Below, piece by piece: positions 1 to 64,000 of a DNA stretch of 64,000 nt. Within the stretch, counting starts at the first letter, position 1. The number at the start of each line of letters is the position of its first letter. Source of the stretch: Cytidiella melzeri (taxonomy: Eukaryota; Basidiomycota; Agaricomycetes; Polyporales; Irpicaceae); contig JABYQR010000004.1 in NCBI GenBank assembly GCA_022592445.1, forward strand, positions 248,001 to 312,000, read 5' to 3'. The notes below the pieces were generated by a model. It saw nothing but the letters and a program-made list of their open reading frames with translations. It was not told the DNA's origin and did not search any database. The position numbers and the translations under genes were made by a program.

Positions 1-438
1 TTGTCAGATATTGCAAGCTGTTGCCAGGATTGCTCGAGATGCCTACCATGGTGTGACCACTGTGAGGGAAGAACGAGGAGAGGGTTAAGAGTTGGGTTAC
101 AGGAGCGTGGGTTAGGGGCATGTTCGTTATAAGCAGTCGAAAGGCCATGATTACGTACACGCCCCGGCCGGCCGTCTCGACTCGCCGGCCTGAGACTACA
201 GTGCTCACTGGCAACACTGCGATGGATTCGTTCTCGTCTCTCCTCGCAGTCAATCCGAGTACTCTCAGTCACTTCACCCACCATCTGAGCCATTGTTTCC
301 CCGAACGAAGCCTGACACTGTCGGAACGGCGCCGGCAACGAGACTGGTGTCGTCAGAATGCCTACGGCACTCGCACGGGATTAGTCCATCTCACAGAACA
401 CCGGCACACTCTCAACACTCACCCACCAGCGTACCACT
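1..438. other. 5' edge of window, no gene seen
   Basis: Upstream flank of the dehydrogenase gene. An open frame at 120-554 on the plus strand has no recognisable content and overlaps the dehydrogenase start, so I treat it as chance. No repeat or RNA gene is visible. Confidence 0.5.
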
Positions 439-2312
439 ATGCTCTCCCGCCATCTTGCTCACCGAATAGCCTTGCGACCGACAGCGAAGGCTGTGCGCCT
501 CGCACACTCCCTGTCAGCCTTACGACTGAATACTGTCAACGAGCAGGACGTTGAGCACTTCTCCAAAATCCTACCGAAGACCTCTGTACTGTCGACGCTT
601 GCGCCTGTCTCAACTGCATCCTCTGAACTTGAAATCTACAACACGGACTGGATAAATAAGTATCATGGCAAGTCTACGACTGTCTTGCGTCCGCGTACAA
701 CGAAGGAAGTGAGCGAAATCGTGAAATGGTGTCACGAGCGCCGCATAGGTATCGTCCCTCAAGGAGGCAATACAGGGCTCGTGGGCGGAAGCGTACCTGT
801 CAATGACGAGTTGGTATTGAGTCTGGGAAACATGAACAAGATACGCTCATTTGATCCTGTCTCTGGTAAGCTGGGTATTGGTCTTCTTGCCAAGTCTCTG
901 CAATGTCTGCCGTCTAGGAATATTGGTTGCAGATGCAGGTTGCATCCTCGAGTCGTTGTCAGAGTACTTGGCTCCGGAAAATCATATCATGCCGCTAGAC
1001 CTTGGCGCGAAAGGCAGGTATGTTAGCTAAAACTTGTGTCGTCTCCCTGAAAAGCTGAGCTTGCGGCCTTTAGCTGTCAGATTGGCGGAAATGTAGCTAC
1101 CAACGCTGGCGGGCTCCGCCTGTTGAGGTACGGCTCACTCCATGGATCAGTGCTTGGGCTGGAAGTTGTACTTCCAGACGGCACCATACTCGACCAACTC
1201 TCTGTCTTACGCAAAGACAACACGGGTATGCTTGTCGTCTCTCTTTCGCCTCTGACTTCATGGCTCAAGTGCAACCAGGCTACGATCTGAAACAGCTTTT
1301 CATCGGCTCTGAGGGCACCTTGGGAATAATCACAGGCGTCTCTATTCTTACGGCACCGGCACCAAATGCTTCAAACAATGTCATACTTGCTCTGCCTTCC
1401 TTTGACAACGTGAAGCCGCTGTATCAAGAGGCCAAACGACAACTTTCTGAGATTCTGTCGGCTTTTGAATTCATCGACAGGACAGCGTACGATCTTGCTG
1501 TCAAGCACGGCCAAGGACGCGCACTCAACGAGGAGGACGTCGAAGGCGCCGAATGTTTCGTACTGGTGGAAACAAGTGGAGGCAATCGCGAGCACGATGA
1601 AGCGGCAAGTATCTCTGTACCCTTACCGAGACAATGACAACTTACTCTACGATTCCTCTTCAGAAGCTCAACGGCCTCTTGGAGTCCCTACTGGAGGCTG
1701 ACCAGCCTCTCATCAATACTGGTGTACTCTCACAGTCCCCAGCTCAGTTCGCACAGTTGTGGGCCATTCGAGAGGGCCTCACTGAAGCGGTTTCGAAAGA
1801 GGGAAAGGCGTACAAATACGACATATCAATACCCCTAGGTAGCTTCCAAGAGGTGGTCGACACAACGCGGGAACATTTGCGTTCGAAAGGTCTCATGCGT
1901 GATGATGCTGTGAAGTATGTCGTTGGCTATGGGCATGTTGGCGACGGTAAGTAGCAATGACACTGGAACTTGCGGCACCATAAAGGTAAACTGATCATCC
2001 CTCCTAGGGAATCTGCACCTCAACGTCATAGCGGCAGCGTTCACTCCGGAAATTGAAGCCGCATTGGAGCCGTTTGTCTATGAACTTGTTTGTGAGTGCA
2101 GATGTTCATAACACTCGTCCTGTATAGGATTCTGATGCCCTGTTGCGATAGCGAAATACAAGGGTTCTGTATCCGCGGAGCACGGCATTGGATTGATGAA
2201 GACTCACGCTTTGCATTACTCGAAGAACGCGACCAGCATTGAGCTGATGAAGCGGATAAAGAACTTGTTTGACCCACACGGTATCCTGAACCCCGGGAAA
2301 GTTCTGCCTTAG
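439..2312 (+). CDS. D-2-hydroxyglutarate / D-lactate dehydrogenase (FAD-linked, Dld2/Dld3 family)
   Basis: FAD-dependent oxidoreductase expected to oxidise D-2-hydroxyglutarate (or D-lactate) in the mitochondrion. I join seven exons: 439-865, 917-1017, 1074-1225, 1279-1604, 1664-1946, 2008-2091 and 2152-2312. The first 40 residues are rich in Arg, Ser and Ala and lack acidic residues until Glu34, like a mitochondrial presequence. FAD-binding motifs follow in family order: [11 protein letters not shown], then [10 protein letters not shown], then [10 protein letters not shown]. The C-terminal half has [13 protein letters not shown], which carries the catalytic and metal-binding histidines, and EHGIGLMK near the end. 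The frame is intact through all joins. Intron 4 (1605-1663) uses a GC donor (gcaagt). Members of the family differ in substrate, so the choice between hydroxyglutarate and lactate rests on overall resemblance only. Confidence 0.93.
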
Positions 2313-2666
2313 CTTGTGGGGGGTCTAGTCTCACGAGAACCAAACTGTTTGTCAGCATAGTGTCAGCTAATTGCGCCGTGCTATTAGCCACATTTAATGG
2401 TCAGAGTTACTGTCAGTGCTTAAGGCGTGTAATAGTACGTCGGCGATTTCGTGAGTCATGAACGCCACACCTGCTATAGCGCCCATATGGGCATGAGCGA
2501 TTGGTAGGATCGTTATCTTAGATGTCACTCGGCACCGTCACGGTCCCGTCAGCTGGCAGCAGTCCGAATGACTTCAAGTTGATTGTAACGCGGTAATGTT
2601 ATATAAACCTCATATATACCCTAGAATGCTTACTTCGATGCAGCGAAATCCACAGACTGTGTGGCC
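2313..2666 (+). promoter_or_regulatory. Intergenic region with TATA box for the TTL gene
   Basis: The 354-bp gap between tandem genes holds a clear TATATAAA at 2600-2607, about 60 nt upstream of the next start codon at 2667. No open frame or repeat is seen. The TATA call is by sequence only. Confidence 0.55.
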
Positions 2667-4284
2667 ATGTCTAATCTTCTCAGCTCTTCCTCCAAACCAG
2701 AAACTGGGTCTTTCACGGCCTACGTGAATTGGCCTTCTGCTCCCCTCACAGATCGCCTGGTTCGCAGCTCACTCGCCAAACTCGAGCCTAAACCAGAAAT
2801 CATTACTTCGTTACCAAAGTCCGACACGCCCTCGAAGTTATTGCAGTGGTCTACGTACGACGTCCTCGACCATGACCTGACCCTTTTCAAGTCCGGGTCC
2901 AAGGTCCTGACGTGCGCGTACACCATACGCAAAGCGCTCATTCGGAAGCACTTCTTGTCTCGGGCAACGCAACACTTTGTCGCAAAAAATCCGAATTCGG
3001 TCCTCAAACAGGGCGTACCGAAAACGTGGGAGATCGAGCTCAGCTTCGTTGACGAGCTCGACGAGATGTGGAGCGACGAGCTCTATGATCTCGGGCTGGT
3101 GCTCGACGAGGCAGATACGTGGATGATCCTCAAGCCTGCCATGGCAGACCGAGGGATGGGCATCCGTCTTTTTCATACCAAAGAAGAGCTGGAGGCTATT
3201 TTCCAGGAGTTCGAGGACCCAGAAGATGATGAAGATAACGAAAGGGATGACGATGAGGAGACGGAGGACACTGGCGTCGCTACATCGCAGCTTCGGCATT
3301 TTGTCATACAAGTAGTGGCTGGTATACTTGCCTTTGTTTGCTCCCACTGATTTTTAGCGTGGTAGGAATATCAGCCAAATCCCCTCTTGCTAGATCCGAG
3401 CGAAGTTCCTCTCGAAGGAGCGTCCATACCTGCTCTTACAGAGTTGGAAGGCCACAAGGCAGGTCAACACTACACATTGCTTGAAAGTCTGGTCATTGAT
3501 TGTGGATTATGTACAGTTCCATCTTCGAGTATATTGTGTCGCCCAAGGCGCACTCACAGTGTACTTCTATGACCGAGTGCTCGCCTTATTTTCCGCTAAA
3601 CCATACACTTCTCCATTCGCCCTTGAATCCTCCTCCGATCCCACGGACATCTCCGCGCACCTCACAAACACATGCCTCCAGAAAGAGCGAAGCGAAGCTG
3701 GCGTGCGACTGCTTGACGAACTCGTCGGCTGTCATATTCTCAGTAAACCTGGACATACCAGTATCGAGCCGCAACGCAATGGGAGCAACGGTCTCGTTTT
3801 TACCGAGGCAGATGTTGCTGACATCAAGAAGCAAATCGGTGAACTCCTCGGTGACACATTCAAGGCTGCGCTGGGGATGAGCGTTCATTTTCAGGTGCGT
3901 TCTCATACCCTGCTCGTGTGAGTCGTCGCAGAAATAACTGATAATCGTTGACAGCCGGTACCTAACGCCTTCGAGCTGTACGGAGTGGACTTCCTGGTTT
4001 CCCATACTCGAGGCGTCGAGTCTTCAGATGTTTCGGGGAAATTCCAAGCAACCATCCTCGAGATCAATGCTGAGCCTGCCATTGAGATGACGGGTCCGCG
4101 GCTCACTTGGATATTGGAGGACCTATTTGTCGCTATTGGGAAGGCATGCGTGGCTCCATTCTTCCAGGCAAATGGTATGGAAGCGGCAAACCCGTCCAAA
4201 TGGGGCGTTGGAGAGACGAGAGAGCATGTGATGAAATGTTTGGAAGTACAGGTCAGGGGAGAGGATGGGTGGAATAGGACATGA
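2667..4284 (+). CDS. Tubulin-tyrosine ligase (TTL) domain protein
   Basis: ATP-grasp enzyme of the tubulin-tyrosine ligase family, which adds amino acids to tubulin C-termini or related targets. Exons: 2667-3311, 3366-3458, 3517-3894 and 3955-4284. Start is the ATG at 2667; an in-frame GTG lies six bases upstream. ATP-grasp landmarks include WMILKPAMADRGMGI (ATP-binding Lys and glycine loop), the strand FVIQEYQPNPLLLD spanning the first splice, FHLRVYCVAQG and YFYDRVLALFSAKPY, and the Mg-binding end ILEINAEPAIEMTG. An acidic stretch (EDPEDDEDNERDDDEE) sits before the first intron. Intron 2 (3459-3516) uses a GC donor, AAG|gcaggt, supported because only this joint keeps the conserved FHLRVYC frame. 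Yeast Pby1 combines TTL with a SurE domain; no SurE domain is visible here. The substrate cannot be read from sequence. Confidence 0.88.
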
Positions 4285-4422
4285 TGCGGTCCTTTGTGAT
4301 CTATGTATACAGAGAGAAAAGGCTACACTGGGCTATCGACACAACACAAAATGCCAATAAGAAAAATTCCACAACCAGGTCATATGCTGAAATGCTTCCG
4401 TAAAGGGTACAAAGGCTCAAAC

Positions 4423-6089
4423 TTATTTCTCCTTCTTCGACATGCCCTCTGACAGCCCGAGTTTGCGCCCGTGGCTTTGATTGCGCCTCGAATCAGTCTG
4501 CGACTGCTTCGTCTCGCCCTGGCGGTTACGCGGTTTTGACGGACTTGTGTTCAGACTGGTTTTAACCTTCCGAGACTTTGCATTGTCTCCATGACCCGCT
4601 TTCTGCTCTATCAACAGCGCGTTCAGTGCCTCGTTGAACCCTACCCTCCGAAATCCGAAGCACTCGATCTGCAATATGCCTTGGGCGTACAAATCGTGGA
4701 TCACCTTGCCCATGTACGGTGGGGCGTGCTCAGAGTCGAGATGGGTGCGTTTCTCAGCGTACGCTACCATCTGTGACAAGGTAACGATGATGAGTTGTGC
4801 AAGATCATCCCGTCTCATTCTTACGATCACTGACCTGCGTCGAACCTATGTTCTCAGCTTCCCTCGCCGAAAGAGGTACCGACCCCACACATTTATACGT
4901 CCCGTAGTAATGCCACATGTGGTCGTGTAAAAACAAGATGTCTCGCTTCTGCTCCACTTGCTGGACTAATTCTCGCCGATTTGTACCACGCTCCCATCGG
5001 CCCTCACCTTTACTGGCATTATGGTTGAACACATGCATGGGACAGAAAGCGAGGAATAGAGGAGCGCCTGGCGATTTCCATATGACTTCTGCCTGGCTGA
5101 AGCGCATCGCGCCAAAAGGCATCCTATATATAGAGCGTTCATGGCGACGTTGCATACATTAGTGACAAACGACTTACAGCTCCGCAGCTCCCTACAGAAA
5201 CGGCATATGAGATATGGGCTATCATTCGAATTGGCGTATGAGGGGCGTACCTCCGGAAGTCGAAGACTAGAGGCGTAGAAGAACGGTCCTCTGTACAATT
5301 TAGGTTTCGGTGTGTCACTTTCTTTAAGTTCACGACAGAATGCATCGACATCAAAACTGCTCGAAGTAGAGAGGTGCTGTGGAAGTTGAAGCCAACATAG
5401 GCGTCTCAAATTGTGTGGCAACTTACTTGTGTGACATAGGCTGCCTAGTAGTTTGTACAAAAGCGACTGTCAACTTGTGTCCTTATCTGCCGCACGACAG
5501 CAATTCGTACCTGCTGTGTGTTGGTGATCTCTTCTTTGAGCATACGACAGTCTTCTTCAAGCTCCAAGATGCGTATCTTCTGTGTACACGTAAGAATCGT
5601 CAATATGGCCCCACTAGTGTCAGCCTCTAAGTAAAGGGCGAGATATTGACATACGTGCAACTGCTCCTGCTCAGACTTCTGAATTGCGATATCTGCCAGC
5701 TGTTTATTGACAACATCCAGACGCTAACAGCAGTCAGCACATAGCAAGATGCCCCGCACAAAGTGAGAGGCTTACTGCAGAAGCTTGCAAATGGGTGGCA
5801 TTCGTACATGGCGTGTTTCTCAGAGCCGCAACCTGGGTTCTTAACGAGTTCCTCTCGTCAAGCAGCTCCTGGCGTTGATTCCGCAATGTCTCGAGCTCTT
5901 GTATATCGTCGTAAGATGGCGGCTTTATGTTGTTCTTGCTCGAGAATATGAACACCTGAGACGATGCGAGAGAACGACCATGCTTACCGCGCGCTGCTCG
6001 AACTCCTGGATCTTTGCACGAAGGACTTCGTTCTCATCCCGCAGCAGCCTGATAAATTCCTGCGCAAAATCGGGGTTCAGAGTCGTCAT
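4423..6089 (-). CDS. Coiled-coil protein with C-terminal DUF6697-like domain
   Basis: Basidiomycete protein of unknown function. Start at 6089 (MTTLNPDFAQEF). The N-terminal third is coiled coil (LLRDENEVLRAKIQEFEQ, ELETLRNQRQELLDERN, KIRILELEEDCRMLKEE) spread over several short exons. After a Ser-rich link comes a globular part with PGAPLFLAFCPMHVF and HDHMWHYYGTYKC, which resembles the DUF6697 domain common in Agaricomycetes. The tail is basic (KPRNRQGETKQSQ...). Reading runs from exon ...SSLRLPE through a 14-nt exon (GGAGCTGCGGAGCT) to exon MPFGAMRFSQ; the microexon is needed to keep the frame. It is divergent from RPB8 across 240 bp, so the two may share a promoter. The domain name is from memory and moderately sure; the gene itself is well supported by consistent splice sites. 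Confidence 0.75.
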
Positions 6090-6329
6090 TTGGGCGAGGG
6101 ATAAGTATCCCAAAACACAAAGTCCTGGCCTGGGTGGGACACTGGGAAGCCCATGAAGAGGAGAGCTTGCTAGGAGAGTACTCCGGTCCGGACCTGTTAC
6201 TGACGCAGACGCGTGATAGTGTGACAGTCACGCCGACCTGCCAGTTTGCCTCTTGACTTTTCCGAGTCCAAATACTTACTTCGCCAGTGACAACATCGAC
6301 TTGCCAGCCTTGCAAAGTCTCTCTTGACC

Positions 6330-6995
6330 ATGGCTGCGAATTCCTCGAACATTGTGTTTGACGATATCTTCACCATTAACGCCATCGACAAGGAAGGCAA
6401 AAAATTTGACCGAGGTCTGTCTGCCTGAACGCCACAATTGGGTCGCCTATCCTCACGTAACTGTTGTCCCTTCAGTCTCGCGGCTCTTCGCACATTCGAA
6501 AAATTATGACATGGACCTCACACTGGACTACAACATAGAACTCTTCCCTCTGAAAGCTGATCAATCCTTTGCGCTAGCTCTTGCATCGTCTTTGGCGCGC
6601 GGTCCTCCAACAACTAACGCTGCAGGAGAAGAGGAGGAGAAGGATTCAGATGTCTGGAGACCCGACGGCAAAGGAAGGCGCGGTTTGGAAGAGGACTACG
6701 ACTATGTGATGTACGGGAAGGTGCGTAAAGCGATGATCCAATCGCCTATATTCATGGACTGTCATCCTGCCGTTGCTGGCTCATACCACGCTCAAGGTGT
6801 ACAGATTCGATGGGGGGACTGCCCAGATTGTGTACGCTCTCAGTTCCTTTGGTCTCCGCTTGAGGACTAATACGTTGGCATGCTAGGACCGCGTACATGT
6901 CTTTCGGTGGCTTGCTATTGTCCTTGACAGGAGACTTCCGACACATGACCAACATCGTTTTAGGAGATCCAATATATGTTCTTCTGCGCAAGTAG
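6330..6995 (+). CDS. RPB8: RNA polymerases I, II and III shared subunit RPABC3 (Rpb8)
   Basis: Small core subunit common to all three nuclear RNA polymerases, an OB-fold protein on the outer face of the enzyme. Exons: 6330-6416, 6476-6720, 6797-6831 and 6887-6995. The protein starts MAANSSNIVFDDIFTI, has YDMDLTLDYNIELFPL, then the Rpb8 signature YVMYGKVYRFDGG and ends SFGGLLLSLTGDFRHM..YVLLRK, as in the family. The central acidic loop (GEEEEKDSDVWRPDGKGRR) is somewhat long, which is normal for fungi. All joins are GT-AG. It is essential in yeast, so this should be the functional copy. Confidence 0.96.
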
Positions 6996-7676
6996 CCGTG
7001 TATTATCTCTCTGTCTTGTGTTTTTCTATTTGTAGCGATAATCTGGGCTACTACGCGCAACACATTGCGAAGGAGCCTATTCACTCAGCCACTCGAGCAA
7101 TAGCATCAAGCCATGGTTTAATTCTTAAAGCATGACAGGTGAGCTATGTCACTGACAAGCTCAGCGGAACCATCATGATACACTAGGCAACTTGGTCTTT
7201 CAGTCAAAGTTGGCACGGACGCTCTGCTTTGTATCTGTGATATTCACGGGTTGCCCAGCTGATATACAATGCAATATCCAGCCGCTCACATATCCCATTT
7301 TTTTCTCAGACTTTCATGGTCGCGAAAGCCAGAAATTGTAAAGTGCTCTCGAGGTCATATTGCGATACCAAACGCGGCTATGGCAGTCTTTGTGGCGTAC
7401 GTTCTTATTTAGGAAACTTGCTATGAGTCTAGGGAAGAATGTTCACTTCGGCTATATCGCAACTATGCTAGCCCAAGGCGTGTACCTCAATTCTGGACAA
7501 GCATCTTAACACGTAGGAGCGCGCTCAACGCGTAGCTCATGATACGTGCATGCGGGAGCATGAACAGCGAGGCGCCCGGTGGCCAGCCGAGTCGTTATAG
7601 CGGGAACGGTATGTTCGATGTAAATCCGTAGCTATCGCATCATAAACACTTTACACTATCCTGCATATATTATTCC
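6996..7676. other. Intergenic region, no gene seen
   Basis: About 680 bp between RPB8 and the serine-rich gene. Only short random open frames. An AT-rich stretch (tgcatatattattcc) just before 7677 may serve as a promoter element. No RNA gene or repeat recognised. Confidence 0.5.
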
Positions 7677-8971
7677 ATGAGTATCTCTGATATGCGGCCG
7701 CGACACGTTTTCGGGCAGCGATCCCGTCAGCCTCCTATGCGGCGTCGGCTTCTCTTAAAGGGAATGCCTCGTCTCCGTGCCAGCGGATTTGAAGCCTATA
7801 TGAGAGGACAGGCATCCTCCATCTCCCTCATATCATTCACAGCCGTCTCTAGGATGCCATCTTCTCGACATCGCCTTAGCTTCGGGAGGTTCAAGGACAG
7901 GTTTACTTCAGACCACGATCACGCAGAGGACAAGCCAAGTCGCTCTTCTAGTTTGCCAAACTTTCACCTATCTGAGAAAATACGCAGTCTCGGACGAAGC
8001 AATTCTTTGAAAAGACAGAAGTCTCAAAGTCTTCACTCATACGACAGCTCAGTGGATGAAGAGGGAGTCATGGTAGATCGCGAACCTTTGCACGACGGGT
8101 GCTCGCTCGAAGCTGACAAAAGACCGACATTGGTAAGTCAAAACAACCGCTGACATTGCAACACTGCCGCTCACCTCCCTTCTACGTCTAGCATTCCAAC
8201 CCAGCCGGCACTCAGCAATCATCAACTTCTGCTAAGCATCGCAATTCGACGTACAGCATCGCAGAATCAGAGCGGTCATCTCACAGCGCATTCGCGCCGG
8301 ATGAATCGCGGTCTGTTTCCTCCAGCAACACTGCATGTACAAATCGGACGAGCCCCATCAGCTCTAATTCTGGGTCCGTCCTCGATTCTCCGCCTGCAAA
8401 AACACCCTTCAGCACGCCGCCAAGTGCTCTGGAAGAAGTATATTCTGCGTCTTCTCCAGGTTCATTGAGTCAGTACGCCGAGCGCAAAGGTTACCTGCTT
8501 TCGCCAGTGGACGAGTCTTTCTTCTCTATCTTGCGGGAGTTGGAAGACGGGGAACTGTTTTTCGATAACATAGAACCCCCTCTTGACACCATCTTTGAAG
8601 AAGAGGGCAGCGAGTTCTATCATCCGACGACAGTGCAGTCGTCGGCTTCAAGCGACTCCAGCAGCGATCCCTCCCCGCAGTTCTCGCTATCGTACGTCAC
8701 GCAGCAAGAAAGAGAACCAGTGCACGATACACACGAAGTGATGCGAACGCCTGCGTGCATTCGTTTGTACCCGATTTCTCACGCAATGCGGGATGTTGTA
8801 CGAGAGTGGGAAGACGAGAGGAGGGTCCAAGAGAAGTCGTACGTGGAGGAACTTCCTCCCCTGGCGCGACTTTATCAATTCAAGATTCGTCCGGTCCCAC
8901 AGCTCGAGCTCTTGGCCGCGAGTAGCTCTGCAGTCCTTTCCTCGTATTATGATTACGACGGTGTCGACTGA
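7677..8971 (+). CDS. Serine-rich protein of unknown function
   Basis: I do not recognise this protein. Two exons, 7677 to about 8132 and about 8192-8971, joined by a GT-AG intron (gtaagt...tctag) that keeps frame. Low-complexity Ser/Arg-rich N-terminus (SRSSSLPNFHLSEKIRSLG, SNSLKRQKSQSLHSYDSS) with many candidate kinase sites, a Ser/Thr/Pro middle (KTPFSTPPSALEE) and a more ordered acidic C-terminal third containing SPVDESFFSILRELEDGE and RLYPISHAMRDVVREWEDERR. The last part is probably a folded domain. No membrane segment is visible. The start at 7677 is the first ATG; a later one near 7855 (MPSSRHRLSFGRF) is possible. It converges with the kinase gene, 170 bp apart. Confidence 0.6.
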
Positions 8972-9141
8972 TCCAAACTCAGGCTGTTGAACTGTCAGCG
9001 TCCTGTTTCGCAGAGCAAACTGTAGTAGTTGTGTACTCGATGTTTTCAGGGACACCATCATCAATGCAATGGTTGTTATTGTTATCTGCGGCTGCGTTCA
9101 ATATATAATATGATGCATCAAAATCAGACCTCTATCCACGG

Positions 9142-10666
9142 TTACGGTACTTCAAAGTCCATAAGGAGCTTATAATCTGCAGCTCGTGTCGGAGCGGGAG
9201 GACTCTCGTAAGGCTTTCGTCTCCTAGGCAAAGAGCAGACGGTCAGTTACGGCCAATAGAATAAGACCAGAGCGTACTTTTCTCCAGCGGCCGCTGACGG
9301 AAAAGACCCGAAGAGGTCGGGGTGTTTGGGGTAGGGGGACTCTCTGCAAGCGGGTGAGTACTGCTTGCAAGTCTGGAAAGGGGCGCCCTTACCGAAAGTA
9401 TGGGTGCTGAAGGGCCTCTTCTGCGGTGATCCTCATTTCGGGATCGTACGTCAGCAGACGAGAGAGAAGATCTATGCCGGCGGATGTTATATACGGGAAC
9501 TTTTGGCGCAGCTGCGAGGGATGTGGTGAAGGTAGAGTGATGGTCTTAGAGAGCGGGAGCGTGGAGTAGTCTGGCCATTCCGAGCTCGTGGGAGGACCTA
9601 GCAGCTTGAAGATCATCGAGATCAGTTCAATCTCACCCTTCGCTTGGAACAGCGGCTCCTTTAGAAGAAGTTCTGCGAATATGCAACCAACAGACCACAT
9701 ATCGACCGCGGTCGAATAGGTCGTAGCTCCCAGCAAGATTTCTGGCGCACTACAGGGCGTGAATCAGGGATTGCAACCACACAATTCTGAACTAGATCTT
9801 ACCGATACCACAGCGTGACTACGAGCTGCGTGAGGCCACCTACGCCAACAGGGTCGCCGTATCTTCTGGCCAAGCCAAAGTCTGCAACTTTTATGGTCCC
9901 TCTGTTGTTCATGAGGAGGTTACTCGTCTTCAGATCTCTGTGCAGTATCCATCTTTCGTGGCAGAATGCCACAGCGGAGAGGAGCTGAAGCATGAGAGTC
10001 TTAACCTCTGACTGGAGGAAGGGGGACGGCATGACCGTGAGCAACGTCTTCAGGTCATGCTCAATAAAATCCATAACAATGAAAACTCTTGCATTCCAGG
10101 TGTATAGGCAGAAATGAGTTTATACGCACTACTCTCACCGATGAATACACGCACTGTGTTAACGTCTCTCCGACAACTACTTCCCGTATCCCCACCACAT
10201 TTTCATGTTTGCAGACCATCAACGCGTTGATTTCACGCAAAGCCGTTATTGGAAACCCCTGCTTCTCTTCATCGAGCTTCAGCTTCTTCAGCGCGACTAT
10301 ATCTCCGGTTTGCTTGTCTTTTGCCCGAAACACGACTCCGTAAGAGCCTTCTTCGATGGAGTTCAGTCTTTCGTAACAGTAAACCGAACGAGACGGCGTG
10401 ATGGGTGGGTGCGATGTCCGCGGCGGCACATATACACTGTGTAACGAACGTTTGAGCTCCCTGCTGGTGCTGCGAGAATTATCTGGTGGAGGCGTAGGTG
10501 CCTCACTTATCGCGGTCGCATCCTTCACCTGCCGCGATTTCGTTCTTCGCTTTGCAAGCTGTTGGTGGACATCTGAAGGTGGTTCTGTGTCATCCTCCAA
10601 ATCCCAACGCGAGCGTTTGCGTGACGGAGTTGAAGGACCAGCCTCGGTATCCTCGATCTGCAGCAT
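9142..10666 (-). CDS. Cyclin-dependent kinase of the CDK10/CDK11 (PITSLRE) type
   Basis: Protein serine/threonine kinase, nuclear and cyclin-bound by family. Start taken at 10666 ([19 protein letters not shown]); a longer N-terminus from 10753 is open. The N-terminal tail is basic with nuclear-localisation-like KRRTKSR. Kinase motifs in order: [14 protein letters not shown] glycine loop, VALKKLKLD with the ATP lysine, the cyclin-binding helix [16 protein letters not shown] catalytic loop, DFGLARR, a T-loop ending [18 protein letters not shown]. Joins: [38 protein letters not shown] and [12 protein letters not shown], all GT-AG. The C-tail after the kinase ends [19 protein letters not shown] rather than PSTAIRE places it with CDK10/11 kinases, which act in transcription and splicing. 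It sits in tandem downstream of SWI1. Confidence 0.9.
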
Positions 10667-10852
10667 ATAGGCGGTGGTAAGCAGCAAAGCGGTGGAAGAC
10701 TTAAGACGCCCATTTCGCCCATATGTCCCGGGCCTTAGAGCGCGAGCATGCACTGCGTAGGTTTACAAACTCGAATCACAAGAAAAAGTTGTGTGACTTG
10801 TACCAATAACACAGAGTAATTGACAGCAATTTACAACATGAAGACCCATACA

Positions 10853-13847
10853 CTACGGATTGGGCTCTACCCGCACCAGACTAACAAGCTCAGAAAACAC
10901 CAATTCGTCCATATCTTGTACCATAAGCCCCCACGTGATCTCCTCCTGATACCCACTGAGAAGCCCCATTCCCTTCTCAACCCTAGCTTCACCATGCTCC
11001 CCGTACCCCATACCAAATGTCAGAGTAGGCATCGTAGATGACGAGGTGTCAAACGAGTCTCCGGCATCGTCCACGAGCTTCAATGTCTCAACGGCTCGTC
11101 GCAGAGCCACAGAGAAATTGCCGCGCGAGTCTGGGGAGGAATGTATCGACATCTTCTTCATAAGTCGCAGGAAGACCTTTGTGAAGCAGAGCTGCCGATC
11201 AGTCTTCAATCGGTTTTTGACAGCTGGAGGGGCGAAGAAGCAAATGGAGTAGAGGGACATGATGACTCGCTCCAAGTACGCAAGCCATTCTCCGCGCCCG
11301 ACGACTTGAAAATCGCTATTGTCAAGAGGCAACCGGTGGACTAATGCCTCAGCAGTTGACCATAGCCACAGTTGAGGAATGGATTTGCAGAGCGTCATGC
11401 GATTATCGTCTGAATGGGTTACACGAGTAAAAACTTCCAAAGCGGAGTCGACCATCAGCGGAGGTTTAGAACCGTGTAGATGCGTAGGTAGGCTGGTGAG
11501 AAGGATACAGGCATACGGCGCGACTGCCTCTGTGGCTTCGATGAAGTACGAGGCCAGTAACTCGTAGGCACGTCTCGCACGGCGCATGTCCAAAGGGGAG
11601 GGTGATGACGGCGTAGAGGACAGGCGAACGGCGGGACCGATGTTGACCAACAGGTGAACAATGTCCTTGCGAATGATAATGAGATCGTTCAACGACAACG
11701 CCGCGGAAAGTGGTGTCGGGAGTCCGTTTGCTGCAGGGCGCTTGAGACTACATAAACGCAACACGATGCAAAGGAGCCTGTCGTGTCTCGCCAGGTAATC
11801 GTGATTTTCGGGAGCTAGAGCGAGGTTGCGAATTATATTTGTTATTGCAAGTATTATGTCTGCCGATCGCTGCTGAGGACCTGAACTAGGTTCTTTGAGG
11901 CCTTGCTTTGGGCTGAGACTAGCAAACGGACTGCTGCCTTCCTCTACGAGCGTGTTCATCAGAGCACGATGCGTGATGATTGGGGTATCAGGATGGCCCT
12001 CTTCTTCAGAGTCCTCGAATCCATCGAACGCGACTTCTTCCAGGAGATCAAGCAGTTCTTCAAAAAGGTCCGGTGCTTGCGAAAGGACGAAAGCGCCCTC
12101 TTTGATACGAACTAGTGCGAGAACGGTGAAGGTCGTCAATGCGTATGAGAGTTCGGTGGATAACCTCGAGCGAAGCGACATTGTCAGTGCCTCCACATCA
12201 ACAGTGCCCCATTCGCTAAGGTCCTTGAGTGGCTTCTGGGATGCAAGCGCCAGATCTTGCTGAATAGCGTCAACACTGCGGCCTCCCGCAGTGTCCACTT
12301 CTCGCACATACGGAGTGTAGATTATCTTTCGCCGCGAGGGTTGCCGGATTCGAGCGGTGGTGTCCATGCTAGAAATCTGGCCGTTAGATCCGCTTTGCAC
12401 GGTCTTAATAGAACAGTCAGTTGAAGACAGATGATAAAGAGTTAACCCTGGTTGACACACATTACGCGGGTCAGAGTTATCTCCTGGTAGAAGTCCATTA
12501 CATTGCATTCTCTGAGAATCACATGACAGCCTTACCTATTTTCTGCCTCGCTCGTTTACCATTGCGCTCTTCAAGCTCCTCAACCTTTCGTTTGCGGCCG
12601 TCTGCTTCCGATTCTGACACCGAGCCGCTCGACCCAGACGTGGCCATTGGTATACTGATACCTTCTGTACCTGTGGCATCCATAGAACCTAGTGCACGAC
12701 TATCAGGCGCACTGTTTACTGGCATTAGGGGACCTTGAGACGATTGCGCTAATCCTTGAGAGAACTGCATGCCACCGAGCGATATATCTGTTGGTTGTAA
12801 AGCGCTGCCCGCCGTAGGCTGTCCCATCATCCCTGAGCTAGTATTCCCACCCATAGCTGGCAATGTGCCCACCGGCGGAATTGGCCCAGACATGCCTGGC
12901 ATGTTGGTTCTCGGTTGGCTCACCCCGGGCATTGGCATCCCTCCTGGTATCCTGCTCTGTTGCAAAGCTCGCTGCTGCTCTCGCGCTGGGCCATCCTTGC
13001 GGTACAAATCCTCAAAAGGTCCAATGATGGCGTTGTAGTAATGTCGCAAGGCGGCGGCAGTGGCCTGGGCTTTCCCATTTGGTTGCATGAACTGTTCCGG
13101 GAGGTCAAAGTGAGGAAGCAGCTGCGGCCACATGCCCTGTTCATTGACCTACGGAACAACCGAATTGAGGATGGGGTTTGAAAGTCTTCTAAACTGCACA
13201 CACCTTCACACCACCGCCTGCCTGCTGCACGAGGAGCCACAGCCTGAATACATCAACATCCCTACTTGCTAACCGAACGACTCCTATGTCTGAGTTCGAG
13301 ACGTCGAGCGTTCTCCAAGGTGAGCCCGAGGGGTCGACTGTGGGTGGATAGGGCACACCAGTTAGTTGTGGCGGCAGAGGCGTACCGCGCGATACCATGA
13401 GGTTGCCGAGCCTTTGCAGGAAGGCTCTCTTGCGTTGTGGAAACTGCTGTTGTTGTGAAGGCGCAGGGTTCATGTTCTGGAGGTGTGCAGCCGTCAGCAG
13501 GTGAAGATGAGCGCAGTAGAGTGAGTTACGCTGAGCGAGGACGGGTTCCCTTGCAATTGTAGACTTTGTGGATAATCGCCTGTTGGTTCTGTGGTAAGAG
13601 CGGAATGGCCGTGGCTGGGGAGCATTTGATGTGTCGATAATCCTCCGAAATAAGACGCCGAGGTCACGCCGCCTGGCGCAGAACGGTTTCCCGCCTTGGC
13701 TATGCTCGTCGCTTGCAACGCCGCCATCTGCTTTGCCGTGAACGGGTCGAGGTTGTTAAACGGGAGGGATTCATCTTGAGTGCTCGAAGGGCTGAACGGT
13801 GCGTGTTGGCTGCTCGACCACGAGCAGGATAAGTATCGGATACACAT
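10853..13847 (-). CDS. SWI1: SWI/SNF chromatin-remodelling subunit Swi1 (ARID domain)
   Basis: DNA-binding subunit of the SWI/SNF nucleosome remodeller. Upstream exons give a Gln/Ser-rich start (NNLDPFTAKQMAALQA), then the ARID domain across two exons: QRKRAFLQRLGNLMVSRGTP, DVDVFRLWLLVQQAGGGVK and VNEQGMWPQLLPHF..AAALRHYYNAIIGPFEDLY. A disordered Pro/Gly/Met linker follows. The C-terminal half is a long open exon (to 10853) holding RRKIIYTPYVREVDTAGGRS, the conserved Swi1 segment, and helical repeats. Introns: ...GNPSSLS|NMNPAPS, GGGVK|VNEQGMW, and ARQKIG joined to the large exon at one of two acceptors. The N-terminus is uncertain: I use the ATG at 13847, but an upstream exon is possible. 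About 1.5 kb of the large exon has no interruption. Confidence 0.88.
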
Positions 13848-14044
13848 CGTCAGAATGGTCTATAGAATGCACGTACAGCATGAGTGTCCAGCTTTCCGAG
13901 GGCCAGCCGCCTCCGAGTATCTCTGGGTGGGTAGGTCTGTCAACTTCAGCACGACCAACGGAAAGACGACAGCGCATTCCCGCTCGCCAGTTGCCTCAGC
14001 TAAGCGCCAAACCAAACAGGAAGATCCCACTCTCACTCACGACC

Positions 14045-14449
14045 ATGGCTCGGTCAGATATAGACAACATTTGTGCATCCAAAGGGCCGCAAAGCTCATC
14101 GCAGCCAGCCGCGTCGTTCTCTCTTAGCCGAATCATGCAACTAAGAAGTCGCTGAAGAAAAAGCGAAAGCTAGAGTCGGTGCAGCAGATCAGGCCTGTCA
14201 ATGAGCACAATCGAGTGAAGTGGAGAGCCCCAGAGATTGTCGTCGATCCTTGTCGTCGATCCATCTCTTGCGATGCCTTCGCCTGCAACACAAAAGAAGC
14301 GCTTTTGCACTGAAAAGACGAAGAAGGATAATGGCAAGGAGGCGGAAGAGAGGCGCAAGGATCCGAGGGGCACGGGACCCAGTGAGTTCTCTCTTCCAAC
14401 TTTGAAGCCCAATTTTGTAGTAATCTTACTCTTGATTGTGGAAAACTGA
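14045..14449 (+). other. Possible small gene or gene remnant, frame unresolved
   Basis: Protein-like text appears in more than one frame: MARSDIDNICASKGPQS from 14045, then KKSLKKKRKLESVQQI and HNRVKWRAPEIVVDP in another frame, then PSPATQKKRFCTEKTKK in a third. Between the last two, the 13-mer gtcgtcgatcc(tt/at) is duplicated in tandem near 14248-14273, which shifts frame by one. No GT-AG join repairs everything; a weak GC donor after codon 10 would link the first two. I cannot name a family. It may be a short basic nuclear protein, a broken gene, or chance. Confidence 0.25.
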
Positions 14450-15000
14450 AGAGATGTTTGCTACATATACGGAAGAAGAGCTTAATATCACCACGCAAGG
14501 AGGAGGTGAGAGTTTGCAGTCCCCTGTGAAAAGTCCCTCTCATCTCATTGTTATACAGACACTCCTCTGTGTTTGTTTGATTGTCAACACTGTGAGTGTA
14601 AAGGCTCCAATCCATGATGTGCACATGCCCATAGTCCCCCGCAGAGTTGATGCAACATTGCTTTCAAGTGAAGGCCAGGCTCCTACACTCCCAAGCGAAT
14701 GCGATGTTGGGCGGATATGAGCGCGGGGTATGTCGTCGCGGCGACGAAAGGAGGGAATGTGGCGGTTTGAGGGATGGGCGTGCGACGAAAAAAAATATCA
14801 CTGAGATGGGTGTGAAACGTCGCTCCGACAACCAGCCCATCATATAATCTGTCTATAGCCAGTTTATCTAGACCAGCAATAATGGACATCCAGCGTACAT
14901 AATTATCAGGATATGCACAGTTCAACTATCTGACCACCATGTTATGTGTGATTGAACATGCACAGTGCGAGCAGAAGCCGCGAGAGACTCGGGCAATAGA
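14450..15000. other. Intergenic region before the retrotransposon
   Basis: About 550 bp of unremarkable sequence with short chance frames only. It ends at the target site cgtat (15001-15005) where the copia element inserted. Confidence 0.5.
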
Positions 15001-15149
15001 CGTATTAATGGTTTTTCAGCTCCGGCTCACGGACTCGTAGTTACCGGACTGTCTTTTGTTTTCCGTATATGGTCGCCTTATTGTTCTTTCATCACGCGGA
15101 CACATCTGTATCACAGATATTCCTTTTTGGGTCGCCTGAGGGCTCTGTC

Positions 15150-15157
15150 TTATATAC
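15150..15157 (+). promoter_or_regulatory. TATA box of the retrotransposon LTR
   Basis: The sequence ttatatac lies about 30 nt upstream of 15182, where the tandem repeat unit begins. This spacing suggests transcription starts at about 15180. The same box occurs in the 3' LTR at the equivalent place. Confidence 0.6.
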
Positions 15158-15181
15158 CTTCGCCCCCGCTCCTGACACTCC

Positions 15182-15366
15182 ATTGTGCTCTTTCTCTTTC
15201 GCACCTGGAGTGAGTATTCTTCGTTGTTCCTCACATATGCAATATGCTCACAGCCTGTACCTGTAGTTAACTCGCTTCGCTCGTGTGTCTTAGGTACAGT
15301 CATTATGCGATTGTGCTCTTTCTCTTTCGCACCTGGATTAACTCGCTTCGCTCGTGTGTCTTAGGT
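15182..15366 (+). repeat. Tandem LTR segment: intron-containing copy followed by its spliced copy
   Basis: Copy 1 (15182-15295) reads 28 nt ending ctgga, then a 57-nt insert (15210-15266) starting gtgagt and ending cctgtag, then 29 nt beginning ttaactcgc. Copy 2 (15310-15366) has the same 28 and 29 nt joined directly, 57 of 57 identical, with the insert exactly absent. The insert has a GT donor, AG acceptor and a branch-like tgctcac near its end, so it is an intron by every visible criterion. The same arrangement is in the 3' LTR at 20245-20429. Confidence 0.9.
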
Positions 15367-15444
15367 CCTTACGACGGCAAGTGGGATTACGACTGCGCAT
15401 CCATCTCTGCCTCTAGACGTGTTGAATTCATTCGACCGGCTTTA

Positions 15445-15456
15445 GGTTATGAGCCC
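15445..15456 (+). other. Primer-binding site, complementary to initiator tRNA-Met anticodon arm
   Basis: The 12 nt directly after the 5' LTR, ggttatgagccc, are the reverse complement of GGGCTCATAACC. That is the usual anticodon stem-loop of eukaryotic initiator methionine tRNA (CAU anticodon). Copia-type elements of other organisms are known to use a half-tRNA of this kind as primer. The match to this fungus's own tRNA is inferred, as no tRNA gene is in the window. Confidence 0.8.
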
Positions 15457-15577
15457 TGACTGACTCTAATCCACACTCGTCGTTCACCTTATCGCGCCCA
15501 TCTGCGCTTTGCTCCGATCAACGTCGACACACGACTCCAGGTTTTCTTCACATCCATATCCTTAACGTCCTACCAAC

Positions 15578-18500
15578 ATGTCGAGCACCACACCTCCCAC
15601 AGGTGGTTCGGCATCGTCTGGCCCTGCTGGGTCCACTCCTGCCTCTGCAGGCCCCTCTGCCGCTGGTTCGTCGTTCGTCAAGAACACTTCCAGCAACTCC
15701 TCGTTCATCAAACTCGACTCGCTGCCTAAGCTGACTGGTGCCAACAACTGGAAGGAATGGAACATGCTGTTCATCCAGTTCCTCAAGACGCAAGCCGCGT
15801 CTGGCATGGTCGATCCTTCTCTGGTCAAGCCCGCGTCCACCGACACGGACTACGACGACTGGTGCAAGGCCGACGCCAACGTCACTCTGGTTCTCCTCGC
15901 AACCGTCGATAGCTCTCTCCACCATCTCTTCGACCTCGAGACCAACTCCGCCGCCGAGATCTACGCTAAGCTTAAGGCCAACTACTCCGCCTCGACCACT
16001 CTCTCTGCGTTTCTCAAGTTCAAGCAGTACTTCCTTCACACGATCGACAGCTCACGCCCTCTCGTCGAACAGCTTGAAGAACGTGGTCGTCTCTGGCAAG
16101 AAGTTGACGCCTCCGGCATCCTTGGCGACAAGGAACTGCTCAAGATCTTTGGTCTCCTCTCGGTACTCCCTGACTCCTTCGCCAACATCATCCAGCCCAT
16201 CCTCGCTGTCACCGCGCCAAAGGACTTGAAATACGACGACATCCGATCGCGCCTCATTGACGAGGCTAAGTGAAAGGAATTGCCTTCAGTCTCTGCGGTC
16301 AAGTTCAACAAGTCTTCGGCTTCGTCCTCGTCGGGCAAGTCAAAGAAGCAGTGCGGGTTCTGCAAGTACAAGGGTCATACAGAGGACGAGTGTCGTAAGA
16401 AGAAGGCTGCTATTGAGGAGGCAAGGAAAGGGGGAAAAGGAGGAAAGGACAAGGGGAAGAAGGAATCTTCTGGGTCACCATCATTGTCTAACGGTTCTGC
16501 TGCTGTACATGTAGTCTCCGCTGAGGACTCCACGTCCGAAGCCGCCAACGTCGCAAATATAGATGTTATGTTTTATGCTTCGGGTGAAACACCCTGGATG
16601 CTCGACTCAGGCTGTACGAGACACATCACCAACAACCTCAACGACTTCCATGACTACAAGCCATTCGCTACGCCGTCGTTTGCGACATTAGCTGATGCTT
16701 TGAAGACTTCAATGTCTATGCTTGGGTCTGGGAGCGTACGTGGAACCGTACACATTGATGGAAAGCAGCTCACAGCGCAGTTTGACAACGTCTTATACTG
16801 CCCGGGCATCGCCTACCGACTCATTTCGATTTCCTGTCTTGACTCCAAAGGATTCTCTACCGTTTTCACTAGCGGTAAAGCACGGATACACAAGAATGAT
16901 ACCATCTACGGCATAGGTACTCTCAGGGGCGGTCAATACTGGTTGGGACTTCGTGTCTCTTCTTCGTCGGTCGCCTCCTCCACGCACACGCACTCGTCAC
17001 CCATCGACCTTGTACACCAACGCTATGGTCACCTCAACTGGGAAGCACTACAGAAGCTACGCTCTGACGACTCCCCAGTGACAGGTCTAACTATCGACGA
17101 GAAGACTCCTCGCTCTGAACACGCATGCGAAGGTTGTCAACTCGGCAAGGCCACACGACGCACATTCCATTCATCCTCGACACCTCGCGCGGACAAACCT
17201 TTCGATCTCATCCACACTGACTTGGCTGGACCTATGCAGAACTCTTCTGTAAACGGCGGACACCTCTACATGCTCACGTACATCGACAACTGCTCTGACA
17301 ACGTCTGGATTTATTTCCTGAAACACAAAGACAAACAGGAGCAGAAGTTCGAGGAGTTCCGTCAGCTGGTCAAAACTCAGTTCGAGAGGGATATCAAGAT
17401 TCTTCGCTCTGACAGGGGCGGTGAATACCAGTCGAAGCGCTTTGTGCAACGATTGAAGGATCTTGGCATTGTCCATCAGCGCACCACCCCGGATACACCA
17501 CAACAAAATGGCAAGGCTGAGCGTTTCAACCGCACCATATGGAGGCTGCGCTCTCTATGCTTTACGCCGCCGGGATGTCCAAAGGATTCTGGGAAGAAGC
17601 CGTGAAAACCGCTGTGCATGTGCACAACCGAGCACCCAAACGGTCTCTGGATTGGAGGACACCATTCGAGATTATCACTGGCTCCAAGCCGGATGTTTCA
17701 TACTTCCGTGTTTTTGGTTGCCTCGCCTATCGCCACATTCACAAGGATCATCGCAGGAAGCTCGATGCTCACACTCAGCCTCTTGTGCATGTTGGGTATG
17801 AAGCAGGTTCTAAAGGTTACCGCTTATGGGACAAACATACTCATAGGATTGTCTCGAGTACTGACGTTGTATTCGACGAACTGATCTTTCCTAACCGTCC
17901 TTCACCTCCTACTCAACCATCTTCGAGCATTCCAACCTCTCCGCCGACCACGTACGATCTTGAACTTTCACTCCCTTTAACGCCCTCTTCGCAGCTGGCT
18001 ACTACCACGTCGCAAGTGCCCCCAACTCAACAACCACCTCCTCCTGACGCAACATCCACGTCGGCTCCTACGCCTTCACGGATACCGCGTCCCTCTACTC
18101 CTATTCCTAGTTCGTCCACATCTGCTGAACCAGAGCCTAGCTCTTCATCCACGCCACTCTCGCCTTCCAAACGGAAAGGCCCTCCTGTCGTCCTTCTCCC
18201 AAACTCGAGCCAAATCCCAATCGTCTTCCGGCCGCTTCTCCACATGACTACCTTCCATTTCCAACCCGGCTCATGCTGGTGTTACACGTCGTTCACAACG
18301 CACTGTTGTACCTCGTGATGCGAAGCGTCTCCAGTCTATGTGGGCTGCTACTGAACAAGAGATTGAGGAGATGACTCGGGCTCGCGGGAACAAGGTCCCC
18401 TACAAAGGCAAAGGCAAAGCGAAAGCTGACGCCGGCGCTGTCCTCTCTGACGAGCAGGTTGTCATGCTGGCAGCGGCAGTTACGCCTCAGGGGGAGCCTC

Positions 18501-20071
18501 GTACCTATCGGCAGGCTATGGGTTCACCGGATCGAGATGACTGGCGTGCAGCTATGGAGGCCGAAATCAAAGGTCTCCAGGACACTGGAACATGGAAACT
18601 AGTCGATTTGCCCCCTGGTTGCAAGGCGATTAAGAGCAAATGGGTTTACAAACTCAAACTCGACAAGGACGGTAATGTTGATTGTTATAAGGCACGTCTG
18701 GTAGCCAAGGGTTTTGAACAAGTTCAAGGCATCGATTTCACAGACACCTTTGCTCCCGTCGCCCGTCTGGAGTCTTGGCGATACCTCGTCGCCTTGGCAG
18801 CTATTCTGGACTGGGAAATCCACCAGATTGACTTCCAACAAGCCTATCTGAACGGATCTTTGGACGAGGAGGTTTACATGGAGCAACCTGAAGGGTTTGT
18901 ACTGGATGAAGGCAAAGTATGCCACCTTCATAAGGCAATCTACGGCCTAAAGCAAGCAGGACGCCAATGGTTCCTCACGCTCAAGGCATGCCTCGAAGAA
19001 CTCGGCTTCGTCTGTTACGACACAGGTGATGTCGCCATTTTCACTCGTCAACGAGGGGGAGCCCTCCAAATTATTGTTTGCTACGTCGACGATCTCACTA
19101 TTATGGGGAACAGTCTCACCCTCATCAAGGAGACCAAGGACACTCTTCGTCGCCATTTCGAGCTCAAAGACTTAGGCGAGCTCAAGCACTATCTCGGTAT
19201 CCGTATCACTCGGGATAGGGGGAGTCGTCTCATCTACCTCGACCAAGAGGTCTACATAAATTCTGTTCTCAAACGCTTCCAGCATGAGGACTCCAATCCT
19301 GCTTCCACACCGCTTCCAACCGGTATCCAGTTGGTACACAATGAAAATCCCAAGGAGCAGTGCGACCCAGCACTTATCCACACCTACCGCAGCGTACTTG
19401 GCTCACTCATGTACGCCTCCCTTGGAACTCGACCTGACATCTCGTACGCCGTTGCAAAGCTCTGTCAATACCAATCCAACCCCTCGCAGCTGCATCTCCG
19501 CGCTGCATATCATGTCCTTCGCTACCTTTGCGGTACCTCAAGTCTCCGACTTTGTCTAGGCCATAATGACGAAGGCGTTGACGATCTTGTTGGTTACACC
19601 GACGCCGACTTTGCCGGCGACTTAGACGACTCGCTCTCCACATTTGGCTGGGTTTATTTCCTTGGCTATGGCGCTGTCTGCTGGTCCTCGCGCAAACAAC
19701 GTTCTGTGGCAAAGTCTACCTTCGACTCAGAATACTTTGCGGCTCACGAAGCTTGCGAGCAACTCAAGTGGTTGAAGATTCTCACTGATCAAATTGAGCA
19801 ACCTCTTCCTCTACCTGTCGTCCTTCATTGCAACAACAAGAGTGCTGTAGACGCTTCCAAGTCCACCCACGTGAAGCATCGCTCAAAACATACTCGCGTC
19901 ACTGCGCACGCTGTTCACGAATGCGTCACCGAAGGCCTCGTCGAATTGGTTTGAATCCCTGGAGTTGACAACCCCGCTGACATCTTCACCAAGTCTTTAC
20001 CAGCTGAAGCTCACGTTCGTCACTCTGAGTCCTTAGGGCTCGTCCAGTTTCACCTCGCTGAGGGGGAGTAA
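15578..20071 (+). pseudogene. Copia gag-pol polyprotein, interrupted
   Basis: Gag runs from 15578. An in-frame TGA at 16271 separates it from the zinc knuckle (CGFCKYKGHTEDEC), and reading continues in the same frame. Protease motif MLDSGCTRHI; pre-integrase HQRYGHLNWEALQKL with CEGCQLGKATRRTF; integrase core with HTDLAGPM, the second Asp in SDRGGEY and TPQQNGKAER. A one-base deletion near 17535 moves the frame, which then runs from EAALSMLYAAG to about 18200. A further frame change lies in the Pro/Ser linker. Reverse transcriptase from 18338 has YKARLVAKGFEQ, AIYGLKQAGRQW and the catalytic YVDDL. RNase H has GYTDADFAGD. A TGA at 19952 precedes the last codons, and the natural TAA overlaps the start of the 3' LTR. 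It cannot make a full polyprotein as it stands. Confidence 0.93.
20060..20068 (+). other. Polypurine tract of copia element 1
   Basis: Purine run gagggggag immediately upstream of the 3' LTR start at 20069, the normal place for plus-strand priming. It also encodes the last codons of the polyprotein. Confidence 0.85.
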
Positions 20072-20507
20072 TGGTTTTTCAGCTTCGGCTCACGGACTCG
20101 TAGTTACCGGACTGTCTTTTGTTTTCCATATATGGTCGCCTTATTGTTCTTTCATCACGCGGACACATCTGTATCACAGATATTCCTTTTTGGGTCGCCT
20201 GAGGGCTCTGTCTTATATACCTTCGCCCCCGCTCCTGACACTCCATTGTGCTCTTTCTCTTTCGCACCTGGAGTGAGTATTCTTCGTTGTTCCTCACATA
20301 TGCAATATGCTCACAGCCTGTACCTGTAGTTAACTCGCTTCGCTCGTGTGTCTTAGGTACAGTCATTATGCGATTGTGCTCTTTCTCTTTCGCACCTGGA
20401 TTAACTCGCTTCGCTCGTGTGTCTTAGGTCCTTACGACGGCAAGTGGGATTACGACTGCGCATCCATCTCTGCCTCTAGACGTGTTGAATTCATTCGACC
20501 GGCTTTA
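20069..20507 (+). repeat. 3' LTR of copia element 1
   Basis: 439 bp, same as the 5' LTR except two substitutions. Carries the same TATA box and the same intron/spliced tandem copies (intron 20273-20329). Followed by target duplication cgtat at 20508-20512. Confidence 0.97.
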
Positions 20508-20595
20508 CGTATTGATCTCACTTTGCTTGAGCTGGGATGGACAGCACGGAACAAACAAATGACATATTCGAAACAACAACAACTTGTAGATACAG

Positions 20596-21351
20596 CTAAT
20601 TTAAAGTACAATCATACAACGCGAGCTGCCCCTGTAGTTCCGTCCAAATATCCCTGTGAATCTCCTCGCGCGTATGTGCAGCTACAGGTTCAGGTAGGAG
20701 TTTCTGTGCTGGGCCAGGGGCACGCTTCAGCTTGAAGCGTGCCATCCAGGAGTCGAGGAAACTGCCTTCGAGAGGAATGCTGGTGTTCCAATCAGGCCAG
20801 TTGGAGCCAGCAGGAAACTCAGGATAGGTGCCGACGAACGCCATCCAGTACAGCGAAACACCCCACGACCACTGGGGATGTGTCCGGTCCAAGACAGTCG
20901 TGAGGAGCCAACGCTCGACGCTGTTGAGGAGCGATTCCCAGGATGCAAACGACTCGCAGTTGAAATGCTTGAGGGTGGTTGCGAACGTAAGCGGGTAGTC
21001 AGTCTCCTGTGCTGAACATGTGAGGTGCATGTCGCTCGACGCAAAGCACGATGTACTTACTGGTGGGAGGGTGACCGCGGAGTCATAATTGGCCTCTTCG
21101 CCTTTCACCTTTGCGGGGCACACTGTTGCCGTGAGAAAAGCAGCAGCCTCAGGAGGCACTGCAACTGTTACTGTGAGGGGCTGTGAGAATGTCAGTGATT
21201 GAGCAAAGCGTGAATATCGCAGAGGGCTTACCACAGAGTCCAATGCGCGCGATAAGCCGTGGATTTCAATCCACAAGGGAACACGACGGAAGTCGTCAGC
21301 CCCTTCGCCGTGTTGGGGCGGTCCAGCGTTGACCATGAAAACGGTCGCCAT
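20596..21351 (-). CDS. Unknown protein gene divergent from transposase, apparently intact
   Basis: I do not recognise the family. Start at 21351 (MATVFMVNAGPPQHGEG). Two introns are likely: ALDSV|PLTVTVAVPP and VTLPP|ETDYPLTFA, both GT-AG; the frame is also open without splicing. The protein is about 215 residues, Trp-rich in its second half (HPQWSWGVSLYWMAFVG, GSNWPDWNTSIPLE) and ends LYDCTLN. No membrane segment or known catalytic motif is seen. It begins 277 bp from the start of the decayed transposase on the opposite strand, so it may be an accessory gene of that transposon or a host gene beside it. Confidence 0.55.
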   Translation of the reverse strand: MATVFMVNAGPPQHGEGADDFRRVPLWIEIHGLSRALDSVVSPLRYSRFAQSLTFSQPLTVTVAVPPEAAAFLTATVCPAKVKGEEANYDSAVTLPPVSTSCFASSDMHLTCSAQETDYPLTFATTLKHFNCESFASWESLLNSVERWLLTTVLDRTHPQWSWGVSLYWMAFVGTYPEFPAGSNWPDWNTSIPLEGSFLDSWMARFKLKRAPGPAQKLLPEPVAAHTREEIHRDIWTELQGQLALYDCTLN

Positions 21352-21628
21352 GGTTGAGGAGGAGGAGAGTGGGAGATGTGGAGAGGGCTGGCAACGCTGA
21401 CCAAAACGTTGACAGAGGGGAGAAAGCCAACGCCAAGGGAGTTCGCACGGTCACGTGCGCTTCTCCGTCGATCTCAAACGCATTGATGGGCTCGTACAGT
21501 CCTCTCCTTTCTCTACGACATGTGCACGAAGCTTGAGAAACATCGCAAAAGGTGAGTAAAACCGTCTTGTATTGCACAATCTGACCTAACTTACGTTGTG
21601 ATTGTGCTACCTTTGCTCTTCAGTCAGC

Positions 21629-24600
21629 ATGTCCACAAATACTCCAGCTTATGGCTTAGACCCTACAGGTGCGTACTTAAGATTGGCTCTGTTTCTCTAC
21701 ACACGTCAATAACTTCTACACAGTGTGGTCTATAGGCCCCAAGGACCAAGTGACATGCTTATTGTGTCCGAGCCCCACAAATGGTCTTCCACTCACAATG
21801 GCACGCCACTACGCTCAGGGCCATGAATCTACAGCCCAGCATCAGCAGCGCCTCCAGTACCGTCAGCAGCTACAAGAGGCCAACATGGAGCGCGCAAAGC
21901 TGCAAGAAACAGAACTACAGAGGCAAGAAATGCAAGGATTTGAGGAGTCTTCAGACACATCCCAGGAGGAAGAGCATCTGGTGGACACATCTCAAGATCT
22001 AGTCCCATTCAGTGAGCTCTGGCAACCCCAAAGTTGTGAGCACAGTGTTGGTGTGTTAGAGGTGAATGAGGAGGAGGAGGAGGAGGAGGAGAAGGAGGAG
22101 AAGGAGGAGGAGGAGGAGGAGGAGGAGGAGGAATTTGCTGCCGATAGTGCTGAGCGCAATGAGACAATGGATGTGGACTATGAGCTGTTTGAGGATGATT
22201 TGCAAGATGAGCACGTAGGCAGCGCTATTGAGCAGGATACCATAGGAGAAGATGAGCTGTCTTATCTAGGTATGAGGTATTGCATGATGGAAACATCCTG
22301 CTAACAATTCATCATAGGCATACCAGCGTTTTCACACTCAAGTCAGCCATCTGCTCAGGATACACTGTTCTTTCCATGGCCGTCCAAGTCAGTAAGTATG
22401 AGTGAGATCCTACAGTCAGATAGCTATTAATCTCCATCAGCTCTTTCTCACAGACCTCTTGTTAACATCTCCGCGTCTGCGGTTCTTGGATGCACAAATC
22501 AGTGCAATGCTTAGATGGGCCAAGGCGTTACACGCACGTGACGTTCCGACCTTGTACGCTATCAAGAAAATGCGCCAGGACCTCTGTCGTCTGGTTGGAG
22601 ATCCCACAAAGAAGGTTGTAAGTCCTAGCGGCAATATCTTCTACATCAATGATATTGGGGCTGCGGTTGCAAAGGTATGGATTGTATATCTTGTACTCAA
22701 ATCTCAATCTGAACCTGTTTTAGGATTACGCAAATCCTTTGACTCGATTTGCAATGTCCGACTTTCCTGAAGACCGTGGAGGGTATATGTCTGAAGCACA
22801 GCATGGTTTCAAGATGCTTCGCAATGGCCCTGAAGGCATTGTCACACCTGCTGTAAGGGTTGAAGGGAAGATCTTTTTCACTCAGGAGCTGCTTCAGCAA
22901 TCCGACGTGTCCTATTTTATACCGGAGCGGTTCTTTGTGGATTGTTGTAGTTCACGACGAGACCCAATCCCAACTGCTGGAGGCACACCAGAGACACTTA
23001 CAGCATTAGGCTGTAGCGTTTCTTGGACTGAGGTAAGGTACATCTTCAATTGGATGTATTTTTTCTCACTGGTTGATTAAATATAGCGTGGTTTTGTTGT
23101 GAGCAACCGACAGATGCTATGTCCTGTGGCTACCTTCATGGTTCCCTTCGACAAATTGTATGGGTCATATCCTTAACATGTCCAGCTGTTCTCTTGTATG
23201 TCTCAATAAACCCACTTAGTGACTTTCTCACTTAACTTAATTTGCACAGATGAGTCTCAAAAATACGCCGAAAAAATGCCAAATCCCATTTGACAACTCG
23301 CCAAGGGCAGGATGTGCTATGCTGTCCCAGTCATTGTGTTCATCGATGATGTTTCTGGCAATGTTTCAAAGCAGTGGAACAAGCATCATGTTGTCTACGC
23401 CTCTAACGCAAACTTGCCACGGGAGATGATAGAAAAGGAATTCTCGGTCAAGTTTGTCTCATCGTCACCACATGCATCTCCAATAGAGCTTGCAAAGGCT
23501 GTCTGTGACTCCATAAAGTAAGTACAGTCCTGAATTCTGCTGCAGAAAAATTAAACTGGTACTTTTTACTTACTTCTCAATTAGTTCAGCAGCCCAGAAT
23601 GGTGTTGAGGCCTGGGACTGCAAGTATGACGAAGAGGTTTTGTTGCTTCCATATGGCTTCTTTTTTGGTGGCGAAAATCCCATGCAAGCAGAGGAATGCA
23701 GTCACAATGGGCTTGGTTGTAATCTCTTTTGCCGAACTTGCAAAGTTGGTGGTACCAAAGCTCATAAAGCCTCAGAAGAAGGCTTTCTTGAGCTATTCTC
23801 TGTATGTTTCTTTCTCTCTATTTTCTTTTCAAGAGTCAAGGTTGGGAACCTGATTTTTTGTGCTACTGTAGGAAGGCCCACTTCGAACACCACATGAAAC
23901 AGAGGCAGAAATTCAAAGACAGCTCAGCATGTCTGTTCTCCCTGGAGCTCAGAGCAAGGTTGACAGTGCATGTCAGGCCACTGGTGTTTGGGACTCAGGA
24001 CTTCACAGCATCATTCATACCTTGATTGAGATGGGTAAACAGCTTTGGAAGGCACAGCCAGACAATTCCCAGGCATCTGAGGATGCAATACGAAAGCAGC
24101 TTGAGACAGAGCTAGATCGCCTACTTCAGCCACATTCCGTGGATGACTGGATTAACCCATTGCTTGGACTAGCCGGTCAGTTTCCACAATATTCATATTA
24201 CCATTGATCTCATATATCATTCAAGGAGTTAACATTCACATGGATACACCTACTGAGATACTACATACAGTGCTGCTAGGTGTTGTCAAGGACTTCTGGG
24301 GCCAGACTGTTCATATCATCGAAAAAGCAAAGTCGCTTGCTTTACTTGAAGCACGAATGGAGTCACTCGCGGTGCATGGCCTCAATCTCCCTGCGTTAGT
24401 TCCAGCATACATCTGCCATTACTGTGGGGGTCTTATTGGAAATCATTTTAAGAGCCTTGCTCAAGTAATGGCATTCCTCATTCATGACCTAGTTCCTCAG
24501 GATGTACTTGATGGATGGAATGTGATTGGAGAACTGGTTGTTCTTCTCTGGCATACAAGTATTGAGGACCGAGAAGTATACTTGGCATGTTTCATTTTAT

Positions 24601-26608
24601 TTTATGGTGTTGCACTATCTCATTGCTGCTGTAGGCCCATCTATCTAGGACCATTCAAGACCTTCTCAATATCACTGCAAAATGTGCACCAAGCATTCTC
24701 ATCACCAAGCCAAAATTCCACTTCCTAGTCCATCTTCCAGCATACATCCGCCGTTTTGGCCCTGCCATTCTCTTTTCGACAGAACACTATGAGAGCTTCA
24801 ACCACGTATTCCGGCTTTCATGCATCCACAGCAATTGGCAATCACCCAGTCACACCTCCTGTAAGACCTTTGCTGCACAGGACCCTGTCAAGCATGTGGC
24901 CCTTGGTGGATTCTTGTATGATGCCGAGAAGAAGACTTGGAGATCTGCAGGTCATGGAGTCCGGGACTACATGAGGGATCATCCAGAAGAGAAAGCACAC
25001 CTGGGTTATAAAGAAACCAAGCCTGTTATTTCTGGTATGATTTTGAAGATGCTACACTATCTCTGTGACTATACTGATAATTATGCTAGGATCTGCACAC
25101 CTACCCAAGTCACAGCAGAGACATTCGATGTCTGTTACATGGGCACAAACATACTCCTCAACAGTCACTAGCAGCTCACCCTCAGCTCAACTTGCTGCCC
25201 ATGGACTGGACACACGACGCTACTTCAAGGTTGAGTCTATGACTCTCATCAACGGCGATAAAGCTGTCACTGGGAAAGATATTCTTGTTAAGTATGGTGA
25301 TAATCAGGTGAGCTATCTTAGTTTTGGTAAATGTTTCACTATTATTGAATCTTCTCCTGCTCTTAGTACAAGTTTGCACGTGTTATTGAGATGCTGGTGC
25401 CACTGGAAAATGTCTCCCAAATAGAGGACACACGACATGAGAAGCTTCGAGTCCCTCAACTGACCTTGACACAAGACACTGCCCTTCTCACACTCCAGGT
25501 ATGTAAAACTCAATTGTACAGCTGTATGTGCTCAGTCAGGGATGATTGCAGGACATCATATGTGCAGTCAATACCCAGCACAATTGCACAGACTCAGACT
25601 CCCAATGCATAGGAGTGACATTGCATCCTACTCGGCAAGAACGCACCTTCACAGAGCATTGTACCAAGCAAATTGCTCAGCATGCAGAGACACCTCACTT
25701 TTTACTCAATATCTACTCAATTCACAACTACGAGCAGATTGCTAAAGCTCTTCCTTCATTGCTACGACGGGCTGAGCCAGTTATCCCTGACACAGCAGTT
25801 TTAGAAGTGCGGAAAGCAGCTGTGAAGCACATGGGAGCTTGAAAAGCTGCATCAAAAGCTGCACTTCCACCTTCCAGCACCACAAGGATCACAACACCGA
25901 TCACTCCAGCCGCATTCAATGTGTCCAACGTCATGACACAGCCTTTACCAGGTACATACACTCCTTTTGCCTCTCAAGAGAGTGAAGCGAACAGGGGTAA
26001 GTGCCAGTGCGTAAGGGTACACCCATACACACACTAATGATTGTTTTCATGACATGCAGATAGCAGGGTTGTGACTGCACGACCATTTGAAACACCCCAA
26101 CGGAGCTCATCCAAATGAGGTGCAAAGCGCAAGGTAACAGAAATGGATGTGAGTTCCAGATCCTGCAATTATAGTGCATGCTCTCATTTTCTGTGGGCAG
26201 AAGCAAGCAGGCAGAGGTTTTCAAGCTAATCCAATCGCTTCCAGCTCTCAATCTCAACATCACGAGAGCTATACTGGTGCTGCATATGCTGATTCACAGT
26301 GGCAGCGTTCATTTTCTTGGCCAGCAGCACAGCCAGGTCCTCACATCTCTAAGTCCGGGGAATTACCATACTCTCCACCTGCATTCATGCCCCCATCCCA
26401 ATCTACATTCTCCCTTCCTCACCTAACACACACCATAAACACGCAAACATCATTTCTGCTGCCACACCCGTCACACACCATTCAAGACATACCAATCAAT
26501 CAGCAAACACACCCTTCAGGGCCTCCAGAGCCTCAATCCTTCAATTGCTTCTCGCGCTGGACCCATGCATCGCCGTTTGGGCCCAATAACGACAACAATA
26601 ATATGTAA
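21629..26608 (+). pseudogene. Basidiomycete DNA-transposon transposase-like gene (Tnp2/CACTA-like), decayed
   Basis: Many-exon gene starting MSTNTPAYGLDPT at 21629. An N-terminal C2H2-like cluster (CLLCPSPTNGLPLTMARHYAQGH) is followed by a Gln-rich helix and a poly-Glu tract. The core resembles the large transposase family frequent in Agaricomycetes: VVSNRQMLCPVATFMVPF, FIDDVSGNVSKQWNKHHVV, EECSHNGLGCNLFCRTCKVG, DTPTEILHTVLLGVVKDFWG, GGLIGNHFKSLAQVM and HLPAYIRRFGPAILFSTEHY. Family placement near Tnp2/CACTA is tentative. In-frame TGA codons at 23291, 25840 and 26116 and a frame change near 25165 make it inactive as read. One intron near 24586 has a GC donor. Transposon ends were not found. 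Confidence 0.8.
22066..22133 (+). repeat. GAG microsatellite (poly-Glu tract)
   Basis: Near-perfect run of gag triplets with a few aag, coding Glu with some Lys within the transposase exon. Prone to length change, but still in frame. Confidence 0.9.
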
Positions 26609-27032
26609 CAATGTATTGTAGTTCAGAAATGGAGGTTCATGTTCACTTGCATCTCTCGCAATCTCATTTCCTGTGGCCTCATTGTTGACCAAACAAAGGT
26701 AAACATTGGTGCGCTTATATTGATTTTGAGTGCTTGTCATGTTTCTCCAGGTCGCGCTGGTTGCTCGTCGCTCAACGCCCTTGATGAGTGTCTTCGACGA
26801 CCTCTTTCGTGCTAACAAGCACCTGTCGCTCGATACCACCGTGGCCTCAAGCCTTTTGTTCCCTCCCCCGTCCTTAACTTATCATCCCGCCAGCTCTAGC
26901 GAGACCGACAACGGACTTGACCACGTTCCACAGCTTTCGCGATCGGATGGTACCGAATCCACCTCCTCGTTCAGCACTGGCCCTTTCCCCGTTGGCTCTA
27001 TCTGTTGTCGTTGCCGTGACAGCTCCCCCAAT

Positions 27033-28211
27033 ATGGGACCCAAACGGAAAAAACAAGCCTTGTTGTTCGCGCGCAGTAGATGTTTGGAATACCAACTCGA
27101 GGAGACGGCGGCTGACTATTTCAGCCAGGTAAGTCCTCACTTTCTGTCACCCTTGTATGGCTTACCATTCGCATCACAGCTCAATACTGACCAGAGGAGC
27201 ATTGAGACATACATACTTATCAAGGCGCAGTTCTTGTCGAAGACCACGGAAACCCTGCAGTCCAAGGCATACAAGGTGCGTGGGTCTGACAATCGCGCAC
27301 CGAGCAACTTTCTCTCAAGCACCTGCAGGCGCATGTTCAAGACCAGGTGTTGGTTGTGATGATCAGTCCGAATATCCTGGCCTACCTCAAGAACGCGGTT
27401 GACATTGTCATGGTGAGTCGCGCGAACTGCCACATACGCTGGTACTAATCACATCCCAGAACTTCATCAAAGAGTCCCCTGAGTGGTTCAAGCTCGACCG
27501 TGCAACCCTGCACTCGATGGAAAAATGGAGGATCATTCGGACGATCGTCAGCAACACAATGACCCGCCATCGTTCGGACATCAAGGCCATCGTAAGTCTG
27601 TTCTTTTGCTCTTCGACGCGTGCAATTTAGCACACTGATCATTACCATGACACCACAGATTGCTGCCTCGCTCGTCTCGAGCACGGACAAACTTAAGCCC
27701 CGCACAGGGGCCCAGGACATTATCACTATGGTCAACGAGATCGCGCCGGAGTACATCAACACCGATTGCTCCCACCACACCCGCTTCGCATTCCTTGTGA
27801 GTTTTGCACCATCAGGAATCTCCATCATGCTAACTCCAACCTGCAGCGTCAATGTTACCTCAAGCATTGCCAAGTTCAAGTCAACGCTGCCGAAGGCACA
27901 AGCACCGTTGATGCCCGCGCCAAGAAGGACGACAGTTTTTGGAAGTACGTCGACGACGAACTCCAGAAGGCAACCGTCCAGACCAAGGCGAAGTTGACTT
28001 CCAATGCCCAGGCTGCGGCGCTGCTCAAGGAGTGAGTTCGCACTGATTCTCGGGTAGTACATACTAACAACGCCTCAGGTACTTCGATCTTTGTCTCAAG
28101 GCTGACCTCCGTTTGTTCACCATCCGCGACGGAGCCCTTCCCTCAGGCCCTGCTGATCTTCTGCCCATTCAGCGCGCCGTCAACAACTACATGGGGTCTG
28201 TCGTGGTCTGA
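27033..28211 (+). CDS. Intact multi-exon unknown protein inside the transposon island
   Basis: Start ATG at 27033 (MGPKRKKQALLFARSR). Exons join by GT-AG as FSQ|LNTDQRS, KAYK|AHVQDQ, DIVM|NFIKES, IKAI|IAASLV, FAFL|RQCYLK and LLKE|YFDLCL, ending NNYMGSVVV at 28211. About 260 residues, all frames consistent with no stop. The fold looks helical and charged, without a recognised motif or membrane span. I do not know its function. It is unbroken although the transposon genes on both sides are decayed, so it is probably selected or young. A longer N-terminus is open upstream of 27033, but the ATG there fits the first exon best. Confidence 0.65.
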
Positions 28212-28687
28212 TCGCGGTCGGCTTGCTGCCTTGCTCTTGTTTATGTTCATTTCCGCATGTGCTATACTGTTGCTTCCTCGCTCTCGTATACTGTCATTTT
28301 TACCATTGTCGTTAATAGCATAATCAATTTATTCTAATATATTGTGTCGGTGCGACAGTGTGAACAAAATTGAATTCTAATTAATGGATGCTGTCGGTGC
28401 GACGGTCTGGATATCAAAATTATTCTACATCTGGTGAGCATCAAGGCTGGATATTTACTACAATTGTACATCCATTGTTGTTACGCTGTCCACAGGTCCT
28501 ACAGAGCAAGTCTACGCACGATCTTACTTGGACATCGGTGTGCTATCCCGAGGAGTATGTCGACAGGATCAATAATTATTTTGTCGGAGTGATGCACGCG
28601 CGGGACATATCGGCGCAACATGATGAAACGCTGTACAGTACATACACACCAAAACATACTCCAGCACCCAGGCTTCACCTGGGCGTG
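28212..28687. other. Spacer before the inverted-repeat element
   Basis: AT-rich spacer. The 10-mer gtcggtgcga occurs twice (about 28345 and 28391), otherwise nothing recognised. A chance frame at 28388-28744 runs into the inverted repeat. Confidence 0.5.
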
Positions 28688-28899
28688 TACCCAGCCATCC
28701 TTTCAAGCGTCGGAGGCTATGTCTCGAGGGACTTAACTAGATAAATAAACAACCACATAAACCAGTTATAGACATGTATCAATGATGTGCTTATATAATA
28801 GAATTACCAAAAAAAGAAATACATCAATATTCCCAACCTTAATCCTCCGACGCTCTCTAGGATGGCTGGCACCAAACAACTGTAAATAGCGGGCTCCGG
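28688..28899 (+). repeat. Left terminal inverted repeat
   Basis: Starts tacccagcc and ends gcgggctccgg. Matches the reverse complement of 34333-34550 strongly in the outer 60 and inner 65 bp and more loosely in the AT-rich middle. It is itself framed by a 26-bp motif: forward at 28691-28716 and inverted at 28844-28869. Confidence 0.9.
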
Positions 28900-29049
28900 C
28901 GACAAAACGCCCGGAATTCCTCTATTTAGAAGAGATCACCATTGTGCGCAGCTCCTCAGCGAGAAGGCAGGAATAATCAACTTTTTTTTTGTCTGTCTCA
29001 ATGTCGCGTCCCTCGCGTGCGTAACTTATCTGTCCAAGAGTCCCAACGC

Positions 29050-31505
29050 TTCAGACAATCCGTGACAAGGGTGACAATGTTTTTGGGAGCAGGCCGTGTC
29101 TTTGGCAGGCAGAACTCGATCGAGCTATCCTCCAGGGCGCAAAGGATGTCATTGCAGTCTCCGGAACAGGGTCTGGCAAAACTCTCACCTTCTGGCTCCC
29201 CTTACTGTTTTGCCCGGAGGGTATGCAGATCGTTATCACTCCTCTCAATATTCTTGGCGCACAGAACCAAGCGCAGCTGCAAGCGAAGGGGATCAACGCG
29301 ATATTGGTCGACGCGCAAACCGTATCGCCGCAGGTCATCCAGGTTCGTCTGTATTAAAAACCGGAGACATTGATCAGTACTCAGTTCGAATGCACCGGCA
29401 CTTAGGACATGACCACGAGAAAATACTGAGTTGTCATTGTCAATCCGGAGCTGGCATTAGCGAACCGCGGGCCATTTGAAAAACTCTGGAGAGATCGTAC
29501 CTTCGTGTCAAAGATCATCAGCATCGTATGGGACGAGGCCCATTGTATCAGCACATGGGGCGCATTTTGTAAGGAATATGCGGAGGCGGGTCGGCTTCGA
29601 AGCTTGCTTGTAGAGGAGGTGCCGTATATAGTCGTTTCGGCCACATTACCTGAAAAAATGCTGAAAGATGTGATGTCAACTCTCAAAATGGAAGCAGAGA
29701 AAACTGTGAAGATTTTGCGCTCAAACGACCGCCCGAATGTCTACCTCAGCGTTTGCAAGATACGCCACTCGTTGAAGAGCTACAAAGATCTCCACTTTTT
29801 AATCCCGGAGAACTGGACACCGGGTGTGAAGCTTCCCAAGTTTCTTCTTTTCTTCGATAGTATCCAGGAGTCTGTTGATGCAACCAAGTTGCTGTGGAAG
29901 AAGATGCCTGAGGAACTGCGAGATCGTGTCGTGTGGTTCAACTCACACATGACACCGCAATTTCAGGAGCGGACCACAAACGCGTTCAAGGAGTCCGGTC
30001 CAGATTCCGAAGGTCCATATATTCTAGGCTGCACGGACTTGTTTGGATTAGTGAGTGCTGGACATGTCACGTGCAGATTCGAACTTACCTGGGCCTTAGG
30101 GAGTCGACGTTCCAGACGTAGACTTTGTTGGCCAATGGCGCACAACGTGCGACATGAACATGCTTTGGCAATGCTTCGGACGTGTTGGGCGTGGGCCAGG
30201 CACCGAGGGAGTGGCAGTTTTGTTTGCAGAGTCCAAGTACTTTGACGACACTCGCGCAAAAGCTGCTAAAGCTGCAGAAGTGAAGAATTGAGTAAAAGAA
30301 GTGAGGGCTAACGAAGCCGAAAAACAAAAGCAAACACTTACGGAACTCGACGCCGACTCAACCAATCGTCTCTGCGCAGACAACCTGCCAGCACCTGCCG
30401 CCACAGCCACAAACGGGAACGGTGGTGATCTCTCCGTGTACAAAACCCTCAGAGTTGAGTATGGTCAGTCTGCTGCAGGCATCAGCGCGAAGCAGGTAAC
30501 ATCAGGCAAGACCTCTCACCATGTGGATATTGATCCTGAGATGGACAACTTGATCAACGCGCCCACTCGCCCATTCCGTTGTTACCGCGTGCCTATCATG
30601 GCGTTCTACCAAAACGATAGAAGAGGTGAGTCAAGATGTCGAAAGGAGCAACAAGTCGACACTTACATAAAATGGCAGTGCTCAATCATCTTCAATGCGC
30701 GGAAACTCCCACCAGGTGCAGGCGCTGCAACTGAACCCAGTCTGCCGTCTGCTGCGACCTCTGCAACGACAACTCAGACTCCCCCAGCAACATCTTCCAA
30801 AAGCTCGTGCCTCCTCCTACAGAGATGGAGGCAAACTCTGCTCATGGCCCATTGATTGGCCGTGCCTCTCGCTTACCCAAGTACACTATGACATCCTCCG
30901 ACTTTGCCCTTTGCGCCAAACTCGACGACTTCTGCTGCCAAAACATGCTGAATCTTTACGGGTACGCTCAGTCAAAAAATATGGGACCTACTGACATCAT
31001 GTGCGACAAGACGCTCAAGCGTATCGCCGCGTGCGTGCGATTCAAGAAGCTCGTATCACCGGAGGACTTTCAAAGAGAGGTCCCCAAGTGGCAAAGGGTG
31101 CACAAATTTGGAGGCGCACTCATGGTGATTGAAGAAAAGTACGTTCGCTAGTTTTTGTCCATGATACGTACTGATGCATATACATATGGCAGACACTATC
31201 CCGTTACGGGCCTCTATGCTACCACGCCACTTCGCCAATGCCAACCTGCAGCGCACAACCTTGCAAACAATGCTTCGACAAGCGCGGCCAACTCCTCGTC
31301 ATCAACGAAGAAGAACGTGACGTGTAGCACGTGCAAAATACAGGGACATACACGTGAGTTCACCCACTGCTGTGACCTCTTATATATTTACTGATCTGAC
31401 TGCATTCTTTGTCTGCCACTAGGGCGGAGTCTTGATTGCCCAATGAAAGCTCAAACGGCTACGCCTAGTGGTGTACACAAAGAAAACGCAGTTGTTACGG
31501 CGTAA
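29050..31505 (+). pseudogene. RecQ-like DNA helicase with C-terminal zinc knuckle, transposon-borne, interrupted
   Basis: SF2 helicase motifs in order: WQAELDRAILQG (Q-like region), Walker A VSGTGSGKT, VDAQTVSPQ, VIVNPELALANRGPFE, motif II WDEAHCISTWG, motif III VVSATLP, then FLLFFDSIQESVDATKLL and CFGRVGRGPGTEGVAVLF of the second RecA lobe. A Cys-rich stretch (CAETPTRCRRC, CCDLCNDN) and a terminal CSTCKIQGHT..LDCP knuckle follow. In-frame TGA codons lie at 29427, 30289 and 30732, each where relatives tend to have arginine. The 5' end is unclear: the open frame begins near 29050 without a good ATG. Introns are GT-AG. It stops at 31505, one base from the stop of the opposing gene. Confidence 0.85.
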
Positions 31506-31506
31506 G

Positions 31507-34210
31507 TTAAATAGCACCTTCCGCCGCTAAGTCTTCTGCGCTGATAGTGTCTGTCAGATCCCAGTAGTCCTCGTCTCCTACTCCTCTTGCACCGCCCCTT
31601 TCAATTTCTTCCCACATCAACCACTCTTCTTTGTCCATCATCTCGACATCTCCACGGCTGTCTTGTTCTTGAGGGTTTGCCTCCGCCATGATGATAGCTG
31701 CCCCGTGGCCAATCACGTTAGGTAGTTCATACTTTGCGCCTCGTCCTGTAATGTGTTTGTTGGGACTCCCGTCAAGAGTCTGAATATATTGTAAAACTCC
31801 CTCGAACATTGCAGCCATGTCTTTTGCTGCATGTGCATAGGTTAGCCTGGAAAGAAGGAAGTTCTGTTCAAAGACTTTGTGGCAGTTGTGGTATATTAGA
31901 ACCAGAGCGGATTCATCAAGAATCTGCTTCTTGGTGTGGTTGGGTCCTTCGCCGCCATAGAACTCCTTGATGAATAAGTTCAGTAGCTCAACAACCCAGT
32001 CTACAGCCCGGAATTGATGGGATTTGCCTGTTGGATTAACAAGGATGTTGTACCGAACAGCTCGTCTATATTGCATTTTGACCTTGGTAAGCTCTCCACA
32101 AACTTGAACATTCTGTGAGCAGTATCACTCACCTCAAACCTTCCGGGTAGACTTTATACAGCTGGTGCATGAAGAGTAGCATCCGAGTTGCATATTTATG
32201 CTTTCCGACTGAGCAAAAGATTTGTATCCACGGCCAGAAAAGTGTCTCAACGCGACCAATGTCTCCCTCGTTCATGGCATAGCTGAGTTCCTCATAGAGG
32301 AGTAGGTAATGATGGGTCCTCATGATGTTCTCGTGCTGCTTATCACGTTGTGTGTCTGGGCAATTCTTTTGCTGGTAAAGATTTGTTCCTTCTCCCTCCA
32401 CATACTCACTGACAAGTGTTTTGGCAAATTTGTCAATAGCCTCAAGCGACGGCTTGGACTCCCCCCACTTCTCCAATGTGAGATAACCACCACGTCTTGC
32501 TTCTACGTGCCATGCATCTAAACGCAACACCTCTCCAACGTTGTTGATCAGCTCATGCTGCTTGCAAAATGTTACATTGTTGGTGAGTTTTCCTGTACGA
32601 GTGGGGCATAATTTTGCAACAAACGACATAAAACTTGTAGCGTCTTTGTGAGATTGTTTGGGAGTTACAAGAAGCCGCCATAGTGCATCTGCAGCGGCCA
32701 TCTTCAAGTGAAATAGCCCAAACACAAAGACAACAAACTGCAATCTAGCAGTAGATGTCACATCAATGGCTCTCCTCTCCATGGCACTGAACACTCACTC
32801 CATTGTTCCGAGGTCGCCGTGAACCAGCTGAACCATATCTCCGATGTCGGCCATCTCAGTCTTGGCCTTTGCCGCGGTCTCCGCATCGCCAACACCGGCT
32901 TGAGTGAGCATCTCAAGAAGTGCATCAATGTTGCCAGATACTTTTGACTGGTTGATATCCATCGCATGCAAGGGAACTTGGTGCGCTTTACAGACGGGTA
33001 TCTGCTCAACAGGATTGAGAGCGGCAAGTGACTGCTGCAAGTCCTTGAAATATTGTGGGCCGTATCTGAATAGTGTTTTCTTGAACAGATACAAACGGAA
33101 CAAACCTCGTCTGGTGAGACGAGGGGCACTGTTGTCATGGTCCTCAGGGTGTAGAGTGCGGAGAAACTGCAGTGTCTGGTATGGCAGGAAGGGTATGGGA
33201 TTTTTAGCATGGGGATTATTGGGGCTCTTGTTCCAGAACTCATCAGCACAGCAGAGATTGTCTGCTGTGACACCATGCTCTAAACAGATGAGGGTGCCAG
33301 ATGTGAGGTGAACCATCAAATCTTCAGAACTGTCAACAGTTGGAATTCCGGTTGAGAACTTGACATCAAAGTTGTTGTAAGCATAAGATGCAGATAGGGT
33401 ACGTCCTAATCTTTGAATGTCGGTGGAACACTCTGACTTCAAAGAGTGTATTGCTCGATGTATTGAATTCAGGGAGACAGAGATCCCCATGCGAGCGAGG
33501 ACCTTGATCACTTTTTGGGTGTGTTGCACGAATGAAGAAATATTCCCATCACGCTCTGAAGTGTATTACACTTCATGTATCGCAACTGCAGCAGCTGGCT
33601 CAATATAGTCACAGTTTTCTGTTATCAAGGAGGTGAGTATGTCAGCTTGAAGATTAATATGTGAGCTTACAATCTCTCTCATTGCACGCAGTTTATTACC
33701 CTGCATACTCCTCCATGGATAGTCGTCGCCGGCCACTCTCTCGTTGTCACCTCCATCGGCTTCATCATCCGAGTCACCCCTCCCACTGCCAGGCTCCTCG
33801 TCACCAGTTGACATATCACCAGCAACTAGGCGGTATATCAGCGACCACAGCATCAGCTGCTGTTTCCAGATTGTTGTCGCCATATCCTCCATACGAAACT
33901 CTCGAATTTGTTGTGGCTCGGCGTAGATGATATTGAAATGAAGATCGTGATTGTTACGCGATAGATCATGGAGCGCAGATGAGTATACCGCAGTCATGCA
34001 GTCATGTGCCCATGAAACGGTGGTATCTCGACACTCCGGGCATTGATAGAGGACACCGTGGATTTCGGCGGCGCGTGCGACGAGATCTTGAAGAAGAAAT
34101 GGGAATGGATGCTGAAAACCTTGATGCAGCAACACAGAGGCTGTGAGCTCAGCCAAACTGATCCTCTGGCGTTCCATGTGAGCTAGGATTTCTCGGATAT
34201 GACTAGACAT
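31507..34210 (-). pseudogene. DUF6589-domain protein, transposon-borne, interrupted
   Basis: Starts at 34210 (MSSHIREILAHMERQRIS). The N-terminal region has a Cys pair (YQCPECRDTT). Then comes the DUF6589 domain as I know it from Agaricomycetes: KVLARMGISVSLNSIHRAI, YAYNNFDVKFSTGIPT, HLTSGTLICLEHGV, PLHAMDINQSKVSGNI, QLVHGDLGTME, FGLFHLKMAAADALWRLL and RLDAWHVEARRGGY. The spaced acidic residues in MDIN and VHGDLGT resemble a DDE-type catalytic set, which is inference only. Lesions: TGA at 32795-32797 right after VHGDLGTME, and a frame change near 33525 at a run of five A that six would repair. Introns include EI|KTVTILS and GLR|RAVRYN. It is a candidate transposase for the flanking repeats. 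Confidence 0.8.
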
Positions 34211-34332
34211 AGCTGAGCGTGGTGAGAATTCAAGATTTATTTACTACTCCTGTGCCGCAGCAACTCGGACAGATAGCGCGGACGCCACAAAGGCTACCGG
34301 TTCCCGTTTGGGTAGGGAAGGTGCTTGTTACT

Positions 34333-34550
34333 CCGGAGCCCGCTATTTACAGTTGTTTGGTGCCAGCCGTCCTAGAGAGCGTCGGAGGATTAAGGTTGGG
34401 AAAGTTGATGCATGTCCTTATTTGGTAGCTTATATAATGATGTTGATTACTAATATCAATACATGTCTATAATTGGTTTATGTCGTTTATTATTTATCTA
34501 GTTAAGTCCCTCGAGACATAGCCTCCGACGCTCGAAAGGACGGCTGGGTA
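34333..34550 (-). repeat. Right terminal inverted repeat
   Basis: Reverse-complement partner of 28688-28899. It carries the 26-bp motif at 34363-34388 and, inverted, at 34522-34547. It starts about 120 bp upstream of the DUF6589 start codon, so it likely includes that gene's promoter. Confidence 0.9.
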
Positions 34551-34770
34551 GGAGCCTGAGTGAAGGCAACATTAGGGTGCATTGATCAGAACCTTGATGC
34601 CGTGATGGCCAATCCCGTAACCTTACAGCCATTTCCATAAAGTAGACAACACTAGGAATACCCACCCTTATGTAAGCACAATCAAATATTAGACGCCTGG
34701 CCAATAATGAGAATTGGTATAGCAAAAAACTTTGTAGGTCTTCGGGTAGTATAACAACTATTCAGATTGT

Positions 34771-35250
34771 TCAGATCTGCTTCTTAGCTTGAATATCAGC
34801 AAACTCATGCTTCAAGGAAGCAATGGTTGCGGCAGGTAGACTACGGTGACCATGAAACTTCCGCGCTGCCCAAGCTGCCTCTGCTCCGTCCATACCATTA
34901 GCGTACATGTTGATAACGCGCGCTGCCCGGTTTGCATATCTAGATAGTGTAGTAATTTCTTGTTAGCAGGTTGATTGACAAAGGAGAAATGGACACCTAC
35001 TGTCAGATCTATAATAAAGAGACCTTGTCGAGACAAGCTTTCACATTGGCCTCCATTTAGTTGTCTTCGGGCTGATGCAATAGAAGAACTTTGCAAGAAC
35101 CCAATACTGCTCAATAAAGTTTGTTTCCGGATGGAACTTTGGGTAGAAGTCACAGATATGACCCCGAGACTCAATAAATTCCTGTAAATGGCATTTCTGT
35201 GCCACAAAGTCAGGCTGAGTAAAGAGCGTCCGACAGCAACACCCACTGCA
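34771..35250 (-). pseudogene. C-terminal fragment of a DDE_3 (Tc1/mariner-IS630 type) transposase
   Basis: Minus-strand text CCCRTLFTQPDFVAQK, GHICDFYPKFHPETNFIEQYW and, after an intron, YANRAARVINMYANGMDGAE matches the end of DDE_3 transposases, where YPKFH..NFIEQYW holds the last catalytic acid. A frame loss follows ISPKTT, and TAG and TGA codons (35009-35011 and 35003-35005) precede the intron. The upstream half is missing: the reading meets the copia sequence at about 35240. About 220 bp of unassigned sequence lies between it and the right inverted repeat. Confidence 0.75.
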
Positions 35251-37711
35251 TCGGTTACTGGTCATTATCTGTACTGGTTGACTATTGTCGACGACTCAAC
35301 TCGATGGCTAACACTTGCGCCATTAAAAACAAAAGATGATGCCTTCACTCAATGGGTTATCTTCTCTACTGAGCTTCTTACGCAATACAATATTCGCGTT
35401 AAGATCCTTCAATCTGACAACGATGGTGTATTCACTGGTGCAAATATGACAAACTACTTGAAGTCACAAGGTACTATACCCCGGCTTACTGTGCATGATA
35501 CTTCTGCACAAAATGGTGTTGCTGAGTGCACACACCAGACTATTATGAACTTGGTTCGTGTAAACCTGCATACGGCTGCTTTACCAAACCGGTTATGGTG
35601 GTACACTGCGCTTCATGCAGTTTATCTCTATAATTGCACTCCTTGTGCTCCTCTTCAATATAAAACTCCTTACTTTGAACGCTATGGTACTGAAGCAAAC
35701 CTTGATGCGCTTCAAAAGTTTGGTCAACCGTGTATCGTATACAACAAATACCAAACCAATAAACTTGCGCCAAAAGGCAAGCGCGCCGTTTGGATAGGCT
35801 TTGCTGAATATTCCAAAGGCCACTACGTTTACTTCGGAACACGCGTAGGTGTCGAACAAAACTTGCAATTTGTTGACTCAACGGCACAAATTGAAGGGGA
35901 GAAAGAACCAAATATTGAAAAACCTACTCTTGAAAAACAACTTGAACTCGAGGAGAATCCTCATGTCGAACCCATGGACATCGATGAGCCTGACCCTTTC
36001 TGGTCCTAGGCGTACTACTAGAGGGCCTAAGCCTTCGTGCAAAGCTCGAGGCTTAAACTATGATGAAGTCGATACAAACATTGCCTTCTACTTGACTGAA
36101 TTCAACGCATACTACGCTGAAGACGTCGGTGATCCAGTTACTTACAAAGACGTACTTAACCACCCACTCAAGATCGACTGGCTCAAGTCGATGAGAACCG
36201 AGGTTGATACCCTCGAACAACTTGGCACTTGGGAATACTGTATCCTGCCGCCAAATGCGAACATCACTGGTTCGCGTTTTGTCTACAAAACAAAATACAA
36301 ACATGGCAAAGTCACTAAACTTAAGTCAAGACTTGTCGCGCAAGGATACTCCTAGTGTGACGGCATTGATAACTACTCAAACGACTTATTTGCACCTGTT
36401 GCGCGTATGAGTTCATTACGATTCGTACTTACTCTCGCGGCTTCACTACACTTCGAGATTACTCAGCTCGATATCAAGTCCACATACTTATACGGTAACA
36501 TCCACGACGATGAAGACCTTTATCTTCGTCCACCTCCTGGTGACTTACTTCCAAACCTGCCACCTGGCTGGGTACTTAAACTTCGGAAAACTATCTACGG
36601 CCTTAAGCAAGCCGGACGTCATTGGTACAAAGTACTATGCAACATACTCTTTGCACTTGGACTGAAGTGTTGTGAATTCGACAATGCAGTCTTCTACCTC
36701 TATCAAGGTGATAAACTTATACTTCTACTTGCTGTCCACGTTGACGACATTACTCTTGGAACTATCACTACTACTGTTGCCGAAAAATTTGAGATTGCAC
36801 TCAGACAACATGTTGAACTTACTAACGGTGGAACTATCCACTGGATGCTTGGCATGGAAGTTGCTTATGATAAAGCCGCAGGCATTATCAAGCTTTGTCA
36901 AAGGGATTATATCCTGAACATACTTAAACGATACAACTTTGACCACGAACATTCACGCCGTACACCAATGGTACACGAGCACAACTTAGCCCCCTGTGCT
37001 GTGACTGAACCACGTCAGGACGCTGACGCCATTACACACTACATGTCTCTTGTCGGTGGCTTACGCTACGTCGCCGACAGTACTCGGCCAGACATTGCTT
37101 ATTGCACTGGTCAACTAGCACGATACTTATCTGACCCTGCTAAGGAACACTACGCTGCAGCTAAACAGTGTTACCTTTACCTCAAGGGAACGTGCGACTA
37201 CTGGCTTGTCCTAGGAAACCAAGCCAACCCTACTTCTACTTCACTCGTAGGTTATGCCAACTCTGATGGTATGACTACATACGGCAATAAACCAATAATG
37301 GGCTACACCTTCACATACAACGACTCGCTTATCTCTTGGTCAAGTAAGCGCGGTTCACTTGTAACTTTATCGGTCACCGAAGCCAAACTGTACGCACTCG
37401 CTCATGCGTCCACAGAGGCCATCTATTTGAAGAGCCTCATAGATGAAATACTTAACTGCACTATGGACCCTGTCAAGCTGTACACTGACAGCGCGTCAAC
37501 TCTTGCGATTGTTTGTTCCCCCGAGGAACAACACTCTCAACATACTAAACACTTCAACATTCGCAAGAACTTCATCAGCGAATGTGTAACTAAAGGGTAC
37601 ATCACTGTGCACCACGTACCTTCTGCCGATCAACGTGCTGATACTCTTACTAAAGCACTACCTCTTGAAAAACTCAAGCACTTCAATGAACTACTTCATG
37701 TTCAGGCTTGA
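35236..37711 (+). pseudogene. Second Ty1/copia element, 5'-truncated pol
   Basis: Begins inside the integrase (TASVTGHYLYWLTIVDD) with SDNDGVF and SAQNGVAE. Frame changes near 36003, after DIDEPDPFW. Reverse transcriptase follows: SRFVYKTKYKHGKV, a TAG at 36353, FAPVARMSSLRF, LKLRKTIYGLKQAGRHWY and VHVDDITLG. RNase H has GYANSDGMTTYGNKP, and the frame ends LLHVQA at 37711. Gag, protease and 5' LTR are absent. It is clearly a different copia lineage from element 1. It is joined at its 5' side to the DDE fragment on the opposite strand, so one deletion may have removed parts of both. Confidence 0.9.
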
Positions 37712-37718
37712 AGGGGAG

Positions 37719-37945
37719 TGTTTCACTATTCTGTCTTCGTACTTAGCGCACGCTTAGCGCCGTAGTTACCATATATAAGACTTACTTTGATCAATGCACA
37801 GCTATCGCTTTTGATCCCCAACTCTCTCTGTGACCACCACCTCAGTCTTCTCTCTCAACGCTCTCAACTCCACTGATACCTTGTCAAAATTTACTGGGCT
37901 AGGTAAGCAATTCACTCCTGTACTACATAGCTAGTAGTATCAATG
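37719..37945 (+). repeat. 3' LTR (or part of it) of copia element 2
   Basis: After a purine tract (gaaggggag) comes tgtttcacta, the canonical TG start of an LTR, with a TATA-like ccatatataag at about 37768. No second copy is in the window, so the right end is a guess. Unlike element 1, it begins with TG. Confidence 0.5.
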
Positions 37946-39152
37946 CTGACTTGGTCTTTACTGAGCTAGACATTTGCATCAGATTTATAGCTGGTGAAAG
38001 TCTTGTGCTTCACACCAACCACCACCTCCTCGTCATTTTCCACTTCATGTCCCTGTTTGTCGTGTCGAGCACTTGTCTCTGCATCATTAGGTTCAGCCAA
38101 CAATCTAATCTATGTCATGAGGGGAAATAGAGACAACATGTGCCATTCTTCATGAACAGAAAACTGCCTGTTAGTTTGGTAGAAAAGGTACAACAAATTG
38201 TGAGGTAGATAATGTAACTATTTTCAGGAGGTGAATATTTGAGGAAGCCTGTACTCTTTCTCAGTGCATTGTTTGACCTGATAAATTATGCAGTGTTACA
38301 GTAAGTCTGGAATCCCTTATTTGTTTACTAACCTGACACCCCGTGGAATGACTGACACAACACTACTTGGAATGTCGAAACTCTCATCGAAGGAGCTCAC
38401 GCTTTTGCACTCCCTCTGCGACGTGTCTTATGCTGCAATTTCCTCGCTTCAGTAAGATCCCTCCGTCGCCGTCGCTGGTCACTAATACGGCTCCTTCGAA
38501 GCTTCGCGCACCGATGCAATGGTGCTGCGAGGTCAATGTGTAGCCAACAACAACTCCTTCCGTCCTTCTCACCAATCTAGGCTATGAGGATTTGGAATGG
38601 GTAGACATGTACACATTGTACAGCTTGCACGAGAGGATGACACGTTACTGCTCTTCAAGGACACCATTGTCATTGCAAAGGTGTGCAACTGTTTCGCAAT
38701 AAAATGAAACCCTGCCTTACTCTGCTGTCAGTACACTGGCCACACCATTGTCTCATTATTCTCAGCACACACAGCTAGTTGAAGACGGGCGAGCATTCAG
38801 TGACTGTTTTCACAAAGGTAGCGTGCATCTGACGACAAGCACCCGGGTTTATCAGGTTCAAGTTCTCGTCCAGACTTTCTCTGTTTCTTCGGCTGTTGGG
38901 AGATTGCTTTTGGTCTGCGTATGTACATTAGACTTAGGTGCACGCTGTTGATCCATTCCAGTAGTACTGATTCTTGAACTTGAGCAACCGTGTCTCGTCA
39001 GATCTTTTCTTGCAATTCAAGCCGGATACATAATACAGCAGGCGCGTCGACTGCTTCGCTTTGCAGTGCTCACGTTGCCTGCGCACCATCATGTATATCT
39101 ACAGATTAGCCTCACGTATTTCACTGGAGCATCTCATTCTCAAACCACCAGC
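37946..39152. other. Gene-poor stretch, likely old repeat remnants and arrestin promoter
   Basis: About 1.2 kb with many stops on both strands. No motif of a known family was recognised. The last 150 bp should hold the promoter of the arrestin gene. Confidence 0.45.
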
Positions 39153-41168
39153 ATGTCTGCAGAACCTCCCCCAATTTACTCGTCGAACGTCGCATATCTC
39201 CTCGACGAGTCTGCACAGCCCACAGAGCCTCAAATTCTCATAGTACCGCACTCGAATGGTGTAGGCTTCCAAAAGGGATATCTCGGTGCAGACGACGAGC
39301 ACGCTGCTATTGAAGGCGAGCTGCAGATTAAAGGAGTCAGTGATAGACCATGGGGTAGAGTGTGAGTATACAATGCTCCGCCATCCATCCATGTTACACG
39401 TCGTTGATGTATCGAGTCCAGGACCATGGCACTGCGCACGACGGAGAAAGTTCAGGAGTCCGAAGTGGAACTCGCTTCAACAGAGGTATCACTGTACTCT
39501 GCACTCTCCACGTTGAATGCGCACGAGCCGTTACCGTCTGTGTATCCATTCTCGATCCCCTTGTCGCCAGACACACCGCAATGCGTTCACACTCCGTGGT
39601 CTTCAATAACACATACGCTCACGGCGACGCTCCATCCCATCGATGCAAGCCAGCCAAGCGTATCGAACACGGTTACAGTACATACGCGCAGATACACGTC
39701 CCACACCTACAATCTCTCAGCGATGCCAGAGACGAAAGGCTTCGACGATCCAACACATGTGGAAGTGCAGGTTTCCCGTACGACATTTAGACCTGGCGAG
39801 CCCATTCCTCTGTATCTCACCATACCGCCGCCCCGAAGAGAGCTCGTTCTGGACGAAGGCATACGTCTTCGCAATGTTCGCGCCGAGCTCATTCGTCTTG
39901 TGTCATCCCACGAGAGCGCAGCCACTGCACACCCTATTGACCAAGAAGTAGGCGCGCCCCGAGCTTCATCGTCCAATGTCCAAAAAACGGCCAATGGCCC
40001 GACTTCAGAATCACTAGACATGCGATCTCACATAGGTGTTCCCGGAGGCGGAGAAGTCATCGCCGTATCAGGCGCCACGGCTCGCCTTCATCCCGCGGAT
40101 ACCGTCCGTCTGCGGCTGGTCCTACATCCTCGACAGGACGAACCACGCGGCAATGCTGAAGGATCGTCGAGCGACCTGGCGTCTGAGACTACCCTGGAAA
40201 AGGGTTCACAATGCGCCACTATCTCGCAGACGACTCTCTTTCTCGACGTGTCCTTCCAAATATGCGTTCACGTAACGTTCATGCACATGAGCAGCCACAC
40301 GGAGCGTATATGCACGATCTCAATACCGGTCGTTATCGTGCCACCAGCTGCTACGCTTCCAGAGGTTGAAGACGATATCGAAACCGCTTATCACAAGAAG
40401 CACGATCGACCACCGACCCATACGAATCGACAAGAGGATAGCAGCGCTCCTCGTTACTCCGCAGGAGAGGCAGGCCCTAGTTTCTCTCATGCGCCGCCGC
40501 CGTTCGAAGAACGCGAAGCTCCACCACCCTTCTTCCCATCTGAACCAGAGGCGTCGAGCTCCGGACTCCCCACCTTCCTCGAGTCGGAGGCAGAGATCTA
40601 TGTGCCAGAAAGTCACGACAATCCTATGGATCCTGTTCTACCCGAATTGATTTTTGAAGGCGAAGGCTCTCTGTTCGGCTTCACACCCTCAGACCAGTTC
40701 GACGGCTACCAAGTGTTCTCAGAACAAGAACGTGCAGGTACTCCTCCCCCCACCTTGGAAATGGCCACTTTGGATCCGGATGTTACCAGCCTTGCGACCA
40801 TGGACCGTAGTGCGGCATTGAACGCTTTGGAACTTGCTCTCGAGCAACACCACGAATCTTCCAATGACAGCGACCACCCTCCCCCACCTCCATCCATGGA
40901 CGACCCGTCGGATCCTCCGCCATCCATCGACTCTGACTTTCGTGCGCCTGGGTCACACCACGCCCCGCCCTCCTCTTCACCTATTCCGGCTCCCGCTTTC
41001 ATGGAGCAAGGAAGTTCTGCCGGTGCTCCTGTCGCAACGCCAGAGGCATCTCATGGGCATGCTCCACCGCCTTATCGTGTTCCCGACGGTGACGAGTCAG
41101 ATCATGATCACAACGACCATGTCACTCATCCACCTCCATATGTTGATCTTGTGCCTGGCAACGCATAG
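39153..41168 (+). CDS. Alpha-arrestin-like protein with PY motifs
   Basis: Arrestin-fold adaptor, by family a partner of Rsp5/NEDD4 ubiquitin ligases in endocytosis of membrane transporters. Two exons joined at GRV|TMALRTTEK (39153 to about 39362, then from about 39422). Beta-strand-rich N-terminus: AAIEGELQIKGVSD, WGRVTMALRTTEK; then the second arrestin lobe VQVSRTTFRPGEPIPLYLTI and ICTISIPVVIVPPAA. The C-terminal 250 residues are disordered and Pro/Ser/Glu-rich, with PPPY-type motifs in HAPPPYRVPDG and HPPPYVDLVPG near the end, the expected binding sites for Rsp5 WW domains. Length about 650 residues. Which permease it serves cannot be told. Confidence 0.8.
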
Positions 41169-41406
41169 AATAGACTCACCTACAAGTGACACTACGGAAA
41201 GCACATCACAGTCATGCTTAGTAAGGGTTTGTATCCATTGCACCAGAAAATAATAAAAGCAAATTCATGTACCGGAGTATGAAGCTAATGACAGAGGAAG
41301 AGGTCATAAGTACTAGATATATGTAAACCTGAGAGAGGCCGTGCGTGATAGTCATTAGACGAGTGACGATGGTGTGCGTGTACAGATACAGGCTGGAACA
41401 AGTGGA

Positions 41407-42480
41407 TCAGCAATTGCAAGCATCTTTGCCCTTGGCAGCATTCTCTTCCAAGTTAACCCCGCCCTCCTGCCTTGCTGCACCCGCACGGCCACCAGCAACT
41501 CCACTACGGCCAGCGCCACCACGGGATGAGGCCAGAATCTGCTCGATGGGAATTTGTTTGGCTGCAAAGTATAACCAGTAAACGCCGAGAACAATATGAA
41601 TGAGACAACACATATACTACATACCAATTTCAGTGAAGATATCCACAATTCCCTCTCCAGTTTTCGCACTCGTCTCAAAGAACAGCAAGCCAGCCTCCTG
41701 AGCATATGCCTCTGCTTCTTCTCTCGGCACCTGTCTCAAATTCTCTGGTTGATCGCTCGTAGCCTCGCCTGGCGTGGCAGTCGCATCGTCGGCTTCGTCT
41801 TCTGAGTCAGCAGCTGCAGTAGGTGAGGAAGGGGACGTAGACTGGACAAGATCAACTTTGTTGCCTGCGAGAGCGATGACGATGTTGGGGTTCGCTTGTC
41901 GCTGCAGCTCTTTTACCCACGTCTTGGCCTTCTCTAGACTAGACGCCTTCGTTACGTCGTAGACGACAACAGCAGCTTGAGCATTCCGATAGTACATGGG
42001 CTGTTGTTGAGCTATAAGCAGAGGACAAATAGAGCATTGAACGCAGTGAAACGCACAGCAAGTGAGTGGAATCGCTCCTGCCCGGCAGTGTCCCAAATTT
42101 CATAACGCAGCACCCGATCCTCCAATCGGCATTTCTGGGTGAGGAAGGCAGCACCAATTGTGGGTTCCTTGTTCGCCTGGAACTCGTTGGATACCTGCAA
42201 GGACGTGGCTGTTCAATGTGGGACCGTCACGCCTTGGAGCTATAGAGACGTACGAAACGCAGGACAACTGATGACTTTCCCACTGCAGCTTCGCCTGTAT
42301 TACAAGGATATAAGTGGAATGTTTCAGAAGACGAGATTGAAAGGAAACGGGGCCAGGACTGATCCAATGTATCCGACACAAAAAGAAGAAGCGATGAATA
42401 CAGAGACATTGACACTCACCGAGCAGGACGAGTTTGACCTGAACAGACTTATCAGCAGATGAACCAGACGCGTCAGTCAT
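41407..42480 (-). CDS. VPS21: Rab5-type small GTPase (Vps21/Ypt5)
   Basis: Endosomal Rab GTPase that drives early endosome fusion. Start 42480 ([20 protein letters not shown]). All G-motifs are present: [14 protein letters not shown], the switch I Thr in [31 protein letters not shown] and ETSAKTG. It ends with the prenylation motif CNC. Exons join at [29 protein letters not shown] and EI|AKQIPIE, GT-AG. The Rab5 effector region [20 protein letters not shown] supports the subfamily. Between NKVDL and the last helix there is an extra loop of some 30 residues rich in Ser, Asp and Glu, absent from most Rab5 proteins. It converges with the arrestin gene. Confidence 0.94.
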
Positions 42481-42810
42481 GTCTTCTGATGTCTAAAGGC
42501 GGTATGAAGGGAAGGGGATGTAAGCGGAGTCGAGGAGGATGGTGAGAGTAGAGAGAAAGCGGCGTTGAAGGGTGACGACAAGGAGGACTCCGGCCGACTC
42601 AGGCCCAGTCTTCGGACCGCCCGGTGCTGCGCCGTCAGGACATAGCTGAGAAATTCAAGTCGGCGATTCTCCATTGGTAGTCATCGGTTCAGGGCTGCAC
42701 TGCCTACAGGCCCTGCAGAGGCGCGGCTTCGACATTACATTAAGATAGAGCTTTTACTATGGCTATAGACTGTAGTACAACACTTGAAGTATAGCAGCTA
42801 GCCTGGCGCT
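42481..42810. other. Short spacer between Rab5 and lyase genes
   Basis: 330 bp upstream of the Rab5 start and downstream of the lyase stop. It should contain the Rab5 promoter. No distinct box was recognised. Confidence 0.4.
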
Positions 42811-45289
42811 CTACGTTGCTGCATCGCTATTTACTGGAAGTGGAATCTCGTAAAATCGCTTGAGCTGGTCGCAAGTCACGAAAAGATCATCTTCAAGTTC
42901 AGTGAATGTCGCGTCTCTGAAAACGGCCGGGCATTCGAAGGGAATGGCAGCCCCCGCCACCTCGACAGGAGCGGTAGAGCCGTCGACGCTCGAGCCCACG
43001 TCACTTGACGGCATGTCTCGCGACGCGGAGGAGTTAGTCCAAGGATTGTAAGTCACACCAAATGACGGATTTCCAGCGGTGGAAGAGCCCTCGGCAAAGG
43101 CTGGATCCTGGCTCTCGTCACTTCGCTTGGTCTTCCCTGCTGGAGAATTTGGAAGGGCTGCGCTTTGGTCATAAAACCAGAAAGGCTGACTCTGGTAATT
43201 AGGATCGTTTTTCTGGAGAAACGCCGCGTATTTTCCCTTCGGATCTCCGTAGGCAGCAGCGACGGCAGCAACGTGAGGAAAGATGTCCGACATGTCTTCG
43301 CTCTTGGGATTAACACCCATGACGTAGTCCAATGCCGTCTGAATCGTAGCGCCATACTTAGATTTTGCAGCCCATAGATTAAGCCCGAGCTGATCACCCA
43401 TCTTAGCGTTTGCCTAGAGTTTTGCCAGTGAGCAAGATATCTCGGCATAAAATTTGAGACGGACAACTCACAATCATTGCCTCTAGGTTGAAGCAACGGT
43501 AATGGTAAGGCCGAGTACGAACGGATTCGAAAGGCTGCTCGCCCGACTGCGCGATTTGGTCCAAGAATTGGCTGCTAAAATACTTCTGGAGAGTATCTCC
43601 AGCACCTTTGCCGTCACCCAGTGCAATCTTGACCGCAGCCACCTGGGCAACATAGAACGTAAGATGGTTACTATTGTAGCACGACCATATCCAATTGAGT
43701 ATAGAGCAACAACAACAGCATTTTCGGTACTTACTTCGCCTTCGACGCAACGCTCTTCCCAAGGTTGCTGGTCTGCAGCCAAGATATATAGGTCTTCATC
43801 CAGTTAGTCATGCTCGTATCACGGGCTGAGGTCCAATCCGGGGCTTTCGCCGAGCGCATCAGCTGAATTGCATTTGAGACTTTGACCATGCCGCGAAGAT
43901 CAAGAATACCAGTGAAAGTACCGACTTGATGGTCCTTGCCAGGACCGCGAACGAGCTGCCCGAAGTTGACGTTAGGGTTCATTCCAGTTGAGGACGACAG
44001 GAAGAAAGCATCTATAGCTTTGGCGACGTTCTGCGAGTAGCCAGCGGTCTGTTGCAGTGCGAAAGCAACGGCGTTATAGATCACCGACTGCGACATATCC
44101 TGCGTAGCGTCCGGTCCTTTCAGTCCGTTCGTATCCGGGTTCACTTGACCGTCACGGACAACATAGGGACACGTTGTCCAAGCTAGGACAATATCAATGA
44201 GCGAGATGATCTTCGAGTTGTGGTGTTACGACACTTACTCGCGCTCGGAGCAAGACTTTTCGTTGGAGAAGGAGTACACCCCGACTGTCCATCTTGAGTC
44301 TTCGCCGGAGCTTGAGCAGGGGCTTGAGTACCAGCCACTCGGTTTGAAGTTGAGGTCGTAGGCAGAAACCCAGTGATTTGCGGAACATTAGGTTCAGAGG
44401 GCGGAGCGGTGGGCACCGATGGAGTGTCTGCTGCTGATGCCGATGTACCATCTACAGAAAGGTCGGACGTCGCAGAGCCTGAGAGTATCTCGTCTTCCTG
44501 TCTGCGATATACCTTCGCACACCCTCTTCGCGTGACTGTTCGGTGTACACGCTTCATGCGATGTTCAAACAGCTGGGTTGACGGGCCTCGCCTGATAGGC
44601 AGCTTGACAGCGAAGTTGACAGCAGCGATCTCGTTCTTGAGGTCCTCAACGTCAGCGGCATTCTGTGATGTCTCAGTAGTATTATCGTCTGGACTGTCAG
44701 GATAATCTGGGTCGTAGTCGGTATTACTGTTTGGGTAATCGGTGCTGTCATCAGGATAGTCTCCATCGCCATTGGGGCCATCTCCTTCGTCGCTAGGCTC
44801 GTCGTATGTGTCGTTGGAGTTTATGTAGTGTGTCGAGCCTTTTGAGCACCAGTTGCAATCAGGCCAGTGGCTTTGAGTGGCATATCAGCGATCACGGATA
44901 CTTGTAAGACAAACTCGACATACTAGGGTGCCCAGCTGAGATAATCGCGAGCGTCGCCACTCGGTGGGTTAATCCCCTTTGTCCCAATGGCTATTTCACA
45001 TCACATGAGAGAATAAGCAAAGGGGAAAGGATGGACAAAGAGGGCGTACTCCAAGGGCCCTTCTGCGCAGTGCCCCCAGCCTTCGACGCAATATTGCCCT
45101 GCGCATTGGTGGTCGCGCCATTGGACTTGCCTTGCTTGACCACATAGTTTATGTTCACCCAGTCAATGGGGTCAGCTGAACACTTCTCGTCAGCAGCTTT
45201 CAGTGAGTATGCATTTGAAACCGACGCTTACCGGCTACACCAGCGGCCGCTAGAGAAAGTAGATAGACAGCGTTGTTGAGAACAACCAT
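42811..45289 (-). CDS. Secreted alginate-lyase-family protein (alpha/alpha toroid)
   Basis: Start 45289 with signal peptide MVVLNNAVYLLSLAAAGVA. Exons join GVA|ADPIDWVNIN, GPW|TIGTKGINPP, WAPY|HWPDCNWCSKG, PSA|TWTTCPYVVRDG, SKA|NNHLTFYVAQV and EAMI|ANAKMGDQ, all with AG acceptors. The core has SGDARDYLSWAPYHWPD, CPYVVRDGQVNPDTNG, LVRGPGKDHQVGTFTGILDL and GEQPFESVRTRPYHYRCFN, the conserved block of the alginate lyase (PF05426-like) family in fungi. An acidic, Asn/Asp-rich linker and a Ser/Thr/Pro linker separate the two parts. Fungi have no alginate, so the real polysaccharide is unknown. The C-terminus has no obvious GPI signal. Confidence 0.82.
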
Positions 45290-45929
45290 AGCGAAAACGA
45301 AATGAAGCTCAAACAAGCCCAGCTTGTAGACAGTGGAGAGGGTATGGTGGTAACAGACTCTAGAGATGCAATGCACGACTGGTCCGGTATGAGTATGGAC
45401 GAGGCTGACATCGGATGTCTAGAGTTGGAAGTGCCGAACTGTCAGTACACAAATTTGAGACATTTTGTTCAGATACCCACCACGATTCGTTAAAGCGGCA
45501 GTGATGTAGTACACGAATTCTGAAAGGTCAGCGGCGACCGTGACGACTCGGATAGCTGCATTGGCAAAGTTCAGTGATCAGACTGCATTGCGGCTGCAGC
45601 GTCTTATGACCTGGAAGTTGAGGTAGTTTTGAATGCGCATTATAGAGCTGACGCTGGGCGTTTTGTTGAAAGCACAGTATGGCGGTCAGTGCCAGCCTGC
45701 CAAACTCAGTATATACCACTGGCGTCAGTCACAGTGCGTCCCGCCTCCTTCCACATATGGTACTTATACCGCCACCCGTATCGATATCTAGTCTTATAAG
45801 TAATTTCGTCTCAGGCGCTCCGTCTTGGTCACCAAGTTCACCCTCCTGTCGCAACTTCCTCAGGCAGACGTTGTGTCGCACCCGCTACTCTCTGATCAGA
45901 GCATTGCAAGATCCTTACTTGGAAACGCA
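45290..45929. promoter_or_regulatory. Divergent promoter region between lyase and TFIIIA genes
   Basis: 640 bp separating divergent start codons. Short frames here are not convincing. Both promoters should lie here; no clear TATA box was picked out. Confidence 0.45.
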
Positions 45930-47581
45930 ATGTCTGTTGCGTCTGCCTCGACTGTGGTCCTTGGGAAACGGAAGAAGCGTGTTTCAAATAACTATGTATT
46001 GCAGCTGGATTCTACCAGCTGCGAAGAACACACCGGCTCAGAATATGAAACAGGCTCGTCTGTTTGCGCCATTACTGCAAAGGGCAGTAGGAAACGAACG
46101 GCTGCGAAGCGGTTTTCATGCACACACGAAGGATGTATGAAGGCGTATACGAAACCATCTCGTCTGGCAGAGCATGTGAGGTCACATACAGGAGATGTAA
46201 GCTACTCTTGATCCTGGTCAAACTTTTGTTAGCTGAAAATCAACCTCAGCGACCATACGTATGTGCGACCTGCTCCAAGAGCTACTTGCGCGAGACTCAT
46301 TTACAAGCGCACTCTCGTTCACACTTGGATCCATCTGCACGACCGCTTGTGTGCGATGAGCCAGGCTGTAAAAAGCGTTTTTGGACAGCACAACATTTAC
46401 GAGTCCACAACGAGCTGCATAAAGGCGAGAAGCCTTTCAAGGTTGGCTTGCGTATTCTCTGATGCACTCGTCACTGAACACGCGGTCTCTCAGTGTACAG
46501 AAGACTCCTGCACAGCGGCATTTATGAAGCATAATCAACTTCGTGACCACGTCTGTGCGATACATGCACCGCCTGGTACAAAACCATATCGCTGCGCACA
46601 TTCAGCATGCGACAAGTCGTTTTCCACCGCTCAACACTTACGTACTCATTCCAGGGTTCACGAAGGTAAGTAGCGTTTTGAACACGGGATTTTAGTATGC
46701 TAATAAAGGCGTTTGGCTTCACAGATAAAAGATATACCTGCGCTAATCCGACGTGTCTCGCAGCGCAGACGACTGATCCGACATTCTATCCGACGTGGAC
46801 TGCATTACAACACCATATTCGGACCGCACATCCACCAATGTGTTCCCATCCTTCATGCAACGGCAAAACATTCAGCGCACAGAAGGGTCTACGAGCACAT
46901 CTCAAGATACACGAACAGCGTGAGATAGAGGAAGGATTACACGCCGTGGCATCTGATGTTGAAGATGGACCTCCTTTAAAGAGACGTAGAGGTGGAGAAG
47001 TAGGCCGTGATTTCGTCTGTGATATCGGCGATTGCACAAAGGACTTCAAATCCGTAGGACACTCCCCGCCTCTCTTTGTACTCGCGATAACTTACCTCCT
47101 CACTTCGCAGAAAAAAGCTTTGACTACGCATCGGAGAGTGAATCATGAAGGCCGACGCGATTTTTCTTGTCCACATGTGGCATGCGGTCGTAGTTTTGGC
47201 TACAAGCATCTCCTACAGCGGCATCTCGCGAAGCTGCACGTTACACAGTGCGAATCTATTTCAACCGCAGATGAAGGCGAGGAGTCATCGACGGAGCCCG
47301 TTCTGCAGCTTGATATCGATGATATCACCGGCAAAAGCTATAACAATCGTGCTGCTGAGCAGGTGTCCAGCTCAAAGAAAGTTCGATGTCCACACCCGGA
47401 CCTTGGTAGTCTTTTGCCGGAGGCGACCAACAAATCCATTAGTAGACAGTGCGATTATGTCTTCAGCCGAGCTTATGACTTGCGAAGACACCTCAAGTCA
47501 GAACACGGCATCGACGTTGAGAAGGATACGGTTGGGGTGTGGGTGCGTAGGGCAAAGACGTGTCTGACGGTGTCTACGTAA
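45930..47581 (+). CDS. Transcription factor IIIA-like C2H2 zinc-finger protein
   Basis: Start 45930 (MSVASASTVVLGKRKKRVS). Five exons: joins HTGD|RPYVC, KPFK|CTEDSC, VHE|DKRYTC and FKS|KKALTTH, GT-AG. Nine C2H2 fingers are visible in close array, beginning CTHEGCMKAYTKPSRLAEH, with TFIIIA-like features such as TGD/GEKPF linkers and alternating spacing. A tenth, after a spacer of about 55 residues, is CDYVFSRAYDLRRHLKSEH. The spacer before the last finger resembles yeast TFIIIA. By family it binds the internal control region of 5S rRNA genes and 5S rRNA. Finger 6 has an enlarged loop (CLAAQTTDPTFYPTW). Other poly-C2H2 factors are possible but less likely. Confidence 0.82.
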
Positions 47582-47854
47582 CACATCTCCATCCCGTCTA
47601 GATCTATCGTCGTCTAGCTATATATGTATCCCACATTTTTCAGGTGCTGATTTGAACCTTGTATCGATGATTATGACACATACTCTATAGAACAACATTG
47701 CAGTGGTTTATACGAAGAGGTTCACTACGGATGGAGAACAGTGCGATGTCAATGTCCGAACAAAACCAGCCCCATGCTACGACATAATAAAGCAAATACC
47801 TGTGCGAAGTGTGAAATATGATGCAGCTGCAATTCCAAAAATAACATGCGATAA

Positions 47855-50800
47855 TTAGAAAGCAGTCGGCAGTGGCGAGAGTCGCAAGACACGGAACGAG
47901 CCAAACCTCCTCTCACAGAAATAGAGGTCATCTTCTTTGCGGCCAAGGAAGAAAACCTCGTCACGGGAATGTTCGGAGTCTGCTTCGCCCGACATAGAGT
48001 CATTGCGTCCTTGCAATTTTGATGGCCCATTGCTCGTTTTCTTGCCAGGAAAGCGATGAGGCAATCTCTGAGGTAACGAGGGCATGGGAGGAGAATCGGA
48101 CTGCGGTGAGGTGCGTTCGCCGATTCTCCAAATAAAGGCACCACGTCGGTTAACGCTGGACGTCGGCGGGTGAAAATGAGGAAAGTCTGTACGAGACGAG
48201 TCTGCAGGTAGTAGCAAAGCATCTCCGAAATCGACAATTTCTACGCCGCCCTGACGCAAAGCTACCAAAACAGCGCGATCCTGCACATCAAAGGCCTCGA
48301 GCCGTTTGACATCGCCCAATCGACTATTGTAGAAAATATCGTGATCCTCATCCTCGTCCGTACTCCACATGAAGCGACTCTTCAGGACGGAGCGCCCTCT
48401 TGCATCAACAATGGTTGTGCTATGTCCTCCGCGAGAAGAAAAGAACAACGCTGGCGGACCAAAATGCCTCGGCTGGCACAGCACAGATATCGGAGACAGT
48501 AGAGGCTTTGAAGGATCCACCGAAGGCATAAGATGAGCTTGGGACGAAGACGGATTTGGAGGGGGCGGCGAGCTGCGGAATGGGTGCGTCGGGTCTACAG
48601 ATTGCAGTCGCAGGTCTTTCAATAGCGTATATTGTGTCTCCTCTTGAGACCGCACTGGCAGATCCGGCGGTAACAGAGCATCCTTATACCATTGCTGCAT
48701 CAAGGATTCAGGCCATGGACCTAAGAAACATGTAAGCAACCCAAGAATAGAAGACAACTAGTGGAGATTCACCATGAACAACACCTTTCGGGTCACGATA
48801 ATACCACTGTGACGGGGGAATAACAGGCGGAACTGGAAGCCCAGGGGGTGAAAACTGAATTTGAGAGAGATCGATAGCTTTTCCACTCTCCTCCGGCTCA
48901 TGACTTGTCCTATATTGTAAGAACGATGGGTATGTAGGAGGTATGATATATTCATCCGCAATCGCTGCGAGAGGGAAATTCGGCGAGAACGCAAGTTGTT
49001 GAAAGGTGGTATACGGGCTGTTGTGAGCAGCCGCCAAGGAAAGGAGCTCTTCCTTGTTCGCAGGGTTTGTGACTGTGCTGGCAATGTCTGCAGAAGGGTT
49101 TGCTGGTATGTCCGCAGGATGCATGGTGCCAGGAAGAGGGCTGTTGAGCGGAGAGGGCTGATACTCTTCGTTAGGAGTCAACGTCGGAGGAGCGACAGCT
49201 ACACCGATGGTTACATTGACTGCTGTGTCATCATCAGCCGCAAGTGCCTCAGGATCACCTGGGTCTGTGCTCTGCTGAGCTTCACGAAGACGCCTCCTAG
49301 CCGCTCTACGCTCAGCTCTGCCTATCCGAACCTCCCTGACTCTCACTGTGGCCGGCTCTAGCCCAAAGACGTTTTGAGAGAAGACAAGGAAAACCTCGAC
49401 GAGATCGTCACCCTGTAGCTGTAATTCTAGAGACCTCGGCGAGTCAGGGAGAATGAATGTGCGGGACAACCCAAGCGCTGTCCTGTAAGTTCCAGCGAAG
49501 AGCTCGACCTTTTCACCATTCTCCCCACAAAGAATCGCCAGGAAACTGAAAGAAGAGGGATCAGCGAAGGCCTCAGAACATGAATCTTGTGACTTATGAC
49601 CTCTTCTTCGCTGTCTCCACGGCTTTGACCATGACAGACCCTTTGGTACCAGGCAACTTGACGTACTCAAGCTTCGGAGCTGGAGCTTGTGCGTTCAACT
49701 GTGCCGTCAGGATTTTACGTCCGTCCAAATCAGAAATCCTCGGTGATCCAGGTCGGTCGTCAGAGCGGCGTGGGTTGAATGCATTAGTGATAATCCTAGG
49801 TAAGAAACGAGAGCTGTGGGCAGAAGTAGAAGGGGGCTGCGGCGATATAGGCGTAGAAGAAGGCGAATCAGCTAGAGGCAAGTTTTGTTCCTCTCCTGGC
49901 GTAGAAGACGGCCGAGCTGGTAGTTCAGAGTTGACGGAACCGGCATCCCTGTTTCTCAACATGCGGGTAGACTGGGAGCGCGATATTGTGCTGGTTTGAC
50001 GCTGCCGTGTCTCCGTTTGAGAGGACATCAACGATTGATTTGAGGCGGCGGAGTCGATGTGTCCTGGTATCGCGGGTACCGCAGGTGTAGGAGAACTGGG
50101 CTGTTGGAATATGCCGTCGAAGACGGACCACCGTCGTCGTCTCCGAGTTGAGGAATCTAAGACGCTACGTCTAGTCTGAGTAGAGAATGATTCAGAAGTC
50201 CTTGGACTGTCAAAATTATTCTCCTCGATGTGAGTGGATCCTAGCAGAATTGCCGTTTGAGAACGCTGGGTCCCCGCTGGAGGCAAATCCGGGAGGCGAC
50301 TTTCCATCAAGGCCTCGGCCAGACTTATGCGCTCACGTGTCGGGGTTGTAGGCGAGGACGGCGCAGCCTCTTCTTCATCATCCGCATCCACTGAGCCCGT
50401 TTGCAGTTGCGCGTTCAAAGAGGGTCTTGTTGTTACCGTAAGGCTACTACCAGGAGAAGCCATGAGCGCTTGCCTCAGCGTCAGTAAAGTTGGAGTGGGC
50501 GATGGGGGCGCGGCCACAGCTACAGCCGCACCGGGCGGGCTTGCCCTAGTGAGGCTGAGGTCAAGGTTGGCGGGACGCCGACGAGTAGTGGTCGCAGATG
50601 AGATCGAGGTACGAGGTGGGGCAGTCACTTCCACACGTGCGGGAGGTGTGGATGCAGTGGTAGCTGCAGCTGCGGCACTAGTTCGCTCATCAAGAGCTTG
50701 ACTGCCACTTGGGGCAGCCATAAGGTCTATAGCTTCATCATCGCTCGAGTCCCAGCTCTCTTTCAGACCTTTAGAATTGTTATCTGCAACATCATCGCTA

Positions 50801-52225
50801 TCATGCCCTCTGCGTCCGATTGTTCCAGCTAGAACGTCGCCGACGGAAGTAGTCCTGACGCGCACCGGCAATGGATCGTCGGGAACAACAAGAGTGCTTG
50901 AGCGAGTCCGGCTGGGTGGGCTGTACGGCGGAGGGGGTCCAGAGGGGCTTAAATTGGGAGGAGGGGTCTGCGGGCGTGGACGAGGAGGCGGGGGAGTCCT
51001 GAGACGCGTCTCAGAGCCAGCGGATACAGTTGCTCTCCGCTCCGGCCTCGCCTTAACAGATGAAGGAAGTATATGACCATTTTCCTTCTTGTTCATAGTG
51101 AGCTTCTTGTCATGATTCGAAAGCACGTTTTTCTTCATCTCTTCCCGTCGGTTCTTTTCGCGCTCTCTCTTCACCTCCACTTCTATCCGCCATTCAACCG
51201 CCCGTTTTACCTCTTCGAGCGCATATACTCTCACACCATCCCTTCTCCCAGCTATAGCCACTAGTACCCCGCGGTGTTCCATGACTACCACACTCTTGAA
51301 GGGTACACGCCGAATGAGTGAGTACGGTTGTGGCGCTGGTGGGGACACCAATGGGAGCACGTCCAATCCTTGAGCATGACAAAGCAGGAGATAATGAGGC
51401 TGGAGAAAGGCACCGCTGCAAGGAGGCGTGCTAAAATGAGAAGGAGATAAAGGAGAGGTTATGGATGACAGTGAAAGTCCCAAGTCGCTTAATGAAGGAG
51501 CAGGCAACGATGGTGGAGGTGTAGCTGGGCGAGAGGGCAAGGGCGATGAGGTACGAGAAGACTCGTTAGGTAGAGGGGTGGATGGTGGAGGAGTCATGGA
51601 TTCACGCGTCGTCGGTGGTAGGTGGTCTCGTCGATGAATGAGGTTGGAGAAAAAACCAGATATACGGTTTGATCCACGGGTCTGCAGTAGCCGTTCGTCA
51701 GCGCCAGGACATTGCCACTGAGAAGCATATACTCACATCTCCTGCTCTGAGAGTGCCTCTTCGGTCCAGCGAGGAGGTCGTCGTGGGAGCCAGGCTTGCA
51801 GCCGGAGAGGCAGAGTGGGCTTCGCTGATGCTGCGCGTGTTCATGGCTGCAGGACTCGAAGGTTCCGTGACTTGCACTAGCGGTAGACTACGGACGCTGC
51901 CTTCCTCGGCGTCCTGGGAAGGGTACGCTTGAGGGGGAGGTGGACTGGAGGCGGTTGGAAAAGGCGTGTCCATCTCGTGCGCTTTCATGCTCTCCGAGCT
52001 CGTGGCTACGCTGGCTATCTTTGGTGGGCGAAGAGTCAGATCGCCTTGAGGCTCTGATATCTCTTGTATTGCGTCTCGTTCGTCGTCTGTTTCTAGCATA
52101 TCATGAGCATCGCTCCACTGCTCGTTCTCATTATCTTCCTGTCCCATGCGCCCCGGTGAAGGAGGAGATTGCTCCAGAGTGTCTGAGGAGAGACCGGCGG
52201 GCCCTGGAACGAGAGAGCGTGGCAT
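47855..52225 (-). CDS. CNH-domain protein with C-terminal GYF domain
   Basis: Large protein of about 1.25 kb codons. Start taken at the ATG at 52225 (MPRSLVPGPAGLSS). Exons join AGD|TRGSNRISG, KKR|SFLAILCG and VVHG|PWPESLMQ. After a disordered acidic N-terminus comes a CNH-like beta-propeller piece (PHYLLLCHAQGLDVLPL, VVVMEHRGVLVAIAGR). A disordered insert of some 450 residues, full of Ser/Pro/Thr, follows, then the propeller resumes (RTALGLSRTFILPDSPRSLE, DDLVEVFLVFSQNVFGLEP). A GYF domain follows: WYYRDPKGVVHGPWPESLM..WYKDALLPPDLPVR. GYF domains bind proline-rich peptides; CNH domains bind small GTPases. The biological role is unknown. It diverges from APN2 by 325 bp. Confidence 0.78.
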
Positions 52226-52550
52226 GAGAGAGCGTAGCACCACCGCAGTGGCTCGTCGTTAGTTAAATAAAAGGCGAGAGGAGTCCAGAGTGAACGTGAA
52301 AGGAGGGTAGGGCGGAGTGCAGCAAACGAGCTCGCAGCGTAGCCGCAACAGTGAGCTTTTTCTGTGCAGCGGTATGATCGTGGCAGGGACGAACTTCGCC
52401 GCGGTCAATCCGGCCCAGGGTGAGACGCACATCAGGCGCCCTGCAAGTTATACGTCCGCGCCGCCACGATCTGTGCAGTGCTAACACCAGCACAGGAGAC
52501 TATCAATAATTCCGCTGACGAGGTGAAAACTGTAGGAACCTCGTACCAGG
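52226..52550. promoter_or_regulatory. Bidirectional promoter region, GYF gene and APN2
   Basis: 325 bp between divergent start codons, GC-rich, no TATA box seen. Confidence 0.5.
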
Positions 52551-54643
52551 ATGCGGATTTTATCGTGGAACATTGTAAGTTCCAAGGCTCGCGGTATTCC
52601 CTGTAGCTGTTTCACATGGTCCCTGGTATGTGCAGAATGGGATCCGAACATTACCTAAATACCACCCGTACGTTCCATAACACTTTACTTTTCAAAAGTT
52701 CATAATCATGAGTTGCATCAGATGGAACACCTGCGGCGACTGCGAAGGTATCCTAGATGCACTCAACGCAGACATCATCTGCTTCCAAGGTGCTGTTCTA
52801 CACCCAAGATGAAAAGGACTCAGCGTTGACGATCTGTGTAGAGATGAAATCGTCAAGACAAGCTCTTCCTAAAGACGTTGCTGTGCCACCCAAGTACGGC
52901 TCGTTCTTCTCCTTCCCGGCCGCGAAAGGCGGATACAGTGGTGTTGCTGTCTACACGAGATCCGCAACGGTCATGCCGCTGAAAGCTGAAGAAGGTGTTT
53001 CAGGCACGTTACAGCCCAAACCGCAATTTTCTGCAAAAGAACGAATATCATCGTCATACCCGTCAGTACACGCCATCGATGCTTTTCCGGACGAGGAAGG
53101 CTACACGCCAGCGAGTTTCGACCAGCTTGATTCGGAAGGAAGAGGTCTTGTCCTCGACTTCGGACTTTTCGTTCTCATCAACGTTTACTGCCCAAACGAG
53201 ACATCGGACGCTCGGACGTCTTTCAAAATGAACTATCACTTGATGCTTGAAGAGCGCGTTCGTATACTGAGAGAAGAGAGCCGCGAGGTCATAGTTTTAG
53301 GCGACATGAATATCTGCGCGACTCCCATGGACCACTGTGACGGACACCTGCCAAGCAACGCGAGTTGCTTTTGGGAGCATCCAGCTCGAGCCTGGTTTCA
53401 CATGTGGCTGCATCCACTAGGTCCCATGGTCGACGTCGTTCGATCGCACTGGCCCGATCGAAAGGGAATGTTTACGTGTGCGTCATCTTCTTAGCTTGCA
53501 CTTATTATAAGGTGATCAACCGTGGAGGCCGACAGGCTGGAATATGAAGATACAGGCCAGGGAGACGAACTACGGTACTCGTGTCGATTACATTCTGGTA
53601 ACACCAGGCTTGCTGAAGTGGATCAAGCACGGCGACATTCAGCCCTCTCTGAAAGGATCTGACCATTGTCCAATCTACATTGATCTACGTGATGAGATTA
53701 CCCTAGAGTCTGGCGACACTCTCAAACTCTGCGACGTGATGCAGCAAGGGCAAGCTGCACAAGAATTGCCTCGTATAGCAGCGAAGCATTGGGGAGAGTT
53801 TTCGGAGAAGCAGACTAAACTGTCGACGTTCTTTGGGAAGAAGGTCGATGCCAGTAATGCGGTCACTGAACCTTTATCCACCCAATCCACAGAGGCTCAG
53901 GGGTCGCAGCCACTTCACGATGTACCTTCGAATGCAGGCAAGGACGAAGCTACTGCGCGCAAAAATTCGAAATTGCCCCCAAAGCCCGTGACCAAGAAAC
54001 GCTCTAGCTCCAGTTCGCAGCCGACTGGCGGTCCCTCGTCTAGCAAGAAAGCAAAAAAGAATTTCGGACAAGCCCAGATAGGTTTCTTCTTCCAGAAGAC
54101 AGCGCCAGTTGCGTCGTACGCGAAAGCCGGCTCAAGCTCTGTAGAGGTTATTGAAGTCGATAGTGACTCGGAAAAGCCAAACGCAGTCAGTGAAGAGGAC
54201 GCTGAGCAACTCGAGGCGGATTACCGGTTGGCCTGTGAGCTTGCCACCCAAGTGGATAGTACCACGGAACCGTCGGCGACACCACCTACGCCGTCGTCTT
54301 CACAGAGTAAGGCAGCGTGGACAAATCTATTCGTACCCGTCAAACCTCCAAAGTGCACAGTGCATGGGGAACCCGCGAAGAAATTCACCGTCAATAAAGC
54401 AGGGCCGAATAAAGGGAGGAGTTTTTTTGTGTGTTCGCGGTACGTAACCCGACTCTTTTTTGTGCTCAGACTGATAGAATGAACTGCATCGCGACGTGTA
54501 GCCCTGTTGGTCCTGGGTACGACAAAGGAAAAGGAGAGCGTCTTCGCGAAGAAGTAGACCACACGTACAAGTGTAACTACTTCAAATGGGCGAGCGAGGT
54601 GAAGCGAGATGCAGGAGGGATTTCCCAGAGCTCTGGCGCATGA
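52551..54643 (+). CDS. APN2: AP endonuclease 2 (Apn2/APEX2), class II DNA-(abasic site) lyase
   Basis: Repair endonuclease of the exonuclease III family with 3'-phosphodiesterase activity, nuclear. Start 52551 (MRILSWNI). Short first exons join NI|NGIRTLPKYHP|WNTCGDCEG, then CFQ|EMKSSRQ, supplying the catalytic Glu. Then SVHAIDAFPDEEG, GDMNICATPMDHCD, PMVDVVRSHWPDRKGMFT|CWNMKIQARETNYGTRVDYI, and GSDHCPIYIDL, the terminal His motif. A disordered region includes a PCNA-interacting-like QAQIGFFFQK. The C-terminal GRF zinc finger is C.VHGEPAKKFTVNKAGPNKG..FFVCSR|PVGP..CNYFKWA, with four cysteine/histidine ligands. Frame intact throughout. All features match fungal Apn2. Confidence 0.94.
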
Positions 54644-54840
54644 TCATATTCATTTGTTCATTGAACAATCGTTTTCGTTATGTTGCTTTCGACATCTGCT
54701 TTCGTATACACTCGCATTCTGCTTTACATACAGCGCACCCCAACACCGGATTTCCCGACGCGCAGGTCTCCATCAGCTCAGCTACAGCTAGTATACATTT
54801 GAGGTCTGGGAGCAGGGGTGCAGAAGGACTAACAGAACGC

Positions 54841-56044
54841 TCAATCATCATCGTCATCATCGTCAAAATCCTCTGTCTCAAGCTTGTTCCCGAAAGGATC
54901 ACCGGAAGCCATGGCCCTGCGAGCCAGCTCTGCCTTGCGATTTCGTTTCTCGTCCGCCTTCTTTTGCTTCTCTGCCAGCTTCTTGTTATACGCGTTACTG
55001 CCGACCACCTTCTCAGGATTCTTGCAGACCTTCAACCGACGATCCACTTCGCGGACACTCTCAACGTCCGGCAAATGCCCTTGCGTGGTAATCATCGTCT
55101 TGATTGGCTCTAGTATGGCGAGCATGGCATCCTCCTCACTCCCTGGGGGGGAGGCTGGTGGCGAGCATTGTTTCGATCGTATCCATGCGCGAGCTAATGG
55201 AGGAGACACGATGTCAAAGCACGCAAGGGCAATGTGTGAAGGTGTGTATATAAGTTCCGCGTCCGTCAGTCTCGCTGAACGGACATAGGAAAGCCCTTCG
55301 TCGTACGCTTTTCGCAAATCGTCAATCAGAATATCTGGCAAGGTCTAAGGATAGATTAGCCACCGCCATTCTATCACACAAAAACCACACACCTGCATAT
55401 CTAGCCATAGTCCCCAAAGCGCTCTGTGAGCATGCCACACGGCAAAGTCGAATCCGAGGCTCTGGGCTACGAGAAATTCCAAATCGAGGACGTCAGAGGG
55501 AACGGCCTTTGGTATGCGCGACGTGTATGTTTCTAGCAGTATAGGATGGTTTGTGGTCTTTGTGGCAAGAAACAATGCTGTCAGCCTGAGACCGTTCATC
55601 AGCTTGCTCTGACTGTTAGTGTCAAGAGTAGACGTACATGACATTCTTGGGATGCCAGTCCATGACAGTGTTTTTGAGATAGAAACGTTTCAGGTACGTG
55701 ATTGCCGTAGCTTCAACCTCTTCCGCGAAACGGAAGTGGCCACATGCATTAGAGACCATGCCGATATACAATTTCACCAACAGCTTCTCCTCATCTGCTG
55801 TGAGGAAGGAGACTTGCGAAGACGACCCAGGCTAAAGACCGCTGAGCTCGGGTTCAATAGAGAGCAATAGAGGGCGACGTGCCGAGTCAGCTTCAAAGGC
55901 GTTCCGAATGGCTGTGACGGCTGCAGCATTCAAAGTTGCACGGGTATCAGCAAGTTGCTCTGGTGAGAATCGCCAGTGACGGTACTGAGTGCTGCCTTCA
56001 TACAAAGATGTTCTGGAAGTCGCAGGCCGCGTTTCTTCGTTCAT
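54841..56044 (-). CDS. CCL1: Cyclin H (TFIIH kinase regulatory subunit)
   Basis: Cyclin partner of the CDK7/Kin28 kinase in TFIIH and CAK. Start 56044 (MNEETRPATSRTSLYEGS). Signature N-terminus STQYRHWRFSPEQLADTRA. Cyclin box: SFLTADEEKLLVKLYIGM, FAEEVEATAITYLKRFYLKN, TVMDWHPKNVMLTALFLATK, DLEFLVAQSLGFDFAVWHAH. Joins NVM|LTALF and LDMQ|TLPDILI are GT-AG. The first intron is odd: reading straight through meets a TAG, so either a 27-nt intron (gtcttt...gcaag) or a 66-nt one starting gtcgcc must be removed; the latter is a normal length. The C-terminus ends in a run of Asp. Convergent with APN2. Confidence 0.9.
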
Positions 56045-56488
56045 CGCAATGCCAGAAACAATGTCGGCTCGTTTGATGCGACCGTTGGCCTAGCAGTTGG
56101 AGGATGTTGGAAGGCAATTGCTCGATGTTGCCGTCGTTGTGGTGGCAGTCGTTTGCTACAGGCCATTCAGTGTAGGCGCCTGCTAACATCAGATCTGGAT
56201 CTATCTGGGATCTCTCGAGCACCTGTCAATGGGTGGTTGCCGGTTACCGTCGGTCTCCAGGTCAGTTTGAACTTCGAGCGTGCAAGGCCTTTCACTCACA
56301 TCTTCCTCCACATAGGCAGGCAATGCGACGGTGGTCGAGCAATGTGCTGAACTGAGAATACCAGCTCATTCAGTATATTTACTTCGCCTTCGCTAGCTTC
56401 GTGCTGTGGCAAGCTTTCACCATCTCCGACAGGTTTAGGTGCTGGACCACCCTGGGGAACGCTCCGTTCTTTGTCAAACACTCCTGTA
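56045..56488. promoter_or_regulatory. Divergent promoter region, cyclin H and GPI-protein genes
   Basis: 444 bp between divergent starts. Minus-strand open frames here (to 56637) overlap the signal-peptide exon of the plus-strand gene and are rejected. Confidence 0.45.
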
Positions 56489-57840
56489 ATGTGGGCAAGC
56501 ACGCACTTGCATCTTCTTTGGCTGCTCTCGCTGGCCCAAGTGCTAGCTATCCCGCGGCACGCCTCGGCCCAAACTCTCGGAAAACGGGACCAAGGGTTCA
56601 CGAGAGGATTTGCGATTTTGGACTCGCCGGCTAGCAACAGGTAGACATTACAACTTGTAATTACCTGAGAGTTACTGACTCAGAATCAGCCAAATGCACG
56701 CAGGAAGCAGCTTTAGTATTGCAGTAGATGTACGGCTCAATTCTCTCGTCTATGCTTCGCTCACACTGACAGGTAGGCCTACATGTAGGTATCCGCTGAC
56801 GGCAAACTGTCGCAGCCAGAGTTTACCAGTAGTGGGATTGACTCCCTCAACATATCTCTCATCTCCTCGCAAACATCATTCAACCTGACTGTGGTCACAA
56901 GTCCAGCTTTCCTACAACAAGAACCAGGGAGTACTGTCAAGCACTACAACTTGCCTATTCCCTCGTGCGTGCCACCAGGAGACTATAATGTGTGCTTTTA
57001 CTTGTCTCAAGCGTTTTCAGCTGCTGAAGATTTTTCTAGCTCACTATGTACGAGCTCTCGCACATCGGGGGCTCGCAGTACTTCTCAATTTCCCCATTTC
57101 CGATCACTGTTGTAAACGAGGCGCAATCGGGGCAATGTGCAGGGCTCAATGAGCTATTGGATCAACCTCAGCTGGACTCTCCTCCTCCACAAAACCCTTT
57201 CGCTACATCGGGCGCTGTGACTGCGCAAACTCCTGTACCTGCATTGACTGCCACTCAATCGGGCATGAAGATGGTACCGAGCAGCATCATGCCATCCTAC
57301 TCATCTTCATCGGTTCCTACCGTGACATACACACTTGGGCCTTCAGGTGCCCACTGGCCACTTACCGTCACAATTGTAGGTATGGGAACAGTCATCGTGG
57401 AACCTTCTGCGACTAGTGGTTCGGGAGGTGCGCTAGCCTCTGCTGTTGTAACGGACTCGGCCGCTCCTACGCGTACCATCACGCAGGGAGATGGGACGGT
57501 GGTGGTGGTTATCGGTCCTGAAAGCACGCCAGCGCCGGTAACTGTAGTCCTCGAGTCGGTCGCGACTTACACGATCACTCTTACGGAACCAGGTGAAACC
57601 AACGTGGTGACGATGACGTATGTGAATTCCTGTCTTTACTTTCAAGTGCGTGTGAATTGCTTACCTGTGAATCTTCGCAGAACAACATTACTGTCCACAA
57701 CTACTGGCATGATGAACACGCAGACGAACGTACCAGATCCTGGATTCCTACCTATAAATGCTATCTCTTCTGGTGTTTTGAACGCTGTTTCTTGTTCATG
57801 GTCAATCCTTATCCCAATCGCGCTGTCTTTTGCTTGGTGA
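56489..57840 (+). CDS. Ser/Thr-rich, GPI-anchored cell-surface protein
   Basis: Start 56489, signal peptide MWASTHLHLLWLLSLAQVLA followed by a Kex2-like KR at residues 32-33 (mature-like start DQGF). Exons join SPASN|RISQMHAG, IAVD|VSADGKLS, PGDYN|LTMYELS and VTMT|TTLLST. The middle has FNLTVVTSPAFLQQEPGS, ISPFPITVVN, then a Thr/Ser/Val-rich beta stalk (TVTYTLGPSGAHWPLTVTIV). C-terminal hydrophobic tail NAISSGVLNAVSCSWSILIP..LSFAW fits GPI attachment. The first exon is shorter than 60 codons and easy to miss, but the phase of each join fits. Similar proteins abound on Agaricomycete cell walls; function is not known. Confidence 0.75.
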
Positions 57841-58206
57841 TGCCCCTTCGAACAGTACTTACTCAAGCCCCGAGCTACACATTCTACCAATATTTCGTCT
57901 AAAGCATTATCCTCTATTTATCACCCCAAGTAACATTATTGTGCTCAACATTGTTCTGGCCACTGGTCATAACGCGCTTAGTACGATCAATGTCGCGCGT
58001 CTAACGTATTTTCGATGCATTGCTTCCGCCACAAGGTGTGTGAAAACAAGCAACTCCCCAGTCCAACAAGGATATTACATGATGGCGCCCGAAGAAGCAG
58101 CAGAGGCAGGTTACGAGCGCGGCGAGTCTGATCAGGGAAGCGGTCAGCACTTCTCTCCTCTTACCACCATACACACGTGCCACTTACCCTGCTTTGTTCG
58201 TTCGAT
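57841..58206. other. Intergenic region before IES2
   Basis: 366 bp with a small frame only. Nothing recognised. It should carry the IES2 promoter. Confidence 0.45.
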
Positions 58207-59513
58207 ATGCGTCTCACCCGTTCTCGCGCCAGAGTAGATATGCATGTCTCTGGTTCGGATGTTGATATGGACGTCGTGGAAGAGGACGACGTGGACGAGC
58301 CGCAGATTGCTGTGGAGGACGAGGATGAAGAGGATGAAGAGGAGTCGGACGGCAAGGAAGACCAGCTGGAGGATGAGGATGAGGAGGACGAGGCGAGCAA
58401 CTATTCGTTCAGGCTCATATGTCCCCAGACGACACTAAAGATGACCAGACCTCAGATGTCGACGACATAGTACAAGCCGGGCTTACTAGTGTACCACTCC
58501 GTCTGCGTATTAAGCTGCCTCCCCCAGGGAGCGCGGCTTCCAGTAGGATTGCTACTGGAGCTTCCACACCCGAAGGCCCACCGCGGCGTCGACTGATTCA
58601 GCGTGGTATGTCTCTCCTCACATATCTTGATGAGTCACGAAACTTACTGTGTGCCAGGCAGTGACGCAGCGTCTGAAAACTCGGATTCAGAAGCCTCAGA
58701 CCGTTCGGTTTCGGCTGGAACGACAGCCACTCCTGGACGGCCACTCACCGCGCGACAAGCCGTCTTGAGGAACGTCGTGGATTCCTCACATGTATCTTTA
58801 GGTGAGGGAAACTTTCTGAAGGGCTGCTATTGAGCTCACATGTGGAAACAGAGGAACCACCGAATCCGCGGAAGAAGAAGCCGCTTACAGAGATAGAGAT
58901 GGCTCTCAAGCGAGAAGAGACGGCACGCAAGCGTAAAAACCTCTCTGAGAAAAAATTGGAGGACGAGAAGGTAATGCAAACTCATTGGAATACCATCGAA
59001 AAATTCGCTTACATTCTTACGTGTTACGGCTTATTATAGGCTGAAACCATTAATCGTCTGCTGAAGAAGCAGTCTCGGCCGAGAGGGAAGCGAAATGCAC
59101 TGGCTACTGCAGAAGATCGCCCTACGCCAGTCGCCTTGGTTGCTGAAGGCGAAGAGGGCGGAGAAGAAGCATCCGTGGCCCCTGTGCTCCCGACGATGTA
59201 CCGCTGGACGTCTACTGCTAAAACTATCACTGCAGCATCAGGTGAAGAGGAACGTAGACTGGTTATGTCGTTCTCTGTACCGGTCTCAGTGCTCCCGTCA
59301 AGTGCAGAATTGCAGCCTGCGTCTGGCACGGTCGTAGACCAGACAACCAATGAAGGTGCCAAAATAGCAATACAACCTCCTCGGCCTCTACAAAAATGCG
59401 ACGTGGAAGGTTGTAAAGTCTACCGGAAGTATAGGCTGGCAAAGGACTTCCAGCGTGGAGCTTGCGGTATGGCGCACCTCAAGCAGTTGGAGGCCCGACT
59501 TGCGTCAGTATGA
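58207..59513 (+). CDS. IES2: INO80 chromatin-remodelling complex subunit Ies2 (PAPA-1 domain)
   Basis: Nuclear subunit of INO80. Start 58207 (MRLTRSRARVDMHV). A strongly acidic N-terminus (DEDEEDEEESDGKEDQLEDE) is followed by VPLRLRIKLPPPG. PAPA-1 helix: RKKKPLTEIEMALKREETAR, KNLSEKKLEDEK|AETINRLLKKQ. C-terminal Cys/His cluster CDVEGCKVYRKYRLAKDFQR..CGMAHLKQLE binds zinc. Later joins (RGSD.., SLE|EPPNPR, DEK|AETINR) are GT-AG. The first joint, near 58390-58425, is not resolved: no strong GT donor gives the right phase between the acidic exon and DDTKDDQTSDVDD, so an odd splice site or a one-base error is possible. Confidence 0.85.
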
Positions 59514-60103
59514 TACTACTATCGCCGGTCAACTTCTGTTCGTCGCTATATCATATCCTAATGGAATTATTGGCCGGGAATGGGTGTTTGTACAGAACGG
59601 GAGCAAACAACATGACGTGGTATCCACGGAGTTTTCTATTTACTCGCAAAAGATGTCGGCCTCTGTCCTTATATTACAGACAACATGTACGTACAGCGGA
59701 GCACTGAATGTAGGTCTCAGGATGCTCCGAAATCTCAATTCTAAATCAGACCATTCGAAGACGACCGTATGATGGCCCAATAAAATAGGCTTTCGATAGG
59801 TGCCGCCAGTACGTCTCAAGGTTGTGAAGACGATGAAGCTGAGATGGTAGATACGGGGCCGGATCCATTGCGCTTGCGTCCAAGGTCCGAGATCCAGGGC
59901 CTGATTTGGATCGTCAAATAATAAGCTCGAATGAACAGCAATCATGCAGCTGAGGAGGATATAGGATGATGATGTGGATGTATGTGGATTAATCCTATGG
60001 CAGCGACAAATATAGTCCATGTGTCGTGGTATGGAGGGACACACCGTCATACACGTGCGTGTTATAATGTAGAATAGGTCGCCTGAAGTCGATGACGCAG
60101 TGG
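59514..60103. other. Convergent 3' region, IES2 and AK6
   Basis: 590 bp between two convergent genes. An open frame on the minus strand (59640-60155) overlaps the end of AK6 in another frame and is a shadow. Nothing else recognised. Confidence 0.5.
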
Positions 60104-60758
60104 CTAACTTTCGCTTGCCTCTTGCTGTCGATCTTGCATCCAAGACTGAATCCATTGAACAATCCTGGCGACATTAGCCTCTAGGTCTTCCGTACCCTCG
60201 CTTTGAAGCTCTACGACGATATCTGCAGGATATGACGACCGTGCTTCGTCTAGGACGACCTCCATAATCTCAGCTTCGTTATTTTCTTGAATCTTCTTTA
60301 GCGGATAATTTCTAAGATCCATGTTCAGAGCAGTCTCCGAGATGGCCGATCTGGAAAGCTTTACCTTTTCTCTAAACGCTCCCATAGTTTCGTGTGATCA
60401 CAGCGTAGAACCACCACGAGATCTGGCCAACGCTCGGGGAAGATCTCGCAGGTATGCCAGTCGAGGATGATACCGCCCTGTGATGCGAGCGGTTCTAGCT
60501 CGTCAAGCAGCTGGATCCAGCAGTGAGCCTTGTACAACCTGACTATTTTTTTTTACCACTGACCTTATCCTCATCCACCGTATAACTTTGCCATTCCGCG
60601 TCGTATTCTTCGTAGAGGTTGTTCTCCTTCACAAGTTCCCCCACATTGATATGCTTGAGTGGAACCGGGGATTCCTCAGCCAGCAGCTGTGCATGTGTAG
60701 TTTTCCCAGTCCCCGGCGTGCCTGTGATGACGATAACCGGACGTTTCGCTACAGACAT
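60104..60758 (-). CDS. FAP7: Adenylate kinase isoenzyme 6 / Fap7
   Basis: Nuclear NMP kinase-like ATPase needed for 18S rRNA maturation with Rps14. Start 60758 (MSVAKRPVIVITGTPGTGKT, Walker A). Exons join DEDK|LLDELEPLA and LEKR|NYPLKKIQENN, GT-AG. Motifs HINVGELVKENNLYEEYD, GGIILDWHTCEIFPERWP and VVVLRCDHTKLWERL are diagnostic, followed by NEAEIMEVVLDEA. About 195 residues, normal for the family. It ends at 60104 (QQEASES). Confidence 0.95.
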
Positions 60759-61454
60759 GGTGTTGGCTACTGTCCAATGTTACCTGTAGCTGAAGCGCCC
60801 GTAAACTTTCAATTCACACGCCCGAAATGGTATGTGCCATACCATATCTAGAAGTTAGTGCTTACATAACACACATTCGCAGCCACTATGTCTGCTTGAG
60901 ACCAGTCGATAAGACAACGACATATGAAGGTCGTCTGTTGTGCACCGTAACCATAATGTCATAAGCCTGTCCACAGTAACCATCTGTCTCGACCTCCGCC
61001 CTAAAAGACATCTGCATCAGCACACAGCCGATGTCAGTTCGGAGCGACGTCGTCCGGTTATGTAGTACGTATTCGAACTTTACGACGATTTGAACACTCA
61101 CAGGTGCTACTGGACAGGTCCATCTGTGCATTGTGTTCAAGTCGTTGATTGACTGAGCTTGCACAACGCGCAGTGACAAGGAGCACGCCGCTTCTCCGCG
61201 CCCGGATCCTCACCAAAACTCGGGTTCACAGGCACCAAGCGTTTGAACCTTATCTGAGGCTAAGTGCTACAATTTAATTGTCGCGTCGATCGAATCAGGA
61301 TACCCCAGTTGCCAGGCCCTGCACTGCGGCTTCTCCTCGTCCCACCGAACACGTGAGGTCGTCCTAGCTGCCACTGTTTGCTTTGCTCTGCTGCAGATGT
61401 AAAGGTAACCTTCATTGCACCCCCGCAAGCCGCTGGCCACACACAGCTGCTGTC
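60759..61454. other. Divergent promoter region, AK6 and 7-TM protein
   Basis: About 700 bp. Two minus-strand open frames (60886-61179 and 61260-61442) show no family motif and are not called as genes. No RNA gene or repeat seen. Confidence 0.45.
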
Positions 61455-63866
61455 ATGAGCTCAGCCACCACTTCATTACTATCAATATCGATATCGACAC
61501 CGGCGGCGACATCATACTCACTATCGACATTGACCCCACCCACGAATGCCTTCACCAGCTCGGAATCAACTAAATCTTCCTCCACACCAGCCGACTCGAC
61601 GTCTGCAGCTATATCATTCGTTACACCCAGTCCGACAAGCACACCCTCTTTCGACTCATCCACTTCACCAAATATTGTAGAACTCCACCTCCACACCACC
61701 ATCCTTATCCCTGATTTCAGCCGCTACTACAAAGGGGATATAAGAAACTTCCATCCAAACTACCACGCCCTGGCCGATGGCTCTCTCGTTGCAACCCCTT
61801 TCATATCAGATCTCAGAAGCGCAAACTTGCAGTTAGCATATGTTAGTGCTTTCATCGCCTTTTTTTGCATCACCTCCTGGTCCGCCATACAATACATTCG
61901 ACGGGGCAAGGTCAAACGAAAAGGCCTGTTTTACGCTCTCTTAGCCAGTCAAATATTAGGTCTCGGGGCGTCGGTCATCGTCATCGTGCCGTTCTTCAAC
62001 CAATTCATCAGTTGCGCAAGGTGAGTAGCGTCTTCAGGTCACCTTAAACAAATCCTGACACCAAGCAGGACATGGGCTTCAGGACTAATTCTCGCGACAC
62101 TCTCGTACACTGTCCTGGTCAGCCCTATACCATATCACGCTTGCAGATATGTCTCAAGCATTGCTTATAGATGACTGGCATACTCGGTTTCAAAGCCTAC
62201 CGATGCTTGGATAGCTCAAAGTCCATCCTGGTTGTGCTAGGTGTTGTTCGCGCTACGATATTCTCTTTCCTTGCACTGGAGCTCGCCAAGACGGCATCAA
62301 CGCGAAGGCTCTCAGGTACGCTCGCCCTTTGATTGTTTTGATGGCCAGCTCCATCTAACGACAGCGTAGGTGGCTGCTCACCAACATTCACGGAAACATC
62401 GCTGGGTATCATCCTTCTATTACACGCGGCGGAGTCTGCTTTCATAAGTGGCTGTCGTGCGTTTCTCTTCCTTGTCTTTAAGCTAGTACTGACCAACCGT
62501 GCAGTTTTGTGCGCTGTGTGGAAGGCCTCTCGCTCGTCAGCAGTGTGGGGCAGGGTGTCGATATCCGTGTCAGTGAGGGATCTCCAAGATTTCAGAGGAA
62601 TAGATGAGTATAAAACGTCCCAAGAAGATCAAGATCGTTACCCGCGTGGTTGGTGGGACTACATTCCTCAAGCTCCTATTGAGGCACAAGTTGACACTCG
62701 GAGCCAGGGGGCTGCCAACGAACCCTTCAGGTGGGCACACACAGTTAGTCTTATGCTACATATACAGCTGGGTTCTTCCGCAACTCATGGGTTCTTTCAG
62801 AGAGCGTCTTCTGCAGTCAGTTCTCACCTGGCTTCGCGCTCCCACAATGCTGTTATCACTGCGTTGGGCGCGCAACCTATAGCTCCCCATAGCCGAGACC
62901 GTATCCGACCCCACGTTCGTTCTACATCCCCTCCTCCGGCCTCGATTAAGAGTCGCTTAAGCAAATACATGCCGCGTATGCAAGTATTCAGAGAAGTGGT
63001 GAAAAACGAGGTGGGGTGTTCTGTTACTCGCTTAATAATCGCCGTTAACTATGATTACAGTTGACTTACTGCGCGTTTGTCACGGTGGTTTGGCTCACCG
63101 TGGCTTTGGTTTCCTTACTCAGCATGAAAGATAAAGTCCCGACGCGCTCCGCCGGGTTGGCCGCTATGACATGTAAGTGCTGCTTGTTTTTGGGTCTAGC
63201 TACCTAACAGGATGGAACGTAGGGATTCTTTTGTGTATCTTCACATTCGGAAGCTTTGGTGAAGTTGTCCGTCGCCACGAGCGCGATGCTATCTTGCAAC
63301 ACCCATCCGCTTGGGATCCTATGTACCGGGCAGAACTCGAAGCTTCTCGGGCCTTTGCAACGGGACAGAGCAGGCGGCCATATTCTCCCGTGAGCGTGCT
63401 TTCTCGGGTTACAACGCGCAGTCCGGGGTCTATGAACCCTTTCTCGGACGCGTACTCAATGCCGAGTGCAGACCATCTAAGTCGGGCGAGCTCGAAGCGC
63501 ACTCTGCGAACCCCAAGGAGAGCACATCACCCCTCTTCCTCAAAGGGTACAAATGCGACACAGACATCGAAACGTCCGGCTTCAGACGCTTCTCTGAAGT
63601 CTGCGTCATCCCTAGGACTCAACGGTCCGTTTGCTGGCGTTATACTGATGCCGCCTGAGCCACTGTTTCGCCAGTCAGCTTTGGAGACTGTACACCCATC
63701 ACCGTTGTCAGATGACTACCTCACATTGGGTTCTCTGTCATCAGCCGACTCTGAGGATACTGCAGCAGACACTCACAGTTTACAACATCTATCAGCGGCG
63801 TCAACAATCGTGGACGTATCGTCAAGCGACTTCGGAAACGTTAGCACTGCGACGCGTCGCGACTAG
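61455..63866 (+). CDS. Seven-transmembrane protein with Ser/Thr-rich ectodomain
   Basis: Start 61455 (MSSATTSLLSISISTPA). The Ser/Thr/Pro-rich N-terminal 75 residues look extracellular. Seven hydrophobic spans follow: AYVSAFIAFFCITSWSAIQY, LLASQILGLGASVIVIVPFF, GLILATLSYT.., ILVVLGVVRATIFSFLALEL, LGIILLLHAAESAFISG.., TYCAFVTVVWLTVALVSLL and MTWILLCIFTFGSFGEVV. Exons join at CA|RTWASG, SYT|MTGILGF, LSG|GCSPTF, ISG|FLCAVW, KNE|LTYCAF and MT|WILLC. A large charged loop follows span 5, and the tail is long, Ser-rich and probably cytoplasmic (SRVTTRSPGSMNPFSDAY). The topology is like a receptor, but no known GPCR motif was recognised, so function is open. Confidence 0.7.
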
Positions 63867-64000
63867 GAGAGCGATGGGTTTGAAATGGTGTTGCACGGCT
63901 TCCTTAGCTGCGTTGAGGGTATCCTTCGTCTCCGCACCATGGTTCACGCTCCATACGTCTGTCAGTGACGATTTCGTAAAATACACTCTGCAGAATCAAT

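Follow-up and report, generated by a model that had tools for sequence, protein, structure and literature searches.

LTRs of copia retrotransposons in Cytidiella melzeri carry an R region with a putative intron beside its joined copy, an arrangement that points to probable renewal from spliced RNA

In spumaviruses and HTLV the splice donor lies in R, the acceptor lies far downstream, and it is the unspliced RNA that serves as the genome. Among LTR retrotransposons, Ogre, EVADE and Cer1 have introns, and their splicing is described as yielding subgenomic or accessory RNAs (PMC12786077). Regarding first-strand transfer, breakpoints near the U3-R junction of fission yeast elements have been taken as marks of minus-strand transfer (PMC10085805), and work on HIV-1 describes an effect of the bases at the RNA 5' end on the transfer of strong-stop DNA (PMC4668388).

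Here we describe an element of the basidiomycete Cytidiella melzeri. The window is the whole stretch of DNA that was analysed, 64,000 nucleotides of one contig (C334:248001-312000), and the genome searched (G000) comprises 49.7 Mb in 731 contigs; all LTRs compared in this work come from this genome. The window contains a Ty1/copia LTR retrotransposon, with gag, integrase upstream of a copia-type reverse transcriptase, and paired LTRs with a target duplication. Its domains follow one another in the order PF14223, PF22936, PF13976, PF00665, PF25597 and PF07727, and the coding part is that of an ordinary copia element. The features are as follows (window coordinates):

15006-15444, forward strand: 5' LTR, 439 bp, with the CGTAT target duplication at 15001-15005 (read directly)
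15151-15156, forward strand: putative TATA box, with its first T at 15151 and copy 1 beginning 31 nt further on
15182-15209, forward strand: E1 of copy 1, 28 nt, with the presumed transcription start at 15182
15210-15266, forward strand: intron 1, presumably spliced, 57 nt, GTGAGT...TGTAG, with CTCAC 16 nt before its end
15267-15295, forward strand: E2 of copy 1, 29 nt, with an AG|GT step at 15293/15294
15294-15364, forward strand: possible intron 2, 71 nt, GTACAG...TTAG, containing the spacer and copy 2
15296-15308, forward strand: spacer, 13 nt, ACAGTCATTATGC
15309, forward strand: scar base, G in the window element and A, TA, T, G, TG or C in other LTRs
15310-15366, forward strand: copy 2, E1 and E2 joined (read directly)
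15367-15444, forward strand: U5 (read directly)
15578-16273, forward strand: gag-like open reading frame (PF14223)
16280-17605, forward strand: open reading frame with matches to Pol_BBD, GAG-pre-integrase and integrase core domains
18338-19954, forward strand: open reading frame for a copia-type reverse transcriptase (PF07727)
20069-20507, forward strand: 3' LTR, 439 bp, with CGTAT at 20508-20512 (read directly)
20245-20358, forward strand: copy 1 of the 3' LTR (E1 20245-20272, intron 1 20273-20329, E2 20330-20358)
20373-20429, forward strand: copy 2 of the 3' LTR, in RNA the presumed landing site of strong-stop cDNA

The order within the LTR is U3, E1, a 57-nt GT..AG insert, E2, the spacer, one base, E1 and E2 joined, and U5, and not the single uninterrupted R of a canonical LTR. 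Copy 1 of the 5' LTR (15182-15295) begins at a C|A step. As the sequence-only reading had reported, its 57-nt insert starts with GTGAGT and ends with TAG, copy 2 equals copy 1 minus that insert at 57 of 57 bases, and the 3' LTR repeats the layout at 20245-20429 (offset +5063), all of which can be read directly. The same reading had set copy 2 about 30 nt after the TATA box; the box (15151) stands instead 31 nt ahead of copy 1 (15182), not of copy 2 (15310). We rejected a transcription start at copy 2, since no TATA box precedes it at a suitable distance and its E1 changes are shared with copy 1. Native U5 was likewise considered for the spacer, and in families 1 and 2 (see below) the spacer differs from U5. 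When both strands of the window were scanned for split repeats (exon matches of at least 18 nt), a stretch accompanied by the same stretch minus an insert was found at two places only, the two LTRs, and the same scan of five block-shuffled control windows gave 0 matches.

Other observations concern the surroundings of these LTRs. Directly 3' of the 5' LTR, at 15445-15456, stands GGTTATGAGCCC, which we take to resemble a primer site pairing with the initiator tRNA-Met anticodon arm; a family 2 LTR is likewise followed directly by GGTTATGAGCCC. In the window element the coding part (15578-19954) is broken into several frames, and other copies of its family keep a single frame open over 1502 aa, through the reverse transcriptase, so intact copies exist. 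Beyond the 3' LTR, an open reading frame on the reverse strand (20596-21351, 251 aa) has seven homologues above threshold, all of them hypothetical proteins of Cytidiella melzeri, and apparently belongs to a narrow multi-copy family.

The sequence-only reading had proposed a genome search for further LTRs of this family; the layout recurs both in the family of the window element (family 1) and in six other copia families. Across the genome, 203 places match the exon/insert junction of copy 1 and 174 match the joined junction (at most 3 mismatches in 23 nt in each case). From the best 100 of each set, together with similarity searches, 131 distinct LTRs were read, a sample in which decayed copies are under-represented because the best matches were taken first. 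Both copies are present in 121 of the 131 (form D), the joined copy only in six (form S) and the intron copy only in two (form I), two further LTRs being cut; the similarity searches, with the best 40 candidates scored in each, returned the same two I and six S forms on top.

For the remaining families, the genome was searched with the PF07727 profile (best 150 of 764 candidates scored) and the 3' ends of 13 elements were read. Nine have the layout, two are S forms of family 2 (C39, C378), and in two (C557, piece L182, and C179, piece L185) no such repeat was seen in the 801-nt pieces, which hold part of the LTR only. The R region of family 3, used as a similarity query, matched 36 places with identity down to 68%, and eight more places read from that search have the layout in eight of eight cases. 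The layout is thus present in seven sequence families of one genome, family 1 and six diverged copia families:

Family 1: the window element
Family 2: C93, C727, C6, C553, C24, C72
Family 3: C103, C63, C705, C322, C274
Family 4: C102, C710, C669
Family 5: C34
Family 6: C334, at about 366 kb
Family 7: C456, the first bases of copy 1 lying outside the piece read

Intron-bearing places of family 2 number at least 37. The family 6 element (G000:C334:366180-371259) is found elsewhere on the contig of the window and has the same LTR layout. Among representatives of six families the lowest identity is 0.55 for E1 and for the spacer and 0.59 for E2 and for intron 1, figures that come without a baseline from unrelated sequences; each of the 17 pieces of families 2-7 with two copies shows 0-2 nt of difference between them. 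Outside this genome, no relatives were found among viral contigs and four distant ones, at 32-45% identity, among genome contigs.

Intron 1 is 51-59 nt long across the families, with GT...TAG ends and a CTNAY motif 10-20 nt before its end in all seven. E2 ends with AG in seven of seven families; copy 1 then continues with GT (GTACAG, GTACAT, GTTAGC, GTTAGA) and copy 2 with the next exon, so that the spacer and copy 2 together form a possible second GT-AG intron. This intron 2 runs from GT to AG in the seven families, and CTNAC or TTAAC, a looser motif than that of intron 1, stands 20-33 nt ahead of its end in all of them; the motif is degenerate and without a chance control, which we count against it. 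Judged by ends and a branch-like motif that are kept as the sequence diverges, both introns would be spliceosomal. The earlier statement that the LTR proves splicing within the 5' leader is too strong for what we infer from such signals.

A leader consisting of E1-E2-U5 needs the second removal, since loss of intron 1 alone leaves E1-E2-spacer-E1-E2-U5, and joined copies followed by the spacer should then appear. None was found in family 1 (at most 3 mismatches in 46 nt), and in family 2 one of 20 matches is of this kind (C114), a case that counts against the second removal. The LTR in question (L194, G000:C114:54490-54622) reads spacer, joined copy, spacer, joined copy and U5, with the scar AC twice and its start outside the piece; this tandem fits the product predicted from removal of intron 1 alone and, equally, slippage. 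In the window element, loss of both introns removes three of the four ATGs upstream of the gag ATG; families 5 and 6 have no ATG in intron 1 or the spacer, and removal of ATGs is therefore not a general purpose of the introns.

Based on these data, we consider it likely that copy 2 is rewritten from the spliced 5' end of the element RNA upon transposition. Transcription would begin at E1 of copy 1, and intron 1 and intron 2 (the spacer with the old copy 2) would both leave the 5' leader, giving E1-E2-U5. Reverse transcription would then produce a strong-stop cDNA, U5-E2-E1, sometimes with one to a few extra terminal bases. If the 3' end of the RNA keeps its introns, copy 2 offers this cDNA its uninterrupted match, and the cDNA would land there; extension through the spacer, copy 1 with its intron, and U3 would follow. 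The outcome would be a new LTR with a fresh copy 2, sometimes with a new scar, and with both introns kept. The reading requires splicing confined to the 5' LTR, the introns staying in the 3' LTR, which we count against it. Renewal, rather than mere inheritance, of copy 2 is suggested by three observations: junction changes between elements, E2 variants common to both copies, and near-identical copies in diverged families.

The junction in question is the scar between the spacer and copy 2, which in the 121 two-copy LTRs is A (47), TA (33), T (27), G (6), TG (5) or C (3). The equivalent boundary ahead of copy 1 is CTCC in 120 of the 121, and the spacer end ahead of the scar is ATTATGC in all but a few. 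Twenty of 21 same-strand LTR pairs 4.8-5.4 kb apart have identical scars, against 27% expected for unrelated LTRs, although some of these pairs differ at 10 sites or more and may not be one element; when closer pairs are included the count is 22 of 23, and the two LTRs of the single discordant pair have 21 site differences and unlike E2 types. Among unpaired LTRs the scar differs in 46% of the 137 pairs with 3-5 other differences and in 5% of the 37 pairs with 0-2. On a tree built without the scar, the scar needs 39 changes, against 23 for the next of the 438 columns and a median of 1, and with shuffled tips it needs 61 on average. The scar is, on this sequence comparison, the most changeable site of the LTR between insertions, is hardly altered after insertion and is partly inherited. 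The 39 changes against 61 after shuffling, together with the 5% of the 37 closest pairs, mean that a new scar is not made in every cycle, and this counts against the reading. In family 3 the scars of five LTRs are TCT, TT, AC, TAGT and none, CTC ahead of copy 1 being constant and the spacer ending in CAATTACAT in five of five. This pattern would suit terminal bases that the strong-stop cDNA does or does not gain at the strand change. Inheritance through an unspliced leader was rejected; scars would in that case precede copy 1.

The main rival concerns the landing step. With the same spliced leader, the genomic RNA could end at the spacer and the reverse transcriptase could jump end to end from the 5' end of the leader, without annealing to copy 2. 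Such a jump would also produce a scar, it would explain why intron 2 is unspliced in the 3' LTR (there would be no acceptor), and the commonest scars, A and TA, could be poly(A) remnants. However, the spacer end is nearly constant in families 1 and 3, whereas cleavage sites usually vary; no A run was seen, and copy 2 of the 3' LTR would serve nothing. We therefore hold the end-to-end jump to be unlikely, and landing on copy 2 remains our preferred reading of this step.

The relation between the two copies of one LTR bears on whether copy 2 is renewed at all. E2 exists in two types, which differ at positions 11-12, and position 11 agrees between the copies in 96 of 97 elements (one LTR taken from each). 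With positions 11-12 excluded, 15 E2 variants are common to both copies against 3.4 expected, and 0 of 2000 permutations reach 15. Changes of E1 common to both copies are seen in other families (two substitutions in L177, one in L187 and a one-base deletion in L188). For family 1, five E1 variants are common to both copies against 6.3 expected, a number reached by 1617 of 2000 permutations; in addition, both exons are identical between the copies in only 45 of 120 family 1 LTRs, and some variants found in copy 2 only recur in related LTRs (C592, C656_24699). We count all three results against renewal; the recurrent copy-2-only variants could come from a parent with unlike LTRs. Nearly all E1 variation of family 1 is C-to-T at two CpG sites (15184, 15200 and their equivalents in copy 2), hot spots that behave largely independently in the two copies, a pattern which looks like decay of methylated CpG. 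A T at position 3 of copy 1 often accompanies a T at position 19 of copy 2. A separate case is the LTR G000:C441:25848, which has the U3 haplotype of one subfamily and, in both copies, the E2 type of the other, and is likely a recombinant between U3 and E2.

Gene conversion or recombination between the repeats at the DNA level could also keep the copies alike, with no splicing in each cycle. The direct repeats, 28 and 29 bp long and 71-128 bp apart, offer the substrate, and deletion between repeats could yield the two I and six S forms. We nevertheless find this explanation improbable, as it leaves unexplained both a scar that varies between elements and is constant within LTR pairs, and copies that end at AG|GT in seven families.

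A lower standing still is given to a single event, in which copy 2 was fixed once and the LTR, with its long R, was then passed on like any ordinary one. This accounts for the anatomy of a single LTR, and the spacers do look related between families (GTACAGTCATTATGC / GTACATTCTATATTC; GTTAGC... in others). It is very improbable given that the copies within an LTR are alike across families whose exons have diverged, that E2 variants are common to both copies, and that scars stand ahead of copy 2 and not of copy 1. The sequence-only reading had combined two ideas here: that the strong-stop cDNA of a spliced leader was set down downstream of the intron-bearing R, which is how copy 2 behaves, and that this was one fixed accident, which the same observations contradict.

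Finally, the LTRs with one copy bear on the direction of change. A distance of 4992 nt separates the I LTR at C414:9293 from the D LTR at C414:4301; their U3 haplotypes are similar, and the two are placed as the 5' and 3' LTR of one element would be. The element at C135 has the S form in both LTRs. Since this I LTR is apparently paired with a D LTR in one element and the S LTRs are spread over several haplotypes, beside two-copy LTRs, the I and S forms are most simply derived by-products of D, through mis-landing or repeat deletion, and not ancestral forms. Intron-only copies, which had been sought as support for the first interpretation, do exist (2 of 131), but look derived, one being apparently paired with a two-copy 3' LTR. 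The eight S and I LTRs have no extra base ahead of copy 1, so that another route is needed for them, a point we count against renewal of copy 2. That copy 2 is ancestral and copy 1 gained a non-intron insertion, the result named beforehand as fatal to the sequence-only reading, deserves next to no credence: joined-only LTRs do occur in families 1 and 2, but the six among the 131 look derived, and in seven families the insert occupies one and the same position, its sequence diverged and its ends GT...TAG.

With renewal of copy 2 as the preferred reading, a whole clade of fungal copia elements probably replicates through a self-renewing processed copy, in which a split-exon R is accompanied by a pre-spliced landing pad that is nested in a second intron and overwritten at each transposition, the reverse-transcribed RNA being obligatorily spliced and the introns of the LTR being kept. 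Introns inside R are expected to be lost in one round of reverse transcription, and the layout shows how an element could keep them. If true, this breaks with the rule of thumb whereby unspliced RNA serves LTR elements as their genome. The layout would then also record, for past transpositions, where the RNA started, where it was spliced and which bases ended the cDNA, and strand transfer could be followed in the sequences of more than 100 natural events. Among the matches listed in the open-licence PMC literature, we found no account of an LTR whose R holds whole introns and has a joined copy as its partner.

Compared with Ty1/copia LTR retrotransposons, the window element is the same in its gag, its integrase before the reverse transcriptase, its paired LTRs and its 5-bp target duplication, and differs in its R, which an intron interrupts and after which comes a joined copy, lying inside a second possible intron. 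Spumaviruses and HTLV share splicing that begins in R, but their acceptor is distant and their genome unspliced. With Ogre, EVADE and Cer1, as described (PMC12786077), the window element would share splicing of LTR-element RNA, but it has both of its introns inside the LTR and would use the spliced leader as template for reverse transcription. In fission yeast elements the transfer point is likewise read from LTR sequence, although their R is an ordinary single one (PMC10085805). As the scar suggests here, the bases at the RNA 5' end affect first-strand transfer in HIV-1, which has neither a spliced R nor a second copy (PMC4668388).
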